This document shows, piece after piece, positions 1 through 64,000 of a stretch of DNA of 64,000 bases (the stretch's first letter is position 1; each line of letters opens with the position of its first letter). The notes below the pieces were generated by a model. That model was not told the DNA's origin. It searched no databases and worked only from the letters and a program-made list of their open reading frames with translations. The translations under genes were made by a program, and so were the position numbers. The DNA is from Carnobacterium jeotgali MS3 (GTDB lineage Bacteria; Bacillota; Bacilli; Lactobacillales; Carnobacteriaceae). Where the stretch lies: the NCBI RefSeq assembly GCF_000745125.1, contig NZ_JQNF01000010.1, positions 558,001 through 622,000 of the forward strand, written 5' to 3'.

Positions 1-145
1 ATCGATGAGCATAATAATCGATTATTTCTTGTGTGGCCGTGCCGTCAAAGTAAGCTGCTTGAATAGTCATTGGTGCCATCATGATGCGATTTTTTAGTAC
101 TACTCCTGGTTTAATTTCTATTTCCTCGAATAATTTTCTTGGCAT
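1..145 (-). CDS. Old-yellow-enzyme family NADH:flavin oxidoreductase, N-terminal fragment
   Basis: Only the first 48 codons are in the window; the rest lies before position 1. The reading begins MPRKLFEEIEIKPG and continues with LKNRIMMAPMT, the N-terminal beta strand and active-site loop typical of FMN-binding TIM-barrel ene-reductases (NADH:flavin oxidoreductase / Old yellow enzyme). An AGAGGA ribosome site sits 8 bases before the ATG at 145. Family members reduce activated C=C bonds with NAD(P)H in the cytoplasm; the substrate cannot be told from this fragment. It shares its direction with the DUF454 and flavoprotein genes that precede it in transcription, so it may belong to the same redox cluster. 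Confidence 0.8.
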   Translation of the reverse strand, partial: MPRKLFEEIEIKPGVVLKNRIMMAPMTIQAAYFDGTATQEIIDYYAHR

Positions 146-184
146 ATTGGTAGTCCTCTCCAGCAATTTAATGTAAGTATTTTT

Positions 185-568
185 TTATTCTTTCGTTTCA
201 AAATGATCTTCACGATTTGGAACAACGAATAATAGTACTACCGTTATAGCGAGCGCTAACACTATTAGCATTACTTTAACGGCTTGAAGTGGAGCAAGTA
301 GAATTGAAATACCCATCAGAATATAACTGCTTATTAGTATCTTCCATTTTTTGTGTTTAGGAATGGATTTCGTTTCAACGTAATCGGATGCATATATCTG
401 ATACAATTTAGTCTTCTTCAGCCAATCGTTAAACCTGTTGGAACTGTGTGCAAAACAATAGCCCGCTAACAATAAAAACGGTGTCGTCGGCAGCAACGGT
501 AAAATTGCACCTGCTGAACCTAAAAGGAACGATAAAATCCCAACACTGATTAAAAAATGGCGTTTCAT
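185..568 (-). CDS. DUF454 (YbaN-like) inner-membrane protein
   Basis: About 127 residues. The opening MKRHFLISVGILSFLLG and the motif AILPLLPTTPFLLLAGYCFAHS, with its PLLPTTPF core, are the hallmark of the DUF454/YbaN family. Hydrophobic segments lie at the N terminus, around residues 20-38, and as two closely spaced segments near 80-115; the tail is charged. The start was placed at the second Met (568) rather than the ATG at 577, because ATGAGG just before it can serve as a ribosome site, while the first ATG has only an AAAAGG abutting it. The function is unknown. In other bacteria DUF454 genes often sit beside redox or haem-uptake genes, which agrees with the neighbours here. Confidence 0.75.
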   Translation of the reverse strand: MKRHFLISVGILSFLLGSAGAILPLLPTTPFLLLAGYCFAHSSNRFNDWLKKTKLYQIYASDYVETKSIPKHKKWKILISSYILMGISILLAPLQAVKVMLIVLALAITVVLLFVVPNREDHFETKE

Positions 569-629
569 TTGCCTCATTCCTTTTCTTGATTATAAGCTAA
601 ACTATAAATGTATTCTTATCGCTGTCAAT

Positions 630-1715
630 TCAATTCCATTTTTCGCGAGCAAATGGATTTGGTTCAGTAGGATCGCTTAATTCACCACGAAGATTCGGCT
701 CATCAATTGTATTAATAAACGGGGTTCCATTTTGGACGTACTCCATAAATCCGATAGTTTCACCTTTGCGATTGGTAACTGGAAGATAAGTAATAAAAAT
801 TTTACGACCGTCATCTTTGCGTGTAAACCAATGCGTTTCACTCTTACGTGTTCCAGCTGCTAGCTCCCCAGCTAATTTGCCAACAAATCCTCGTAAATGT
901 GGTGGATGGCAATCAATAAAGTGACTTCCTAAACTTGCTTTAGAACGATGAAACTCATCATGATCTTCATTGAAATATTGGAAACGTAAATCTGGTCCAA
1001 CAAATGTAATTTCAACTGGTAACGTATTTAGAATTGCTTCGATTTGTTCAATCGTCAAAGATCCGCCTCTAAACTGGATACGAGGCTCTAAGTCTTCTAA
1101 CTTTGGTGCAGCCTCGGGATCAATCTCACCTCTAGCTATACCTAAAGCATAGTCCAACGCTTCTTGTGCTCCCCGTGAAGAAAAAGTTGCTCCAGAAATC
1201 GAGTCAACTTGAGTAGATTGACTGCGCAAAATTTTTGCAATAATATCTTCTATTGCTTTACCGCCGATATCAGCCGTTTCTTTTCCTTGGTACTCAATTT
1301 TTTCAATTTTATTTTCACTAACAGTGACATTCAGATTAATTTCACCTTTATATCCATCTCCGTTCCCACTGTAGGTTCCGGATGTGAAATGGTGCTCAAT
1401 CGTCCCCGTTTTTTCATTAAATTCGCCATCAATTGGAGCCCGTTCACCGCGTGCAACTCCTAATGCATACTCTACAGCCCGCAAAGTACCTTCTGAAGCA
1501 TATGTAGCACCAGAAACTGTATCAATTTCTACCGACTGTTGTTTAATGATTTCTTCTACCATTTTCGCTACAGCTACGCCACCTTTGTTAGGGGTTTCAT
1601 TTTCTGAGTAATTAATTTTTACTATTTTTTCTCCATCTACTTCTACATCCACGGTAATATAATCATGATACCCTGTTGCTCTTCCTTTGTACGTGCCTGA
1701 TTTAAGATTATTCAT
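630..1715 (-). CDS. Cytosolic flavoprotein: two covalent-FMN (FMN_bind) domains fused to a DUF438-type PAS domain
   Basis: 361 residues with no signal peptide or membrane segment. Residues 1-90 and 108-195 are tandem FMN_bind domains, each ending in the ApbE-modification motif: DTVSGATYAS with acceptor Thr71, and DSISGATFSS with acceptor Thr177. Residues about 215-330 match the C-terminal PAS domain of DUF438 proteins (NTLPVEITFVGPD, then CHPPHL and a GFMEYVQ strand). Two covalent flavins next to a sensor-like domain suggest an electron-carrying or redox-sensing protein. A divergent ApbE gene is the obvious flavinylating partner. An AGGAGG ribosome site precedes ATG 1715. The promoter carries an FNR-type box, so anaerobic induction is inferred. 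No catalytic fumarate-reductase domain is present, so the electron acceptor is unknown. Confidence 0.85.
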   Translation of the reverse strand: MNNLKSGTYKGRATGYHDYITVDVEVDGEKIVKINYSENETPNKGGVAVAKMVEEIIKQQSVEIDTVSGATYASEGTLRAVEYALGVARGERAPIDGEFNEKTGTIEHHFTSGTYSGNGDGYKGEINLNVTVSENKIEKIEYQGKETADIGGKAIEDIIAKILRSQSTQVDSISGATFSSRGAQEALDYALGIARGEIDPEAAPKLEDLEPRIQFRGGSLTIEQIEAILNTLPVEITFVGPDLRFQYFNEDHDEFHRSKASLGSHFIDCHPPHLRGFVGKLAGELAAGTRKSETHWFTRKDDGRKIFITYLPVTNRKGETIGFMEYVQNGTPFINTIDEPNLRGELSDPTEPNPFAREKWN

Positions 1716-1764
1716 ATTAACCTCCTTGGTTTTGTTATTAATTTCACAATTCCTTTACTTCCCT

Positions 1765-1818
1765 AGTATATGTTGAAAAGAAATTTAAAAACTTGATTTA
1801 AATCAAGTTTTTAAATTT
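1765..1818 (-). promoter_or_regulatory. FNR-type operator in a 38-bp palindrome, at -41.5 of the flavoprotein promoter
   Basis: Positions 1781-1818 form a perfect palindrome with two 19-bp arms. Its core, 1793-1806, reads TTGAT-TTAA-ATCAA, identical to the FNR consensus. A minus-strand -10 TATACT lies at 1770-1765, which puts the start near 1758 and the box centre (1799.5) at -41.5, the class II activator position. The -35 position is poor (AGTTTT), as expected for an activator-dependent promoter. Binding by an FNR/Flp family regulator is inferred. Confidence 0.65.
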
Positions 1819-1937
1819 CTACAGAAAAATCTCACATAGCTTTTAGAGTATGTTAAAATGCAACCATATACATTTTACGGCATTTTATATTTATAGATGG
1901 GTGGGTGTAAAAAATCGAACAAAGCAGTATCAACCTT

Positions 1938-2843
1938 ATGGGAACGCAGATTAACCTTTCAATCAAGCATCCTATGGCAGATGAACTATTGGAAAAAGCT
2001 AACCACATGCTGGTAGATTACGAAATGCGCTTCAGCGCAAATAATTCTAAAAGCGCTTTAATGCGCGTGAACCAACAAGCAGGAATACAGCCGGTTCATG
2101 TCGATTCAGATCTATATGAATTGATTCAATTTGGTCAAAAATACAGTTTATCTTCAAAACTTGCACTTAACATCACAATTGGACCGCTCGTTAAACTATG
2201 GAAAATTGGCTTTACAGACGCGCATGTACCTGAACAAAAAGAAATTGAAGAACGACTAAAGCTCATTGATCCAACTGACATTGAATTAGATGACGTAAAA
2301 AAAACGGTCTATTTAACAAAAAAAAGGATGGAATTAGATCTTGGTGCCTTAGCAAAAGGCTATTTTGCCGATAATCTCAAAAAGTTTTTTCAAAGTGAAG
2401 GTGTTCAAAGCGGCATAGTGGATCTAGGCGGAAATGTTTTGACTATTGGAGAAAATCCAAAATACGAAGATGGCTATTGGCGTGTAGGTATTCAAGAACC
2501 TTCGTCAAATCGTGGGGATTTAGTTGGAGCTGTATTGGTAAAAGACAAGTCAGTGGTTACATCTGGTATTTATGAACGCTCACTTAACGTGTCTGAAAAA
2601 AAATACCACCATATTTTTGATTCAACAACCGGCTATCCGATTGAAAATGAATTAGCCAGTGTAACCATCGTTTCAGATGAGTCGATTGATGGCGAATTAT
2701 GGACAACCTTGTTATTTGGACTTGATTCCACTGCTGCTATCCACTATATCGACAGCATTCCTGGCATCGAAGCGCTGCTTATTACAAAAAATAATGAGGT
2801 GAAAATGTCTCGTGGCATTATGCCGTATGTTGTTTTATTTTAA
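1938..2843 (+). CDS. apbE: ApbE-family FAD:protein FMN transferase, cytosolic form
   Basis: 301 residues from the first ATG. ApbE enzymes split FAD and attach FMN to Thr in S-G-A-T motifs of target proteins, using Mg2+. Visible motifs are MGTQINLSI at the start, LDLGALAKGY (133-142), VDLGGN (161-166), TSGIYER (208-214), TTGYP (230-234) and the metal-site segment IDGELWTT near 250-257. No signal peptide or lipobox is present, unlike the second ApbE at 60735-61802, so this enzyme should act in the cytoplasm, where the divergent FMN_bind protein resides. The start is uncertain. ATG 1938 has no ribosome site, family members usually begin 10-20 residues earlier, and the frame is open back to a TAA at 1908, with only an ATC (1914) to start from. 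Confidence 0.85.
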   Translation: MGTQINLSIKHPMADELLEKANHMLVDYEMRFSANNSKSALMRVNQQAGIQPVHVDSDLYELIQFGQKYSLSSKLALNITIGPLVKLWKIGFTDAHVPEQKEIEERLKLIDPTDIELDDVKKTVYLTKKRMELDLGALAKGYFADNLKKFFQSEGVQSGIVDLGGNVLTIGENPKYEDGYWRVGIQEPSSNRGDLVGAVLVKDKSVVTSGIYERSLNVSEKKYHHIFDSTTGYPIENELASVTIVSDESIDGELWTTLLFGLDSTAAIHYIDSIPGIEALLITKNNEVKMSRGIMPYVVLF

Positions 2844-3012
2844 GAACTTATCCTGATGAAACTAAAAAATCGTCTTATTTTTAAAATAGTCCATCCACTC
2901 CGAATGTAGTATGGTATCATCTATATTTAGTAGACCATTTATCAAGAACCAAGCTAAATCATTAGGACTCTGAAAGTGATAATAATCCAGTACTGAAAGG
3001 AGGTGAAATGAA

Positions 3013-3591
3013 GTGCTAACCACTATCTTAGAAGACCCACTGTACTTACAATTTGCTTTTGCCGGCTGTATAGCATTAGCCATTTTGACATTACCGTTAA
3101 AAGATATTATCAGCATCGGTTTTTACGACATCAGTGATTTCTTTGTCACAGGTATGATTGCTTTTTTCATTACATATGGGGTTCTAGTGACCAACCTTGC
3201 AACAGTGTCCCTTTGGTTGTTTGTGGGTATCTTTCTTGCCGTAATGGTTGTCATTATGCTCATGAATATTCTCGTTATCCTGCCCTTTAAGAGTCGTGCA
3301 GAAAATTCAAATATTACTTCAATCCATGATTTAGAAGGCAAAGAAGCGACGGTATCCATTCCGATCACGCTTAACGGAACAGGCGAAGTTATCGTCTCTA
3401 CTGGTTTTACACGAGTTAATAAAATGGCTAAAATCTATGACAATACCGATAACATAACCGAGATTCTAAAAAAGGAAAATGTATTGGTCATGGATGTCAG
3501 CAACAACATTCTTTATGTCCTTCCCTACACAAACAGCATTAAAGCCATTGGCAAACCAACGCCGACATGGAATAAGAAACAAAAAAAATAA
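3013..3591 (+). CDS. NfeD-like/YuaF-type membrane protein, partner of flotillin
   Basis: 192 residues from a GTG start with AGGAGGTG 8 bases upstream. Three hydrophobic segments (about 12-30, 36-60 and 66-92) are followed by a soluble domain (about 105-190) of beta-rich character (GKEATVSIPITLNGTGEVIV), consistent with the OB-fold domain of NfeD/YuaF proteins. Such proteins sit beside flotillin genes (yuaF-floT in Bacillus subtilis) and act with them in membrane organisation and stress response. The flotillin gene begins 42 bases downstream on the same strand, so the two are probably one transcript. The identification rests on architecture plus neighbour and is less sure than the flotillin itself. 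Confidence 0.65.
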   Translation: MLTTILEDPLYLQFAFAGCIALAILTLPLKDIISIGFYDISDFFVTGMIAFFITYGVLVTNLATVSLWLFVGIFLAVMVVIMLMNILVILPFKSRAENSNITSIHDLEGKEATVSIPITLNGTGEVIVSTGFTRVNKMAKIYDNTDNITEILKKENVLVMDVSNNILYVLPYTNSIKAIGKPTPTWNKKQKK

Positions 3592-3633
3592 CTACACCAT
3601 CAAAAACAGATACGAGAAAGTAGGAATATATAC

Positions 3634-5118
3634 ATGAACTCAACATTATTTGCAACCGTTGGCGCAGTTGTCATCGCAGTCGTTTTACTAGTCGCATTGG
3701 TTAGTCGTTACCGCACAGCCTCACCTGCAGAAGCCTTAATTATCAGCGGTACAGCATTGGGCGATAAAAATGTTTATATTGATCCCAATACAGGTAATAA
3801 GATGAAAATCGTTAGCGGAGGCGGGACATTCGTTTGGCCTATTATTCAATCCGTTCATAAGTTGTCATTACTGTCTTCTAAATTAGACGTTCGCACACCT
3901 GAAGTATATACCGAAGAAGGTGTTCCAGTCGCAGTTGACGGAACCGTTATCATTAAAATTGGATCTAACTCAGAAGACATTGCAACAGCTGCTGAACAAT
4001 ACCTTGGTAAATCAACAGAACAACTAGAAAGCGAAGCAAGAGAAGTTCTAGAAGGACACTTACGTTCGATTTTAGGGCGCATGACTGTTGAAGATATTTA
4101 TCAAAACCGTGATAAATTCAACCAAAATGTCCAAGATGAAGCATCTGGCGATTTGGCTAAAATGGGATTAGTTATTTTATCTTTTACAGTAAAAGAAGTA
4201 ACGGACAAAAACGGTTACCTAGATTCATTAGGTCAAGGACGTATTGCCGAAGTCAAACGAGATGCAGATATCAAAACAGCAAATGCGGATAAAGAAACAC
4301 GTATTCAACGAGCACTAGCTGAACAATTATCTCAAGAAGCTGAATTGCAACGACAAACTGAAATTGCAGAAGCTGAAAAAGTGAAAAGTCTTCGCATATC
4401 TGAATATGGAAGAGAACAAAACATCGCAAAAGCTGAAGCTGAAAGTGCCTATGACTTAAAGAAAGCTGAATTAAAGAAAAAAGTAATCATCGAAGAAGGT
4501 AACGCTCAAATTATTGAACGTGAAAAACAAATCGAATTGCAAGAAAAAGAAACCATCAAGCAAGAACGCGAATACGACGCAACTGTCCGTAAGAAAGCCG
4601 ATGCTGAACGTTACTCTGTTGAACAACGTGCCGAAGCCGATAAAAACAAAGCCATTGCTGAATCTGAAGCGAGAGCCAAAGAAATTGAATTAAATGGTAT
4701 GGCTCAAGCCGAAAGTATTCGTTTAATCGGTAAAGCTGAAGCAGACAGCAAGACCGCTTGGGCTGAAGCCTTGAAACAATACGGCGATGAAGCCATTGCA
4801 ACACTTCTAATTGAAGCTTACCCTGCAATTGTTCGTGCTGCAGCTGAACCATTAGGTAACATTGACAAAATTACGGTCGTTGACAGCGGAAACGGAAATG
4901 GTGCATCAGCTATTACCAAAACAGCCTTAAACACCTTGGCAGCTTCACAAGAAGCATTTAAAAACGCAACAGGCTTAGACATCAATAGTTTAATCAGCTC
5001 ATTTGCTGGAACAAAGAATGTGGGTCGTCAAATCAACAACCTAAACGATACGTTGAGCCAAACGACAATCGTAGCTGAAGAACCAATTATCACTGACGAT
5101 TCAGAAAAAATCATTTAA
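3634..5118 (+). CDS. floT: Flotillin (SPFH/band 7 membrane scaffold)
   Basis: 494 residues, close to the usual flotillin length. Residues 5-24 form one N-terminal membrane anchor. An SPFH/band 7 domain follows (about 25-200, including SKLDVRTPEVYTEEGVPVAV and GHLRSILGRMTVEDIYQNRD). A long Glu-Ala-rich coiled coil (about 205-375, with repeats such as AEAEKVK, EAESAYDL and AEADKNKA) and a C-terminal oligomerisation region complete it. Flotillins form ring-like assemblies in functional membrane microdomains. The gene lies 42 bases after the NfeD-like gene, a conserved pairing. A GTAGGA ribosome site is about 10 bases from the ATG. A second, unrelated SPFH protein is encoded at 14217-15047. Confidence 0.93.
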   Translation: MNSTLFATVGAVVIAVVLLVALVSRYRTASPAEALIISGTALGDKNVYIDPNTGNKMKIVSGGGTFVWPIIQSVHKLSLLSSKLDVRTPEVYTEEGVPVAVDGTVIIKIGSNSEDIATAAEQYLGKSTEQLESEAREVLEGHLRSILGRMTVEDIYQNRDKFNQNVQDEASGDLAKMGLVILSFTVKEVTDKNGYLDSLGQGRIAEVKRDADIKTANADKETRIQRALAEQLSQEAELQRQTEIAEAEKVKSLRISEYGREQNIAKAEAESAYDLKKAELKKKVIIEEGNAQIIEREKQIELQEKETIKQEREYDATVRKKADAERYSVEQRAEADKNKAIAESEARAKEIELNGMAQAESIRLIGKAEADSKTAWAEALKQYGDEAIATLLIEAYPAIVRAAAEPLGNIDKITVVDSGNGNGASAITKTALNTLAASQEAFKNATGLDINSLISSFAGTKNVGRQINNLNDTLSQTTIVAEEPIITDDSEKII

Positions 5119-5129
5119 ACACCTGCATC

Positions 5130-5177
5130 AATGCACGGCTAGGAGCCTTGTGGCGGTTCGATTCCGCCTCGTGTATT
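5130..5177 (+). other. tRNA-like fold or decayed tRNA 3' part
   Basis: This 48-base stretch can fold into three stems: an outer 7-bp stem (5130-5136 with 5171-5177, one G:U), a GGCT-AGG-AGCC hairpin (5137-5147), and a perfect T-arm look-alike (GGCGG, loop TTCGATT, CCGCC; 5152-5168). The T-loop sequence is canonical. A D-arm, a recognisable anticodon arm and an encoded CCA are absent, so this is not a normal tRNA. It may be the rest of a tRNA used as an insertion site, or an unrelated structured RNA. The rest of the 5119-5492 gap shows only AT-rich DNA. Confidence 0.3.
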
Positions 5178-5492
5178 ATAACTGTACCAAAGGCATTCCA
5201 AAAACTATCCCTATGAAAAATCTTTCGTTAAACGATTAATCTATGATCACAAATAGAATGGAAATATAAAACACAAATAAACTTATTCAGCTTACCTATC
5301 TTAGTGAACATGAGTGCTCTTCTAGCTATTTGAACCATTATAACTATTCTCAACAGTAACATCTATAGAAGTAAAAGAAATCATTTAATATTTTTGGAAT
5401 ATTTGCAGTTATTTTATTTAAATCTGAAAACTCAAATAATAATCATTTTATTTTGATATACTGAAACAAAAGATTTTAAGGAGGAAATTAGG

Positions 5493-7307
5493 TTGAAAGA
5501 AAAATTTCATGTTCAAAACTATTCGCTGAACAATTTATTAAATTATGTAGAAACAGATATGATTGCAGTTCCTGAAATCCAACGCCCTTTTGTATGGAAA
5601 GGTAGACAAGTTCGCGATCTTATTGATTCTCTTTATAATGGATATCCAGTTGGGTATTTAATTACATGGACGAAACCAAATATACGAACAAGAAACGGCC
5701 AAGTATCAAGTGGGCAACAACTACTGATTGATGGACAACAGAGAATTACCGCTCTTATGGCGGCAATAATGGGAAGAGAAATCATTACTAAACAATATCA
5801 AGAAAAGCATATAAAAATTGCTTTCAATCCCTTAGCTAAGAATGACGAAGAAAAATTCGCTGTTCAAACTCCTGCCCATGTAAAAAGTTCCAATTGGATT
5901 CCTGACATATCTATCATTATGAAAAATGACTTTGATCCGTTCTCTTTTATTCCTGAATATTGTCAAAAAAATCCAGAAGTTTCCGCGCAACAATTGTCTC
6001 CCAACATTCAAAAACTGTTAGATATAAAAAATATACAAGTAGGAATCATCCAGCTTTCAAATGAGTTGGAAATAGAAGAAGTGACAGAAATATTTATTCG
6101 CATTAACTCTAAAGGTACGACCTTAAATCAAGCAGACTTTGCTATGTCAAAAATATCTTCTGAAGATAAATACAATGGTGCGGTTATCAGAAATGCCATT
6201 GACTATTTTTGCCATGCTTTCGAAGACAACTATTTCCACAAAAAAATCACTGAACGAGATACAAATTTCGCTAACTCAGATTATTCTAAATATACGAGAT
6301 GGGTTTCTGAAAAAAAAGGGGATCATATCTATACTCCAGGCTATTCCGATATTTTAAGAGTTGCATTTATGTCAGAATTTAATAAAGCAAAAATTTCGGA
6401 CTTAGTGAGTTTGCTATCAGGAAGGGATTTTGAAAAAAGGATTTACTTAGAAGAAGTTGCTGAAGATAGTTTTCATTCTTTAGAAGATGGTCTTCATCGG
6501 ACAATGAACGAACATAGTTATAAGAATTTTGAACTAGCTTTGCAATCTGCTGGTTTTGTGAACCAGAAATTAACAAATTCACAGATGACATTGAACTTCT
6601 CGTACGCACTTTATTTACTGTTAAAAAATAATCATTCACTTAACAATATGTCTATCACTAGAGGAATTCAAAAATGGTATGTTCTTACCACGCTCACTAG
6701 CCGCTACATTGGTTCACCAGAAAGTGCGATGAATCGTGATTTGCGTTTAATCCAAGAACGTGGTTTTGAAAGTTTTTTCAAAGAAGTAGAAAGTGCCGAG
6801 TTATCTGATACATTTTGGGAAATTGGTTTGGTGCAAAACTTGGAAACGAACTCATCCAATAGTCCTTATTTTAACGTCTACAAAGCAGCAATGATTCGTT
6901 CAAATAGTCAAGGTTTTCTCACCAAAGGTATCACTACAAAGAATTTATTAGATATCATTGGAGATATACATCATATTTTCCCAAAAAACTATTTGCAGAA
7001 AAATGGCTTCAATAATCGAAATGATTACAATCAAATCGCCAACTATACCTTTTTAGATAGGGAAACCAATATAAAAATTGGGAATAAATCTCCTCGCGAC
7101 TACATTGGAACAGTAGTGGGACAAATTTATAGTAACAATCCAGTTATTGGTGATATCACAAATGAAATGGATCTTAATAAAAATCTCGAGCAAAACAGTA
7201 TACCCTTCGACTTAGGTTCAATGGATGAGACAAATTATAAAGTCTTCCTAGAAAAGCGTCGCAAGTTAATGGCAATGAAAATAAAGAATTATTATTATTC
7301 TTTATAA
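5493..7307 (+). CDS. DUF262/DUF1524 protein (GmrSD-like type IV restriction family)
   Basis: 604 residues from a TTG start with AAGGAGG about 9 bases upstream. The N-terminal DUF262 domain, of ParB/sulfiredoxin fold, shows PEIQRPFVW (27-35) and the nucleotide-handling signature IDGQQR (79-84). The C-terminal DUF1524 domain carries an HNH-type nuclease core, IHHIFPKNYL with His493-His494, then NRNDYNQ and TFLDRETN near 505-525. DUF262-DUF1524 fusions resemble GmrSD, which cleaves modified phage DNA, and members occur in phage-defence islands. It stands alone, with a terminator just behind it. Restriction of modified DNA is inferred from family; the real target is unknown. It lies in an accessory region with defence-like genes further on. 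Confidence 0.85.
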   Translation: MKEKFHVQNYSLNNLLNYVETDMIAVPEIQRPFVWKGRQVRDLIDSLYNGYPVGYLITWTKPNIRTRNGQVSSGQQLLIDGQQRITALMAAIMGREIITKQYQEKHIKIAFNPLAKNDEEKFAVQTPAHVKSSNWIPDISIIMKNDFDPFSFIPEYCQKNPEVSAQQLSPNIQKLLDIKNIQVGIIQLSNELEIEEVTEIFIRINSKGTTLNQADFAMSKISSEDKYNGAVIRNAIDYFCHAFEDNYFHKKITERDTNFANSDYSKYTRWVSEKKGDHIYTPGYSDILRVAFMSEFNKAKISDLVSLLSGRDFEKRIYLEEVAEDSFHSLEDGLHRTMNEHSYKNFELALQSAGFVNQKLTNSQMTLNFSYALYLLLKNNHSLNNMSITRGIQKWYVLTTLTSRYIGSPESAMNRDLRLIQERGFESFFKEVESAELSDTFWEIGLVQNLETNSSNSPYFNVYKAAMIRSNSQGFLTKGITTKNLLDIIGDIHHIFPKNYLQKNGFNNRNDYNQIANYTFLDRETNIKIGNKSPRDYIGTVVGQIYSNNPVIGDITNEMDLNKNLEQNSIPFDLGSMDETNYKVFLEKRRKLMAMKIKNYYYSL

Positions 7308-7335
7308 AAAACAACTTTTTATTATACAATCTTTG

Positions 7336-7367
7336 ACGTTGGTAAGTGAAACTTGCTAACGTTTTTT
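7336..7367 (+). terminator. Intrinsic terminator of the DUF262/DUF1524 gene
   Basis: An 11-bp stem (ACGTTGGTAAG pairing with CTTGCTAACGT, two G:U pairs) with a TGAAA loop is followed by six T. It lies 29 bases after the stop codon. The following 7368-7685 stretch shows no gene or clear signal. Confidence 0.75.
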
Positions 7368-7685
7368 ATGTCGTATTACTATGTAGTATACAACAGTACT
7401 TTTAACGTAAATGATGAATAATAAGTTTTTTCAGCAACTAATTTAATAATTAAAGATTTCAATTAAAATATAATTGGCTGCTAGCATTCTATCGCCATCC
7501 AGGAAAAATTCCAGGTATCCTTTCTTTCAGTCCTAATCGTTCCTCCCACAAATGATGAAAAATTTTCGTGAGATTTATCTTATTCACTATTTTACAGACT
7601 CATTACAAAGCATGAAGTTTTATTTTCAACACTCTCTTCTTGCCAATCTGTTCTTATATGCTAGTTTTTTTGGCAGGTTACATAC

Positions 7686-8195
7686 CTAATTATTGGACAA
7701 AGAAGCTAAGTGCACCGTCCAGTCACTACTGTGGTCGGGAATGGCGTTCTCCAATAGATATGCCTCTATCGCTGGCACGCCTTCTATACCACCGTAACGA
7801 TTATCAATGTTTTCCGCCAGTTCCATCATCTGACCACGACGGAATCGAATGGTCTCATCCAACCCCGGGTGCGGACCTTGCACTCCTTTTACCACCCAGT
7901 CCCGCACACTAGTTGGCCAAGCCAGTTTTTCGCCTCCGTGCGTCAAGCTGATAAGTATAAGCATACCTGGATGCGAACGGCAGCCAAAAATATGTATCAG
8001 CGTGGAAGTACTTTTGCCAAAGAGACGGGCAGAGACACTATCCAAGAACGGGTATTCATCCTTCCAATTCACTGCCTTTTTTTCAGCTTCTCTACCATCA
8101 TCTTTTACCCTTTCGATTGCCTTCTTCTTGTCATTTTCCAACTTTACAGTTTGGAATGCTATGGCGACCGTACGCCAAAAATTTTCAGATGGCAT
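7686..8195 (-). CDS. Hypothetical protein of unlike base composition
   Basis: 169 residues; I do not recognise the family. The protein starts MPSENFWRTVAIAF, has a charged Lys/Glu stretch (21-43), then an ordered-looking region with TLIHIFGCRSHPGM and WPTSVRDWVVKGVQGPHPGLDETIRF. No signal peptide or membrane segment is obvious. An AGAGGG ribosome site lies about 8 bases before ATG 8195, and a TTGGCT-17-TAGAAT promoter is at 8260-8232, which supports this frame over the plus-strand frames it overlaps. The DNA is visibly richer in G+C than the AT-rich flanks, so recent transfer is likely. It could be part of a mobile or defence module with the DUF262 gene, but nothing shows this directly. Confidence 0.55.
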   Translation of the reverse strand: MPSENFWRTVAIAFQTVKLENDKKKAIERVKDDGREAEKKAVNWKDEYPFLDSVSARLFGKSTSTLIHIFGCRSHPGMLILISLTHGGEKLAWPTSVRDWVVKGVQGPHPGLDETIRFRRGQMMELAENIDNRYGGIEGVPAIEAYLLENAIPDHSSDWTVHLASLSNN

Positions 8196-8231
8196 TTCGT
8201 ATCCCTCTTTCTTTAACTTTTACTTAATTAT

Positions 8232-8260
8232 ATTCTATATCTTAGATTCAAGAAAGCCAA
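8232..8260 (-). promoter_or_regulatory. Promoter of the 7686-8195 gene
   Basis: On the minus strand, -35 TTGGCT (8260-8255), a 17-bp spacer and -10 TAGAAT (8237-8232) lie about 30 bases before the ribosome site. Confidence 0.5.
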
Positions 8261-8682
8261 AACAATAAAAAATATGAAGAACTTAACTCTCATTCCATAT
8301 ATTTTTAATATTTTATTATCAATCACTCATTGGCTGATATCTTATTTATCGAACTTAACATTTTGCCAAATTTCATGTATTGTAAGTAAGACACTAAAAA
8401 TATACTTTTCTTCTATTGCATAGGATATTCCTACATAAATACATAATTCTTTTTTGTTCATATACTTCTTATTTCGATTAGCACATTATAGTTTTTTCTA
8501 CTTGAACTGAAATAGAATCATCAATTAACTTTGTAATTTGTTCTTCCATTTTATTCCCATACAGATCTTCTCACTAAGTAATGGTATGACGTTTCAAGGG
8601 ACTTTATTCAAACTATATTAAACTTTGTAGAATAATAAAAAGATACCTTTCAAAAATGGAAAGTGCCTTGAAATGTTGATAT

Positions 8683-8855
8683 ATTAACTTTTTGAAAATT
8701 GGTCAGCTTTACGCGCTTTTTTCAAAAACTTTTCTTATATTCAGCCATATATGGATCACAAGTTAATAGATTTGCTACTTTTAAGGACTACAGAAGTCTA
8801 AGTAAATTTTGTAATAACACACGAGATTTTCCGTGACAGACAGCCAATCCCCCAT
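8683..8855 (-). pseudogene. Decayed copy of the rpsI 3' end (older remnant)
   Basis: About 173 bases align with the 3' third of rpsI (18935-19115) in the same orientation, with shared blocks such as GCTTTACGCGCTTTTTTCAA, AGTTAATAGA, TTGTAATAAC and CACGAGAT. Roughly the last 55 codons of S9 are represented, but substitutions and small shifts destroy the frame. This is the more diverged of two remnants and is probably the scar of an insertion at the rpsI 3' end. The remaining parts of the 8196-9078 gap (8261-8682 and 8856-8917) show no gene. Confidence 0.75.
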
Positions 8856-8917
8856 CATTTTAATAATACGGATTTCCCATCTATTTTTTAATGAAAACAA
8901 CTAAATTTACACCGAAA

Positions 8918-8952
8918 AGATACCGACTCCTCTTAAAGAGAAATCGGTATCT
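8918..8952 (-). terminator. Intrinsic terminator near the flavin reductase gene
   Basis: A perfect 9-bp stem (AGATACCGA with TCGGTATCT) and an inner CTCTT/AAGAG pairing. Its best T-run is on the plus strand, but it lies 127 bases beyond the stop of the minus-strand reductase at 9079 and could serve either direction. Confidence 0.5.
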
Positions 8953-9078
8953 GGTTTTTCTATTACCTGTTTTATCGTGATTCTTTTGGCGGTTGACTCA
9001 TCTCACATTTGCGTTGATAGTTACCTTTAAATTTCTTAACTGTTTTTCAATCTTAATCTGATAGTTCTGACTTAGTTT

Positions 9079-9777
9079 TTACTTAGCACCTAAGAATATA
9101 TCCGAAATAATGCGATTCTTTTTGATTCCTTTTTCCATATATTGTTTTTTTACAGACCTCATTATAGCAGTCACTCCTGAATTATAGTAATAAGCTGCAT
9201 TACCATATTGTTCAGCTACTCCATCCAATTTCACAGCTGTTTCTTTTCGCGAAGCCATTTTATGTAACTGGATCATTGGATTGTTCATTGCAATAGCCTC
9301 GATTTCCTCTCCAAATAAATAGTATCCGGATGATGAATAAACTAGTTCTATTGGTCGATTAGTATTGATCTCTACTTGCTTTAACAATGCTCGGATTGGT
9401 GTTATGCCAACACCACTCATAACGATTGGCGAAGTTTCATCTTGAATCTTAAGCCAACCGAATGGTCCACGTAATGCTACTTTTTCATTAGGTTTCATCG
9501 TCAGCAAAGCTTGTTTAAAACTACTGATTTCTTTTCTAGTCCGTGTACCAACTAAAATAAACCCTTTTTCTGGTATAGAAGCTATTGAAAATAAACGGTA
9601 TTTTCTGCCTTCGATTTTTTTACTTGGCAAAGTAAAGATTTCATGCTCTCCTGGTACCCAAGTTAAGCCCGCATCAATTTTGATCTTGACGGTATAATAA
9701 TCATCGTGCGGGTTTTCAATACTTTCAACTATAAATTCACCCCTATTAATTACACCTTTTATATCTTTAAGTTTCAT
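9079..9777 (-). CDS. Ferredoxin/flavodoxin-reductase-type FAD/NAD(P)H oxidoreductase
   Basis: 232 residues from ATG 9777, which has a GGGGGAAG ribosome site; the longer reading from 9819 has none. The FAD domain (about 1-95) includes WVPGEHEIFTLP and YRLFSIAS, the R-x-Y/F-S-type flavin motif. The nucleotide domain (about 100-232) begins PIVMSGVGITPIRALL, the G-x-G-x-x-P motif of ferredoxin-NADP reductase-like proteins, and includes IELVYSSSGYYLF. No iron-sulfur domain or ferredoxin fusion is present, so it must pass electrons to or from a separate partner. It is monocistronic within the accessory region. The partner is unknown; the flavoproteins at the left of the window are possible. Confidence 0.8.
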   Translation of the reverse strand: MKLKDIKGVINRGEFIVESIENPHDDYYTVKIKIDAGLTWVPGEHEIFTLPSKKIEGRKYRLFSIASIPEKGFILVGTRTRKEISSFKQALLTMKPNEKVALRGPFGWLKIQDETSPIVMSGVGITPIRALLKQVEINTNRPIELVYSSSGYYLFGEEIEAIAMNNPMIQLHKMASRKETAVKLDGVAEQYGNAAYYYNSGVTAIMRSVKKQYMEKGIKKNRIISDIFLGAK

Positions 9778-10148
9778 TTCTCTTCCCCCTATCTTGTATT
9801 GTCTTATAAGTACACCCAATTAGTTAACACTCTTTCTAAAGTTTACTAATTCAAGTTTTTTACATGTAACTTTTTTAATACTGCCTATAATTTCAAATGA
9901 CTCTTGCACAAATTGTAAGCGCTTTTCGTTTTGGCGTCAATTTACAAGTTTAATTCCAATTTATAAAATAGTGAACTGTATGAAATTCATACTCCGAACG
10001 TATCTATTTGCTCTAACGGAAATATAAATTTTTCTTCATCACGAGTTAGACTTTAACAAGGTAGAGAAGATTTATACTTGCTAATTAACTTCATACTTAC
10101 GGCTAGGAGTGCTATGATAAAATAAAACTACTACCGGTAAAGAAAGAA

Positions 10149-10559
10149 GTGAATCTATTGAAGAAAATTAATGTCGTTGGCGCCATTTTAATAGAAAACG
10201 GAAAGATTTTGTGTGCGCAACGAGGCAAAGGTAAATCGTTAGCTTACTTATGGGAATTTCCTGGTGGAAAAATAGAAACTGGAGAAACACCGCAAGAAGC
10301 CCTAATTCGTGAGCTACAAGAAGAGTTAATGATTGAGGTGGAAGTGCAATCTGAAAAATTTGAAGAAACAAGTTACCAATATGACTTTGGTTTAGTAACT
10401 TTAACTACCTTCATTTGTTTTTTGAAAAAAGGCACACCACAATTAACGGAGCATATCGCTGTAGAATGGCTAGCACCTAAAGAATTGAATACACTAGAAT
10501 GGGCACCTGCGGATATACCAGCCGTTGAGAAATTAATGGAAATGGAAACAATACGATGA
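10149..10559 (+). CDS. Nudix hydrolase, MutT-like (8-oxo-dGTP diphosphatase type)
   Basis: 136 residues from a GTG start. The Nudix box runs from Gly40 (GGKIETGETPQEALI) through RELQEEL (54-60); the usual Gly after EEx is Met61, a small departure from consensus. MutT-like enzymes remove oxidised or non-standard nucleoside triphosphates in the cytoplasm. The stop overlaps the ATG of the next gene (ATGA at 10556-10559), so the two are translationally coupled, pointing to joint work with the PLD-helicase protein. A -10 TATGAT is at 10113-10118 with a weak -35. Whether the substrate is 8-oxo-dGTP, another dNTP or a signal nucleotide cannot be read from sequence. Alternative TTG start: 10158. Confidence 0.85.
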   Translation: MNLLKKINVVGAILIENGKILCAQRGKGKSLAYLWEFPGGKIETGETPQEALIRELQEELMIEVEVQSEKFEETSYQYDFGLVTLTTFICFLKKGTPQLTEHIAVEWLAPKELNTLEWAPADIPAVEKLMEMETIR

Positions 10560-13441
10560 CAGATATTTTAGAGCGTTCTTTAAAAAAAGCTTTTATAGAC
10601 CAAAAAATTGAAGGTTCTTTATATGACCCTCAAATGATCTTCAATGATACGGAAAAAAAGCAGTATATGCTAAATGTGTTGCAAAATGAATTGGATACTT
10701 GTAATGAATTCTTTTTTTCAGTGGCTTTTTTAACTCAAGGTGGACTAGCAGCGCTAAAAACACAATTAGCTGACTTACATACTCGAGGAATTAAAGGAAA
10801 AATTTTAACTTCAACTTATTTAGCCTTTAATCAGCCCGCTGTCTTTGAAGACTTAATAAAGTTTCCTAATGTAGAAGTGCGCATTTCAGAAAAACAAGGG
10901 TTTCATTCCAAAGGGTATCTATTTAAACAATCAGGGTATCATTCTTTTATCATCGGAAGTTCCAACTTAACCATGAGTGCTTTAAAGACGAACTACGAGT
11001 GGAATGTCCGTTTAACTTCCTATGACCATGGGCAGATGATTCAAGACATCCAATTACATATGGAACAAGAATGGCAAGCAGCCCAAGTATTAACTTCCCA
11101 ATGGGTTTATAATTATAAAAAGACTTATCAACCAATGACGTACTACAAAGAAGTCAGCACAATCCAAGATCCAGCTCTTATTGATGAGTCCACTTCTTAC
11201 ATCGTGACTAAGCCTGATCCTAATAATATGCAAAAAGCAGCTCTATTCAATCTAAAAGAATTACGGAAAACTGGAGCCCAAAAAGGATTGGTCATTTCTG
11301 CTACAGGAACTGGAAAAACGTATTTATCAGCTTTTGATGTTTTACAAGCTAAACCTAAACGCGTTTTATTTATCGTTCACCGAGAACAAATTCTTAACAA
11401 AGCCAAAAGTGTTTTTCAAGAAATTCTTGGAGAACAAAAGGATGATTATGGAATTCTCTCGGGAAATAAAAAAGAAATAACAGCAACTTATTTATTTGCT
11501 ACTATTCAAACGATTTCAAAAGATGCGGTTATGCAACAATTTGCTAAAGATCACTTCGATTACATTCTAATTGATGAAGTGCATAAAGCTGGTGCTTCTT
11601 CCTATCATCGCGTAATCGATTATTTTAAGCCCAATTTTTTACTAGGTATGACAGCTACTCCTGAACGAACTGATGGATTTAATATTTTCGAGTTATTTGA
11701 TTACAATATTGCTTATGAGATCCGCCTTCAAGAAGCTCTAGAAGAAAATATGCTTTCCCCCTTTCATTATTTTGGAGTGACCGATTATGTAAAAGATGGA
11801 GAATTAATTTCTGAATCAACAAATTTGAAAATTTTGGTTGAAGAAGAACGTGTCACGTATTTACTAGAAAAGCTCCAGTATTATGGTTGTTCTGGTAACA
11901 TTCCTAAAGGGCTAGTTTTTTGTAGTCGTAAAGAGGAAGCTAAAACATTGTCTACGCTATTCCAACAAAAAGGACATCCTAGTACTTACCTAACAGGAGA
12001 GCATTCACTTGAGGAGCGAGAAAGACAAGTTGAACGGTTAGAAAATGGCGAGATTGAATACATCTTTACAGTAGATATTTTTAATGAAGGAATTGATATT
12101 CCCAAAATTAATCAAGTGGTCATGCTTCGAAATACCCAATCGAATATCATTTTTGTGCAACAATTAGGCCGTGGATTAAGAAAAGATCCTTCAAAAGAAT
12201 TCGTTACTGTAATTGATTTTATCGGAAACTACAAAAACAATTATATGATTCCAATGGCTTTATCCGGCGATGTCTCTAGGGATAAAAATAATTTACGCAA
12301 AGATACTTTTGACACGAACTTTATTTCAGGCGTTTCTTCTATCAATTTTGAAAAAATTGCAAAACAACAAATCTTCTCTTCAATTAATCAAGCTTCCATG
12401 GATAGCATGAGTGAATTAAGAAAATCATTCCAATTGCTTTATAATCGCCTTGGCCGGGTGCCTTACTTAAAAGATTTTGAAGAACAACATACGATCGATC
12501 CTTTGCTAGTTGCCAATAAAAAATTAAGCTATTACGATTTCCTAGTCAGTATAAAACAAAGTGAAGGAACACTTTCTGAGTTAGAAAACCGATTCTTAAT
12601 GATTGCTTCAAGAGAATGGTTACCAGGAAAAAGAAAACAAGAATTAGTATTGCTAGAAAAAATGATGAGTGAACCTGAAAATAGTCTATCTTTAAAAGGA
12701 ATCCAACAGCTATTTATAGAGAACGGGATTTTAGCAGACGAAGAAACGATAAATTCTGTACTGAATACATTAGATTTGTCCTTTTATACTGGTTCTATGG
12801 CAGCTACTTATAAGAAACAAGCCTTTATCGTACGAACAGAAAACAACGTGTCCTTGTCTTCTCTGTATAAAGAAGCATTAGTAAATGAATACTTTGCGTA
12901 TATGATGTCGGATGTTCTTGCAACAGGGCTGCTTAAATCTAAAGCTTATTCTACGTCAGAACTTTTAACGCGTTACCAAAAATACAAACGAAAAGAAGTT
13001 TTACGTTTGCTAAATTGGGACAAACAAATGGTAGACCAGAACGTTGGTGGCTATACATCAAGCAAAGACGAATTTGTTATTTTCGTAACGCTGAAAAAAG
13101 GCGAAAACTTCACAGGAGCACAAATGGCTTATGAAGATGAGTTGATCGATTATTCCACAATGAAGTGGTTCACGAAATCTCCAAGAACAATGTCCTCTCC
13201 TGAAGTGCAGAAATTAATGGAGGCTGAGAAATGGCATATACGCGTCTTTGCTAAGAAATCGGATAACGAAGGAACAGAATTTTATTATTTAGGAGAAGTA
13301 AAACCAGTAAAAGAATCTATTATAGAGTTAGAAAAAACACTTCAAAATGGTAAAAAGAAAAAAGTTGTAGAGATGTTTTTGAAGTTTTTAGAACCAATTG
13401 ATGTAACCTTATATCGATATTTAGAAGCTGGACAAGAGTGA
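10556..13441 (+). CDS. PLD nuclease-superfamily II helicase-DUF3427 protein
   Basis: 961 residues. A phospholipase-D nuclease domain comes first, with HSKGYLF (His117, Lys119) and GSSN (134-137); a single H-K-N motif implies dimers. A superfamily II helicase core follows: Walker A ATGTGKT (250-256 region), DEVH (340-343), TATPERTDG (366-374) and motif VI QQLGRGLRKDP (535-545). The C-terminal third (about 690-955) fits DUF3427. Such proteins are inferred to be DNA translocase-nucleases of repair or phage defence. The Nudix gene overlaps its start by 4 bases. The gene ends before a strong bidirectional terminator. No methyltransferase partner is present, so it is not an ordinary restriction enzyme. 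Confidence 0.88.
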   Translation: MTDILERSLKKAFIDQKIEGSLYDPQMIFNDTEKKQYMLNVLQNELDTCNEFFFSVAFLTQGGLAALKTQLADLHTRGIKGKILTSTYLAFNQPAVFEDLIKFPNVEVRISEKQGFHSKGYLFKQSGYHSFIIGSSNLTMSALKTNYEWNVRLTSYDHGQMIQDIQLHMEQEWQAAQVLTSQWVYNYKKTYQPMTYYKEVSTIQDPALIDESTSYIVTKPDPNNMQKAALFNLKELRKTGAQKGLVISATGTGKTYLSAFDVLQAKPKRVLFIVHREQILNKAKSVFQEILGEQKDDYGILSGNKKEITATYLFATIQTISKDAVMQQFAKDHFDYILIDEVHKAGASSYHRVIDYFKPNFLLGMTATPERTDGFNIFELFDYNIAYEIRLQEALEENMLSPFHYFGVTDYVKDGELISESTNLKILVEEERVTYLLEKLQYYGCSGNIPKGLVFCSRKEEAKTLSTLFQQKGHPSTYLTGEHSLEERERQVERLENGEIEYIFTVDIFNEGIDIPKINQVVMLRNTQSNIIFVQQLGRGLRKDPSKEFVTVIDFIGNYKNNYMIPMALSGDVSRDKNNLRKDTFDTNFISGVSSINFEKIAKQQIFSSINQASMDSMSELRKSFQLLYNRLGRVPYLKDFEEQHTIDPLLVANKKLSYYDFLVSIKQSEGTLSELENRFLMIASREWLPGKRKQELVLLEKMMSEPENSLSLKGIQQLFIENGILADEETINSVLNTLDLSFYTGSMAATYKKQAFIVRTENNVSLSSLYKEALVNEYFAYMMSDVLATGLLKSKAYSTSELLTRYQKYKRKEVLRLLNWDKQMVDQNVGGYTSSKDEFVIFVTLKKGENFTGAQMAYEDELIDYSTMKWFTKSPRTMSSPEVQKLMEAEKWHIRVFAKKSDNEGTEFYYLGEVKPVKESIIELEKTLQNGKKKKVVEMFLKFLEPIDVTLYRYLEAGQE

Positions 13442-13510
13442 TGTTGGGAATGAAGGTCATCGTATAAGTATTGAATTGATCTTTTAACTATTTTAATTTA
13501 GAATTCGATG

Positions 13511-13557
13511 TATCAAAAAAAGCAGCAGCTGAAATCAGCTGCTGCTCTTTTTTGATA
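13511..13557. terminator. Bidirectional intrinsic terminator
   Basis: A long near-perfect stem (TATCAAAAAA, then GCAGCAGCTG, loop AAAT, CAGCTGCTGC and TTTTTTGATA). It serves the helicase gene on the plus strand and the small-protein gene ending at 13567 on the minus strand. Confidence 0.9.
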
Positions 13558-13566
13558 TACCATGGT

Positions 13567-13698
13567 TTACTTATTAAATATCTTCGGACCTTTGCGCATG
13601 TTTTTCATATCATTCTTTGGATCAGTTGTTTGTTTAGACTTTCCGCCACCTGCTTGTTTCTTTTTAATGATCTCTAACATTTTCTCTTTTGAATTCAC
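13567..13698 (-). CDS. 43-residue basic small protein, copy 1
   Basis: GTG start at 13698 with AAGGTGGTG about 6 bases upstream; stop TAA at 13567. The product starts MNSKEKMLEIIKKKQAGGGK and ends MRKGPKIFNK. It is rich in Lys, with a short predicted amphipathic helix (residues 4-15), a Gly-rich hinge (17-19) and a conserved tail (32-43). A second copy lies at 18600-18731 and differs at only six residues, clustered in the middle. The first 55 coding bases are identical in the two, while conservative codon changes later point to selection on protein. It is too short for family assignment; an RNA- or ribosome-associated role is only a guess from composition. Confidence 0.7.
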   Translation of the reverse strand: MNSKEKMLEIIKKKQAGGGKSKQTTDPKNDMKNMRKGPKIFNK

Positions 13699-14019
13699 TT
13701 ATCACACCACCTTGTTAGTGTAACACTAAATACTTTCAGTGAGATAAGAGGAATAATGACTACTTTAATGGGATGATTCTCTCTCTATCCTAGTGAGTTC
13801 TTAGAATGATTAATCCATTCTCAAGACACCACTATTTATTAAATCCATTATTTTTTTCTATATCCTTTGCCCACCATCACAATATCTGGTTTTACATTCA
13901 TCATTAAATAATACAGGATAAATCGCGAAGTAACAAACAAATTTTTGTTTATTGAGCAGATAATTTGTCCAATAAATGTCAGTAATTTATATTAGAATGG
14001 AATTTAAGATAAGCAACAG

Positions 14020-14052
14020 AAAAGAGACTCTTGTAACCACAAGAATCTCTTT
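14020..14052 (-). terminator. Terminator after the SPFH/small-membrane-protein pair
   Basis: Stem of AAGAGACTCTTGT with ACAAGAATCTCTT and an AACC loop, followed on the minus strand by TTTTCTG. It lies 37 bases past the stop at 14089. The 13699-14019 stretch upstream shows no other gene. Confidence 0.65.
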
Positions 14053-14088
14053 CTTAAAATGTTCAATAATATAGTTTAAAGAAGATGC

Positions 14089-14208
14089 TTAAAAATTGAA
14101 ATCATCATCTTCATTTTTATTCTCTGCTTTAAACAGCCAACGTGCTAAACAAACTACTAAAGTTACTAATATCGTTATAAAAATAAGTTTACCTAAGAAG
14201 AAAATCAT
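14089..14208 (-). CDS. 39-residue single-span membrane protein
   Basis: ATG at 14208, 8 bases after the stop of the SPFH gene, with TAGGTGAT as ribosome site. The product is one hydrophobic helix (about residues 2-22, IFFLGKLIFITILVTLVV), then ARW and an acidic tail (ENKNEDDD). It is in line with the SPFH gene and closes the transcript before a terminator. I do not know a family for it. Small membrane proteins paired with SPFH scaffolds may be anchors or cargo; that is inference. The reading frame is open, conserved-looking and well spaced, but too short for certainty. Confidence 0.6.
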   Translation of the reverse strand: MIFFLGKLIFITILVTLVVCLARWLFKAENKNEDDDFNF

Positions 14209-14216
14209 TTTATCAC

Positions 14217-15047
14217 CTACTTATTAGTATCAACAATTGCTTCACCTGTTTGTACTTCAACCCAACCATGTTCTAAACGTGCTTCTACTTCTTTTAACTT
14301 GATCAATTCTTCTGAAATGGATTCTGATAATTTTTTATTTGCTTCAGCCTCTGCTTCTGCTGCTTTTACTTTTTGATAGGCTAAGCTATCCGCTTTTGTT
14401 TTTGCTGTATCAGCTTCTAAGAGAGCTTTTTCTTTTTCTTGACCAGCTTTGATGATCTCATCAATTGATTTTTGTGTTTCAGCATCTACATCTGGTACCC
14501 CAAAAGCAACATCTTCTACCAGAAATCCTTTTGGTTCAACTGCTTTAGTGAAATCTTCTAAAATGGATTGCTGAACTTCTGTTGATTTCGATCCCGTTAC
14601 ATCCAATAAACTATATCTGGCTACTACAGCACGAGAGGATTTAAGCAATTGTGCTTTTAACCAATTGGCTTCAATGTCTTCTACATTAATACTACCAAAT
14701 TCTTTAAATACATCAGAAACTTTTTTTGAATCTACTTTATAGGCATATGTAATAGATACATGTGTAGCTTTTCCATCTTCTGTTGCTAAATTTAATTTTT
14801 CTGCTTTAACCGTTTGTAATCGAATAGGATACTGGGTTACTTTATCCAGACCTACAAATTTAACCCCTTGACTTAAAGTTTGATCTTTCACTCCGCCATT
14901 CATTGAATAACGAACACCTACATAACCATTTTCTATTTTTTCAAAAAACACTAAAAATCCGCCTACCAATAAGATAATTACTAGAATACCAATGATTAAT
15001 CCTTTGATTTTTTTGATGCTATTCTTATCGTATTCTTTTTCGTTCAA
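14217..15047 (-). CDS. SPFH/band 7 (prohibitin-like) membrane protein
   Basis: 276 residues. A single N-terminal transmembrane helix (about 15-34, GLIIGILVIILLVGGFLVFF) is followed by an SPFH domain with GYVGVRYSMNGG, RLQTVKAEKLNLATEDG and VVARYSLLDV. A Lys/Glu/Ala coiled coil (about 190-260) completes it. Prohibitin-like SPFH proteins form membrane-bound ring scaffolds that often work with proteases. It differs from the flotillin at 3634-5118 in length and in lacking the Glu-Ala repeat array. The tiny membrane protein gene downstream is 8 bases away. It lies inside the accessory region between the two rpsI remnants, so it may be a cargo gene. Confidence 0.85.
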   Translation of the reverse strand: MNEKEYDKNSIKKIKGLIIGILVIILLVGGFLVFFEKIENGYVGVRYSMNGGVKDQTLSQGVKFVGLDKVTQYPIRLQTVKAEKLNLATEDGKATHVSITYAYKVDSKKVSDVFKEFGSINVEDIEANWLKAQLLKSSRAVVARYSLLDVTGSKSTEVQQSILEDFTKAVEPKGFLVEDVAFGVPDVDAETQKSIDEIIKAGQEKEKALLEADTAKTKADSLAYQKVKAAEAEAEANKKLSESISEELIKLKEVEARLEHGWVEVQTGEAIVDTNK

Positions 15048-15157
15048 TTCTATGTCCTCTTTTCTTTTTCAACTAAATGATTGTCTTAATAACGAATATT
15101 TTTCTTTACTCTCTTACAACTTACCACCCCGTGTAACTGTTTACTGCAATGCACAAA

Positions 15158-15203
15158 AAGAAATACACAGGCTTTTCTGCTGTAAGCCTGTATATTCTTT
15201 TCG
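15158..15203. terminator. Terminator-like hairpin in the 15048-15536 gap
   Basis: AGAAATACACAGGCTT pairs with AAGCCTGTATATTCT around a 9-base loop, with a T-run on the plus strand. No gene clearly ends here, so it may be the remains of a lost gene. The rest of the gap is AT-rich and shows no gene. Confidence 0.4.
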
Positions 15204-15536
15204 ACATACTTTTTCTTTTACGAGTTGACTCTATGTACCTCATCTCTTCCCATAAAAAATCATCTTAATTATTATACCAAAGAAAGGAATAAAAACGATG
15301 GATTCTTTAAATATTTAAGCTTCATTACAAAGGTTACTTTAGTTTACTTGATTTGTTAAATTATTTTTTTAATATCTAATATGTAATTTTACAATCTTCA
15401 TTGAATCATACATAATAAAACATGAAGTAACAAAATATTTTACACTCTCTAAACATCTTTTCTCTATGGTCTTAATCAATAAAATATCTTAGCATATCTA
15501 TTATTCTAAATAAATTTGTTCATTCAGGAGGATTTT

Positions 15537-16364
15537 ATGAAAAATTTCGTTACACAAACATGGTTATTAGAAAATTATTCAAATGATAACTTAATCTTAC
15601 TTGATGCTCGCGCAGAATTAAATGATCCAAAAGCCGGATATAATCAATATAAAAAAGGACATCTAAAAAGAGCTCAGTTCGTCTCTTTAGAAGATACAAT
15701 GACTGGAAAAGTCAGCAAGCATGGCGGTCGGCATCCTTTGCCAGATATGGAAGTATTTATTAAAGAAATGAAGCAGCTGGGAATTTCTGACTCTTCTACA
15801 GTAATCATTTATGATAACGGGGATCTGGCGATGGCAGGCAGATTATGGTGGTTGTTAAGATATGCTGGTAAAGATAAGGTATTTTTATTAGAAGGCGGTA
15901 TAAAACATTGGGTCGATAATGAATTAGAAATTACTACAGTTATTGCCGAGCCGCAATCTTCTGGAGCTCTAAGTTTGAATTTAAATGAATCCATGATTGC
16001 AGAACACTCTGAAGTAAAGGCTGCTGTTGACTTAGAACAAACAGTAATAATCGATTCCAGAGCATATGAACGGTATTCTGGACAAGTGGAACCATTAGAT
16101 AAATTACCTGGACACATCCCCAGTGCTTTAAACTATCCTTGGATGGATTTAGTTGATGAAGGTACTATAATAGACAGCAAAAATATAAACGAAAAGTTCA
16201 AATCTCTGGAAGAATATAAGGATATTATCGTTCACTGCGGATCTGGAATAACTGGGACAGTAAATGTGTTGTTTATGGAAGAAGCTGGATTGGAGCCGAG
16301 GCTATACCCAGGAGGCTACAGTGACTGGGTCAGTTACGAAAACAATCAAGTGGTAAAAGACTAA
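15537..16364 (+). CDS. Thiosulfate/3-mercaptopyruvate sulfurtransferase (two-domain rhodanese)
   Basis: 275 residues from ATG 15537, which follows AGGAGG by 6 bases; the longer reading from 15516 includes that site and is rejected. Two rhodanese domains occupy about 1-135 (inactive, with LLDARAELND and HLKRAQFVSLED) and 155-275 (active, with IIDSRAYERYSG and the catalytic loop VHCGSGIT, Cys234). The enzyme moves a sulfane sulfur from thiosulfate or mercaptopyruvate to thiol acceptors via a cysteine persulfide. The loop CGSGIT is of the SseA type, so mercaptopyruvate may be favoured. The gene stands alone with a clear terminator 37 bases beyond. It lies in the accessory region just before the second rpsI remnant. 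Confidence 0.9.
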   Translation: MKNFVTQTWLLENYSNDNLILLDARAELNDPKAGYNQYKKGHLKRAQFVSLEDTMTGKVSKHGGRHPLPDMEVFIKEMKQLGISDSSTVIIYDNGDLAMAGRLWWLLRYAGKDKVFLLEGGIKHWVDNELEITTVIAEPQSSGALSLNLNESMIAEHSEVKAAVDLEQTVIIDSRAYERYSGQVEPLDKLPGHIPSALNYPWMDLVDEGTIIDSKNINEKFKSLEEYKDIIVHCGSGITGTVNVLFMEEAGLEPRLYPGGYSDWVSYENNQVVKD

Positions 16365-16400
16365 AACTCAGGGAAAACATTGTCAGATTTTTATGTAAAA

Positions 16401-16432
16401 AAAAGGAACTGCCATATAAGCAGTTCCTTTTT
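16401..16432 (+). terminator. Terminator of the rhodanese gene
   Basis: Perfect AAAAGGAACTGC / GCAGTTCCTTTT stem with T-run, 37 bases after the stop codon. Confidence 0.85.
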
Positions 16433-16454
16433 GATGTATATATAAAGTAAATTT

Positions 16455-16572
16455 ACAGTTTGAGAACTGTGAAGCTTTACAAGCTTTCTTAAGATCTGGT
16501 TTCTTACGTTCAACCATACGTGGGTCACGAGTGAATAGTCCTGCAGCATTTAATGGTTCACGTCTGGGTCAA
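16455..16572 (-). pseudogene. Copy of the rpsI 3' end (younger remnant)
   Basis: About 118 bases align with the last ~40 codons of rpsI (from the DPDFRG segment to the stop), in the same orientation, sharing TTACGTTCAACCATACGTGG, GTCACGAGT and CCTGCAGC with the intact gene. A small deletion near the DPDFRG codons and another near the former stop break the frame. It resembles rpsI clearly more than the 8683-8855 copy does. Non-ribosomal sequence joins abruptly near 16573, which fits a recombination or attachment junction. Confidence 0.85.
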
Positions 16573-16608
16573 TAATACCTATTTTTGTTAAATCTTCTAA
16601 TAACTGGT

Positions 16609-16728
16609 TCATTCTAAGCCTTTTTCATTCTCACTCATGATTAAAATTGCTGACCCTTTCAATATAACAAATCCTTCATTTGTAAATAATAGAATGGGTA
16701 AGCTAATCTGTTTGGTGCTTGTTATTTG
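16609..16728 (-). pseudogene. Fragment with a DUF4357-like end
   Basis: The 40-codon open stretch ends TNEGFVILKGSAILIM and then SENEKGLE before a TGA stop. The EGFVILKGS core resembles the DUF4357 module found at the C termini of GIY-YIG nucleases and restriction-associated proteins. No start codon or upstream part remains, and a TAG closes the frame at 16729. A 20-codon open frame overlapping the stop (ATGA) runs into the rpsI remnant. It looks like the broken tail of a defence or mobile-element gene; the family match is by eye and tentative. Nothing is seen in 16729-16881. Confidence 0.4.
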
Positions 16729-16901
16729 CTAGAAACAGATATAGTATATCGCATCAAAATGAACAGAAAATCATTTTCAGTGAGCGTATGAAATGACATA
16801 AAGTAAGCAACATAGTAAACTAAAGAGTACTAGTAGACATCATCTATCCAAAAATCATTTATCAACTAATGTACACAATTACAGGAGGAGTAACGATCAT
16901 C

Positions 16902-18509
16902 ATGAACCTAACTGACTTATTGAAATCGGTAGAGATCGACTCTATCCGTCCTAATCAGATTGAAACAGAATTAAATGAAATCGATATTAACAAAATCACG
17001 TATCACTCAAAAGAAGTAGAGACAGATACGTTATTTGTCTGCATTAAAGGCCACCAAACTGATGGGCATAACTATGCAAAACATGCGGTAAGCCAAGGTG
17101 CAACGGTTATCATTGTCGAGCAATTTATTGAAGACCTCGATGTTCTTCAACTTAAAGTCTCAAATAGTCGTGAAGTTTTGGCTATCTTATCGAGTAATTT
17201 TTTTGACCAGCCTTCGAAATCGATGAGCCTATTCGGCGTAACAGCTACTAATGGGAAAACAACAATTACCTATATGACTGAAGAAATCTTCAAAGCTTAT
17301 CAATTGAAATCCGGTATAATAGGAACTATTGTAGTTAAAATCGATAAAGAAATTGAAATGAGTCGATTAACTACTCCGGAATCTTATGATTTGCAACAGT
17401 ATTTTGCAAAAATGAGGGATCAAGAAATCACATATGTTTCCATGGAAGTTTCTTCCTCCGCACTAGAACTTAAACGCGTTTATCATACAGACTTTGATGT
17501 GGTAGCCTTTACGAATATCAGCCCTGAACATATCCAACTGCATGACTCATTTGAGGCTTACTTTGATGCTAAAGCCTCATTAATAAGGAATGCTTCTAAA
17601 ATGAGTACCGCTATCTTAAATCTTGACGAACAGCTGCTTATCCCTTTAGCAGAAGAGACCGCAGCTCAAGTTGTTACTTTTGGGATTGAAAATAAATCCG
17701 GTACGATTACCGTCTCAGATATTCGCTTCTCATCGGGCATGCCCTCATTTAAAGTGACGATTCAAGAACCCTTTAATACCCTAAGTGGCGAAAGAATTGA
17801 GCCAACCAGTTTTGACTTAGAACTGTCAATCCCAGGCTATCATTCTATATATAATGCGCTCACAGCGCTTGTTACTGGCCTAGTTAATGACATACCGCTT
17901 GAGTATGTCCAACGAGGAATTAAGAACTTTCGAGGTGTAGAAAGACGCTTTCAAATCCTCTATGATAAAGAATTTAAAGTCATCGACGACTTGTTATTGA
18001 ATCAAAACAACATCGATTCATGCATGGAAACCATCAATCATTTAGATTACAATGAGCTGCACCTTGTACATGCCCTACGAGGAAGTAATGGTCCTGCGCA
18101 TAGTACAGAAATTGCAGAGTCTTTAGCAAAATGGTTCCACGAACTGAAAATTTCTAAGATTATTTTAACGACCGCGTCCTCACATGTAGCCAAAAAAGAT
18201 GCAGTCACAGATGAGGAATTAGCTGCTTTCTTAAAAGTAATGAAACAATCTAACATTGAGGTTACCTTTTCAACAGAACTCGATGATGCTCTGAGATTCG
18301 GCGTTGAAAGATTGAATGAAGAGGATGTTCTACTCATCTCAGGGGCGCACTCAATGGATCAAGGCGCAAGAAAAACCCTTGAATTGCTAAAAGAAATCTA
18401 TCCCACAGTTGATTATGAAGCGATTGATCAAGTTTTAGAGAATAAATTCATTGGAATAGATTCTTTCAAAGTAGCTGAGAAAATCAAAAATTTCAGTTTA
18501 GGAATTTAA
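16902..18509 (+). CDS. Divergent MurE-like Mur ligase
   Basis: 535 residues from ATG 16902; AGGAGG lies 13 bases upstream, inside the longer reading from 16869. The three-domain Mur ligase plan is clear: an N-terminal MurE-type domain (ITYHSKEVETDTLFVCIKG), a central ATPase with P-loop GVTATNGKTT (112-121) and TNISPEHIQLH (204-214), and a C-terminal domain. Two MurE landmarks are altered. The D-Y-A-H segment at the domain 2/3 link is IDDLLLNQ (361-368), and the DNPR/DDPN-type amino-acid loop is replaced by TTASSHVAKKD. It is therefore probably not the housekeeping enzyme; it may attach another amino acid or act on another acceptor. It sits alone between the younger rpsI remnant and rpsI, which suggests acquired cargo. 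Confidence 0.85.
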   Translation: MNLTDLLKSVEIDSIRPNQIETELNEIDINKITYHSKEVETDTLFVCIKGHQTDGHNYAKHAVSQGATVIIVEQFIEDLDVLQLKVSNSREVLAILSSNFFDQPSKSMSLFGVTATNGKTTITYMTEEIFKAYQLKSGIIGTIVVKIDKEIEMSRLTTPESYDLQQYFAKMRDQEITYVSMEVSSSALELKRVYHTDFDVVAFTNISPEHIQLHDSFEAYFDAKASLIRNASKMSTAILNLDEQLLIPLAEETAAQVVTFGIENKSGTITVSDIRFSSGMPSFKVTIQEPFNTLSGERIEPTSFDLELSIPGYHSIYNALTALVTGLVNDIPLEYVQRGIKNFRGVERRFQILYDKEFKVIDDLLLNQNNIDSCMETINHLDYNELHLVHALRGSNGPAHSTEIAESLAKWFHELKISKIILTTASSHVAKKDAVTDEELAAFLKVMKQSNIEVTFSTELDDALRFGVERLNEEDVLLISGAHSMDQGARKTLELLKEIYPTVDYEAIDQVLENKFIGIDSFKVAEKIKNFSLGI

Positions 18510-18527
18510 AAATAATCTATCGGATAA

Positions 18528-18579
18528 AACAAAAAGAAACCCTAGTCTAAAAGTTAATAGACTAGGGTTTCTTTTTGTT
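18528..18579. terminator. Bidirectional terminator, 22-bp perfect stem
   Basis: Arms 18528-18549 and 18558-18579 are perfectly complementary with an 8-base loop; A-tract and T-tract flanks serve both the Mur ligase (plus) and the small-protein gene (minus). Confidence 0.95.
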
Positions 18580-18599
18580 TTTTAGTACTTTATGAAGGG

Positions 18600-18731
18600 T
18601 TATTTATTAAAGATTTTTGGACCTTTACGCATGTTTTTAAGATCATTTTTTGGTGTGTTGGTTTGTTTAGATCTGCCGCCACCTGCTTGTTTCTTTTTAA
18701 TGATCTCTAACATTTTCTCTTTTGAATTCAC
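18600..18731 (-). CDS. 43-residue basic small protein, copy 2
   Basis: GTG start at 18731 with AAAGGCGGTG upstream and stop TAA at 18600. The product has the same N terminus as copy 1 (MNSKEKMLEIIKKKQAGGG), then RSKQTNTPKNDLK and the shared tail NMRKGPKIFNK. It lies between the rpsI terminator and the 22-bp bidirectional terminator, so it is a separate transcription unit behind rpsI. Its position next to the intact rpsI, with copy 1 in the older segment, suggests that copy 1 may have been left behind by, or carried in with, an rpsI-linked insertion. The function is not recognised; the two independent well-formed starts support that both are real genes. Confidence 0.7.
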   Translation of the reverse strand: MNSKEKMLEIIKKKQAGGGRSKQTNTPKNDLKNMRKGPKIFNK

Positions 18732-18823
18732 TCTTTACACCGCCTTTGTCAACAGTACACACAATCTGAGTGCTGTTTACTGTTATGATCGATTATTAGC
18801 TTTATATCTTGCCTTTATGCCAG

Positions 18824-18854
18824 AAAAAAAGCACCAGCAAGATGCCGATGCTTT
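18824..18854 (-). terminator. Terminator of rplM-rpsI
   Basis: On the minus strand AGCATCGGCA-TCT-TGCTGGTGCT (two G:U pairs) followed by seven T, 85 bases past the rpsI stop. Confidence 0.8.
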
Positions 18855-18938
18855 AACTCTATAGATTTTTTGTCAACTGAGGAATTAACCCAAATTGGAC
18901 AAAAAACATCTGAAAACGTTGATACAATAGAGTATTGA

Positions 18939-19331
18939 TTAACGTTTTGAGAATTGTGAAGCTTTACGCGCTTTTTTCAAACCTGGTTTTTTACGTTCAA
19001 CCATACGTGGGTCACGAGTTAATAGACCTGCAGCTTTTAAAGCGCCGCGGAAATCTGGATCAACTTGTAATAACGCACGAGAGATACCGTGACGGGCAGC
19101 TCCTGATTGTCCAGTGAATCCACCACCATTTACGTTTACATGTACGTCATAGCTACCTAAAGTTTCTGTAAGAGCTAAAGGTTGTTTAATAACTTCGTGT
19201 AAATATGGGAATGGGATATATTCAGTGATATCTTTTTTGTTCATGATGATTTTTCCAGTACCTGGTACTAAACGTACGCGGGCAGTTGAATTTTTACGTC
19301 TTCCTGTTGCAATGTATTGTGCTTGTGCCAT
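18939..19331 (-). CDS. rpsI: 30S ribosomal protein S9
   Basis: 130 residues, the normal length. It begins [21 protein letters not shown] and ends with the basic tail [12 protein letters not shown], whose last Lys-Arg reaches the P-site tRNA in the ribosome. It follows rplM by 13 bases in the usual rplM-rpsI pair. Its 3' end is present in two further degenerate copies at 8683-8855 and 16455-16572, so this end seems to have served as an insertion target while the gene itself was restored each time. Confidence 0.98.
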
Positions 19332-19344
19332 AGATATTCCCTCC

Positions 19345-19791
19345 TTAAATTAAGTTTGTGATGTCTAATACTTCAGGTTGTTGCGCTTGGTGATTGTGTT
19401 CTGCTCCACCGTAAACATGTAATTTCATGCCTTGAGCGCGACCTAAAGTATTTTTAGGAAGCATACCTTTGACAGATAATTCGATTAATTTACGAGAATC
19501 TTTAGCACGTAATGCACCAGCAGAGATTTGTTTCAATCCACCTGGGTTACCGTCGATGTTACGAGAATAGATTTTGTCAGTTGCTTTTTTACCAGTTAAT
19601 TTTGTTTTGTCAGCGTTGATTACAATTACAAAATCCCCTGTATCAACATTAGGTGTGTAAGTTGGTTTATTTTTACCACGTAAAATAGCTGCGACTACAC
19701 TTGACATACGTCCCATAGGGATATCAGTTGCGTCTACCACATACCATTTACGTTCTACTTCATTTGGTTTTGCCATATAAGTTGTACGCAC
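19345..19791 (-). CDS. rplM: 50S ribosomal protein L13
   Basis: 148 residues from a GTG start at 19791 (GGAGGAATAAAAC upstream), giving [21 protein letters not shown], the same N terminus as in Bacillus L13. It is an early assembly protein of the large subunit that binds 23S rRNA. The core [21 protein letters not shown] and the end [10 protein letters not shown] are conserved. It is the first gene of the rplM-rpsI transcript, driven by its own strong promoter at 19879-19907. Confidence 0.98.
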
Positions 19792-19872
19792 GTTTTATTC
19801 CTCCATATTCTTATCTGTTTGTTTGAATGCACAATAAGTTTCCGGGGCTCATCGTGGTGGCAAACAATACCA
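19792..19872 (-). promoter_or_regulatory. rplM leader (candidate L13 leader)
   Basis: About 80 untranslated bases separate the predicted start of transcription from rplM. They contain GCCACCACGATGAGCCCC, able to form short G/C-rich pairs. Firmicutes carry an autoregulatory L13 leader at this place; membership is inferred from position and not checked against a model. Confidence 0.4.
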
Positions 19873-19878
19873 TTTAAT

Positions 19879-19907
19879 ATTCTACCCTTAATATTAACTT
19901 TTGTCAA
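19879..19907 (-). promoter_or_regulatory. rplM-rpsI promoter
   Basis: TTGACA (19907-19902), 17-bp spacer, TAGAAT (19884-19879). It lies just outside the GNAT gene end at 19969, so rplM-rpsI has its own start. Confidence 0.85.
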
Positions 19908-19968
19908 ATTGTTTTTTATGAATAATCCATTTTTTTCATCAATCGTGATTTGGATTTTCATTGCTGGG

Positions 19969-20466
19969 TTATGCAACTCTTGAAACAAAGTAAGCCATCA
20001 ATAAATCATCAACAAACTGAGCATCCATCCAAAACTCATCTTTCAACCGACCTTCTATTTCAAAGCCGTTTTTTTGATACAATTGAATAGCTGCGGGATT
20101 TGTAGATAAGACTCGTAACGATAATTTGTGGATACCCTGTTCAGCGGCTAAGAGCTTGATAGCCGTTAACAAAGCTGTTCCCACCCCTTTACCCTGAGCA
20201 TCCGGATGAACACCGACATCAACCATCCAGGTCTTTTGGTGCGTCGTTAATCCTGTAGGGTTATGGAATCCTAGAAAACCAGCAATTTCCCCGCTCTCTT
20301 CTGCTCTAGCGACAAGTTGTGAACCCTCAGTGTACTGTTTTTGGTAATCTTCCACTGTTTCATAAGTTGTTACCTGAGGCGTATTGCCTAAATGCCAAAT
20401 TTGATTTTCAATCGCCATCAATTGAGGGTAATCCTTTCGTTCACTTAACCGTATGATCCAATTCAT
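19969..20466 (-). CDS. GNAT-family N-acetyltransferase
   Basis: 165 residues. The acetyl-CoA site is VDVGVHPDAQGKGVGTALL (motif A, with the Q/R-x-x-G-x-G/A loop), followed by GIHKLSLRVLSTNPAAIQLYQKNGF (motif B), a strong signature of single-domain GNATs. The substrate is unknown; proteins of this kind often acetylate peptide N termini, polyamines or antibiotics. The start at 20466 overlaps the end of truA by 26 bases, so it is cotranscribed with the ECF-truA genes. Its presence between truA and rplM is a departure from the usual truA-rplM-rpsI order. Confidence 0.88.
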   Translation of the reverse strand: MNWIIRLSERKDYPQLMAIENQIWHLGNTPQVTTYETVEDYQKQYTEGSQLVARAEESGEIAGFLGFHNPTGLTTHQKTWMVDVGVHPDAQGKGVGTALLTAIKLLAAEQGIHKLSLRVLSTNPAAIQLYQKNGFEIEGRLKDEFWMDAQFVDDLLMAYFVSRVA

Positions 20467-21280
20467 GTTGCACCTGCTCTCCCAGTTTGTTGCTTTCTTG
20501 ATAGTCTGTCCCAGATTGAGCGATCGAGGGTTTGTAATAGACTTCCATTAAATACAATCCTTGAGGTTTAGCTGTAGGACCTGCTTCATTGCGGTCTTTG
20601 ACGGCTAATAGTCGTTTAATCTCATCTGCTGGACGCAGCCCGTTTGCAATTTGCAATAATGTGCCAACGAATATACGGACCATATTGTACAAAAAGCCAT
20701 TTCCACTAAATGTAAAAATCAATTCATTGTTGAAGACATCTTTTACGACACTAGCTTCATAAACGGTGCGCACTTTATTTTCTCTGCCACTGTTGCTCGC
20801 ACAAAAGCTGGAAAAGTCATGTTCCCCTTCTAGATCCTTCAGCGCGTTTTGCAACTTTTCCATATCGATTGGATAAGGGTGGTGCAATGTGTACAACCGT
20901 TTAAAAGGATTTGGAATCGCATTTAAATCAACTCGGTATTGGTATTTCTTTCCTGATGTGTTGTACCGTGCATGAAAGTTCGTATCCACAATCGCTACTT
21001 TTTCTACGAATAATTCATCTGTCGTTAAACTGTTCAATGCTCGCTGCATATTTTCGACAGGCAATAGGATTGGGTAGTCAAAATGGATCACTTGCCCTTT
21101 TGCATGTACGCCAGAATCAGTCCGGCCAGAACCGTGAATAATAATTTCTATTCCTTTTGTCATGATTTTCAAAGCTTTTTGAATTTCACCTTGAACGGTA
21201 CGATCATTCGGTTGGATTTGAAATCCAGCAAAGTGCGTCCCATCGTATTGTACAATCATTTTATAACGTATCCATTCCAT
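20441..21280 (-). CDS. truA: tRNA pseudouridine(38-40) synthase TruA
   Basis: 279 residues, somewhat longer than usual at the C terminus. It makes pseudouridine at positions 38-40 of the tRNA anticodon arm. The catalytic motif is GSGRTDSGVHA, with the nucleophile Asp; YDGTHFAGFQIQ, FHARYNTSGKKYQYRV and YNMVRIFVGTLL are the other family blocks. AAGGAG lies about 11 bases from the ATG. It follows ecfT in the conserved rplQ-ecf-truA order, with a terminator between ecfT and truA at 21329-21366. Confidence 0.97.
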   Translation of the reverse strand: MEWIRYKMIVQYDGTHFAGFQIQPNDRTVQGEIQKALKIMTKGIEIIIHGSGRTDSGVHAKGQVIHFDYPILLPVENMQRALNSLTTDELFVEKVAIVDTNFHARYNTSGKKYQYRVDLNAIPNPFKRLYTLHHPYPIDMEKLQNALKDLEGEHDFSSFCASNSGRENKVRTVYEASVVKDVFNNELIFTFSGNGFLYNMVRIFVGTLLQIANGLRPADEIKRLLAVKDRNEAGPTAKPQGLYLMEVYYKPSIAQSGTDYQESNKLGEQVQHELDHTVK

Positions 21281-21328
21281 CGTTGTTCGACTCCTTTAAA
21301 AATAACCTATTCTCAATCAACTAAAAGT

Positions 21329-21366
21329 CAAAGAACCTTTCACAATCTTAATAGAAAGGTTCTTTG
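21329..21366 (-). terminator. Terminator after ecfT
   Basis: Perfect CAAAGAACCTTTC / GAAAGGTTCTTTG stem, 12-base loop and ACTTTT tail. It may only attenuate read-through into truA, because no strong separate truA promoter is evident. Confidence 0.75.
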
Positions 21367-21374
21367 AATGTTTT

Positions 21375-22172
21375 TTATTTTCTTAATACGACTAATCCAA
21401 CGGTCAATGCAGCGTATCCTAGCATCGCTATAGTATCGCGTGATACCCAATCTAACTTACGGTATTTCGTTCGTCCTTCGCCACCTTTATATCCTCTTGC
21501 TTCCATGGCCGTAGCCAATTCTTCAGCACGGTTGAATGAGCTGACAAATAATGGAATCAAGATGGGAACGATAGATTTCATTTGTTGAAAGATGTTTCCT
21601 TCGCCAAAATCAACCCCACGAGCACGTTGAGCATTCATAATTTTTTCAGTCTCGTCCATCAATGTTGGGACAAAACGCAAAGCAATCGACAACATCAAAG
21701 CAATTTCATAAACCGGTACTTTGACCACTTTCAAAGGACGCAATAAGTATTCAATCGCATCTGTTAATGATAGCGGCATCGTGGTCAATGTCAGCAGTGT
21801 CGACATAAAAATGATTAAAACAAAGCGACAAAAAATGAAGACTCCGTTTAACAGCCCTTCTTGAGAGACAATGATTGGACCCCAATCAAAGTACACAGTA
21901 CTTCCGCCTGTAAAGAGAACCTGCAAGACCACTGTAAAGAGTATTAACCAAATCAAAGGTTTGACCCCATTGATAAAGAAACTTAGTTTAATCGTAGATA
22001 GGCGAATCGCCGTTAACGCGAACGCTAATAACAAAAGATACGTCAGCCAATTATTCGCTAAGAAAATAATACCGATAAAAATAACTGTTCCAAGTAATTT
22101 AGCTCGTGGATCTAATTTATGAATCCAAGAATCTCCAGGGATGTAACGACCAAAAATCAATTTATCCATCAT
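21375..22172 (-). CDS. ecfT: Energy-coupling factor transporter transmembrane protein EcfT
   Basis: 265 residues with about five to six hydrophobic segments. The two cytoplasmic coupling-helix Ala-Arg-Gly motifs are visible as AQRARGVDF and AMEARGYKG near residues 180-230; these grip the two ATPases. EcfT links ATP hydrolysis to interchangeable vitamin-binding S components in group II ECF transporters. Its start overlaps the end of ecfA2 by 4 bases (ATGA). No S component is encoded in the window, so this is the shared energising module. Confidence 0.96.
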
Positions 22173-23065
22173 TGGTCATCACCCACTTTTAATTCATTTG
22201 GTTGTTGTTTTAAAGCTTTAGCAATTTCATCTGCTAAATCAGCTGTTGTCAATGGCAATTCATTGAAGATAAGGCCTGTTTTTTGGCTTAAGAGGCTGCC
22301 AAATGAAACTGCGGCAGGAACACCTAATTGTTTTGATTCAAGCCATGGTGCGTCTTTAAATACGTCTTGAGGCGCACCTTCTTTAATGACGGTACCTTTT
22401 TCAAGCACGACCATATGATCGGCATAATTTGCTACATCATCCATTTGATGCGTCACTAGGATGATTGTCAGTCCTTGCGTGCGGTATAACTGATAGAACA
22501 TGTCCATCATTTCTTTTCTACCTTGCGGATCTAGTCCAGCAGTCGGTTCATCTAAGACCAACACTTCTGGTTCCATCGCTAAAACGCCAGCAATAGCCAC
22601 GCGTCGCATTTGCCCACCAGACAGGTCAAAGGGTGAGCGTTCCATGTAGGATGCGTCTAAACCTACAATAGGCAGTATACGCTTAGCCAACTCAATTCCT
22701 TCTTCTTCAGAAGCTCCAAAATTTTTCGGTCCAAAAGCAATATCCTTAGCAACCGATTCTTCAAACAGCTGTGATTCCGGAAATTGGAAGACGATTCCGA
22801 CTTTTTTGCGGATACTCTTCAAGTTTTTATTATTGGATTGTGATGTAATGACGCGGTCTCCAATCGTTACCGTACCTTCACTAGGTTTCATCAGCGCATT
22901 CAGATGTTGCAATACAGTTGATTTCCCACTACCCGTATGACCTACTAACGCCGTAAAGCTGCCTTCTTTGATATGTAAATCGATATCATAAAGTGCTCGG
23001 TTTTGGAAAGGTGTCCCTTTTTGGTAGGTATAGCCTACTTTTTCGAAAGTAATGTCCATAGCCAT
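22169..23065 (-). CDS. ecfA2: Energy-coupling factor ATPase EcfA2
   Basis: 298 residues. ABC ATPase with Walker [11 protein letters not shown]-loop FQFPESQLF, signature LSGGQMRR, Walker [14 protein letters not shown] and switch His in VTHQMDD. It pairs with EcfA1 to power uptake of vitamins or metal ions through EcfT. It overlaps ecfA1 by 31 bases and ecfT by 4, so the three genes are translationally coupled. The [15 protein letters not shown] tail is the C-terminal extension usual in EcfA2. Confidence 0.96.
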
Positions 23066-23874
23066 TCCACCATCCCTTCTTCAGTCAAATAATCTGCTGG
23101 AACAGCGATTCCACGGTCACGCAAATCACTTTTCAATTTCTCAGCAAATGGTAAATCAAGACCCATTTCTACTAATTGGTCTCCATAAGAAAAAATTTCT
23201 TCTGGTGTTCCTTCTTGCACCAATTCGCCATTTTTCATCACTAAAATACGATTCGCATTTGCGGCTTCATCAATATCATGTGTAATCGAAATAACAGTCA
23301 AATTCGCTTTTTCTTTAATTTCCTTAACTGTTGCTAGAACTTCTTGTCGGCCTTGAGGATCAAGCATGCTAGTAGCTTCATCTAAAATAATGATTTGTGG
23401 GCGCAATGCTACAACACCTGCAATAGCCACCCGTTGTTTTTGTCCACCAGACAAACGAGCTGGTTCTTTTTCCATAAAGTCTTGCATCTTCACACGTGTG
23501 ATTGCACTTTTGACACGTTCGATCATATCGGCTCTAGGGACACCTTGATTTTCTAGTCCAAATGCAACATCATCTTGCACTGTTGAGCCTACAAATTGAT
23601 TGTCCGGGTTTTGAAAAACCATTCCAACCATCTCACGGATGTTCCAAATGTTTTCTTCACTTAAAATAAGCCCACCCACGGTTACTTCACCTTGACTAGG
23701 AGCAACTAACCCATTGATCGTTTTTGCAAGAGTAGATTTTCCAGAACCATTATGCCCAATAATAGCGATCCATTCGCCATCTTCAATTGATAGAGAGACA
23801 TTTTTCAACGCTGGTCTATCATCCGTATCATGGTACTGATAAGAAATATTTTTTAATGTTATTATTTTATCCAT
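23035..23874 (-). CDS. ecfA1: Energy-coupling factor ATPase EcfA1
   Basis: 279 residues. Walker [11 protein letters not shown]-loop [20 protein letters not shown] (typical of EcfA1), signature LSGGQKQR, Walker [14 protein letters not shown] and His in ITHDIDEA. It forms the EcfA1-EcfA2 heterodimer of the ECF module. GAGGAATG lies before the ATG. The first gene of ecfA1-ecfA2-ecfT, it is preceded by an extended -10 promoter at 24026-24034 and a leader of about 150 bases. Confidence 0.96.
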
Positions 23875-24025
23875 TGAACATTCCTCACGTTCTATATACT
23901 AAAAAAGAGTCGTTTCTTTTCCAGCTTTCTAAATACAAATTTAATTAAGCCTAACAAAAAACAAGATCGGTTGCAATCTGAGAATCGCAGACTCACCTAA
24001 ATAGTTTTCACTAAACTACTGTAAT

Positions 24026-24034
24026 AGTATAGCA
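24026..24034 (-). promoter_or_regulatory. Extended -10 promoter of the ecf operon
   Basis: TGC-TATACT on the minus strand, about 145 bases before ecfA1. No good -35 is present, as is normal with a TGn extension. The leader contains short pairings but no riboswitch I recognise. The remaining part of the 23875-24569 gap shows no gene. Confidence 0.5.
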
Positions 24035-24297
24035 CTTTTTCATCCGTTTTCGGAGGTGTCTTGACATATTTTAAAAGAAGCTTACATTTTTTTATTTTCA
24101 TAAATCCAAATCTTTAATAGATAGTACGCTCTTAGGTATACTATCCGTTAGCCATATTCTACCCATATAGCCTGCAAACTCTCTAAAAGTACCATATGCT
24201 TAATTTCAGAGCACACATACACTCTTTATTCTGTGTGGTTAGACTATATCGCAGTCATTCCATTTTCCATATTGTCTTTTCAGCCGATTTTTTATAT

Positions 24298-24346
24298 TAA
24301 AAAAGGAAACAAATATATGGACACCCCCACCTACTTGTTTCCTTTC
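24298..24346 (-). terminator. Terminator of the S10-spc-alpha block
   Basis: On the minus strand AAAGGAAACAA and TTGTTTCCTTT pair around a 21-base G-rich loop, followed by TTTAAT. It lies about 225 bases past rplQ. Confidence 0.6.
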
Positions 24347-24569
24347 TTAAGACAAAAAAAATCACTTTCTTTTGATGAATTTACCTCTCCTGAATGAGCA
24401 AACTCAGTTCAGGAGAAGTTTCGAGCTAGACTTGGAAATCAATATGAATTGATCCCATCATCATAACACTCTTTGCATACATCTAAAAAGTGAAACATAT
24501 TGAACTTAAACAATTTTTTGTAAGCACTAAATACACGCGGCAACTCGTCATTTTAGTGACACTTTAAAA

Positions 24570-24950
24570 TTAAACTAATTCAATAATAACCATTGGTGCA
24601 GCATCGCCGCGACGTGGTTGAGTTTTCATGATACGTGTGTATCCACCTTGACGCTCAGCGTAACGTGGAGCAACATCGCTAAATAATTTTTGTAAAACTG
24701 ATTGAACAACGATATCTTCGCCTTCTTCTTTAACAGAAGCGACTTCATTGCGTACGAATTCTGCAGCTTGACGACGTGCATGTAAATCGCCTTTTTTACC
24801 TAAAGTTATCATTTTTTCAGTCGTTTTACGGACTTCTTTAGCGCGAGCTTCAGTTGTTACGATACGTTCGTTGATGATCAAATCAGAAGTTAAGTCGCGT
24901 AGCATTGCTTTACGTTGTGAACTTGTACGTCCTAATTTACGGTAACCCAT
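24570..24950 (-). CDS. rplQ: 50S ribosomal protein L17
   Basis: 126 residues of usual length, starting [20 protein letters not shown] and ending with the conserved [15 protein letters not shown]. It sits near the peptide exit tunnel of the large subunit. It follows rpoA by 26 bases as the last gene of the alpha operon; a terminator candidate lies downstream. Confidence 0.98.
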
Positions 24951-24976
24951 TGTACATTTCCTCCCTTGTTACAGTA

Positions 24977-25921
24977 CTAGTCATCTTGGCGTAAGTTTAA
25001 GTCTAATTCAGCTAACTTAAATTTCACTTCTTCAAGTGATTTACGTCCTAGATTACGTACTTTAATCATTTCAGCTTCAGTTTTATCTGTTAACTCTTGA
25101 ACAGAATTGATTCCGGCACGTTTCAAACAGTTGTATGAACGGACAGATAAATCAAGTTCTTCAATTGTCATTTCAAGCATTTTTTCTTTATGAGTTTCTT
25201 CTTTTTCTACCATGATTTCAGCTTTACGAGCTTCATCAGTTAGATTTACAAAGACATTCAAATGTTCTGTAAGAATTTTAGCTGCTAAACTTACAGCCTC
25301 TTCTGGACTAATTGAACCATCAGCCCAAACATCAAGTGTTAATTTATCAGAAATATTTTTCTGACCCACTCGAGTATTCTCAACTTGATAATTCACACGA
25401 CTGACCGGGGTGTAAATTGAATCGATTGGCAATACACCAATTGGCATATCATCTTGTTTATTGTGTTCAGCTCTTACATATCCTCGTCCTGATTTTGCTG
25501 TCATGCGTACGTGGAAACGTGCACCTTCTGCAACAGTACAAATGTACAAGTCAGGATTTAAAATTTCAACATCGCTATCATAAATGATATCGGCTGCTGT
25601 AACAACAGCTGGACCTTTAACATCGATTTCAATCGTCTTGTCTTCACCAGAATATAACTTGAGAGCAAGTTTTTTAATATTTAAAATGATTGATGTTACA
25701 TCTTCAACAACACCATCTACAGTTGAAAATTCATGTAATACACCATCAATTTGAATAGTAGTTACTGCTGCTCCTGGAAGAGAAGACAACAAAATACGAC
25801 GTAGTGAATTACCTAGCGTTGTACCATAACCACGTTCAAGTGGTTCTACAACGAATTTACCAAACTTGGCATCATCGCTGATCTCAATCGTTTCAATTCT
25901 TGGTTTCTCAATTTCGATCAT
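24977..25921 (-). CDS. rpoA: RNA polymerase subunit alpha
   Basis: 314 residues. The N-terminal dimerisation domain (about 1-230, with [20 protein letters not shown]) nucleates core polymerase; the C-terminal domain (about 245-310, with [16 protein letters not shown] and [14 protein letters not shown]) contacts UP elements and activators such as the FNR-type regulator inferred at the left end. AAGGGG precedes the ATG. It is in the normal rpsK-rpoA-rplQ context. Confidence 0.98.
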
Positions 25922-25994
25922 TCTATCTATACCCCTTTCAAAACGTTAAGTTCATGTTACTGAGTGCAACCTTACATAGTGAAGCAGCTCTCAA

Positions 25995-26381
25995 TTAAAC
26001 ACGACGGCGTTTTGGAGGGCGGCATCCATTATGAGGAATTGGAGTTACGTCACGAATTGCTGTAACTTCTAAACCAGTAGCTTGTAAAGAACGAATTGCT
26101 GCTTCACGACCAGAACCTGGTCCTTTAACTGCAACTTCTACAGTTTTCATTCCATTTTCCATACTTACTTTAGCAGCTGCTTCTGCTGCCATTTGTGCTG
26201 CAAATGGAGTAGATTTTTTTGATCCGCGGAATCCTAGAGCTCCGGCTGAAGACCATGAAATCGCATTTCCATGTACATCTGTAATCATTACGATTGTGTT
26301 GTTAAAAGTAGAACGAATATGTGCAACTCCGCTTTCTACATTCTTTTTAACACGACGTTTACGTGTAACTTTTTTTGCCAT
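25995..26381 (-). CDS. rpsK: 30S ribosomal protein S11
   Basis: 128 residues, ending [15 protein letters not shown] as is universal. It lines the mRNA exit on the platform of the small subunit with S7. The segment [20 protein letters not shown] is diagnostic. It lies 23 bases after rpsM in the alpha operon. Confidence 0.98.
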
Positions 26382-26404
26382 GAGGTTACCTCCTTACTAA
26401 TGTT

Positions 26405-26770
26405 TTATTTTTTCTTGCCTGTAATTGATTTAGCTGGGCCTTTACGAGTACGCGCGTTGTTTTTCGTGTTTTGTCCACGAACTGGTAAACCACGGCGATG
26501 GCGCATGCCTCGGTATGATCCGATTTCAATTAAGCGTTTGATGTCTTGGCTTACTTCACGACGAAGGTCACCTTCAACTTTTAATGTATCAATTGTCGCA
26601 CGAATAGCGTCTAATTGATCATTTGACAAGTCACGTACACGAATTTCTTCAGATACGCCAGCATCTTTTAAGACTTTTTGAGCTGTTGTTTTACCGATTC
26701 CATATATATAAGTTAAAGAGATTATTACACGTTTGTCACGCGGAATATCTACACCTGCAATACGAGCCAT
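26405..26770 (-). CDS. rpsM: 30S ribosomal protein S13
   Basis: 121 residues from ATG 26770, which has AGGAGGTG 8 bases upstream; the TTG two codons earlier is too close. It begins [15 protein letters not shown] and has the C-terminal [19 protein letters not shown] block. It sits in the head of the small subunit and makes bridges to L5 of the large subunit. Confidence 0.98.
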
Positions 26771-26801
26771 TAACAATTACACCTCCTGTTTTTTTTAATG
26801 A

Positions 26802-26915
26802 TTATCCTTGACGTTGTTTGTGTTTAGGGTTTTCGCAAATCACCATAACACGTCCTTTACGACGGATAACTTTGCATTTGTCACAAATTTTCTTTACTGA
26901 TGGTCTTACTTTCAT
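26802..26915 (-). CDS. rpmJ: 50S ribosomal protein L36
   Basis: 37 residues, [20 protein letters not shown] then [17 protein letters not shown]. The zinc ligands Cys11, Cys14, Cys27 and His32 are all present, so this is the zinc-binding form. It lies between infA and rpsM, as in other Firmicutes. Confidence 0.97.
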
Positions 26916-26949
26916 GAACTATACCTCCTATTTTATTGACGGAGTACAA

Positions 26950-27168
26950 TTATTTAAAGCGATAAGTTATGCGACCACGTGATAAATCGTACGGGGACAA
27001 CTCAACTGTTACTTTGTCTCCTGGTAGGATTCTAATGTAGTGCATTCGGATTTTACCTGAAACGTGAGCCAATACAACATGGCCATTTTCAAGTTCGACT
27101 TTAAACATTGCATTCGGCAAAGTTTCAACGACTGTTCCTTCAATTTCAATGACATCGTCTTTCGCCAC
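26950..27168 (-). CDS. infA: Translation initiation factor IF-1
   Basis: 72 residues from a GTG at 27168 (AAGGAGGTACTAGGC before it), giving [20 protein letters not shown], the universal IF-1 start; the longer reading from 27198 covers the ribosome site. It is an OB-fold protein that occupies the A site during initiation. The methionine aminopeptidase gene map, found between adk and infA in Bacillus, is absent, as in many Lactobacillales. Confidence 0.97.
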
Positions 27169-27301
27169 GCCTAGTACCTCCTTAAAATTGTTTCGCATTT
27201 ACACGCGATAAACAGTGAGCGCACTTAGCCCTCACCTTCTATTTGTTTAATCTTCTTATAATAACACAACATATCAGCATTGAAAAGTCAACACCTCGAA
27301 T

Positions 27302-27330
27302 ATTGTACCACAAATTAAATATAGTGACAA
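27302..27330 (-). promoter_or_regulatory. Promoter of infA-rpmJ-rpsM-rpsK-rpoA-rplQ
   Basis: TTGTCA (27330-27325), 17-bp spacer, TACAAT (27307-27302). It lies between adk and infA, giving the alpha operon its own start. Confidence 0.8.
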
Positions 27331-27428
27331 GTAGCCTCGCTCGAATACTGATTAAACAATTTCAATCGTGAGCTAGCTGGCAGTGACTTATATCAAGAAA
27401 ATAATGAAGCCATTGTTCCTCTGTTCAA

Positions 27429-28094
<666 letters not shown>

Positions 28095-28140
28095 TTAAAT
28101 GTAAGAATGAGTGCCGAGGATAATCCTCAACACTTTCTTC

Positions 28141-29436
28141 TTATTGTATAAAGCCTTGGTAACTTTTTTTAGACATTTGGCCTTCAAGTTGTCTCATAAG
28201 TTCTAAAGCAACACCAACTACGATAAGTAGGCTGGTACCACCTAGAGAAACAGATTGAGGTAAGTTCCAAACGTTTGACGCAAGTATTGGTAGTAATGCG
28301 ATAACCCCTAGGTAAACCGCTCCGACAGTACTCAAACGCGTTAACGTGTTTGAAATAAAATCTTGAGTGGGTTTTCCAGGACGCACACTAGGAATATATC
28401 CGCCTTGTTTTTGTAAATTCTCAGCAACTTTTTCTGGGTTCACTTGGATGAATGCATAGAAATAAGTAAAGACTACAATTAAAACAGTATAAAGAACTGC
28501 TCCGATTGGTTCTTGCAAATTAAAAATCTTGTTTAAAATGATAAACCATTGTGCATCTGCATTCGTAGCACTAAAGAATCCTAAGATTGTTTGTGGTGTC
28601 ATAATAAATGAACTTGCAAAAATTACTGGAATTACACCAGCTGAATTTACTTTTAACGGCAAGTGAGTATCCTGACCTGAGCCAGCTGAGCGTTTTGAGT
28701 ATTGAACAGGAATTTTTCTTTTTGCATTTTCAACGTAAACGACTGTTACAATAATTGCTACAAAAGCAATGGCAATTAGAAGTGAGAAGAATAAAGCTTG
28801 CGCCATTTGATCTCCAGCATTTCGTATTTGCGAATTGTAAAAATCCCATAAATCAGAAGGTACACGAGCAACGATACCTGAGAAGATAATCATTGAAGTC
28901 CCGTTTCCAAATCCCTTAACTGTGATTTGTTCCCCTAGCCACATAACCAACATTGTACCAGCAGTAAACATGATAGCAATCATAAGGTAAGTATTCGTTC
29001 CTGGATTGATAATCAATCCTTGGTTCGTGCCAGCATTAAACCCATAAGAGATACCGATTGCTTGAACAAACGCCAAACCAATCGTTAAGTATCTAGTAAC
29101 TTGATTTAATTTTCTGCGGCCTACTTCACCTTGTTTTGCCCATTCAGCAAACTTCGGAATAATATCCATTTGTAACAGTTGAACAACAATTGAGGCAGTG
29201 ATATATGGTGATACGCCTAGTGCAAAAATAGAAAATCTGTCTAATGCTCCCCCACCAATTGTATTTAACAAGCTAAACAATGAACTATTTGAGGATAGAT
29301 CTTGTAAAGCTGCCGCATTGACACCAGGAACCGTTATATGAGTTCCTAGTCTAAATACGATTAAAATACCTAAAGTGAAGATAATTCTACTTCGAATGTC
29401 CTTTGCTTTAAAGGATTCTATAAGCAGTTTGATCAT
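28141..29436 (-). CDS. secY: Protein translocase subunit SecY
   Basis: 431 residues with ten membrane helices. It forms the channel of the Sec translocon together with SecE (59313-59492). Family blocks are RLGTHITVPGVNA, LGVSPYITASIVVQLLQMD and GSGQDTHLPLKVNSAGVIPVIFASS. Its ATG overlaps the rplO stop by one base (TAATG). Confidence 0.98.
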   Translation of the reverse strand: MIKLLIESFKAKDIRSRIIFTLGILIVFRLGTHITVPGVNAAALQDLSSNSSLFSLLNTIGGGALDRFSIFALGVSPYITASIVVQLLQMDIIPKFAEWAKQGEVGRRKLNQVTRYLTIGLAFVQAIGISYGFNAGTNQGLIINPGTNTYLMIAIMFTAGTMLVMWLGEQITVKGFGNGTSMIIFSGIVARVPSDLWDFYNSQIRNAGDQMAQALFFSLLIAIAFVAIIVTVVYVENAKRKIPVQYSKRSAGSGQDTHLPLKVNSAGVIPVIFASSFIMTPQTILGFFSATNADAQWFIILNKIFNLQEPIGAVLYTVLIVVFTYFYAFIQVNPEKVAENLQKQGGYIPSVRPGKPTQDFISNTLTRLSTVGAVYLGVIALLPILASNVWNLPQSVSLGGTSLLIVVGVALELMRQLEGQMSKKSYQGFIQ

Positions 29437-29876
29437 TAGATCACCTCAACTGAACCGCCAGCAGCTTCAATTGCTTCTTTAGCTGCTTGGGAGAATTTGC
29501 TTGCTTGAACAGTAAGTTTACGTTCAACTTGACCATTACCCAAAACTTTAATCCCTGATTTTTCAGATTTAATGACTTTAGTTTCTATTAATAATGCTGG
29601 TGTTACTACTGTACCATCTTCGAAACGGTTCAAAGTATCAAGATTAACAATAGCAAACTCTTTACGATTAATATTCGTAAATCCACGTTTTGGAACACGA
29701 CGGAATAATGGAGTTTGTCCACCTTCAAATCCTAAACGTACGCCACCACCTGAACGTGAGTTTTGTCCTTTTTGACCTCGACCTGATGTTTTACCGTTAC
29801 CTGATGAAGTCCCACGTCCAACGCGGTTACGCACTTTACGAGATCCTTCTGCGGGTTGTAATTCATGAAGTTTCAT
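29436..29876 (-). CDS. rplO: 50S ribosomal protein L15
   Basis: 146 residues. The Gly-rich N terminus ([20 protein letters not shown]) threads into 23S rRNA; the globular end carries [19 protein letters not shown]. It joins rpmD and secY in the spc operon, with a 1-base stop/start overlap to secY. Confidence 0.98.
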
Positions 29877-29919
29877 ATAGATTAGGCACCTCCTTCAATT
29901 AAAGTTTACTTACTTGTTT

Positions 29920-30099
29920 CTATACTTCTTTAACGTCAACTAAATGTGAGATTGTTTTTACCATACCAGTGATAGCTTCATTGGCAGGTTTAACTACAGT
30001 GCTATTGATTTTTCTTAATCCAAGAGCTGTAACTGTATCTCTTTGGTTTTGAGGACGTCCGATAACGCTACGTTTTAAAGTAATTTCTAAATTAGCCAT
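29920..30099 (-). CDS. rpmD: 50S ribosomal protein L30
   Basis: 59 residues, [20 protein letters not shown] then [16 protein letters not shown], the standard bacterial L30 size and signature. An AAGGAGGAC ribosome site precedes ATG 30099. It lies between rpsE and rplO, as in all spc operons. Confidence 0.97.
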
Positions 30100-30114
30100 T
30101 TCTTAATGTCCTCC

Positions 30115-30615
30115 TTATCCTATAATTTCTTCGACAGTTTTTCCACGAAGTTTTGCAACTTCTTCAACGCGTTTTAATTGTAATAAGCCCTCAACGGTAG
30201 CACGGATCATGTTGATCGGTGTGCTTGAACCTAATGATTTGCTTGTTACGTCTGCAACTCCAGCTAATTCCAATACGGCACGTACTGGACCACCAGCAGA
30301 AACCCCAGAACCGGCAACAGCAGGTTTAATTAAAATGTTACCGCCGCTATAACGACCGATAACTGCGTGAGGAATCGTAGTATCTACCATAGGTACTTCA
30401 ATAAGATTCTTTTTAGCATCTTCAATTGCTTTGCGGATAGCTTCTGGTACTTCTTGTGCTTTACCAGTACCGAAACCTACGTGTCCGTTTTTATCTCCGA
30501 CAACAACGATAGCAGCAAAACGTAGACGACGTCCACCTTTAACAACTTTAGTTACGCGGTTGATTGAAACGACACGATCTTCTAATTCCAAATGTGTTGG
30601 ATCGATGTAAACCAT
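30115..30615 (-). CDS. rpsE: 30S ribosomal protein S5
   Basis: 166 residues. Double-stranded-RNA-binding fold with [20 protein letters not shown] and [20 protein letters not shown], followed by the S5 C-terminal domain ([20 protein letters not shown]). It works at the mRNA entry channel and in decoding fidelity. It lies 15 bases ahead of rpmD. Confidence 0.98.
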
Positions 30616-30635
30616 GTGTGGTATTCCTCCTTTTT

Positions 30636-30992
30636 TTAAAATTCTAGTCCATTTTCGCGAGCAGCTTCAGCTAAAGCTTGAACACGGCCATGGTAAAGGT
30701 ATCCACCACGGTCAAAGACTACTTCTTTAATACCTTTTTCAACAGCTAATTTAGCGATAGCTGAACCAACAGCTGAAGCTTGTGCTGATTTTGTTTCGCC
30801 TGAAACTTCTTTATCTAATGAAGATGCACTTGCTAGCGTCACACCCGCTACGTCATCAATTACTTGAGCGTAGATGTTTTTATTAGAACGGAACACGTTT
30901 AAGCGTGGGCACTCTGCAGTACCAGAAATCTTAGAACGTACACGACCATGTCTTTTCAGACGTAGTTTGTTTTTGTCTGGTTTTGTAATCAC
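30636..30992 (-). CDS. rplR: 50S ribosomal protein L18
   Basis: 118 residues from a GTG at 30992, preceded by AGAGGTGACAATT; the GTG three codons earlier lies inside that ribosome site. The product starts [21 protein letters not shown] and contains [18 protein letters not shown]. It carries 5S rRNA to the large subunit together with L5. Confidence 0.97.
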
Positions 30993-31040
30993 AATTGTCA
31001 CCTCTTTAATTTAATGGTTGAATCTTAGGCAGCCAGGCTA

Positions 31041-31577
31041 TTATTTACCTGTTTTACCTTCTTTACGACGTACAACTTCGTCAGAATAACGAATTCCTTT
31101 ACCTTTATAAGGTTCAGGTGGACGTACGCTACGAATGTTAGCAGCTAAAGCGCCAACTTTCTCTTTGTTCATTCCTTTAACAACTACTTTAGTATTTGCA
31201 GGAACTTCAATGTTAAGACCATCTTCTGCAGTAAATTCTACAGGATGAGAGTAACCAACGTTCAATACAAGTTTACTACCTTGTAATTGTGCACGGTACC
31301 CTACACCAATTAATTCTAAAGTTTTTTCAAAACCAACAGTTACACCAACAATCATGTTGTTTAAGTTAGCACGCATTGTGCCATGTAGTGCACGATTTGC
31401 TTTCAAGTCATTTGGACGAGAAAAGTTAATTTCGTTGCCTTCTACATTCATTGTGATAACTGGGCTGAAAGAACGACTCAATTCACCTTTTGGTCCCTTA
31501 ACGGTAACGATATCCTCATTACGAGTAACCGTTACACCTTCAGGGATAGTGATTGTTTTATTACCGATACGGCTCAC
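31041..31577 (-). CDS. rplF: 50S ribosomal protein L6
   Basis: 178 residues; starts [17 protein letters not shown] and ends [20 protein letters not shown], the invariant L6 tail near the GTPase-factor site. Two repeated alpha/beta domains. It follows rpsH by about 30 bases in the spc operon. Confidence 0.98.
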
Positions 31578-31608
31578 AGCAATACACCTCCTTGATTATT
31601 ATTACTTA

Positions 31609-32007
31609 TTACCAAACGTAAGCGATTATTTCGCCACCAATATTTTTTGCTCTTGCTTCTTTATCTGTGATGACACCTTCAGAAGTTGATACGATCGCAA
31701 TACCAAGTCCGTTAAGAACTTTAGGTACTTCGCCAGCTTTAGCGTATACACGCAAACCTGGTTTAGAGATACGTTTCAATCCTGTGATAACACGTTCGTT
31801 GTCTTTTCCGTATTTTAAGAAAACGCGGATAACGCCTTGTTTGTCATCTTCCATGTATTCAACATCTTTAATGAAACCTTCACGTTTCAAGATGTTAGCA
31901 ATGTCTTTTTTAATTTTTGAAGCAGGTGCTTCTAATTGTTCGTGACGTGCTTGGTTAGCATTACGTACACGAGTTAGAAAATCTGCAATCGGATCTGTCA
32001 TGACCAT
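31609..32007 (-). CDS. rpsH: 30S ribosomal protein S8
   Basis: 132 residues; begins [21 protein letters not shown] and ends with the signature [21 protein letters not shown]8 binds the central domain of 16S rRNA and represses the spc operon in some bacteria. GGAGG lies 9 bases before ATG 32007; an ATG two codons in is the alternative. Confidence 0.97.
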
Positions 32008-32038
32008 TGAATTTAGCCTCCTTTATGCGAGTATCGTA

Positions 32039-32224
32039 TTACCAGCTTGCTTTTTTCATGCCTGGAATTTGTCCTTTATAGGCAAGTTCACGGACGCAAA
32101 TACGGCAAAGTTTAAATTTGCGGTAAACTGAATGTGGGCGTCCACAGCGTTCACAACGAGTATATGCTTGAGTTGAGAACTTAGCAGGGCGTTTGTTTTT
32201 AGCAATTAGTGATTTTTTAGCCAC
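32039..32224 (-). CDS. rpsN: 30S ribosomal protein S14, zinc type (type Z)
   Basis: 61 residues, the short Gram-positive form with four cysteines: [13 protein letters not shown] and LCRICVRE. It bears a zinc ribbon, so under zinc starvation a zinc-free S14 encoded elsewhere may replace it. Located in the normal rplE-rpsN-rpsH order. Confidence 0.98.
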
Positions 32225-32242
32225 GTAGTTCGCCTCCTATTA

Positions 32243-32782
32243 TTATTTTTGGAATGGCATTCCAAGTTGTGTTAAAAGTTCACGAGATTCTTCGTCTGTA
32301 TTAGCAGTAGTTACAATAACAATGTCCATTCCGCGAGTTTTGTCTACTTTATCGTAGTCAACTTCAGGGAAGATTAATTGTTCTTTAACTCCTAATGTGT
32401 AGTTTCCGCGTCCGTCAAAAGCTTTATTGCTTATGCCGTGGAAATCACGTACACGAGGAAGTGAAACAGAAACCAATTTGTCTAGGAAATCGTACATTCT
32501 GTCTCCACGTAATGTTACTTTAGTACCAATTGGCATACCTTCACGTAAACGGAAGCCAGCGATTGATTTTTTAGCTTTAGTGATCAATGGTTTTTGACCA
32601 GAGATTACTGTTAATTCTTCAACAGCTTTATCTAAGTTTTTAGCATTTGATACAGCATCACCCACACCCATGTTGATAACGATTTTATCTACTTGAGGTG
32701 TTTGCATAATTGATTTGTAACCAAATTTTTCTACCATTGATGGTGTTACTTCTTTGATATACTTTTCTTTAAGGCGGTTCAT
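32243..32782 (-). CDS. rplE: 50S ribosomal protein L5
   Basis: 179 residues from ATG 32782, about 10 bases from AGGAGG; the ATG at 32791 directly abuts that site. The start is [40 protein letters not shown] and [19 protein letters not shown] are conserved. It binds 5S rRNA and the P-site tRNA elbow. Confidence 0.97.
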
Positions 32783-32808
32783 GAAGTTCATACCTCCTTC
32801 CTTATCTA

Positions 32809-33120
32809 TTATTTATCTAAAACTTCACCGGTTTTTTTAGAAATACGTACTTTTTTACCGTCTTCTACTTTAAAGCCAACACGAGTTGGTTCGCCAGTTG
32901 AAGCGTCTATAAGCATAACATTTGAAACGTGTATAGGGGCTTCCATTTCAATGATTCCACCTTGTGGATTCGCTGAATTAGGTTTTTGATGTTTTTTCAT
33001 AACATTAACGCCTTCTACGATTACACGATCTTTTTTAGGAAAAGCTTTTAATACAACAGCTTCAGTTCCTTTGTCTTTGCCAGTAATAACTTTTACTTTA
33101 TCACCTGTTTTAATGTACAT
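32809..33120 (-). CDS. rplX: 50S ribosomal protein L24
   Basis: 103 residues from ATG 33120 ([20 protein letters not shown]); the GTG three codons earlier is nearly on top of the AAAGGAGGTG site. The KOW motif [13 protein letters not shown] and the block [20 protein letters not shown] are typical. It starts assembly of the large subunit. Confidence 0.97.
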
Positions 33121-33155
33121 GTCTTTCACGCACCTCCTTTGTGGATGGTAATTAA

Positions 33156-33557
<402 letters not shown>

Positions 33558-33573
33558 TTATTTGTTGTTCATC

Positions 33574-33840
33574 TTAAACGGTAACAGATTCTTCAACAAC
33601 TTCTACTAAACGGAAATGTTTTGTAGATGATAATGGGCGAGTTTCCATAATTTTTACGATATCGCCAATTTTGGCAACATTGTTTTCATCATGTGCTTTA
33701 TATTTTTTAGAGTATTTAATACGTTTACCGTAACGGCTATGTTTCTTTTGCGTTTCGATTACGACAACAATCGTTTTATCCATTTTGTCTGAAACAACAC
33801 GGCCTTGGTAGACTTTACGTTGATTACGTTCTTCACTCAT
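33574..33840 (-). CDS. rpsQ: 30S ribosomal protein S17
   Basis: 88 residues from ATG 33840, with AAAGGAGG upstream; the reading from 33867 runs through that site. [20 protein letters not shown] and [20 protein letters not shown] are S17 signatures. OB-fold protein binding 16S rRNA near S12. Confidence 0.97.
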
Positions 33841-33867
33841 CGTTTGGTGACCTCCTTTGACAATCAA

Positions 33868-34062
33868 CTATTTTTGTAATTCAGCTTGACGTAACGCAGT
33901 TTTAATGCGTGCAATCGATTTGCGAACTTCACTTAAGCGAGCAGTATTTTCTAGTTGGCCAGTAGCTAACTGGAATCTTAGATTGAATAACTCTTCTTTA
34001 AATGTTTTTTCTTTTTCAACCATTTCAGCAGTGGTTAACCCTTTAAGTTCATTAGCTTTCAT
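33868..34062 (-). CDS. rpmC: 50S ribosomal protein L29
   Basis: 64 residues from ATG 34062 ([20 protein letters not shown]), preceded by GGTGGTGA. The start lies inside the end of rplP (11-base overlap). Two-helix protein at the tunnel exit, where trigger factor and SRP dock nearby. Confidence 0.97.
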
Positions 34063-34486
34063 TCGATTCACCACCAATTTCTTTACGTTTTACAATCTTA
34101 GTTTTAACAGGTAATTTGTGAGAAGCTAGGCGAAGTGCTTCACGAGCAACCTCTTCTGAAACTCCATCAACTTCAAACATGATTTTACCACGTTTAACAG
34201 GTGCAACCCAACCTTCAGGTGCTCCTTTACCAGAACCCATACGAACTCCAATTGCTTTAGACGTATATGATTTATGAGGGAAGATTTTAATCCATACTTT
34301 CCCACCACGTTTCATGTAACGTGTCATTGCAATACGAGCTGCTTCAATCTGACGGTTTGTGATCCATTTTGACTCTACGGCTTGTAAACCCCATTCACCA
34401 AAAGTTACTTCTTTCCCACCTTTAGCTTCACCGCGCATTTTACCTCTAAATTCACGACGGAATTTTACACGTTTAGGTACTAACAT
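34052..34486 (-). CDS. rplP: 50S ribosomal protein L16
   Basis: 144 residues; starts [20 protein letters not shown] and includes [20 protein letters not shown] and the [20 protein letters not shown] block. It binds the A-site tRNA region and is an evernimicin/avilamycin contact. It overlaps rpmC by 11 bases. Confidence 0.98.
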
Positions 34487-34488
34487 GA

Positions 34489-35145
34489 TTATTTCCCTCC
34501 TTTCTCAATGTTCTTTTTTGTAGGAAGAACTTCTCCACGGTAGATCCAAACTTTGATGCCTAGTTTACCGTAAGTTGTAGCTGCTTCTTCCCATGCGTAG
34601 TCGATATCGGCACGCAATGTGTGAAGTGGAACAGTTCCTTCTGAATGTGTTTCGCTACGAGCGATATCTGCACCGTTTAAACGACCAGAAACCATTGTTT
34701 TAATACCTTTAGCTCCAGCACGCATTGTGCGTTGGATAGCTTGTTTTTGAGCACGACGGAAAGCAACACGGCTTTCAAGTTGGCGAGCAATTCCTTCACC
34801 GACTAATTTAGCGTCTAAGTCAGGGCGTTTGATTTCAACGATGTTGATGTGAACTCGTTTGCCTGTTAAATCGTTTAATTTTTTACGTAATGCGTCAACT
34901 TCAGAACCACCTTTACCAATAACCATTCCTGGTTTAGCAGTATGAACTGAAACGTTAACACGATTAGCAGCACGTTCGATTTCTACTTTAGAAACTGAAG
35001 CGTCGCTTAATTTTTTTGCAATGTATTCGCGGATAGCGATATCTTCGTGTAAATAGTTTGCGAAATCTTTTTCTGCATACCATTTAGAATCCCAATCGCG
35101 GATGATACCTACACGTAAGCCTGTTGGATTAATTTTTTGACCCAC
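34489..35145 (-). CDS. rpsC: 30S ribosomal protein S3
   Basis: 218 residues. N-terminal KH domain with the [14 protein letters not shown] loop and a C-terminal S3 domain ([20 protein letters not shown]). It lines the mRNA entry tunnel and helps unwind mRNA. Only 3 bases separate it from rplV and 2 from rplP. Confidence 0.98.
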
Positions 35146-35148
35146 AGA

Positions 35149-35505
35149 TTATCCCTCCTTCTTTTCAGATACCACTACTGTAATGTGGCTTGTGCGTTTC
35201 AAGATTGGTGCAGCTGATCCTTTTGCACGTGGACGGAAACGTTTCATCGTTGGTCCTTCGTTAACATAAGCTTCGCTTACTACCAAGTTTTCTACGTCTA
35301 AATCGTAGTTATGTTCTGCGTTAGCAATAGCTGACATCAAAACTTTTTCGATTGCTGGTGAAGCACCACGTGGAGTGAATTTCAAAATTGAAATTGCTTC
35401 TCCAATGCTTTTCCCTCTAATAAGATCGACAACTAAACGAACTTTACGAGCTGCAATACGAACAGTTTTGGCAGTTGCTTTCGCTTCTGTAATTTGTTCT
35501 GGCAT
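35149..35505 (-). CDS. rplV: 50S ribosomal protein L22
   Basis: 118 residues. The extended beta hairpin that lines the exit tunnel is near residues 80-100 ([20 protein letters not shown]), site of macrolide-resistance changes. The N terminus carries [20 protein letters not shown]. It precedes rpsC. Confidence 0.98.
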
Positions 35506-35528
35506 ATCGAGTTATCCTCCTCTCAAAA

Positions 35529-35807
35529 TTAACGTTTAGTTTTTTTATCATCCGCAGTATGACCGCGGTATGTTCTTGTTGGTGCAAATTCACCTAATTT
35601 GTGTCCGACCATGTCTTCTTGAATATAAACTGGTACATGTTTGCGTCCATCATAGACAGCGATTGTGTAACCAATGAAACTTGGGAAAATTGTTGAACGA
35701 CGTGACCAAGTTTTAACGACAGTTTTCTTTTCGCTTTCAGCCAGTACATTCATTTTTTTCATTAAGTGTTCATCGACAAATGGTCCTTTTTTAAGACTAC
35801 GACCCAT
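35529..35807 (-). CDS. rpsS: 30S ribosomal protein S19
   Basis: 92 residues from ATG 35807 ([19 protein letters not shown]), preceded by GGAGGTTCACCC; the reading from 35825 includes this site. The end [20 protein letters not shown] is diagnostic. It binds the 16S rRNA head together with S13. Confidence 0.97.
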
Positions 35808-35860
35808 GGGTGAACCTCCTTCCATTCCTTAGGAAAGTTGGAAAATCAACTAACCTGAAT

Positions 35861-36694
35861 TTATTTTGTTTTACGACGACGTGTGATAAATTTATTAGAT
35901 TGAGCTTTTTTATTACGTGTTTTCAATCCAAGAGCAGGTTTACCCCATGGAGTCATTGGACCAGCGTGTCCGATTGGAGCTTTACCTTCACCACCACCGT
36001 GTGGGTGATCGTTCGGGTTCATTACAGATCCACGAACAGTTGGGCGTTTGCCTAACCAACGAGAACGTCCGGCTTTACCAATGTTAATCAATTCATGTTG
36101 TTCATTACCAACTGAACCGATTGTTGCACGACAAGTTCCTAAAATCAAACGAACTTCACCTGAGTTTAAGCGGATCATTACGTATTTGCCTTCTTTACCT
36201 AACACTTGCGCGCTAGTTCCAGCTGAACGAACTAATTGTCCACCTTTACCAGGTTTCATTTCGATGTTATGGATTACAGTACCAGCAGGAATGTTTTGTA
36301 ATAGAAGAGCATTACCTGTTTTAATATCTACTGTTTCTCCTGAAACGATTTGTTGTCCTACTTGAATTCCTTTAGGTGCAATGATGTATGTTTTAACACC
36401 ATCAGTGTATTGTACTAATGCAATATTTGCAGTACGATTTGGATCATATTCAATCGTTTTAATGATCCCAACGATACCGTCTTTATTACGTTTAAAGTCG
36501 ATTACACGGTAATTACGTTTATGTCCGCCACCACGGTGACGTACCATGATTTTACCAGCATTATTACGACCGGCTTTTCTTCTGTTTGGTTCTAACAATG
36601 TCTTTTCAGGCGTTGTTGAAGTGATTTCTGCGAAATCAGAACCAGTCATATTACGACGGCCGTTTGTGGTAGGTTTGTACTTTTTAATTCCCAC
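35861..36694 (-). CDS. rplB: 50S ribosomal protein L2
   Basis: 277 residues; conserved [20 protein letters not shown], and the loop [19 protein letters not shown] with the His needed for peptidyl transferase-centre structure. Among the earliest ribosomal proteins in evolution. It lies between rplW and rpsS in the S10 operon. Confidence 0.98.
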
Positions 36695-36730
36695 GTGTTT
36701 TCCCTCCCGGTGTTTATTTTACAGCTTTAA

Positions 36731-37015
36731 TTAAGCTTCAAATAATTCAATTTCTTTTGATTCAGTTGTTAAAGTTACGATTGCTTTACGACGTTTTTTA
36801 GTGTATCCAGTATGTTTACCCATACGTTTTAATTTTCCACGTACGTTCATGATGTTTACGTTTGAAACTTTTACGTCAAAAATTTCTTCAATCGCTTGTT
36901 TTACTTGAGTTTTGTTTGCGCGAACATCCACTTCGAAAGTGTATTTTTTGTTATCTTGAGCAGCCATTGCTGCTTCAGTGATAATTGGGCGCAAGATTAC
37001 GTCACGTACATCCAT
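36731..37015 (-). CDS. rplW: 50S ribosomal protein L23
   Basis: 94 residues; [20 protein letters not shown] and [20 protein letters not shown]. It surrounds the tunnel exit and is the binding site of trigger factor and SRP. Its start shares one base with the rplD stop (TAATG). Confidence 0.98.
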
Positions 37016-37638
37016 TATTGAAGAACCTCCTCTAGCTTAGTTAGAGCAGTTTGTGTCAAAATCAATTTTTCATGCGCTACAACATCTAACACAGTAACGT
37101 TATCAAAAGCTACAACTTTAACTCCTGGAAGGTTACGAGCAGATAATGTTGCGAAATCATTGTCGTTTTCTACTACAATAAATGCTTTAGAATCAACGTT
37201 TAGATTTTTTAACACTTGTGCAAATTCTTTAGTTTTTGGTGCGTCAAAGTTCAATGCGTCAACAACGATTAAATCTCCACTTATTACTTTAGTAGAAAGA
37301 ACAGATTTAATTGCTAAGCGACGAACTTTTTTTGGAAGTTTGTAGCTGTATGAACGTGGAGTTGGTCCGAAGACGATTCCACCACCGCGCCATTGTGGAG
37401 ATCTGATTGACCCTTGACGAGCACGACCAGTTCCTTTTTGAGCCCACGGTTTACGTCCACCACCGCGTACTGCACTGCGGTTTTTTACTGAGTGATTTCC
37501 TTGTCTTAATGAAGCACGTTGCATGATGATTGCATCAAAAACAACATTTTCGTTTGGTTCAATACCGAAAATAGCGTCGTTTAAAGTAACTTCACCATTT
37601 TGAGTACCATCTTGTTTGTATAAGGCTACGTTTGGCAT
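37015..37638 (-). CDS. rplD: 50S ribosomal protein L4
   Basis: 207 residues. The long tunnel loop (about 45-100) holds [20 protein letters not shown] and is the usual site of macrolide-resistance changes; nothing unusual is seen. L4 is the autogenous repressor of the S10 operon in gamma-proteobacteria; the Firmicute leader may work in a similar manner. Confidence 0.98.
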
Positions 37639-37663
37639 TCCTTTGTTCCTCCTCTCTTAATTT

Positions 37664-38296
37664 TTACTTAGCTTTTTGAAAAGCTGATTTAATTTGGATT
37701 AAGGATTTTTTAGACCCAGGTACATTCCCTTTAATAAGAAGTACATTTTTTTCAACGTCAACGCTAACGATTTCAAGGTTTTTGATCGTTACGCGATTTC
37801 CGCCCATACGACCTGGTAGTAATGTGCGTTTGAACACGCGGTTAGGATCTACAGGACCCATTGACCCTGGACGACGGTGGTGACGGGATCCGTGGGACAT
37901 TGGTCCACGACTATGTCCGTGGCGTTTGATAACACCTTGGAATCCTTTACCTTTGGTAGTCCCCGTTACATTAACGATGTCTCCAACTGCGAAAGTATCA
38001 ACTTTCACTTCTTGTCCTACTTCATATTCTCCAAGCACAACATCGTTAAATTCACGAATGAAGCGCTTAGGAGTAGCATTTGCTTTTGCTACATGACCCA
38101 TTGCAGGTTTATTTGACAATACTTCACGTTTTTCTTGGTAACCCAATTGAACTGCTTCGTAACCATCCGTTTCCATTGTTTTAACTTGTAAAACAACGTT
38201 TGGAGTTGCTTCGATTACAGTTACTGGTATTAATTCACCTGATTCAGTAAAGACTTGCGTCATACCTACTTTTTTTCCTAAGATTCCTTTGGTCAT
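37664..38296 (-). CDS. rplC: 50S ribosomal protein L3
   Basis: 210 residues; starts [20 protein letters not shown] and carries the tip loop [20 protein letters not shown] that approaches the peptidyl transferase centre. One of two proteins that start 50S assembly. Second gene of the S10 operon. Confidence 0.98.
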
Positions 38297-38329
38297 GAGT
38301 ACACCTCCATTATATTTTTTTTAATAAAA

Positions 38330-38638
38330 TTAAAGCTTGATTTCGATATCTACGCCAGATGGTAGATCTAGTTTTGTTAAAGCATCAACAGTTTTTGCTG
38401 TTGGGTTAACGATATCAATCACACGTTTGTGTGTAAGCATTTCAAATTGTTCGCGAGAATCTTTATATTTGTGAGTCGCACGGATCACTGTATAAAGAGT
38501 TCTTTCTGTTGGCAATGGAATTGGACCAGATACACTAGCACCAGTTCTTTTTGCTGTTTCTACAATTTTTTCCGCTGATTGATCTAAGATACGATGTTCA
38601 TATGCTTTTAAGCGGATACGAATCTTTTGTTTTGCCAT
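38330..38638 (-). CDS. rpsJ: 30S ribosomal protein S10 (NusE)
   Basis: 102 residues; [20 protein letters not shown] and the loop [22 protein letters not shown]10 sits in the head of the small subunit and also links NusG and NusB to transcription (NusE role). It is first in the S10-spc-alpha block; AGGAGG lies before the ATG. Confidence 0.98.
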
Positions 38639-38802
38639 TATTTTCCCTCCTTCGCCTATTCTTATAAATTAGACATTGCTCCACGAAAATTTCCGTCACA
38701 CTCGCCGTGGCAAAGCGGCCGGGTGTGTCGCAACCTCTCGTTTCATAGCCATTTGGGTTTCTATCGAATACCCAGTACGATTCCACGTGTGAAATCAGCA
38801 CC
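38639..38802 (-). promoter_or_regulatory. rpsJ leader (candidate S10 leader)
   Basis: The leader of about 160 bases contains a G/C-rich hairpin at 38697-38727 (CACACTCGCCG with the CGGCCGGGTGTG side) and starts AAAAGGTGCT. Autoregulation by L4 or another ribosomal protein is inferred from position and structure only. Confidence 0.5.
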
Positions 38803-38808
38803 TTTTAT

Positions 38809-38837
38809 ATTATACAAAAAATAACTCTTTTAATCAA
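38809..38837 (-). promoter_or_regulatory. Promoter of the S10 operon
   Basis: TTGATT (38837-38832), 17-bp spacer, TATAAT (38814-38809), followed 3 bases on by AAAAGGTGCT. Confidence 0.85.
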
Positions 38838-38934
38838 GCATTTTTCGTTTAAATATTAAATTAATTTATTCTTACTTATAAACTATTTTTTTAGTTTTTG
38901 ATTTGCTTTTTTTATTCTCAAATAATTGTTTAAA

Positions 38935-38985
38935 AAAATAAACTAAGTTAGGAATACATCAACGTTTCCCATCTTAGCTTATTTC
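38935..38985 (-). terminator. Terminator of ilvE
   Basis: On the minus strand, AAATAAGCTAAG and CTTAGTTTATTT pair around a loop, followed by a T-run. It lies about 80 bases past the ilvE stop. A short TA repeat (about 39020-39045) lies between. Confidence 0.65.
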
Positions 38986-39063
38986 TTTTTATTTGTCTAT
39001 TTATTTGTTTTATTTTTTTCTTCTTCTATATATATATATATTTATACTCTCTATCGAATCCTA

Positions 39064-40086
39064 CTAAACTTTTACAATCCAGCCGTCCGGTGCTTCTACA
39101 TCACCATACTGGATTCCTGTCAGTTCTTCATATAATTTTTTAGTGACCGGTCCTGTTTCTGTTTCACTATAAAAGACATGAAAATCATCTTTGTATTGAA
39201 TTCCTCCAATTGGTGAAATCACGGCAGCCGTTCCACAAGCTCCGGCTTCTTCAAATCTTTCTAATTGGTCAATAAAGACGTCGCCTTCTACCACTTCAAG
39301 TCCTAGACGTTCTTTTGCAAGATAAAGCAAAGAATATTTTGTGATACTTGGTAGAATAGAAGGAGAAACTGGTGTCACAAATTTATTGTCTTTCGTGATG
39401 CCAAAGAAATTCGCTGAACCTACTTCTTCTATCTTAGTATGGGTTATTGGATCTAAATAAATCGCATCGCTAAAATTGCGTTTATGCGCTTCTACTCCCG
39501 GAAGTAAACTCCCCCCATAATTCCCTCCTACTTTAGCTGCACCTGTTCCATTACCAGCAGCTCTATCATAATCTGAGACGACAAAGTTCGTTGGGGTCAG
39601 TCCACCCTTAAAGTAAGCTCCTACAGGCATGCAAAAAATAGAGAACAAATACTCTTCAGCCGGTTTTACACCAATATTATCTCCAACACCAATCATATAT
39701 GGGCGAAGATACAAAGATCCTCCTGTTCCATAAGGCGGAATATATTGTTCATTCGCTTTTACTACTTTTTTAACAGCTTCAATAAATTCTTCTGTTGGTA
39801 CTACTGGCATCATTAAACGTCTACAGCTACGTTGCATCCGTTCAGCATTTTGTTCTGGTCTAAAAAGATTGATTGATCCATCTTTTGTTCGGTAAGCTTT
39901 CATCCCTTCAAAAACAGTTTGGCCATAGTGTAAGGCTGTCGACCCTTCACTGATATGAACTTTATTATCTTCTGATAAAGTTCCAGCATCCCATTGTCCG
40001 TCTTTCCAGTAAGAAATATACCGGTAGTCCGTTTTAATGTAACTAAAGCCTAAATTTTCCCAGTCAATGTCTACTGCTTTTACCAT
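39064..40086 (-). CDS. ilvE: Branched-chain amino acid aminotransferase
   Basis: 340 residues from ATG 40086, preceded by AAGGAGTGGTAATT. A class IV pyridoxal-phosphate aminotransferase that interconverts Leu, Ile and Val with their 2-oxo acids, using 2-oxoglutarate. The catalytic Lys lies in GTGAAKVGGNYGGSLL. EGMKAYRTKDGSINLFRPEQ, RPYMIGVG and EEVGSANFFG are BCAT II signatures. It stands alone between tuf and the S10 operon, with its own terminator at 38935-38985. In this group of bacteria it also makes branched 2-oxo acids for fatty-acid precursors. Confidence 0.95.
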   Translation of the reverse strand: MVKAVDIDWENLGFSYIKTDYRYISYWKDGQWDAGTLSEDNKVHISEGSTALHYGQTVFEGMKAYRTKDGSINLFRPEQNAERMQRSCRRLMMPVVPTEEFIEAVKKVVKANEQYIPPYGTGGSLYLRPYMIGVGDNIGVKPAEEYLFSIFCMPVGAYFKGGLTPTNFVVSDYDRAAGNGTGAAKVGGNYGGSLLPGVEAHKRNFSDAIYLDPITHTKIEEVGSANFFGITKDNKFVTPVSPSILPSITKYSLLYLAKERLGLEVVEGDVFIDQLERFEEAGACGTAAVISPIGGIQYKDDFHVFYSETETGPVTKKLYEELTGIQYGDVEAPDGWIVKV

Positions 40087-40254
40087 AATTACCACTCCTT
40101 ATCACTAATGCTATTTAGTGTAACACAACAATGATAAATTTATGAGAGTTTCCTTACTTTTATGTAAAAATTTCTTTTTCATTCTTTTGGATTACCTTGG
40201 TTAATATTATCTGAGCTTTTTAACTAGCACAAAACACAATTTCCTAGTACATAC

Positions 40255-40779
40255 TTACCCATTAAGGCTAAACGTAGTTTCTTTATACCCTATATCATTT
40301 AATATCTCTTGCACAACTTCTTCTTGCGTTGAGTCTTTCCTAATAGTTTTTTCGTTTGGAACCCCTAAATAATCTTTATCATTCCACCAACTGCGCATCT
40401 CAGTTTCTCCAAACTCATTTACTTTCCCTCTTTTTTTATGTCTTTCAAGGGTTTCTTCAAAAGGTATGTCAAAGTAATAAATATAAGTATCTGATTCAAA
40501 GACCTTGATTAGCTTTAGTAACATCTCTTTATATCTTTTAGTACTCAAAATACCTTCTACTATTACAAATGGGCATTTTCCTAAACCGTACTCAGCAATT
40601 TGCTTAATCAATTCTATAGATAAATTTCCTTCTCGATCATTAACTTTGAGCATATCCCGTCTAACCATATCTTGAGAAACAACTAAAGTCGCCTTTCCCA
40701 AGATTTCTTGCAGTCTTAAAGCAGTTGTTGTTTTGCCACTTCCAGAGTTGCCACGCAAAATAATTAGTTTTGAATTCAT
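40255..40779 (-). CDS. Small P-loop kinase-like ATPase
   Basis: 174 residues from ATG 40779, with AAGGGG 8 bases upstream; the longer reading to 40851 has no such signal. Walker A is LRGNSGSGKTTT (8-19), followed by SQDMVRRDML, VIVEGIL and DIPFEETLERHKKRG, a plan like AAA_33/zeta-toxin-type kinases and small-molecule kinases. The substrate is unknown. No antitoxin gene adjoins it, which argues against a toxin. It is monocistronic between ilvE and the tuf terminator. Confidence 0.75.
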   Translation of the reverse strand: MNSKLIILRGNSGSGKTTTALRLQEILGKATLVVSQDMVRRDMLKVNDREGNLSIELIKQIAEYGLGKCPFVIVEGILSTKRYKEMLLKLIKVFESDTYIYYFDIPFEETLERHKKRGKVNEFGETEMRSWWNDKDYLGVPNEKTIRKDSTQEEVVQEILNDIGYKETTFSLNG

Positions 40780-40864
40780 CTTTACAACCCCTTGTTCATT
40801 TTTAAGTGCTCTGCTCTTCGCACCTAGTATACTATACAAATAAAGCAACATTTAATAAAAAAAT

Positions 40865-40897
40865 AAAAAAGCCTTGTCGCAATGACAAGGCTTTTTT
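40865..40897 (-). terminator. Terminator of the str operon/tuf
   Basis: Perfect AAAAAAGCCTTGTC / GACAAGGCTTTTTT stem with a 5-base loop, about 65 bases past tuf. Confidence 0.95.
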
Positions 40898-40959
40898 CTC
40901 GGATGGGCACGCTCTATTCCAGATAGAGTCAATTTTTAAATTTTATTTTTAAGAGTTGA

Positions 40960-42150
40960 TTAAGCTTCGATTGAAGCTACAACGCCAGCTCCAACAGTAC
41001 GTCCACCTTCACGGATAGTGAATTTAGTACCTGGGTCGATAGCGATAGGTGCGATCAATTCAACGTTAATTGTAACGTTGTCTCCTGGCATAACCATTTC
41101 AGTACCTTCTGGTAACTCAACAACACCAGTTACGTCAGTAGTACGGAAGTAAAATTGTGGGCGGTAGTTAGCGAAGAATGGAGTGTGACGTCCACCTTCT
41201 TCTTTAGATAAGATATAAACTTCACCTGAGAATTTTGTATGTGGAGTAATTGAACCTGGTTTAGCTAAAACTTGTCCACGTTGGATGTCTTCACGAGCAA
41301 CCCCACGTAATAATGCACCAATGTTGTCCCCTGCTTGAGCAAAGTCTAACAATTTACGGAACATTTCAACACCAGTAACTGTTGATTTAGTAGTAGCTTC
41401 GTGAATTCCGATGATTTCTACTTCTTCACCGACTTTGATTTGTCCAGTTTCTACACGTCCTGTAGCAACTGTTCCACGTCCAGTAATTGAGAATACATCC
41501 TCAACTGGCATCATGAATGGTTTGTCAGTATCACGTTCTGGAGTTGGGATGTAAGAATCTACAGCATCCATCAATTCCATGATTTTATCTTCGAATTCTT
41601 CAACGCCTTCAAGAGCTTTAAGAGCTGAACCAGAGATAACTGGAGTGTCATCGCCTGGGAAGTCATATTCTGACAATAAGTCACGAACTTCCATTTCAAC
41701 TAATTCTAATAATTCTTCATCATCAACTTGGTCAACTTTGTTTAAGAAAACAACGATGTATGGAACACCAACTTGGCGAGACAATAGAATGTGTTCACGA
41801 GTTTGTGGCATTGGACCATCAGCAGCAGATACTACTAAGATAGCTCCATCCATTTGTGCAGCACCAGTGATCATGTTTTTAACGTAATCGGCATGGCCTG
41901 GGCAATCTACGTGAGCGTAGTGACGAGTTGCAGTTTCGTATTCAACGTGAGAAGTGTTGATCGTGATTCCACGTTCGCGTTCTTCAGGAGCTCCATCGAT
42001 TGAAGCGTAGTCCGTTGCAGTACTCTTGAAACCTCTTTTAGCTAATACAGTTGTGATTGCAGCAGTTAATGTTGTTTTACCATGGTCAACGTGTCCAATA
42101 GTACCAATGTTAACGTGCGTTTTTGAGCGATCGTATTTTTCTTTTGCCAT
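40960..42150 (-). CDS. tuf: Elongation factor Tu
   Basis: 396 residues. GTPase motifs [18 protein letters not shown] and NKVDQVDD; switch [10 protein letters not shown]. It delivers aminoacyl-tRNA to the ribosome. It follows fusA but has a separate strong promoter at 42233-42261, allowing the high expression EF-Tu needs. AGGAGG sits before the ATG. Confidence 0.99.
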
Positions 42151-42232
42151 TTTAGTAATTTCCTCCTCATAATGAGTTCTTTTTTTATTGATAAGAATAG
42201 AGCGTTTTGCTCCACCCTCATCATTTGTAAAA

Positions 42233-42261
42233 ATTATAACGATTATTCTTTAGAAAATCAA
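42233..42261 (-). promoter_or_regulatory. tuf promoter
   Basis: TTGATT (42261-42256), 17-bp spacer, TATAAT (42238-42233), in the fusA-tuf gap. Confidence 0.8.
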
Positions 42262-42288
42262 TACTTAAGGTTGGAGAACTAATTAAGA

Positions 42289-44376
42289 TTAACTAGCTGT
42301 TCCACCATTTTTCTTGATGATTTCTTCAGAGATAGATTTTGGTACATCTTCATAATGATCAAATGTCATTGAGAAAGTACCGCGACCTTGTGTTGCTGAA
42401 CGTAATGCAGTTGCATAACCGAACATTTCAGCTAATGGAATCATACCTTTAACGATAGTAGTATTTCCACGAGCTTCAGAACCTTCGATACGTCCACGAC
42501 GAGCAGAGATGTGTCCCATTACGTCTCCTAAATAATCTTCAGGAATTGTAATTTCAACACCCATCATAGGCTCTAAAATAACTGGATTTGCTTTTTTAGC
42601 AGCATTTTTCAATGCCATTGAAGCAGCAACTTTAAAGGCAGTTTCATTTGAATCGACATCATGGTATGAACCATCATAAAGTTTTGCTTTAATATCAACT
42701 AATGGATATCCAGCAAGAACTCCGTTGTCTAATGAAGCTTCTAAACCAGCTTTTACTGCTGGGATATATTCACGAGGAACAGTACCACCAACGATTGCAT
42801 CTTCAAAGTCAAAACCTTTTCCTTCTTCATTAGGAGAGAATTCGATCCATACGTGACCGTATTGACCTTTACCACCTGATTGACGAACGAATTTACCTTC
42901 AGCTTGAGTAGAACCACGGAATGTTTCACGATAAGAAACTTGTGGAGCACCAACACTAGCTTCAACATTGAATTCACGTCTCATACGGTCAACAATGATG
43001 TCCAAGTGTAACTCACCCATACCAGCGATAATTGTTTCGCCAGTTTCGTGGTCAGTTTCAGCACGGAAAGTTGGATCTTCTTCAGCAAGTTTTTGTAACG
43101 CAACACCCATTTTATCTTGGTCAGCTTTTGATTTTGGTTCAATAGCTACTTGGATAACTGGTTCTGGGAAGTCCATTGATTCTAAGATTACTTGATCTTT
43201 TTCATCACATAAAGTGTCCCCAGTAGTCGTATTTTTCAATCCGACAGCTGCAGCAATATCTCCAGCAAATACTTCAGGAATTTCGCTACGAGAGTTCGCA
43301 TGCATTTGTAAGATACGTCCTACACGTTCACGTTTTCCTTTAGTTGAGTTTTGTACATAAGATCCTGCTTGTAACGTACCAGAATAAACACGGAAGAAAG
43401 TTAAACGACCTACGTACGGGTCAGTCATAACCTTAAATGCCAATGCTGAGAATGGTTCGCTGTCATCAGAGTGACGTTCTACAGTTTCTTCAGAATCTGG
43501 TAAGATCCCTTGGATTGCAGGTACATCAAGTGGTGACGGTAGGTAGTCAACGACTGCATCAAGCATCATTTGAACACCTTTGTTTTTGAATGCTGAACCA
43601 CATAAAACTGGGTAGAATTCAACGTTAACTGTTGCAGTACGGATAGCTTTTTTCAATTCAGCTTCAGAGATTTCTTCACCTTCAAGATATTTCTCCATTA
43701 AAGCTTCATCTGTATCAGCTACTGCTTCAACTAATTTTGTACGCCATTCTTCTGCTAGTTCTACGTATTCTTCAGGAATTTCTTCCTCGCGGATATCTGT
43801 TCCTAAATCATTTGTATACATTTCAGCTTTCATCTTGATTAAGTCAATGATACCTGTGAAGTTATCTTCAGCACCAATTGGCAATTGAATCGGATGAGCG
43901 TTTGCTTGTAAGCGATCAATAATAGTACCCACAGAATACAAGAAATCTGCACCTGTTTTGTCCATTTTGTTTACAAATACAATACGAGGTACGCCGTAAG
44001 TTGTCGCTTGACGCCAAACCGTTTCAGTTTGAGGCTCAACACCTGATTGTGCATCAAGTAAAGCAACAGCACCATCTAGTACACGTAGAGAACGTTCAAC
44101 TTCAACAGTGAAGTCAACGTGACCAGGAGTATCGATGATGTTTACGCGGTGATCATGCCAAGCAGCTGTTGTTGCAGCTGATGTAATTGTAATACCACGT
44201 TCTTGTTCTTGTTCCATCCAGTCCATTTGTGAAGCACCCTCATGGGTTTCACCGATTTTGTGGATTTTACCAGTATAATAAAGAACACGTTCAGTTGTTG
44301 TTGTTTTACCAGCATCAATATGAGCCATGATTCCGATATTACGGGTATTCTCTAGAGAAAATTCTCTTTTTGCCAT
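42289..44376 (-). CDS. fusA: Elongation factor G
   Basis: 695 residues. GTPase motifs [18 protein letters not shown] and NKMDKTGAD; domain [17 protein letters not shown]. It moves tRNA and mRNA through the ribosome after peptide transfer and helps recycling. Third gene of rpsL-rpsG-fusA-tuf; AGAGGTG precedes the ATG. Confidence 0.99.
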
Positions 44377-44481
44377 CTTGCAATAACACCTCTCTTAAAT
44401 TAATTTGAACTAAGAAACTTCAATTTTTCCTTTAAAGACTACGCTGCACAAATGGCAACGCAGTCTTTTCTAGAAAAAATC

Positions 44482-44952
44482 TTACCAGCGGTAATGAGCA
44501 AACGCTTTGTTAGCTTCAGCCATTTTATGAGTGTCTTCACGTTTTTTAACTGCTGCTCCAGTATTGTTAGCAGCATCCATGATTTCTTTAGCAAGACGTT
44601 GTTCCATAGTATCTTCTCCGCGTAAACGAGAGTAGCTTACTAACCAACGAAGAGCAAGAGCCGTACGACGTTCTGGACGAACTTCGATCGGAACTTGGTA
44701 GTTAGAACCCCCAACACGGCGAGCTTTAACTTCAAGAACAGGCATGATATTTTTCATTGCTTGTTCAAATACTTCAATAGGTTCATTGCCAGTTTGTTCT
44801 TTAATCATGTCAAATGCATTATAAAGAATTGTAGCAGCTTTCCCACGTTTTCCGTCAACCATGATACGGTTGATCAAACGAGTTACAAGTTTAGAATTAT
44901 ATAGTGGATCAGGTAAAACATCACGTTTAGTAATAGGACCTTTACGAGGCAT
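44482..44952 (-). CDS. rpsG: 30S ribosomal protein S7
   Basis: 156 residues; [20 protein letters not shown] at the start, [20 protein letters not shown] in the core, ending [12 protein letters not shown]. It nucleates assembly of the small-subunit head. It follows rpsL by about 70 bases. Confidence 0.98.
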
Positions 44953-45020
44953 CCAAATTCCTCCTTTCGATAATAATTATCTTTTTAGAATAGTTTTTGT
45001 TTTTTTAAGCACTAAGCTTA

Positions 45021-45431
45021 TTATTTAGGGCGTTTAGTTCCGTATTTAGAACGGCTTTGTTTACGATCTGCAACACCAGCAGTATCTAAAGCTCCACGAA
45101 CGATGTGGTAACGAACTCCTGGTAAATCTTTCACTCGTCCTCCACGTAAAAGAACCACACTATGTTCTTGCAAGTTGTGACCTTCACCTGGGATATAAGC
45201 AGTTACTTCAATTAAGTTAGACAAACGAACACGTGCATATTTACGTAACGCTGAGTTAGGTTTTTTAGGAGTCATAGTTCCCACACGAGTACAAACACCA
45301 CGTTTTTGAGGTGAGTTTACTGTTGTTTGTTTTTTTCTTTTGCTGTTGTAACCTCTGTTTAAAGCCGGAGATTCAGACTTTTCAATTTTTGATTTACGAG
45401 GTTTACGTACTAATTGATTAATAGTAGGCAT
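45021..45431 (-). CDS. rpsL: 30S ribosomal protein S12
   Basis: 136 residues. [33 protein letters not shown] and the streptomycin-site loop [17 protein letters not shown] are intact; the lysines at the classic resistance positions (in KKPNS and RVKDL) are wild type, so streptomycin resistance of ribosomal type is not expected. First gene of the str operon. Confidence 0.98.
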
Positions 45432-45600
45432 CGATTGTTTCCTCCTTCCCTATGTTATTATTCTAGTCCACACATCCAGGCGGTTCTTTTTTCAGCAAAA
45501 AAATAAGTGCTGCAAAATTGCAACCAACCGTTCCGTATAGTTTAAGGCCAATGTACCAGTCAGCACGACTGATAGACAGGAATCTGCGTACAAAAGCACC
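45432..45600 (-). promoter_or_regulatory. rpsL leader
   Basis: About 170 untranslated bases start AAAAGGTGCTTTTG, matching the start of the rpsJ leader (AAAAGGTGCTGATTT). They include a TGCAGCA/TGCTGAAAA pairing and end in GGAAGGAGG. A regulatory role for the shared start is inferred. Confidence 0.45.
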
Positions 45601-45606
45601 TTTTGA

Positions 45607-45635
45607 ATCATAACATGGTCTAATAATATTGTCAA
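45607..45635 (-). promoter_or_regulatory. str operon promoter
   Basis: TTGACA (45635-45630), 17-bp spacer, TATGAT (45612-45607). Confidence 0.88.
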
Positions 45636-45773
45636 CAAGTTGAGTTGAAAATGCTAAAAGTTTTTTTATCTTTTTTGCACTTTCATTAGTATACTCCTAC
45701 TCTCTATTTTTTTAAAGCTTTCTTTACTAAATAACAGATATTTATTGTAACTTATTGAATCGAGGCGAAAAAA

Positions 45774-46526
45774 ATGCAGACAAGTATCTTGTTTTTACTT
45801 ATTTGGTTTACAGGGTGTTGTTTTGGTTCTTTTTTAATGGTAGTTGGTTTAAGAGTGCCTATTCATCAATCTATTGTCTTTCCACGTTCTCACTGTCCGA
45901 ATTGTCAGCAAACATTGCAGGTTTTTGAGCTGATCCCTATTTTATCTTATGTTATTCAAAAAGGGCGGTGCCGAAATTGCAAACAGCCTATTTCCATTTT
46001 ATATCCTTTAGCCGAAGCTTTCACTGGAGCTATCTTTTTAGCTACCTTTTTAACTTTCCTGTATTCACCAACAGAAGGCTTATTTGTTATCGGAATTATT
46101 TCCTTCAGTCTCATCTTTATCATTACGGATATTTGCTATCAACTCTTACCTGACCGTTTAATGCTTTTTTTCTTGTTGTGGGTTTTCTTAGGTCGTTTGG
46201 CAATCCATCCTCATCCTTTCAGCTCTTATCTTTTTAGCGGTTTTGGTTTTTTCTGTTTTTTTTACCTGCTTTATCAGTTCTCTTCTACTCCTATAGGTGG
46301 CGGTGACGTAAAATTATTCGGTATCATCGGATTATTACTTGGTTATAACTTAACTTTGATTGCTATTATGATTGCTTGCTTTTTAGCACTTTTAATTCAT
46401 TTTCCATTAGTGGTCAGCAAAAAAATCCCCTATAAACATCCTATTCCATTTGCCCCCTTTATTTTTTTAGGAACATTTTCGACTTATTTTTTACAAGATT
46501 TTTTCACGACTTGGTTGTTAATGTAA
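45774..46526 (+). CDS. comC: Prepilin peptidase (type IV pilin/competence, A24 family)
   Basis: 250 residues. Two CxxC pairs (SHCPNCQQ and GRCRNCKQ, about 41-76) mark the N-terminal DiS_P_DiS domain. Catalytic Asp residues are in IITDICYQLLPDR and the GGGDVKLFG motif, followed by several membrane segments. It cleaves the leader of pseudopilins and sometimes methylates the new N terminus; in Lactobacillales it processes ComG pseudopilins for DNA uptake. It is the only plus-strand gene in this core region, convergent to rpoC and divergent from rpsL. GAGGCG precedes the ATG. Confidence 0.92.
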   Translation: MQTSILFLLIWFTGCCFGSFLMVVGLRVPIHQSIVFPRSHCPNCQQTLQVFELIPILSYVIQKGRCRNCKQPISILYPLAEAFTGAIFLATFLTFLYSPTEGLFVIGIISFSLIFIITDICYQLLPDRLMLFFLLWVFLGRLAIHPHPFSSYLFSGFGFFCFFYLLYQFSSTPIGGGDVKLFGIIGLLLGYNLTLIAIMIACFLALLIHFPLVVSKKIPYKHPIPFAPFIFLGTFSTYFLQDFFTTWLLM

Positions 46527-46768
46527 AATTAAAAAATTCATCACTAAAAAAAGTATTCGCACACTGTATTGAGAGATTTATCGTATTTATATGGTGTGCA
46601 AATGCTTGTTAAGTACCATAGGGTTAATACATACACACTTGTATAGTCTTTAACTCGATTTTAAATACCCTATGACAATCCATTCATCCTTAACACGGTA
46701 CTTCGCACCTCTTTAATTGAATTGTTCTAGTTCAAAAAACAACATTTTAATCATTTGCTAAAATGAAC

Positions 46769-46808
46769 AAAAAAAAGAGCCCTCATATCAGATATGAGGA
46801 ACTCTTTT
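46769..46808 (-). terminator. rpoBC terminator
   Basis: On the minus strand AAAAGAG, then CCTCATATC-T-GATATGAGG, then CTCTTTTTTTT; 5 bases past the rpoC stop. Confidence 0.9.
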
Positions 46809-46812
46809 CAAG

Positions 46813-49800
46813 TTATTTAGGTTCGATTTGGTCATTGATACTGTAAACATTTTCGCTTACAACGCCAACGCCTTTAGGTTTCATTTTACGGTATTTAGCC
46901 ATTCCGGTACCAGCTGGAATAACTTTACCAATGATAACATTTTCTTTCAATCCTAATAACGGATCACGTTTTCCACGAATAGCAGCATCAGTTAAGACAC
47001 GTGTTGTTTCTTGGAATGATGCAGCAGATAAGAAACTATTTGTTTCAAGGGAAGCTTTTGTAATTCCAAGCAATACAGGACGAGCCGTTGCAGGAATTCC
47101 GCCAGATACCAATGTGTCAAAGTTTTTATCTGTGTAATCATGAATGTCAATCAATGTACCTGGTAAAATATCTGTTTCACCTGGATCCATTACGCGTACT
47201 TTACGTAGCATTTGACGTACCATAACTTCGATATGTTTGTCGCCGATTTCTACCCCTTGCATACGGTATACTTTTTGAACTTCACGTAGCAAGTAGTTTT
47301 CAACAGCAAGCACATCACGAACACGTAATAATTCTTTAGGATCAATTGAACCTTGGTCTAATGCTTCACCACGGTGAATAATATCTCCTTCTTCAACTTT
47401 CAAACGTGCAGAGAAAGGTACTTGGTAAGAACGAGTATCCGTATCTCCCTTGATTGTAACTTCTTTCGTACGAGCTGCTGGATTTTCATCGATCGATACG
47501 ACTTCCCCAGTAACTTCAGTAATGACAGCTTGACCTTTAGGGTGACGAGCTTCAAAAATTTCTTGGATACGAGGAAGCCCTTGAGTAATATCATCTCCGG
47601 CAACCCCACCTGTATGGAACGTACGCATTGTTAATTGAGTACCGGGTTCTCCGATTGATTGAGCGGCAATTGTTCCAACTGCTTCTCCAACTTCAACTTC
47701 AGAACCGGTTGCTAAGTTACGGCCATAACAATGTTTACATACACCGTGTTTAGTATTACATGTAAATACGGAACGAATCGTAATTTCTTCGATTCCTGCA
47801 GCTATTATCTCTCTTGCAATGTCTTCAGTAATAATTTGGTTTTCACCAATAATAACTGTTCCATCTTCAGGGTTAAAGACTGTTTTACGAGTGTAACGTC
47901 CTAATAGGCGTTCTTCAAGTGGTTCAATTACTTCGTTTCCTTCTTTGATTGCTTGAATCACTAATCCACGGTCAGAACCACAGTCTGTTTCACGAATGAT
48001 AACATCTTGTGCAACGTCAACTAAACGACGAGTCAAGTAACCTGAGTCGGCTGTTTTCAAGGCTGTATCGGTCATCCCTTTACGAGCTCCATGGGTAGAG
48101 ATAAACATTTCTAAGACAGATAATCCTTCACGGAAGTTAGAAGTAACCGGTAATTCCATGATTTGACCATTCGGTGCAGCCATCAATCCACGCATACCAG
48201 CAAGCTGAGTAAAGTTGGAAATATTCCCACGGGCACCAGAGTCACTCATCATGAAGATTGGGTTAAGGTCATTCAAACTTTCCATTAAGCGGATTTGAAT
48301 GTGATCTTTTGTTTTGTTCCAGATATCAATAACACGTTCATAACGTTCTTCATCCGTAATTAAACCACGACGGAATTGTTTCGTTACTTTTTCAACTTGT
48401 TTATGAGCATTATCTAGAATTTCTTGTTTTTCTTCTAATACTACGATGTCGGAGATACCAACTGTAATACCAGCTTTTGTTGAATATTTGTATCCTAGAT
48501 CTTTCATTCTGTCTAGCATTTTAGACGTTTCAGTTATTTTGAATCGTTTGAATACTTCAGCAATGATATTTCCAAGATTTTTCTTTTTGAATGGTTTGAC
48601 TAATTCTTGAGCTTGAATGTGTTCAAGAACATTTATGCCACCTTCAACAAAATAGCTGTCTGGAGTTTGCACTTCTAAGTTACTTTGTGTTGGTTCATTC
48701 ATATACGGGAATTCATTTGGCATGATATCGTTAAAGATCAATTTACCAACAGTAGTGATCATTAATTTATCTTTTTGCCATTCAGTAAATGGTTTGTTTG
48801 GAATATCAGTTGGTTTGATTGCAATTCTAGAATGCAAATGAACATATCCGCTTTGGTAAGCAAGCATTGCTTCATTCAAACTACTAAATTGCATTCCTTC
48901 GCCTTCGCGTCCTTCTTCTTCCATTGTTAGGTAATAGTTACCTAACACCATATCTTGAGATGGTGTTACTACTGGTTTACCATCTTTTGGATTTAAAATG
49001 TTTTGGGCAGCTAGCATCAACATACGAGCTTCAGCTTGTGCTTCGTCACTTAAAGGTACGTGGACAGCCATTTGGTCACCATCAAAATCGGCATTATACG
49101 CTTCACATACTAATGGGTGAAGACGGATAGCTTTACCTTCAACAAGAACGGGTTCAAATGCTTGAATTCCAAGTCTGTGTAAAGTAGGTGCGCGGTTCAA
49201 TAGTACTGGATGTTCACGGATAACTTCTTCTAAGATTGGCCAGATAGCATCATCTTGACGGTCAATTTTACGTTTTGCATTTTTAATGTTACTTGCAATA
49301 TCACGTGAAACTAACTCTTTCATTACAAAAGGTTTGAACAATTCAATTGCCATTTGTTTTGGTAAGCCACATTGGTACATTTTCAAGAAAGGTCCAACAA
49401 CGATAACAGAACGTCCTGAATAATCGACACGTTTACCTAGCAAGTTTTGACGGAAACGTCCTTGTTTCCCTTTAAGCATATGTGACAATGATTTCAATGG
49501 ACGGTTACCTGGTCCAGTAACTGGACGGCCACGACGACCATTATCGATCAATGCATCTACTGCTTCTTGCAACATACGTTTTTCATTTTGTACTATAATG
49601 TTTGGAGCGTTTAAATCTAATAAACGTTTCAAACGGTTGTTACGGTTGATTACACGACGGTACAAGTCATTTAAGTCACTTGTAGCGAAACGTCCACCTT
49701 CTAATTGAACCATTGGGCGAATTTCTGGTGGGATGATAGGAATAACATCCATTACCATCCATGAAGGGTGGTTTCCAGAATTACGGAATGCTTCTAAGAT

Positions 49801-50433
49801 ATCTAAGCGACGAATAGCACGTGTCCGTTTTTGACCTGTAGTTGTTTTTAAGATTTCTTTTAATTCTTCAACTTCTTGATCCAATTTAACATCGTTTAAG
49901 AGTTGTTTAACCGCTTCTGCTCCCATTTCAGCTTGAAATTCATTGCCGTATTGTTCACGTTTTTCACGGTATTCTCTTTCTGTTAATAATTGTTTCTTTT
50001 CTAATGAAGTGCTACCTGGTTCGATAACCACATAAGAGGCAAAGTAAATGATTTCTTCAAGAGCACGCGGACTCATGTCTAAGACAAGACCCATACGACT
50101 TGGAATACCTTTAAAGTACCAAATGTGAGAAACTGGTGCTGCTAATTCAATATGACCCATACGTTCACGACGAACTTTTGAGCGTGTAACTTCTACTCCA
50201 CAACGGTCACAAACAATCCCTTTATAACGGATACGTTTGTATTTTCCACAAGCACATTCCCAGTCCTTTGAAGGTCCAAAAATACGTTCACAGAACAAGC
50301 CATCACGTTCTGGTTTTAAGGTACGGTAGTTAATGGTTTCTGGTTTTTTTACTTCACCATAAGACCAACTACGGATTTTATCTGGAGAAGCCAAACCAAT
50401 CTGCATGCTTTCAAAATTATTAACGTCTATCAA
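46813..50433 (-). CDS. rpoC: RNA polymerase subunit beta'
   Basis: 1206 residues from a TTG start with GGGAGG upstream. Zinc site [20 protein letters not shown] (about 60-80); catalytic NADFDGDQM with three Asp binding Mg2+; bridge helix and trigger loop near 770-930 ([20 protein letters not shown]). The large beta'-insert of proteobacteria is absent, as in Firmicutes. It follows rpoB by about 150 bases. Confidence 0.99.
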
Positions 50434-50582
50434 GGGGCTAACCTCCCTTTATTTTTGTTGAGCTGCCCTACCTGCTCTATTGTTTTTTTTATAGATAGTG
50501 GTATCTATCTTTGTTTTAAAAGGAGTGCTCGAATAGTCACTTAAGTCATGTCAACTTATGAACCATTCGAGTTCTGCCCGTT

Positions 50583-53500
50583 TTAGTCTTCTTTTAATCT
50601 TTCTTGTTCAGCTGCTTCAGCGCGAATCTTTTCTTGCTCTTCAGCATATTTATTTAATGCATCTGGGTTCACGATATCGTCATCATCATCCATATCACGC
50701 AATTCAATTAATTCATCATTTTCATTTAGCACTTTCATGTCTAAACCTAATGATTGCAATTCTTTTACTAATACGCGGAATGATTCTGGAACACCTGGTT
50801 TTGGAATTTTTTCGCCTTTAACAATTGCTTCATATGTTTTCACACGACCAACAACATCATCGGATTTGTAAGTTAAGATTTCTTGTAGTGTATAAGCTGC
50901 CCCATACGCTTCAAGAGCCCAAACTTCCATTTCTCCAAAACGTTGTCCACCAAATTGAGCTTTACCACCCAATGGTTGTTGTGTAACTAATGAGTAAGGT
51001 CCAGTTGAACGTGCATGTAACTTATCATCAACCATGTGGGCTAATTTAATCATGTACATAACTCCAACAGAAATACGGTTATCGAAAGGTTCTCCTGTGC
51101 GTCCATCATATAATACAGTTTTCGCATCAGCAGCCATTCCAGCTTCTCTAACAGTGTCCCATACATCTTCATCTGACGCTCCATCAAATACTGGTGTTGC
51201 AATGTGGATACCTAACTGACGAGCAGCCATTCCAATGTGCAATTCTAATACTTGTCCAATATTCATACGTGATGGTACCCCTAATGGGTTCAACATGATG
51301 TCAACTGGAGTTCCGTCAGGCATAAATGGCATATCTTCTTCCGGCATGATCAAAGAGACAACCCCTTTATTACCATGACGTCCGGCCATTTTATCCCCTT
51401 CGTTAATTTTACGTTTTTGAACGATGTAAACACGAACAAGCATATTTACGCCTGGTGATAATTCATCGCCTGCTTCACGAGTAAAGATTTTAACATCATG
51501 AACTGTTCCGCCACCACCATGTGGTACACGAAGAGATGTATCTCTAACTTCACGAGCTTTTTCACCAAAGATAGCATGTAATAGACGCTCTTCAGCAGAT
51601 AATTCAGTTACCCCTTTAGGAGTTACTTTACCAACTAATAAATCGCCATCTTTTACTTCAGCACCGATACGGATAATTCCCATTTCGTCTAAGTCTTTCA
51701 AAGCGTCGTCTCCAACGTTTGGAAGTTCACGAGTAATTTCTTCAGGCCCAAGTTTTGTATCACGTGCTTCTGATTCAAATTCTTCAATATGAATAGAAGT
51801 GTATACATCATCTTTAACTAAGCGTTCGCTCATGATGATAGCATCTTCATAGTTATAACCTTCCCATGTCATGAAGGCTACTAATGGGTTTTGACCTAAA
51901 GCCATTTCGCCATTTTCCATAGAAGAACCATCGGCTAAGATTTCACCTTTTTCAACGCGATCGCCTTTTTCTACGATTGGGCGTTGGTTGTAACAAGTAC
52001 CTGAATTTGAACGACGGAATTTTGTTACCGCGTATTTGTTCAAAGCACCATTTTCTTGACGTACGCGGATTTCATTTGCATCTACGTATTCAACGATACC
52101 ATCATTTTTACAAATCAATGCAGCTCCTGAATCTCGAGCAGCTACGTGTTCCATACCCGTTCCAACAAGTGGTCCTTGAGGGTGGATTAATGGAACAGCT
52201 TGACGTTGCATGTTTGCTCCCATAAGAGCACGGTTACTATCATCATTTTCTAAGAACGGAATACAAGCTGTTGCTACTGCGACTACTTGTTTAGGAGAAA
52301 CGTCCATGTAGTCAACACGACTAATAGGAACCTCTAAGTTTTCTTCCACGTAACGAGCAAGTACAATATCATTTGTAAATGTGCCATCTTCATTTAATGG
52401 AGCATTTGCTTGTGCAACAACATAGTTATCTTCTTCGTCAGCTGTTAGGTAATCAATTTGATCCGTAACAACACCTGTTTCGCGGTCAACACGACGGTAA
52501 GGCGTTTCAATGAAACCAAATTTATTTACTTTAGCGTAACTTGATAGACTGTTGATTAGTCCAATGTTTGGACCTTCTGGTGTTTCAATCGGACACATAC
52601 GGCCATAATGGGAATAATGCACATCACGAACTTCATATCCAGCACGGTCCCTAGTTAATCCACCGGGTCCTAATGCAGATAGACGACGTTTATGAGTCAA
52701 CTCACCCAATGGGTTTGTTTGGTCCATGAACTGAGACAATTGAGATGAACCAAAGAATTCTTTGATTGATGCTACAACTGGACGAATATTGATCAATTGT
52801 TGCGGTGTAACTGTAGCCATATCTTGGATAGACATACGTTCACGAACCACACGTTCCATACGAGACAAACCAATACGGAATTGATTTTGCAACAATTCAC
52901 CTACTGAACGAATACGACGGTTTCCTAAGTGGTCAATATCGTCTACATTGCCAATACCTTCTTGTAAGTTAAAGAAATAACTCATAGAAGCTAAAATATC
53001 AGCTGGTGTAGCATTTTTTGTTTCATCAGCAATTATTTTGTTTCCAATCATATTTACAACGCGTTCTGGGTCTTTTTGAGAAAAGACTTTTACAACTTGT
53101 AATTCTACAGGTTCTGGAACAACACTGTCTTCTGATGGATAATATGTCACACTGTTTAAACCAGCAGTCAAATACGGTGTTAACTTGTTCATTTGATCAC
53201 GGTCTAAAAATGTACCTGCTTCAACAATGATTTCGCCTGTTTCAGGGTCAACTAATGTTTCAGCCAATGTTTGATTGAATAAACGTGTTGCTAAGTTTAA
53301 TTTTTTATTTACTTTGTAACGACCAACATTTGCTAAGTCATAACGTTTTGGATCGAAAAAGCGAGCTGTTAATAAGCTTCTTGAACTATCCGCTGTTTTG
53401 GGCTCACCTGGACGAAGACGTTCATAAACATCTTTCAAGGCTTCTTCTGTACGAGAATCGCTAGCGTTTTTGTGCAAATCTTTTTCCATTGTTAAACGAA

Positions 53501-54149
53501 GACTTTCGTTGTCACCAAAGATTTCCAAAATTTGATCATCTGATCCAAATCCTAATGCACGAACCAATACAGTTAATGGTATTTTACGTGTACGGTCTAT
53601 ACGAACATAAGAAAGGTCTTTTGCATCAGTTTCAAATTCAAGCCATGCTCCACGGTTAGGGATAAGAGTTGAACCAAATCCTTCTTTACCGTTTTTATCT
53701 AATTTTCCATGGAAATAAACACCTGGAGAACGTACTAATTGAGAAACGATTACTCGTTCTGCTCCGTTAATAACGAATGTCCCCATTTCTGTCATTAATG
53801 GGAAATCGCCAAAGAAAACTTCTTGTTCTTTAACTTCTCCACTTTCTTTGTTAATTAAACGTAATTTAACATAGATTGGAGCTGAATAGTTTGCGTCATG
53901 TGAGCGAGCTTCTTCAACGGTATATTTAGGTTCTTGTAACTGGTAATCCGTAAATTCTAATGAAAGATTTCCAGCAAAATCATCGATTGGAGAAATGTCT
54001 TTAAACATTTCGCGTAATCCTTCATCTAAGAACCATTGGTAAGAATCAGTTTGAATTTCAATTAAATTTGGAAGTTCTAAAACCTCATGGATACGTGAAA
54101 AACTTCTACGTGTACGGTGCTTACCGTAATTTACTAAATGGCCTGCCAA
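50583..54149 (-). CDS. rpoB: RNA polymerase subunit beta
   Basis: 1188 residues from a TTG at 54149, with GAGGGG 8 bases upstream, giving [20 protein letters not shown], which lines up with the Bacillus start; the GTG three codons earlier lies against that ribosome site. The rifampicin region reads [31 protein letters not shown] with wild-type residues (split here for length). The acidic C terminus ([11 protein letters not shown]) is usual in Lactobacillales. No separate promoter was found for certain in 54150-54436; AT-rich pairings (54334-54365) are there. Confidence 0.99.
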
Positions 54150-54436
54150 CCTGTTCACCCCTCAAACTGTTTTTAGTGTGGTCGTTCTAAGCAAATTAAT
54201 ATATTTCATTTACGTTACTTTTATTAAAAACAAGTAACAATCTATATATCCGTCTATTTTTTGGCAAAAAAAAACCAAAAGATTCGTGAACTTTTAAAAA
54301 ATAAAAATCCATTTCCTTTTGTTTTCTTCTTTAAACTTGTTCTGGACAATATTTCAAAACAAGTTTTTCTTCTTTAAGACACACTATATGCATTAGATTA
54401 TTTTACATTATTACTCTGGTTAAGTCAATCATTTTT

Positions 54437-55042
54437 TTAGTTTTTCACACTTTGAATAATCCAATACCCTTTATCTTTAACCATTACTTGAGCATTGCCA
54501 AATGTTTCTTCCATTTTAGCCTTAGCACTCGGTGCACCTTGTTTTTTCTGAATCACAATCGTCAACGTACCACCCTTTTTTAATAGCTCAAAAGCACCGG
54601 TTAAAATACCATGAACCACTTCCTTACCCGCACGAATAGGAGGATTGCTAACGATTGCCGCAAAATCTTTCCCTACTACTGATTCATAGATATCTGATGT
54701 ATGGATCAACACATTTGGCAACCGATTATTTGATGCATTTTGTTTAGCTAATCCTAGTGCCCGCTCATTGACGTCAACCATTTCCACTTTACGTTCAGGG
54801 TCTTCTTTTGCTAACGCCAAGCCCATTGGACCATATCCGCATCCAACATCTAATAGATCGCCTGGAATCATCTCTGAAAAATCAAAGGCTTCAATTAATA
54901 ATCGAGAACCAAAATCAACCGTTTTTTTAGAAAACACTCCTGCGTCAGTGACGAATTTAAACTCGTGCCCGCGTAATGTATATGTCCAAGCAGCTGTTTC
55001 ACTTACAACAGTGGGTTTATTAGTAAAATAATGATCTGACAT
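54437..55042 (-). CDS. RsmC/RlmG-like class I SAM methyltransferase (YbxB type)
   Basis: 201 residues. SAM-binding motif LLDVGCGYGPMGLALAKEDP (about 61-80) and the catalytic NPPIRAG (N-P-P-x motif, typical of N2-guanine or N6-adenine methylation). It matches the short, single-domain form of RsmC found in Firmicutes between rplL and rpoB (YbxB in Bacillus). rRNA methylation is expected by family; the exact base is not known. GGAGGAATAAAT precedes the ATG. Confidence 0.9.
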   Translation of the reverse strand: MSDHYFTNKPTVVSETAAWTYTLRGHEFKFVTDAGVFSKKTVDFGSRLLIEAFDFSEMIPGDLLDVGCGYGPMGLALAKEDPERKVEMVDVNERALGLAKQNASNNRLPNVLIHTSDIYESVVGKDFAAIVSNPPIRAGKEVVHGILTGAFELLKKGGTLTIVIQKKQGAPSAKAKMEETFGNAQVMVKDKGYWIIQSVKN

Positions 55043-55098
55043 ATTTATTCCTCCTTAATTTAGCTTTTTAACAACTCGCTTATCACTCAATAAAGATA

Positions 55099-55130
55099 AA
55101 AAAGACACGCAGCGGACTGCGTGTCTTTTT
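55099..55130 (-). terminator. Terminator of rplJ-rplL
   Basis: AAAAAGACACGCAG-CGGA-CTGCGTGTCTTTTT stem-loop, 21 bases past rplL. Confidence 0.95.
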
Positions 55131-55150
55131 AAAAGCATAGTAAAGTTAAA

Positions 55151-55516
55151 TTATTTAACTTCTACAGATGCTCCAGCTGCTTCTAAAGCTTCTTTCAAAG
55201 CTTCAGCATCTTCTTTAGAAATGTTTTCTTTGATTGCTGCTGGTGCTCCATCAACTAATCCTTTAGCTTCTTTCAAGCCAAGGCCTGTAGCTTCACGTAC
55301 AGCTTTGATAACTTTAATTTTTGAGTCTCCAGCAGAAGTTAATTCTACTGTAAATTCAGTTTGTTCAGCTGCTGCTGATTCTCCAGCACCTGCTGCTGCT
55401 ACAGGAGCTGCTGCAGTTACGCCAAATTCTTCTTCGATTGCTTTTACTAAGTCGTTTAATTCTAAAATCGTTGATTCTTTCAAGTCAGCAACGATTTGTT
55501 CAATGTTTAATGCCAT
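55151..55516 (-). CDS. rplL: 50S ribosomal protein L7/L12
   Basis: 121 residues: N-terminal dimerisation domain, Ala/Gly-rich hinge ([16 protein letters not shown], about 34-50) and the C-terminal factor-binding domain ([20 protein letters not shown]). Several copies form the flexible stalk that recruits EF-Tu and EF-G. It follows rplJ. Confidence 0.98.
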
Positions 55517-55589
55517 TGTTGGTTTCCTCCATTATTGGGTATTTTTTTTTTGATTCAACTTGCTTGATATTCAAGAAAAACTCGCTTAA

Positions 55590-56090
55590 TTAAGCTACTT
55601 CTTCTTTTGATTCTGCAACTGCTTTGATAGCAAGTGCAGTATTGCGAACTGGTGCTTGAAGTACAGATAACAACATTGATAACAAACCATCGCGATCTGG
55701 TAATGTTGCAAGAGCATTGATTTCAGTAGCTGAAGAAACACGTCCTTCAATTACGCCACCTTTGATTTCTAATGCAGCTGCTCCTTTAGCAAATTCAGCG
55801 ATAATTTTTGCAGGTGCTACCACGTCATCATTACTAAAAGCAATTGCTGTAGGTCCTTTAAAAACATCGTCCATTCCTTCTAAACCTGCTGCTTCTGCTG
55901 CACGGCTTAAAACTGAATTTTTGATAACTTTCATTTGGATTCCTGCATCACGTAATTGTTTACGTAAATTAGTCACCTCTTCAACAGTTAATCCACGGTA
56001 GTCCATTACGACTACTGAAGCTGCTTCTTTAAATTTAGTTGATGCTAAATCAACTAATTCTTGTTTTTTTGCGATTGCTGCTTGACTCAT
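55590..56090 (-). CDS. rplJ: 50S ribosomal protein L10
   Basis: 166 residues; [20 protein letters not shown] and the C-terminal helix that holds L7/L12 dimers. L10 binds 23S rRNA and its own leader RNA (56091-56274) to control the rplJL transcript. GGGAGGTG precedes the ATG. Confidence 0.98.
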
Positions 56091-56274
56091 TAATTTTTCA
56101 CCTCCCGATCGATTGGCTAGAATTCTTTGTTTTCAAAAGCTTAAAGGCTCATTAAACGCAAAAAACTCTACGTCACCTTAGACATAGAGGGATAATTGTA
56201 TGTTTTCACATATTCATCCTCGGCAGGAAATTAAGGCATCAGCCACCTACTGTCTTCGGTAATATTTCTTAACC
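56091..56274 (-). ncRNA. L10 leader RNA with terminal attenuator
   Basis: The minus-strand leader contains ACCGAAGACAGTAGGTGGC and TTAATTTCCTGCCGAGG, the conserved blocks of the Firmicute L10 leader, where L10-L12 binds in place of its rRNA site. At its 3' end CTCTATGTC pairs with GACGTAGAG, followed by six T (56189-56160), an intrinsic attenuator. L10 binding would favour termination when ribosomal protein is in excess. Confidence 0.88.
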
Positions 56275-56280
56275 TAGACG

Positions 56281-56309
56281 ATTTTAACAATTTCCATCGT
56301 CTAGGTCAA
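56281..56309 (-). promoter_or_regulatory. rplJL promoter inside an inverted repeat
   Basis: TTGACC (56309-56304), 17-bp spacer, TAAAAT (56286-56281). A perfect 10-bp inverted repeat (CCTAGACGAT, 56273-56282, and ATCGTCTAGG, 56296-56305) overlaps -35 and -10. Confidence 0.75.
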
Positions 56310-56325
56310 GACTTTTAATAGTTAT

Positions 56326-57018
56326 TTATTTAAATGATCCTGCATCAACTTTAACACCAGGTCCAAAAGTAGTAGTTACTGTAATGTTTTTGATGTATTC
56401 GCCTTTTGCAGTTGAAGGTTTAACTCTTAACATTGTGTCATTAATTGTTTTGAAGTTCTCAACTAATTTAGCATTGTCAAATGATACTTTACCGATTGGA
56501 GCATGAACATTCCCTGCTTTGTCAACACGGTAAGTTACTTTACCAGCTTTGATTTCGTTGATTGCTTTAGTAACGTCCATTGTAACAGTACCAGTTTTAG
56601 GGTTTGGCATTAGGCCTTTAGGTCCTAAAACACGTCCAAGACGACCAACTTCAGCCATCATGTCTGGAGTTGCTACAACAACGTCGAAATCAAACCATCC
56701 GCCATTGATTTTTTGAACTAATTCAGCTTCTCCTACGTAATCTGCTCCAGCAGCTTCAGCTTCTTTAGCTTTTTCGCCTTTAGCAAATACTAATACTTTT
56801 TGAGTTTTCCCTGTTCCGTTTGGAAGAACAACTGCTCCACGAATTTGTTGGTCAGCTTTCTTAGGGTCAACGCCAAGTCTATAAGCAACTTCTACAGTTG
56901 CGTCAAATTTAGCAAAATTAACGTCTTTAACTAATGCTACAGCTTCTTCTAATGAATAAGCTTTTAAAACATCAACTTTTTCAACTGCTGCTAAATATTG
57001 TTTACTTTTTTTAGCCAT
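56326..57018 (-). CDS. rplA: 50S ribosomal protein L1
   Basis: 230 residues; [21 protein letters not shown] and [18 protein letters not shown] are L1 signatures. It forms the mobile L1 stalk at the E site and represses its own operon by binding a leader site. The leaders of rplK and rplA share a GTGGGAGG block that may be that site. Confidence 0.98.
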
Positions 57019-57115
57019 AATTTTTTTCCTCCTTGATTGTGGTTATAACGGTTTTACCTCCCACTTAATCCTTACACCATTACGCATAAGGTATACTGAG
57101 AAGCGGACTACAGAA

Positions 57116-57541
57116 TTAACCTTCTACAGTGAATCCCATGCTTCTTGCAGTACCTTCGATCATTAACATAGCAGATTCAACGTCTGATGCGTTTAAATCA
57201 GCCATTTTTGTTTCTGCAATTTCTCTTACTTGGTCGCGAGTTACTTTTGCAACTTTTTTAGTGTTTGGTTCACCAGAACCAGATTCAACACCAGCAGCTT
57301 TTTTAAGTAAAACAGCAGCAGGTGGAGTTTTTGTAATAAATGTAAATGAACGATCTTCATATACAGAAATAACAACGGGAGTGATTAATCCATTTAAATC
57401 AGCAGTACGAGCATTGAATTCTTTACAGAATCCCATGATGTTGATTTGTGCTTGACCTAAAGCTGGACCTACGGGTGGAGCTGGAGTTGCTTTCCCTGCA
57501 GGAATTTGCAATTTAACTAATTTAACTACTTTTTTAGCCAC
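57116..57541 (-). CDS. rplK: 50S ribosomal protein L11
   Basis: 141 residues from a GTG start with AAGGAGG upstream. Pro-rich N-terminal segment [20 protein letters not shown] (thiopeptide site) and the rRNA-binding C-terminal domain. L11 is the stringent-response sensor for RelA in the factor-binding centre. A TTGCAA-17-TATAGT promoter lies upstream. Confidence 0.98.
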
Positions 57542-57633
57542 GTGACATACCTCCTTGATTGAGTCCGTGATGTGGTTAATGGGGTTAATATTTCCCCTCC
57601 CACATTTGACGCATACGTAAAACGTACCAAAAT

Positions 57634-57662
57634 ACTATACCATTCAAATAATGGATTTGCAA
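57634..57662 (-). promoter_or_regulatory. rplK-rplA promoter
   Basis: TTGCAA (57662-57657), 17-bp spacer, TATAGT (57639-57634). Confidence 0.85.
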
Positions 57663-58169
57663 CTACTTTTTAAACTTAGTTGTTTTTTTAACTTGTGAAC
57701 GATAAACCGTCGCTTTTTCTTCCGGTTCTTGCGTCGTCGCTTTCAAGTTACCGTCTTTTTTATCTAGCGCGGCCACTTTCTTTTTCTTCTTAGTACGAGA
57801 ATAGATACTATAAATAATCCCAACGATAATGGTATATAGAGCAAAGAAGACAATAAATCCCCATAACCCCATTGCAGCATCCGCAAACTCCATATTGCCT
57901 CGATTTGTAATCGCTTGTTGAATTTCAATAGCAAAGACCAGCACAGTCATCATTGTAAAAGTGAATATAAATGAAAGAATCGTTGCACTAAATTTCCATT
58001 TCTCAATTATCTTAAATATAATATAAACAACTAGAAATAAAATGATACCCATGATCCCAAAAACCCAAAAATGCAGATCTTTATCAGACATACTCATACC
58101 AAATATCTGATTCAAAATATCATGAACCTCATTTACACTATTCGCGAGTAACAAAATAAGTTCTCTCAT
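57663..58169 (-). CDS. Hypothetical membrane protein
   Basis: 168 residues. Three hydrophobic segments (about 35-55, 64-84 and 100-122) are followed by a Lys-rich cytoplasmic tail (KKKKKVAALDKKDG and VKKTTKFKK). I do not recognise the family. It lies between nusG and rplK, an unusual place, on the same strand. AAGG lies before the ATG. The rplK promoter -35 abuts its stop codon, so it has its own transcription unit. The Lys tail may bind membrane phospholipids or RNA. Confidence 0.7.
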   Translation of the reverse strand: MRELILLLANSVNEVHDILNQIFGMSMSDKDLHFWVFGIMGIILFLVVYIIFKIIEKWKFSATILSFIFTFTMMTVLVFAIEIQQAITNRGNMEFADAAMGLWGFIVFFALYTIIVGIIYSIYSRTKKKKKVAALDKKDGNLKATTQEPEEKATVYRSQVKKTTKFKK

Positions 58170-58257
58170 TAACCTTCACCTGCTCATTCCGTTTTTTCTA
58201 GTATACCATACCACTCTTTAGCATATACTTGTAAATAAAGTAGGTGGTGGACTGACC

Positions 58258-58416
58258 ATGTGTTTAATCGTATTTAAATTCCAAGAACATCCTATTTATA
58301 AGCTGATTTTAATTGTTAACCGTGACGAGTCTTATAGTCGTCCGACTGCAACAGCAACATTTTGGATAAATTACCCGCATATTTTAGCACAATTACAACT
58401 AAACCATTACATTTAA
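58258..58416 (+). pseudogene. TANGO2/NRDE-family gene fragment (N-terminal part)
   Basis: The reading begins MCLIVFKFQEHPIYKLILIV and continues NRDESYSRPTATATFW, a clear match to the NRDE (DUF833) N terminus, with the invariant NRDE motif at residues 21-24. After codon 44 (HILA) the match stops and the frame closes at a TAA, where about 200 further residues are expected. It lies between the 57663-58169 gene and the nusG terminator. A GGTGG precedes the ATG, so a 52-residue product could still be made. The rest of the 58170-58580 gap shows nothing else beyond the terminator. Confidence 0.7.
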
Positions 58417-58494
58417 CGAACGAAGCTATGATAAACTCGGCACTACCGGAGATGTATACTACTCATTCACTATTCAATAATTCATATCCCATCT

Positions 58495-58537
58495 ACAAAA
58501 AAAGAACTTTGGCATTTCTGCCCAAGCTCTTTTTTGT
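58495..58537 (-). terminator. nusG terminator
   Basis: ACAAAAAAGAGCTTGGGCA-GAAA-TGCCAAAGTTCTTTTTTTGT stem-loop (one mismatch region), 44 bases past the nusG stop. (Shown as separate arms.). Confidence 0.85.
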
Positions 58538-58580
58538 AGTCTACGCTTCATCTAAAACATGCTCCGTAGTATTCACCAAT

Positions 58581-59129
58581 TTACAGTTTATCTGCTTGTT
58601 CAAAATCAAGTTCTGTACTTGTTTCACGACCAAACATTTCAACATTAACTTTAAGTTTCGCTTTTTCCATTTCGATTTCAGTGATTTTACCTGTCAGGCC
58701 ACTAAATGCTCCTTCAATGATCGTAACTGTTTCGCCAACTTCAAAGTTAATTTCTTGATGACGAGCACTCATACCGATACGACGTAAAATAACTTCTATT
58801 TCTGAATTCAAAAGCGGAGCTGGTTTACTACCTGCTCCATGTGATCCAACAAAGCCGGTTACACCCGGCGTGTTACGAACAACGTACCAAGAATCATCAG
58901 ACATGATCATTTCAACTAAAACATATCCAGGAAAAGTTTTTTTCATATTCACTTTTTCTTTACCATTTTTCACTTCTTTTTCTTCTTCTTCAGGGATAAC
59001 AACTCGGAAAATATAATCCCCCATACCCATGCTATTTGCTCTAGATTCGATATTTTGCTTTACTTTATTTTCATAGCCAGAATATGTGTGTAAGACATAC
59101 CACTGTTTTGCACTTTCTATTTCTTCCAC
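58581..59129 (-). CDS. nusG: Transcription termination/antitermination protein NusG
   Basis: 182 residues from GTG 59129 (AGGAG 8-9 bases upstream); the GTG three codons earlier lies on that site. NGN domain with WYVLHTYSGYENKVKQNIES and a C-terminal KOW domain (GETVTIIEGAFSGLTGKITE). It binds RNA polymerase, promotes pausing or processivity and links to S10. It is behind secE, with a terminator between. Confidence 0.96.
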   Translation of the reverse strand: MEEIESAKQWYVLHTYSGYENKVKQNIESRANSMGMGDYIFRVVIPEEEEKEVKNGKEKVNMKKTFPGYVLVEMIMSDDSWYVVRNTPGVTGFVGSHGAGSKPAPLLNSEIEVILRRIGMSARHQEINFEVGETVTIIEGAFSGLTGKITEIEMEKAKLKVNVEMFGRETSTELDFEQADKL

Positions 59130-59204
59130 GTGTATCACTCCTATTCATTAGTTATTGCCAGTTATATTTTTGATAGCGGCTAGTCAATTTATTTTTCACA
59201 ACAT

Positions 59205-59240
59205 ACAAAAAAACCTTCATTTACTTTTAAAGAAGGTTTC
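59205..59240 (-). terminator. Terminator between secE and nusG
   Basis: GAAACCTTC and GAAGGTTT pair around a 13-base loop, followed by TTTT. It splits the usual secE-nusG transcript. Confidence 0.8.
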
Positions 59241-59312
59241 GTGCATTCATTAGTGAATTTATTATACCATCACGCAAAGCTTCACGCTAGTGGTTTCTCT
59301 ATTCCAGTCATC

Positions 59313-59492
59313 TTATAGAATCAAATCTAAGATTGCATCGATTCCAAAGTCAACAACCGCAAAGAAAAGAGCAAATAATAGGCAGACCACAAAAACAGTC
59401 AATGTATACTTTCTAAGTTCTTTACCAGTAGGCCAAGTAACTGCTTTGATTTCTTGGCGTACGCCGCCAAAAAAGTTTTTTATTTTCTTCAT
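59313..59492 (-). CDS. secE: Preprotein translocase subunit SecE
   Basis: 59 residues from ATG 59492 (GGAGGGAACAAAA upstream); a longer reading to 59543 runs through rpmG's end. One membrane helix (about 33-55) follows the amphipathic KNFFGGVRQEIKAVTWPTGK segment. It clamps SecY. The normal rpmG-secE-nusG order is kept. Confidence 0.95.
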   Translation of the reverse strand: MKKIKNFFGGVRQEIKAVTWPTGKELRKYTLTVFVVCLLFALFFAVVDFGIDAILDLIL

Positions 59493-59529
59493 TTTTGTTC
59501 CCTCCAAATTGGCATTGAGACTTTTTTGG

Positions 59530-59682
59530 TTATTTCGTTTCACGATGTAATGTATGTTGATTGCAATATTTACAGAATTTTTTCACTTCTAAGCGTTCTG
59601 TGCGATTTCCTTCATTTACTTTTTTAGAATAATTTCTAGACCCACAAACAGAACAAGCTAAAGATGTTTTTTTACCACTCAT
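59530..59682 (-). CDS. rpmG: 50S ribosomal protein L33, zinc type
   Basis: 50 residues, [20 protein letters not shown] then [20 protein letters not shown] and [10 protein letters not shown]. Four Cys (CSVC and CKYC) form a zinc site. It lies directly before secE, as in Bacillus (rpmGB-secE). It is short enough to be missed by simple gene finding. Confidence 0.95.
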
Positions 59683-59774
59683 TTTTTCACCTATTCCCTA
59701 CTATTTCTACGGACGAATGACATCTTACATAATTTACCATCACTTACGAAACATGTCAACACGCTCTTTCACAT

Positions 59775-60716
59775 TTACTTAAACAACAGACTAACAGCTA
59801 GCAACACAACTTCGCTGCTGCTAAATAAAACAATGTTTTTTATCGCAATTATAAATGTTTCTGATTTCACCTGTTTGTCATTATATACAGCTAAATTTTT
59901 TCTCATAGGTATTATCGTTCCCAACAAGAGCAACAAAACAGGATGTAACAGTCCTAATAAAACAGCTAAAACAATCACTACATAACTCAAGTATACTAAC
60001 ACATTAAATAATTGAACAGCTTGCTTTTTACCAATATAAAAAGGCAAAGTGTAACGATGGTTAATAATATCTTGTTCTAAGTCACACGTATTATTTGCCA
60101 ACATAATATTGGCAATTAAAAATACCGTTGGCAATGATACAAAAAACAGTGACAAAATAGAAACTAGATTTCCTTCTAGAATAAAACTTTGTTTTGAAAA
60201 TAATAAACTTAATAAATTAGTATCTTTAACATTTACAAAAGCTGCAATGAAAAAGATACCAAACCCCATTACTAATCCTGAAATAGGCTCGCCTAAAGGC
60301 ATTCTTGAAATGGGTATTGGTCCAAAAGTATAAAAAATCCCTATAAAAAAACAACCTGCACCTATTACTAATAAAATGATATTCGTTCTAAATACGAGCA
60401 AAAAACCTAAGAGCATTGCAACAATCAACATTCCTATAATAAGACGAATGACTAGTTTTTCCGATATTTTTTCTTGTCCAATCACATTTACTTCATCTTT
60501 ATATCCATTATCTTTAGCTTTTTGATAATCCATCAAGTTATTGATAGCTGTTGTTGTCATATCAAAAATAAGCATTGCTACAAAGAAGATAAGTGTATTT
60601 ATTAGATTGAACGCATTAAAATAATAAGCTGCAAATAGCGTTCCTAATAGGAAAGGAAAAAAACTAGCTAGTTTCGTTTGAATCTCTACTAATTTAAAAA
60701 AGGTCGTTATCGGCAT
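59775..60716 (-). CDS. dmkA: UbiA-family prenyltransferase for the EET demethylmenaquinone (DmkA)
   Basis: 313 residues with about eight or nine membrane segments. Asp-rich motifs are NNLMDYQKAKD (about 59-69) and NNTCDLEQD (about 205-215), which bind the Mg-prenyl diphosphate. It should join a polyprenyl chain to 1,4-dihydroxy-2-naphthoate, as MenA does. Its place beside fmnB, pplA and ndh2 matches lmo2635 of Listeria, so it is assigned to the separate quinone pool of extracellular electron transfer. MenA of the main pathway would be a second gene elsewhere. Its start is 18 bases from fmnB's stop. Confidence 0.82.
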   Translation of the reverse strand: MPITTFFKLVEIQTKLASFFPFLLGTLFAAYYFNAFNLINTLIFFVAMLIFDMTTTAINNLMDYQKAKDNGYKDEVNVIGQEKISEKLVIRLIIGMLIVAMLLGFLLVFRTNIILLVIGAGCFFIGIFYTFGPIPISRMPLGEPISGLVMGFGIFFIAAFVNVKDTNLLSLLFSKQSFILEGNLVSILSLFFVSLPTVFLIANIMLANNTCDLEQDIINHRYTLPFYIGKKQAVQLFNVLVYLSYVVIVLAVLLGLLHPVLLLLLGTIIPMRKNLAVYNDKQVKSETFIIAIKNIVLFSSSEVVLLAVSLLFK

Positions 60717-60734
60717 CTTTATCCCTCTTTGTTT

Positions 60735-61802
60735 TTATTTTAATGTAAAGTCATCATTTGTTAACTTGAATGATTCTTTCAAACCGTCAGAAACATAGAC
60801 TTTTTTATCTTTCGTTACAAATATTGCATCAACATCTTCCAATGTATTAACATATTTCATGCCTTCTTTCAAACCTTTAGAAAATAGCGACGTTGACAGT
60901 CCATCACCATCAATAGACTTTTTAGTAATCACACTTACTCCTGCTATCTCGTTATCAAAAGGATACCCGTTTTCAGGATTCATTAAGTGATGGTAATTTA
61001 CACCATCTACTTCAATGAACCGTTCATAAATTCCGGATGTTACAATTGATTTGTTACTTAAAACTAAAGAACCTATTATCTTCCCACGTGTTTCAAACGG
61101 ATCTTGAATCCCTACATTCCAACCCACATCTTCGCCTCTAGCGCTGTCTCCTAATACATAAATATTTCCACCTAAATCAACAATTGCTGTATCTACTTCG
61201 TACTCTTTTAACACATCCACTACTTCATCTGTAATAAATCCTTTAGCAATAGCTCCTAAATCTATTCGCATACCTTTTTCTGGAAGATAAACTGTTTGAG
61301 CTTCATCATCAAATTCCACTTTCGAATAATCAATTAATGTCAACGCAGCATCGATTTCAGATTGTTCAGGCTTTCTAGCATCATCAAAACCAATATGCCA
61401 CAATTCCGTGATTGGTCCGATAGTCATATCAAAGCTGCCTGACGTACTTTTACTATAGTCATAAGCCGCCTGTAATAAATAATACAAGTCATCGGTTACT
61501 TGGACAGGTTTTATACCTGCTTGTTCATTGATTTTTTCAACTTCTGAACCTCCGTCTACTTCATCAACGGTAATCAAACCCGCTAGTTCCTCAATTCGAT
61601 TAAAAGCCGCATCCAAGGCTGCTTGTTTATCTTGATTATAAATCGTAACTTTCACAACCGTTCCCATCAAAAATTCAGTTCTTTCAAAAGGTTCATCGGT
61701 TAATGCACGTTCTTTAGTATTACTTGCTTTTCCGCACCCAACAATCAGGAACGACACAACTAGTATAGACAGCATTGCTTTCATAATGCTACTTTTCTTC
61801 AT
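60735..61802 (-). CDS. fmnB: Extracytoplasmic FAD:protein FMN transferase FmnB (ApbE lipoprotein)
   Basis: 355 residues. Signal peptide with lipobox LIVGC (Cys23), so it is a lipoprotein facing outside. ApbE motifs: LMGTVVKVTIY, IDLGAIAKGF, VDLGGNIYVLG, TSGIYERF, MNPENGYPFD and the metal segment SIDGDGLSTSLF. It transfers FMN from FAD onto SGAT threonines of surface flavoproteins. It lies between pplA and dmkA, as in Listeria (lmo2636). It is a paralogue of the cytosolic enzyme at 1938-2843. Confidence 0.93.
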   Translation of the reverse strand: MKKSSIMKAMLSILVVSFLIVGCGKASNTKERALTDEPFERTEFLMGTVVKVTIYNQDKQAALDAAFNRIEELAGLITVDEVDGGSEVEKINEQAGIKPVQVTDDLYYLLQAAYDYSKSTSGSFDMTIGPITELWHIGFDDARKPEQSEIDAALTLIDYSKVEFDDEAQTVYLPEKGMRIDLGAIAKGFITDEVVDVLKEYEVDTAIVDLGGNIYVLGDSARGEDVGWNVGIQDPFETRGKIIGSLVLSNKSIVTSGIYERFIEVDGVNYHHLMNPENGYPFDNEIAGVSVITKKSIDGDGLSTSLFSKGLKEGMKYVNTLEDVDAIFVTKDKKVYVSDGLKESFKLTNDDFTLK

Positions 61803-61861
61803 AAAAAAAACTCCTCATAATTTAGTCATTTAGCTGTTTGTATATCATTTCACTAATTTTT

Positions 61862-61901
61862 TTTTTAAAATAAACGGGTCTTAGAAATTTATCCAAGACC
61901 C
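61862..61901 (-). terminator. Partial terminator between pplA and fmnB
   Basis: GGGTCTT and AAGACCC pair around a 12-base loop, followed by GTTTATTTT. It would let pplA be made in excess of fmnB, in keeping with carrier against modifying enzyme. Confidence 0.75.
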
Positions 61902-61983
61902 CTATATTATGTCATTTAATAGCAACCTTTACAATCCTTACCAAAAGTATTTCCTTTGGTAAAAAGTTCTTCATAAAGAAGGT

Positions 61984-62454
61984 TTAGTTATCTATTTCAA
62001 TTGTTTCTGTTTTACCTTCTGCTGCTGCATCAACCAATTGTTGTGCATACTCCACAAATAAGTCATGAGAATGAGTTGCTCCTGAAATAACTTCTACAGA
62101 TGAAGGGTCTTGTTTATCAACTAGAGCTTTGTTGTATACCGGAATATACTCAATAGGACCAGTCCCCACTTTTTCTTCCATTATTTTTTGGTACTCTGCG
62201 TCTTTAGATTTCAAATCTCCAGCATCATTGACATAATCATAGTCAGACTCTGTAATTTTTCCGCCTTCCGTAGTCATGTTAAAAACAACGCTCCAACCAT
62301 TGTCATCAAAATTCTTTTCTTCTAATATGTAATGACCATCCTCTAACTTGCCAGATTCAGTCGAACTCGTTGTATCCTCAGAACCACATGCTGTCAAAAT
62401 AAATGTCGAAGCAAAAACGACTGATGCCAATTTCAAACCTGTTTTGAATTTCAT
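61984..62454 (-). CDS. pplA: Flavinylated EET surface lipoprotein (PplA-like)
   Basis: 156 residues. Lipobox ILTAC (Cys23), a Ser/Thr-rich linker (residues 26-36), then one FMN_bind domain with the ApbE motif EVISGATHSHDL (acceptor Thr127). It takes electrons from the membrane quinol pool and passes them to extracellular flavins or metals. Listeria PplA has two such domains; this one has only one. FmnB, encoded next, is the expected flavinylase. Promoter TAGACA-17-TATACT at 62557-62529. Confidence 0.88.
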   Translation of the reverse strand: MKFKTGLKLASVVFASTFILTACGSEDTTSSTESGKLEDGHYILEEKNFDDNGWSVVFNMTTEGGKITESDYDYVNDAGDLKSKDAEYQKIMEEKVGTGPIEYIPVYNKALVDKQDPSSVEVISGATHSHDLFVEYAQQLVDAAAEGKTETIEIDN

Positions 62455-62528
62455 AATTAATCTCCTACCTATTTTTAAATTCTAGCTTCCCTAATAAAAA
62501 TTTTTCATTCGGTCGACCATTCGTGAAT

Positions 62529-62557
62529 AGTATAACCGTTTTCTTTTTTATTGTCTA
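62529..62557 (-). promoter_or_regulatory. pplA promoter
   Basis: TAGACA (62557-62552), 17-bp spacer, TATACT (62534-62529). A direct repeat CGAATG-GTCGAC-CGAATG (62523-62506) lies at the transcript start. Confidence 0.7.
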
Positions 62558-62958
62558 CTTTTTCACATGATATTGTCATTTTGAAAATTCATTCCCATTG
62601 TTCCTTCTATATAATTTTAAATAATTAGGTGATATCAATGTTTTTAACTTAATTTCCATTTTTTTTATTCATTTATATTTCAATAATCCTTTGATTTTAC
62701 TTATTTATTTATCACAAACTTGCTCTTATATTAAGAAAAAAACTTTACAACGTTTTTTTTAGTTATCATTTTTTTTTTTGAAAAAAAGCACCTGTTCGTT
62801 GTTACTAAAGGGAATTTGTCCATAATGTGACATTTTCGGCATTTTGATGCTTTATTCTTTTTTATTGATTTAACAGTGTTTTAAACAAGAGTTTGATAAT
62901 TATTTCATAAAAAAACTCATTAGCCAATTATTTTTTTGAAAAAACCCTTTTTAAAACG

Positions 62959-62986
62959 TGGACATATCAGTTTTTTTTTGTATACT
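62959..62986 (+). promoter_or_regulatory. ndh2 promoter
   Basis: TGGACA (62959-62964), 16-bp spacer, TATACT (62981-62986), 135 bases before ndh2. The remaining part of the 62455-63120 gap is AT-rich and shows no gene. Confidence 0.6.
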
Positions 62987-62993
62987 ATGTTTA

Positions 62994-63020
62994 TTAGTTA
63001 ATTGTGAAACTTTTAACTAA
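62994..63020 (+). promoter_or_regulatory. Operator-like inverted repeat downstream of the ndh2 -10
   Basis: TTAGTTAA (62994-63001) and TTAACTAA (63013-63020) are a perfect 8-bp inverted repeat; the centre holds TTGTGAA, half of a Rex-type site. It overlaps the expected start of transcription, a place for a repressor. The binder is unknown. Confidence 0.4.
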
Positions 63021-63120
63021 CTCGGTTTTATTTTAATTATTCAGTTTATTTTATTAACTTATTTTTCTTTATAGTATAAATCTTATGAAAAAAAACGATT
63101 AAAAAAGGAGCTCGAAAAAA

Positions 63121-64000
63121 ATGACTCAAACAAATGTGGTTGTTGTTGGCGCTGGATTTGCCGGTGTTGCTGCTACAAAACAATTAGCTAAAAAACTGAA
63201 AAAAAATAAAGATGTTACGATTACTTTGATCGATCGCCATTCTTATCTTACTTATATGACAGAATTACATGAAGTGGCTGGAGGACGCGTTGAACCTGAA
63301 GCAATCCAATACGATTTACAAAGATTATTTGCTCGTAAGAAAAATGTTAACTTAGTAACTGATAACGTTACGGCTGTTGACCACGACAAAAAAATGGTTG
63401 TAACTGAAAATGGCTCTTATTCATATGATTATTTAGTTCTAGGAATGGGTGGAGAACCCAATGATTTCGGAACACCTGGTGTTAAGGAAAATGGCTTCAC
63501 TCTTTGGTCATTAGAAGATGCAGTTCGCTTACGTCATCATATTGAAACAACAGTTGCAGCTGCAGCTATCGAACACGATGCAGCAAAACGCGCAGCAATG
63601 ATGCGTTTCGTTATTTGTGGTTCTGGATTTACAGGGATTGAAATGGTTGGAGAATTATTAGATTGGAAAACTGTTTTAGCGAACAAATATAAATTTGACG
63701 CTTCAGAAATTGAATTGATAGTTGTAGAAGCTGCTCCAACTATCTTGAATACTCTTCCTCGTCAAGATGCTGATAAAGCTGAAAACTTCATGACGAAAAA
63801 AGGCATCAAGATTATGAAAAATGCTCCAATTATAAGTGTTGGTTCAGATTCAGTTTTATTGAAATCTGGTGAAGAAATTCCTACAAAAACATTAGTCTGG
63901 ACCGCTGGCGTTAAAGCGAACACAGATACAGCAGAATTCGGAATGGAACAAGCTCGTGCTGGTCGTTTAGTTGCGAACGAATTTATGGAAGCTAAAGGGT
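63121..64000 (+). CDS. ndh2: Type II NADH dehydrogenase of the EET pathway (Ndh2), 5' part
   Basis: The first 293 codons are in the window; the rest lies beyond 64000. FAD-binding GAGFAGVAATKQL (10-22) and NAD-binding CGSGFTGIEMVGELL (about 165-180), LVLGMGGEPNDFGTPGV and LVWTAGVKAN are NDH-2 signatures. It oxidises NADH and reduces the demethylmenaquinone made by DmkA. AAGGAG lies upstream of the ATG. In Listeria ndh2 continues with two extra membrane segments and eetB-eetA follow; those would be outside this window. It is divergent from pplA. Confidence 0.93.
   Translation, partial: MTQTNVVVVGAGFAGVAATKQLAKKLKKNKDVTITLIDRHSYLTYMTELHEVAGGRVEPEAIQYDLQRLFARKKNVNLVTDNVTAVDHDKKMVVTENGSYSYDYLVLGMGGEPNDFGTPGVKENGFTLWSLEDAVRLRHHIETTVAAAAIEHDAAKRAAMMRFVICGSGFTGIEMVGELLDWKTVLANKYKFDASEIELIVVEAAPTILNTLPRQDADKAENFMTKKGIKIMKNAPIISVGSDSVLLKSGEEIPTKTLVWTAGVKANTDTAEFGMEQARAGRLVANEFMEAKG

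What the first reader, a model, noticed from the sequence alone, without database searches (positions are those of the whole stretch)
1781..1818. A 38-bp perfect palindrome holding an exact FNR box at -41.5
The 1781-1818 palindrome contains TTGAT-TTAA-ATCAA. Relative to the minus-strand -10 TATACT at 1770-1765, the box centre falls at -41.5, the class II activator position, and the -35 is poor. The arms extend well beyond a normal FNR site, so two regulators, or a long operator for the divergent ApbE gene, are possible. This links a covalent-flavin protein and its flavinylase to oxygen or redox state.
Basis: partly seen in the sequence, partly recalled or inferred. Interest (0 to 1): 0.75.

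Follow-up and report, generated by a model that had tools for sequence, protein, structure and literature searches.

The report
Redox-gated promoter for flavin electron-transfer genes
A long DNA palindrome between two divergent genes holds a conserved binding site for an FNR-like regulator, placed where such a protein would switch on genes of a flavin-based electron-transfer system, and a second probable redox switch of the Rex type lies next to it.

Summary
Its core TTGATTTAAATCAA (1793-1806) is an FNR box centred at a predicted -41.5 of the FMN_bind promoter, which has no recognisable -35. All six genomes found with this locus keep a core (exact in 3, variant in 3), and 5 of 6 keep the 22-bp gap to the -10. 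Of 30 FNR-box matches in the genome only three have a -10 at that gap; they are the three with the exact core, and they precede flavoprotein genes (FMN_bind, acyl-CoA dehydrogenase/ETF, PNPOx-like). The second lies between that operon and a CRP/FNR-family gene ('CRP2'); this arrangement is kept in 8 of 8 family genomes that have CRP2, which makes CRP2 the likely regulator. The outer arms are perfectly symmetric only here. A Rex-like box (1732-1749; 17 of 18 columns invariant) follows the predicted start, so control is probably dual: Flp/FNR-type activation plus Rex-type repression. Shared control of apbE is uncertain. CRP2 has four invariant cysteines, not in E. coli FNR spacing, so its signal is unproven. 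A new member of a known kind: well supported by comparison, untested at the bench.

The parts
1779..1820 (.). 42-bp perfect palindrome; outer 14-bp A/T-rich arms on each side of the core
   Evidence: arms symmetric to this extent only in this genome
1793..1806 (.). FNR/Flp-type operator core TTGATTTAAATCAA, centre 1799.5
   Evidence: conserved in 6 of 6 loci, 10 of 14 columns invariant
1765..1770 (-). -10 element TATACT of the FMN_bind promoter (predicted start about 1758)
   Evidence: 22 bp from the core in 5 of 6 loci, 21 in G004; 5 of 6 columns invariant
1732..1749 (-). Rex-like box TTGTGAAATTAATAACAA (minus strand), at predicted +10 to +27
   Evidence: present in 6 of 6 loci, always 16 nt before the ATG; 17 of 18 columns invariant; matched genome-wide
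630..1715 (-). FMN_bind x2 + PAS_10 protein, 361 aa, first gene of the operon
185..577 (-). DUF454 protein, second gene
1851..1859 (+). extended -10 TGTTAAAAT of the apbE promoter
   Evidence: second hexamer ends at 1859, TG before it; 10 of 11 columns of 1849-1859 invariant
1914..2843 (+). ApbE (FAD:protein FMN transferase) gene; start at ATC 1914 or ATG 1938, not settled

Best explanation
The palindrome is the operator of an FNR/Flp-type activator, most likely the CRP/FNR-family protein called CRP2 here (G000:C10:363162-363857). Shown by comparison: a conserved core at a fixed 22 bp from a conserved -10 without a -35, repeated at two other flavoprotein promoters, one of them beside the CRP2 gene. 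Inferred: a CRP2 dimer binds at -41.5 and recruits RNA polymerase as a class II activator for the FMN_bind-PAS, DUF454 and Oxidored_FMN-FMN_bind genes. Inferred: a Rex repressor at the conserved box just after the start adds an NADH/NAD+ gate, so transcription is high only when the Flp/FNR-type protein is active and NADH is high. Inferred: the A/T arms at most help bending or RNA polymerase alpha contacts. apbE has its own extended -10 promoter and may or may not respond to the same site.
For: Core kept in 6 of 6 loci and 22-bp gap in 5 of 6. Of 30 TTGATN4ATCAA sites in the genome, three have TAYANT at gap 22 and these are the three exact cores; their genes are FMN_bind, acyl-CoA dehydrogenase/ETF and PNPOx_N. 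Exact core beside CRP2 in 8 of 8 family genomes with CRP2 with a -10 at gap 22 towards the acyl-CoA dehydrogenase gene in 8 of 8. Core plus gap plus -10 found in 13 of 395 order genomes, reversed control 0 in the rows listed; within the family it marks the same 8 of 18 genomes. CRP2 keeps E..SR in the recognition helix. Rex-like box in 6 of 6, the same box with one change before an aldehyde-dehydrogenase-family (AdhE-like) gene, and two Rex proteins in the genome.
Against: No start, binding or expression was measured. TAYANT was chosen after seeing the three promoters; with the looser TA...T, gap 22 still holds just these three, but gap 17 also has three. 3 of 6 loci carry variant cores, and G004 (TTGATCTATATTAA) also has gap 21. 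CRP1, a second CRP/FNR-family protein of the genome, has the same E..SR helix. CRP2's cysteines are not in the E. coli FNR arrangement. On the CRP2 side of its own site no -10 sits at gap 22 in any of the 8 genomes, so autoregulation is only suggested by position. The Rex-like box has two mismatches to the S. aureus consensus, and the Rex pattern had 6 matches against 2 for its control.
Confidence: 0.7

Rival explanations
1. The site is used mainly by CRP1, the other CRP/FNR-family protein (next to a ferritin-like/Dps gene), or by a regulator of another signal such as NO, and not by CRP2.
For: CRP1 has the same E..SR recognition helix; FNR-type boxes are shared by several CRP/FNR subfamilies (established knowledge, recalled).
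Against: G001 has a CRP1-like protein only (best match 43% to CRP2), no exact core and no FMN_bind locus; the exact core lies beside CRP2 in 8 of 8 genomes; the dps-CRP1 upstream region printed shows no such box by eye.
Confidence: 0.13
2. The full 42-bp palindrome is a long operator for two proteins or an operator chiefly for apbE.
For: The perfect symmetry is far beyond chance, and G014 and G002 are nearly symmetric too (19 and 20 of 21). With the arms' own base composition, 14 further matching pairs have a chance of about 1e-6.
Against: Arm symmetry falls to 13-15 of 21 in the other three loci; arm columns are barely more conserved than spacer; the CRP2-side copies of the core have exact palindromes of only 14-24 bp; the distance to the apbE -10 varies by up to 11 bp.
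Confidence: 0.1
3. The palindrome is an RNA hairpin, a terminator or a mobile-element scar.
For: It is a perfect inverted repeat.
Against: It lies upstream of both conserved -10 elements and so outside both predicted transcripts; it has no loop; no terminator-like site was found in 1500-2100; the core is conserved at a fixed promoter distance.
Confidence: 0.02

Closest known systems
E. coli-type FNR class II promoters (TTGATNNNNATCAA centred at about -41.5)
   Same: Exact box, predicted -41.5 position, good -10 and no -35, regulator with E..SR helix. Box, position and contact residues as given in PMC7349173 and PMC4505428 (passages).
   Different: Start not mapped; the likely regulator shares only two aligned cysteines with the FNR cluster ligands; arms form a longer palindrome here.
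Flp (FNR-like proteins of lactic acid bacteria and streptococci: L. casei FLP, L. lactis FlpA, S. suis FlpS)
   Same: CRP/FNR fold, no full FNR cysteine set, an N-terminal and a central cysteine. That Gram-positive Flp proteins often have two cysteines and a debated cluster is from PMC5039431 (passages).
   Different: CRP2 has four invariant cysteines (C-x6-C and C-x2-C) and a regulon of flavoprotein genes; FlpS activates the arginine deiminase operon (PMC5039431).
Rex redox-sensing repressor operators
   Same: 18-bp palindrome near the promoter; Rex proteins present; a 17-of-18 identical box before an AdhE-like gene and a matching box before a rex gene.
   Different: Two mismatches to the S. 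aureus consensus TTGTGAAW4TTCACAA (PMC2883068, abstract and passages); combined here with an FNR-type site.

Membership tests
FNR-type class II operator | TTGATNNNNATCAA core | tested here: met
   Exact at 1793-1806; 10 of 10 defined bases also in G002, G003, G014; one deviation each in G004 and G005
FNR-type class II operator | Centre at about -41.5 from the transcript start | tested here: inconclusive
   Geometry to the -10 fits in 5 of 6; start not mapped
FNR-type class II operator | Cognate CRP/FNR-family regulator with E..SR recognition helix | tested here: met
   CRP2 in 7 of 7 aligned orthologs and against E. coli FNR
FNR-type class II operator | Anaerobic, regulator-dependent expression | not testable with these tools
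   Needs expression and binding data
FNR protein (E. coli type, [4Fe-4S]) | Four cluster cysteines at the FNR positions (C20, C23, C29, C122; positions recalled) | tested here: not met
   CRP2 has four invariant cysteines, of which two align with FNR C23 and C122; score against the NCBIfam Fnr model 70 bits, cut-off 228. The N-terminal alignment is weak, and a cluster is not excluded
Flp (FNR-like protein of lactic acid bacteria) | CRP/FNR fold with an N-terminal and a central cysteine | tested here: met
   no Flp sequence of a named species was compared
Rex operator | TTGTGAAW4TTCACAA-like box near a promoter, with Rex present | tested here: inconclusive
   Box with two mismatches, 17 of 18 columns invariant; two Rex proteins over NCBIfam cut-offs; binding not tested

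The most novel reading that the evidence does not exclude
A four-cysteine Flp-type activator runs a small regulon of flavoprotein operons (acyl-CoA dehydrogenase/ETF, a PNPOx-like protein, and a cytosolic covalent-flavin module facing its ApbE). At the FMN_bind and acyl-CoA dehydrogenase promoters it acts at -41.5 and is paired with a second palindrome just after the start (Rex-like at FMN_bind, a related but distinct box at acyl-CoA dehydrogenase), making an AND gate of oxygen/redox state and NADH level.
Probability: 0.38. Interest if true: 0.6.

Novelty: new member of a known kind. Interest (0 to 1): 0.45.

Why it matters
It names a regulator and two candidate signals for a flavinylated electron-transfer module whose proteins appear cytosolic, and turns a single palindrome into a small, testable regulon. 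In the paper on flavinylation systems that I looked into, 'regulat' occurs 0 times in the main text (PMC10979944), and neither the 5 papers listed nor the 12 listed of 47 is by its title or abstract start about FNR or Rex control of an ApbE system. This covers only the held library and those terms.

Tried and rejected
A long two-regulator operator in the arms was set aside as the main reading because the arms are barely more conserved than spacer. A hairpin or terminator was rejected (and position). A genome-wide FNR regulon of 30 sites was rejected: 25 of 30 lie inside open frames of 70 codons or more (plus the window site) and 27 of 30 lack a -10 at gap 22. The pattern's own control (2 matches of the reversed pattern against 30) is not composition-matched base pair by base pair, so I do not lean on it. 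Distant homologs of the FMN_bind-PAS protein (44 and 45% identity, G096 and G296) showed no FNR-type site in the 600 bases scanned upstream. Of the five matching order-level genomes outside the family, two were not counted as support: L137 (gap 23, before a gene that looks like a cupin) and L141 (gap 23, inside the end of an open frame). The palindrome TTGTG[CT]ATAN2TGAACAA of the acyl-CoA dehydrogenase promoters was searched in the own genome: 2 exact matches, one at that operon and one before genes that look flagellar; with one mismatch there was no excess over the control (7 and 5 against 7 and 8). It is therefore not assigned to Rex. A scan of named genomes with the FMN_bind-PAS protein found no relative. 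Paper searches gave background only. Labels 'cupin', 'flagellar', 'glycosidase', 'Dps-like' (in L140) and 'metal-binding-like' are by eye, from no family search.

Full report
What is there. It is the longest perfect palindrome of the window, the next being 14 bp, and 40 simulated windows gave 12-22 bp. Its centre holds TTGATTTAAATCAA (1793-1806). To the left, transcribed leftwards, is a protein with two FMN_bind domains and a PAS_10 domain (630-1715), then a DUF454 gene and, outside the window, an Oxidored_FMN-FMN_bind fusion; to the right is ApbE. The three FMN_bind domains carry SGAT flavinylation-type motifs, and the four genes are found together in all six loci.

Comparison of the locus. 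A full-length FMN_bind-PAS gene was found in G000 and five relatives: four of the same genus and one of another genus, that is in 6 of 18 family genomes. In an order-level sample it was found at E 1e-40 or better in 8 of 395 genomes, the two extra ones being distant. The intergenic alignment and the promoter measurements show, read in the window's direction, cores TTGATTTAAATCAA in G000, G002 and G014 and TTGATCTAAATCAA, TTGATCTATATTAA and TTGACCTAGATCAA in G003, G004 and G005; a -10 TATACT in five and TATAAT in G005; a gap from core to -10 of 22 bp in five and 21 in G004. A start 7 nt after the -10 puts the centre at -41.5 (-40.5 in G004). Invariant columns: core 10 of 14, -10 5 of 6, Rex-like box 17 of 18, apbE extended -10 10 of 11, left arm 7 of 14, right arm 5 of 14; spacers 7 of 16 (1716-1731), 5 of 15, 3 of 8, 7 of 28 and 12 of 38. 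So the core, the -10 elements and the Rex-like box are the conserved parts, and the arms are only slightly above spacer.

Which sites in the genome are like it. TTGATN4ATCAA occurs 30 times in G000; 25 lie inside open frames of 70 codons or more and 5 do not (for 29 of them, plus the window site). At a gap of exactly 22 bp, on either side, TAYANT occurs at three of the 30 sites; over gaps 16-29 it occurs otherwise only twice (gap 17 at L053, gap 19 at L056). With the looser TA...T the same three are at gap 22, and 0-3 sites are at each other gap. The pattern was chosen after the promoters had been seen. These three are also the only sites with the full TTGATTTAAATCAA. They precede the FMN_bind gene, an acyl-CoA dehydrogenase gene followed by an ETF gene, and a 125-residue PNPOx_N protein. 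Over seven genomes the exact 14-mer has 12 copies: 3, 0, 3, 1, 1, 1 and 3 in G000, G001, G002, G003, G004, G005 and G014. Six lie beside CRP2, three are at this locus, two precede the PNPOx-like gene (G000, G002) and one lies inside a glycosidase-like open frame of G014.

The regulator. G000 has two proteins with a PF00325 match. Counting matches of 68% identity or more as CRP2 (the next is 48%), 8 of 18 family genomes have it, among them all six with the FMN_bind locus. All eight have the exact core upstream of CRP2 and a -10 at gap 22 towards the divergent gene, which is acyl-CoA dehydrogenase by family search in G000 and by its N-terminal codons in the others. On the CRP2 side the -10 candidates vary and none is at gap 22, so self-regulation is only suggested. 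The composite pattern, core plus 21-23 bp plus TAYANT, occurs in 13 of 395 order-level genomes, with 0 for the reversed control in the rows listed; within the family it marks the same eight genomes and none of the other ten, partly because the site sits next to CRP2 itself. Of the five matching genomes of other families, one has CRP2 and the acyl-CoA dehydrogenase operon in the same arrangement (L138), one has the site 30 bp from a divergent CRP/FNR-family gene (L139), one has it before three genes of which the third is CRP/FNR-family (L140), and two are unclear or probably chance (L137, L141). In named genomes, of 22 loci fetched with the CRP2 alignment, 2 have the exact core (Marinilactibacillus piezotolerans DSM 16108 and a Carnobacterium MAG, 109 and 139 bases before the matched stretch); 10 have a TTGA[TC]N4[AG]TCAA site within 500 bases and 12 do not.

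Is it FNR? CRP2 aligned with E. coli FNR keeps E..SR in the recognition helix, the residues reported to contact the FNR box (PMC4505428, passages). Its cysteines differ: C-x6-C near the N terminus and C-x2-C in the middle, invariant in the seven proteins aligned of the eight. Two align with FNR cluster ligands (ligand positions recalled). CRP1 and the two Flp-like proteins of L139 and L140 share just those two aligned positions. Gram-positive FNR-like proteins often have two cysteines and their cluster is debated (PMC5039431, passages). So the site looks like an FNR class II site, but whether CRP2 senses oxygen through a cluster, through a disulfide, or senses something else, is open.

A second switch. 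TTGTTATTAATTTCACAA (1732-1749) starts at predicted +10 here and at +12 to +17 in the others, always 16 nt before the ATG, in 6 of 6. The pattern TTGTKAWN4WTMACAA has six matches in G000 against two for the control: this one; one before an aldehyde-dehydrogenase-family gene that I take to be AdhE (only its first part was fetched), 17 of 18 bases identical; one before a rex gene; one lying 32.5 bp from a 266-residue gene and 186.5 bp from a divergent Fe-ADH gene; one 112.5 bp before a gene of unknown kind; and one inside an open frame. Two Rex proteins pass an NCBIfam cut-off. S. aureus Rex binds TTGTGAAW4TTCACAA and NADH lowers its binding (PMC2883068, abstract and passages); our box has two mismatches. 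The expected logic is activation by CRP2 and repression by Rex until NADH rises. The acyl-CoA dehydrogenase promoters carry a related but different palindrome, TTGTG[CT]ATAN2TGAACAA, at +19 to +24 in 8 of 8 and a variant in G153; the PNPOx-like promoter has it in G002 and not in G000. It was not assigned.

What remains uncertain. No start, binding or expression was measured. The apbE promoter has a conserved extended -10, but its distance to the box centre varies (-66.5 in three, -68.5 in two, -77.5 in one), so shared control is possible and not shown. That activating FNR sites sit mostly at -41.5 is taken from PMC7349173 (passages, citing Myers et al. 2013).

Verdict. It needs two changes: the arms are probably not the second site, and a Rex-like box probably is.

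Noticed in passing
window 1905-1938: apbE start: in this genome GTG is followed at once by TAA (1905-1910), and in G002 the same position is GTT; an ATC/ATT codon (here 1914-1916), 9 nt after an AGGTGG-like ribosome-binding stretch, is kept in 6 of 6. A non-AUG (AUU/AUC) start is possible; the next ATG is 1938.
   Followed up: partly
L068-L075 and L138, acyl-CoA dehydrogenase promoters: An unassigned palindrome TTGTG[CT]ATAN2TGAACAA lies just after the predicted start in 8 of 8 family genomes, with a variant in G153; it resembles a Rex box but differs at the inner positions.
   Followed up: partly
L140: In a genome of another family the exact core with a 22-bp gap precedes three genes that look metal-binding-like, Dps-like and CRP/FNR-family, suggesting the same operator in a different Flp circuit; in the window's genome CRP1 also lies next to a ferritin-like (Dps) gene.
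   Followed up: no
G000:C10:62462 and G000:C5:290702 (L119, L113): Two Rex paralogs in one genome; the second has a Rex-type box about 58 bp before its gene. All 7 genomes searched have at least two PF06971 matches over the cut-off.
   Followed up: no
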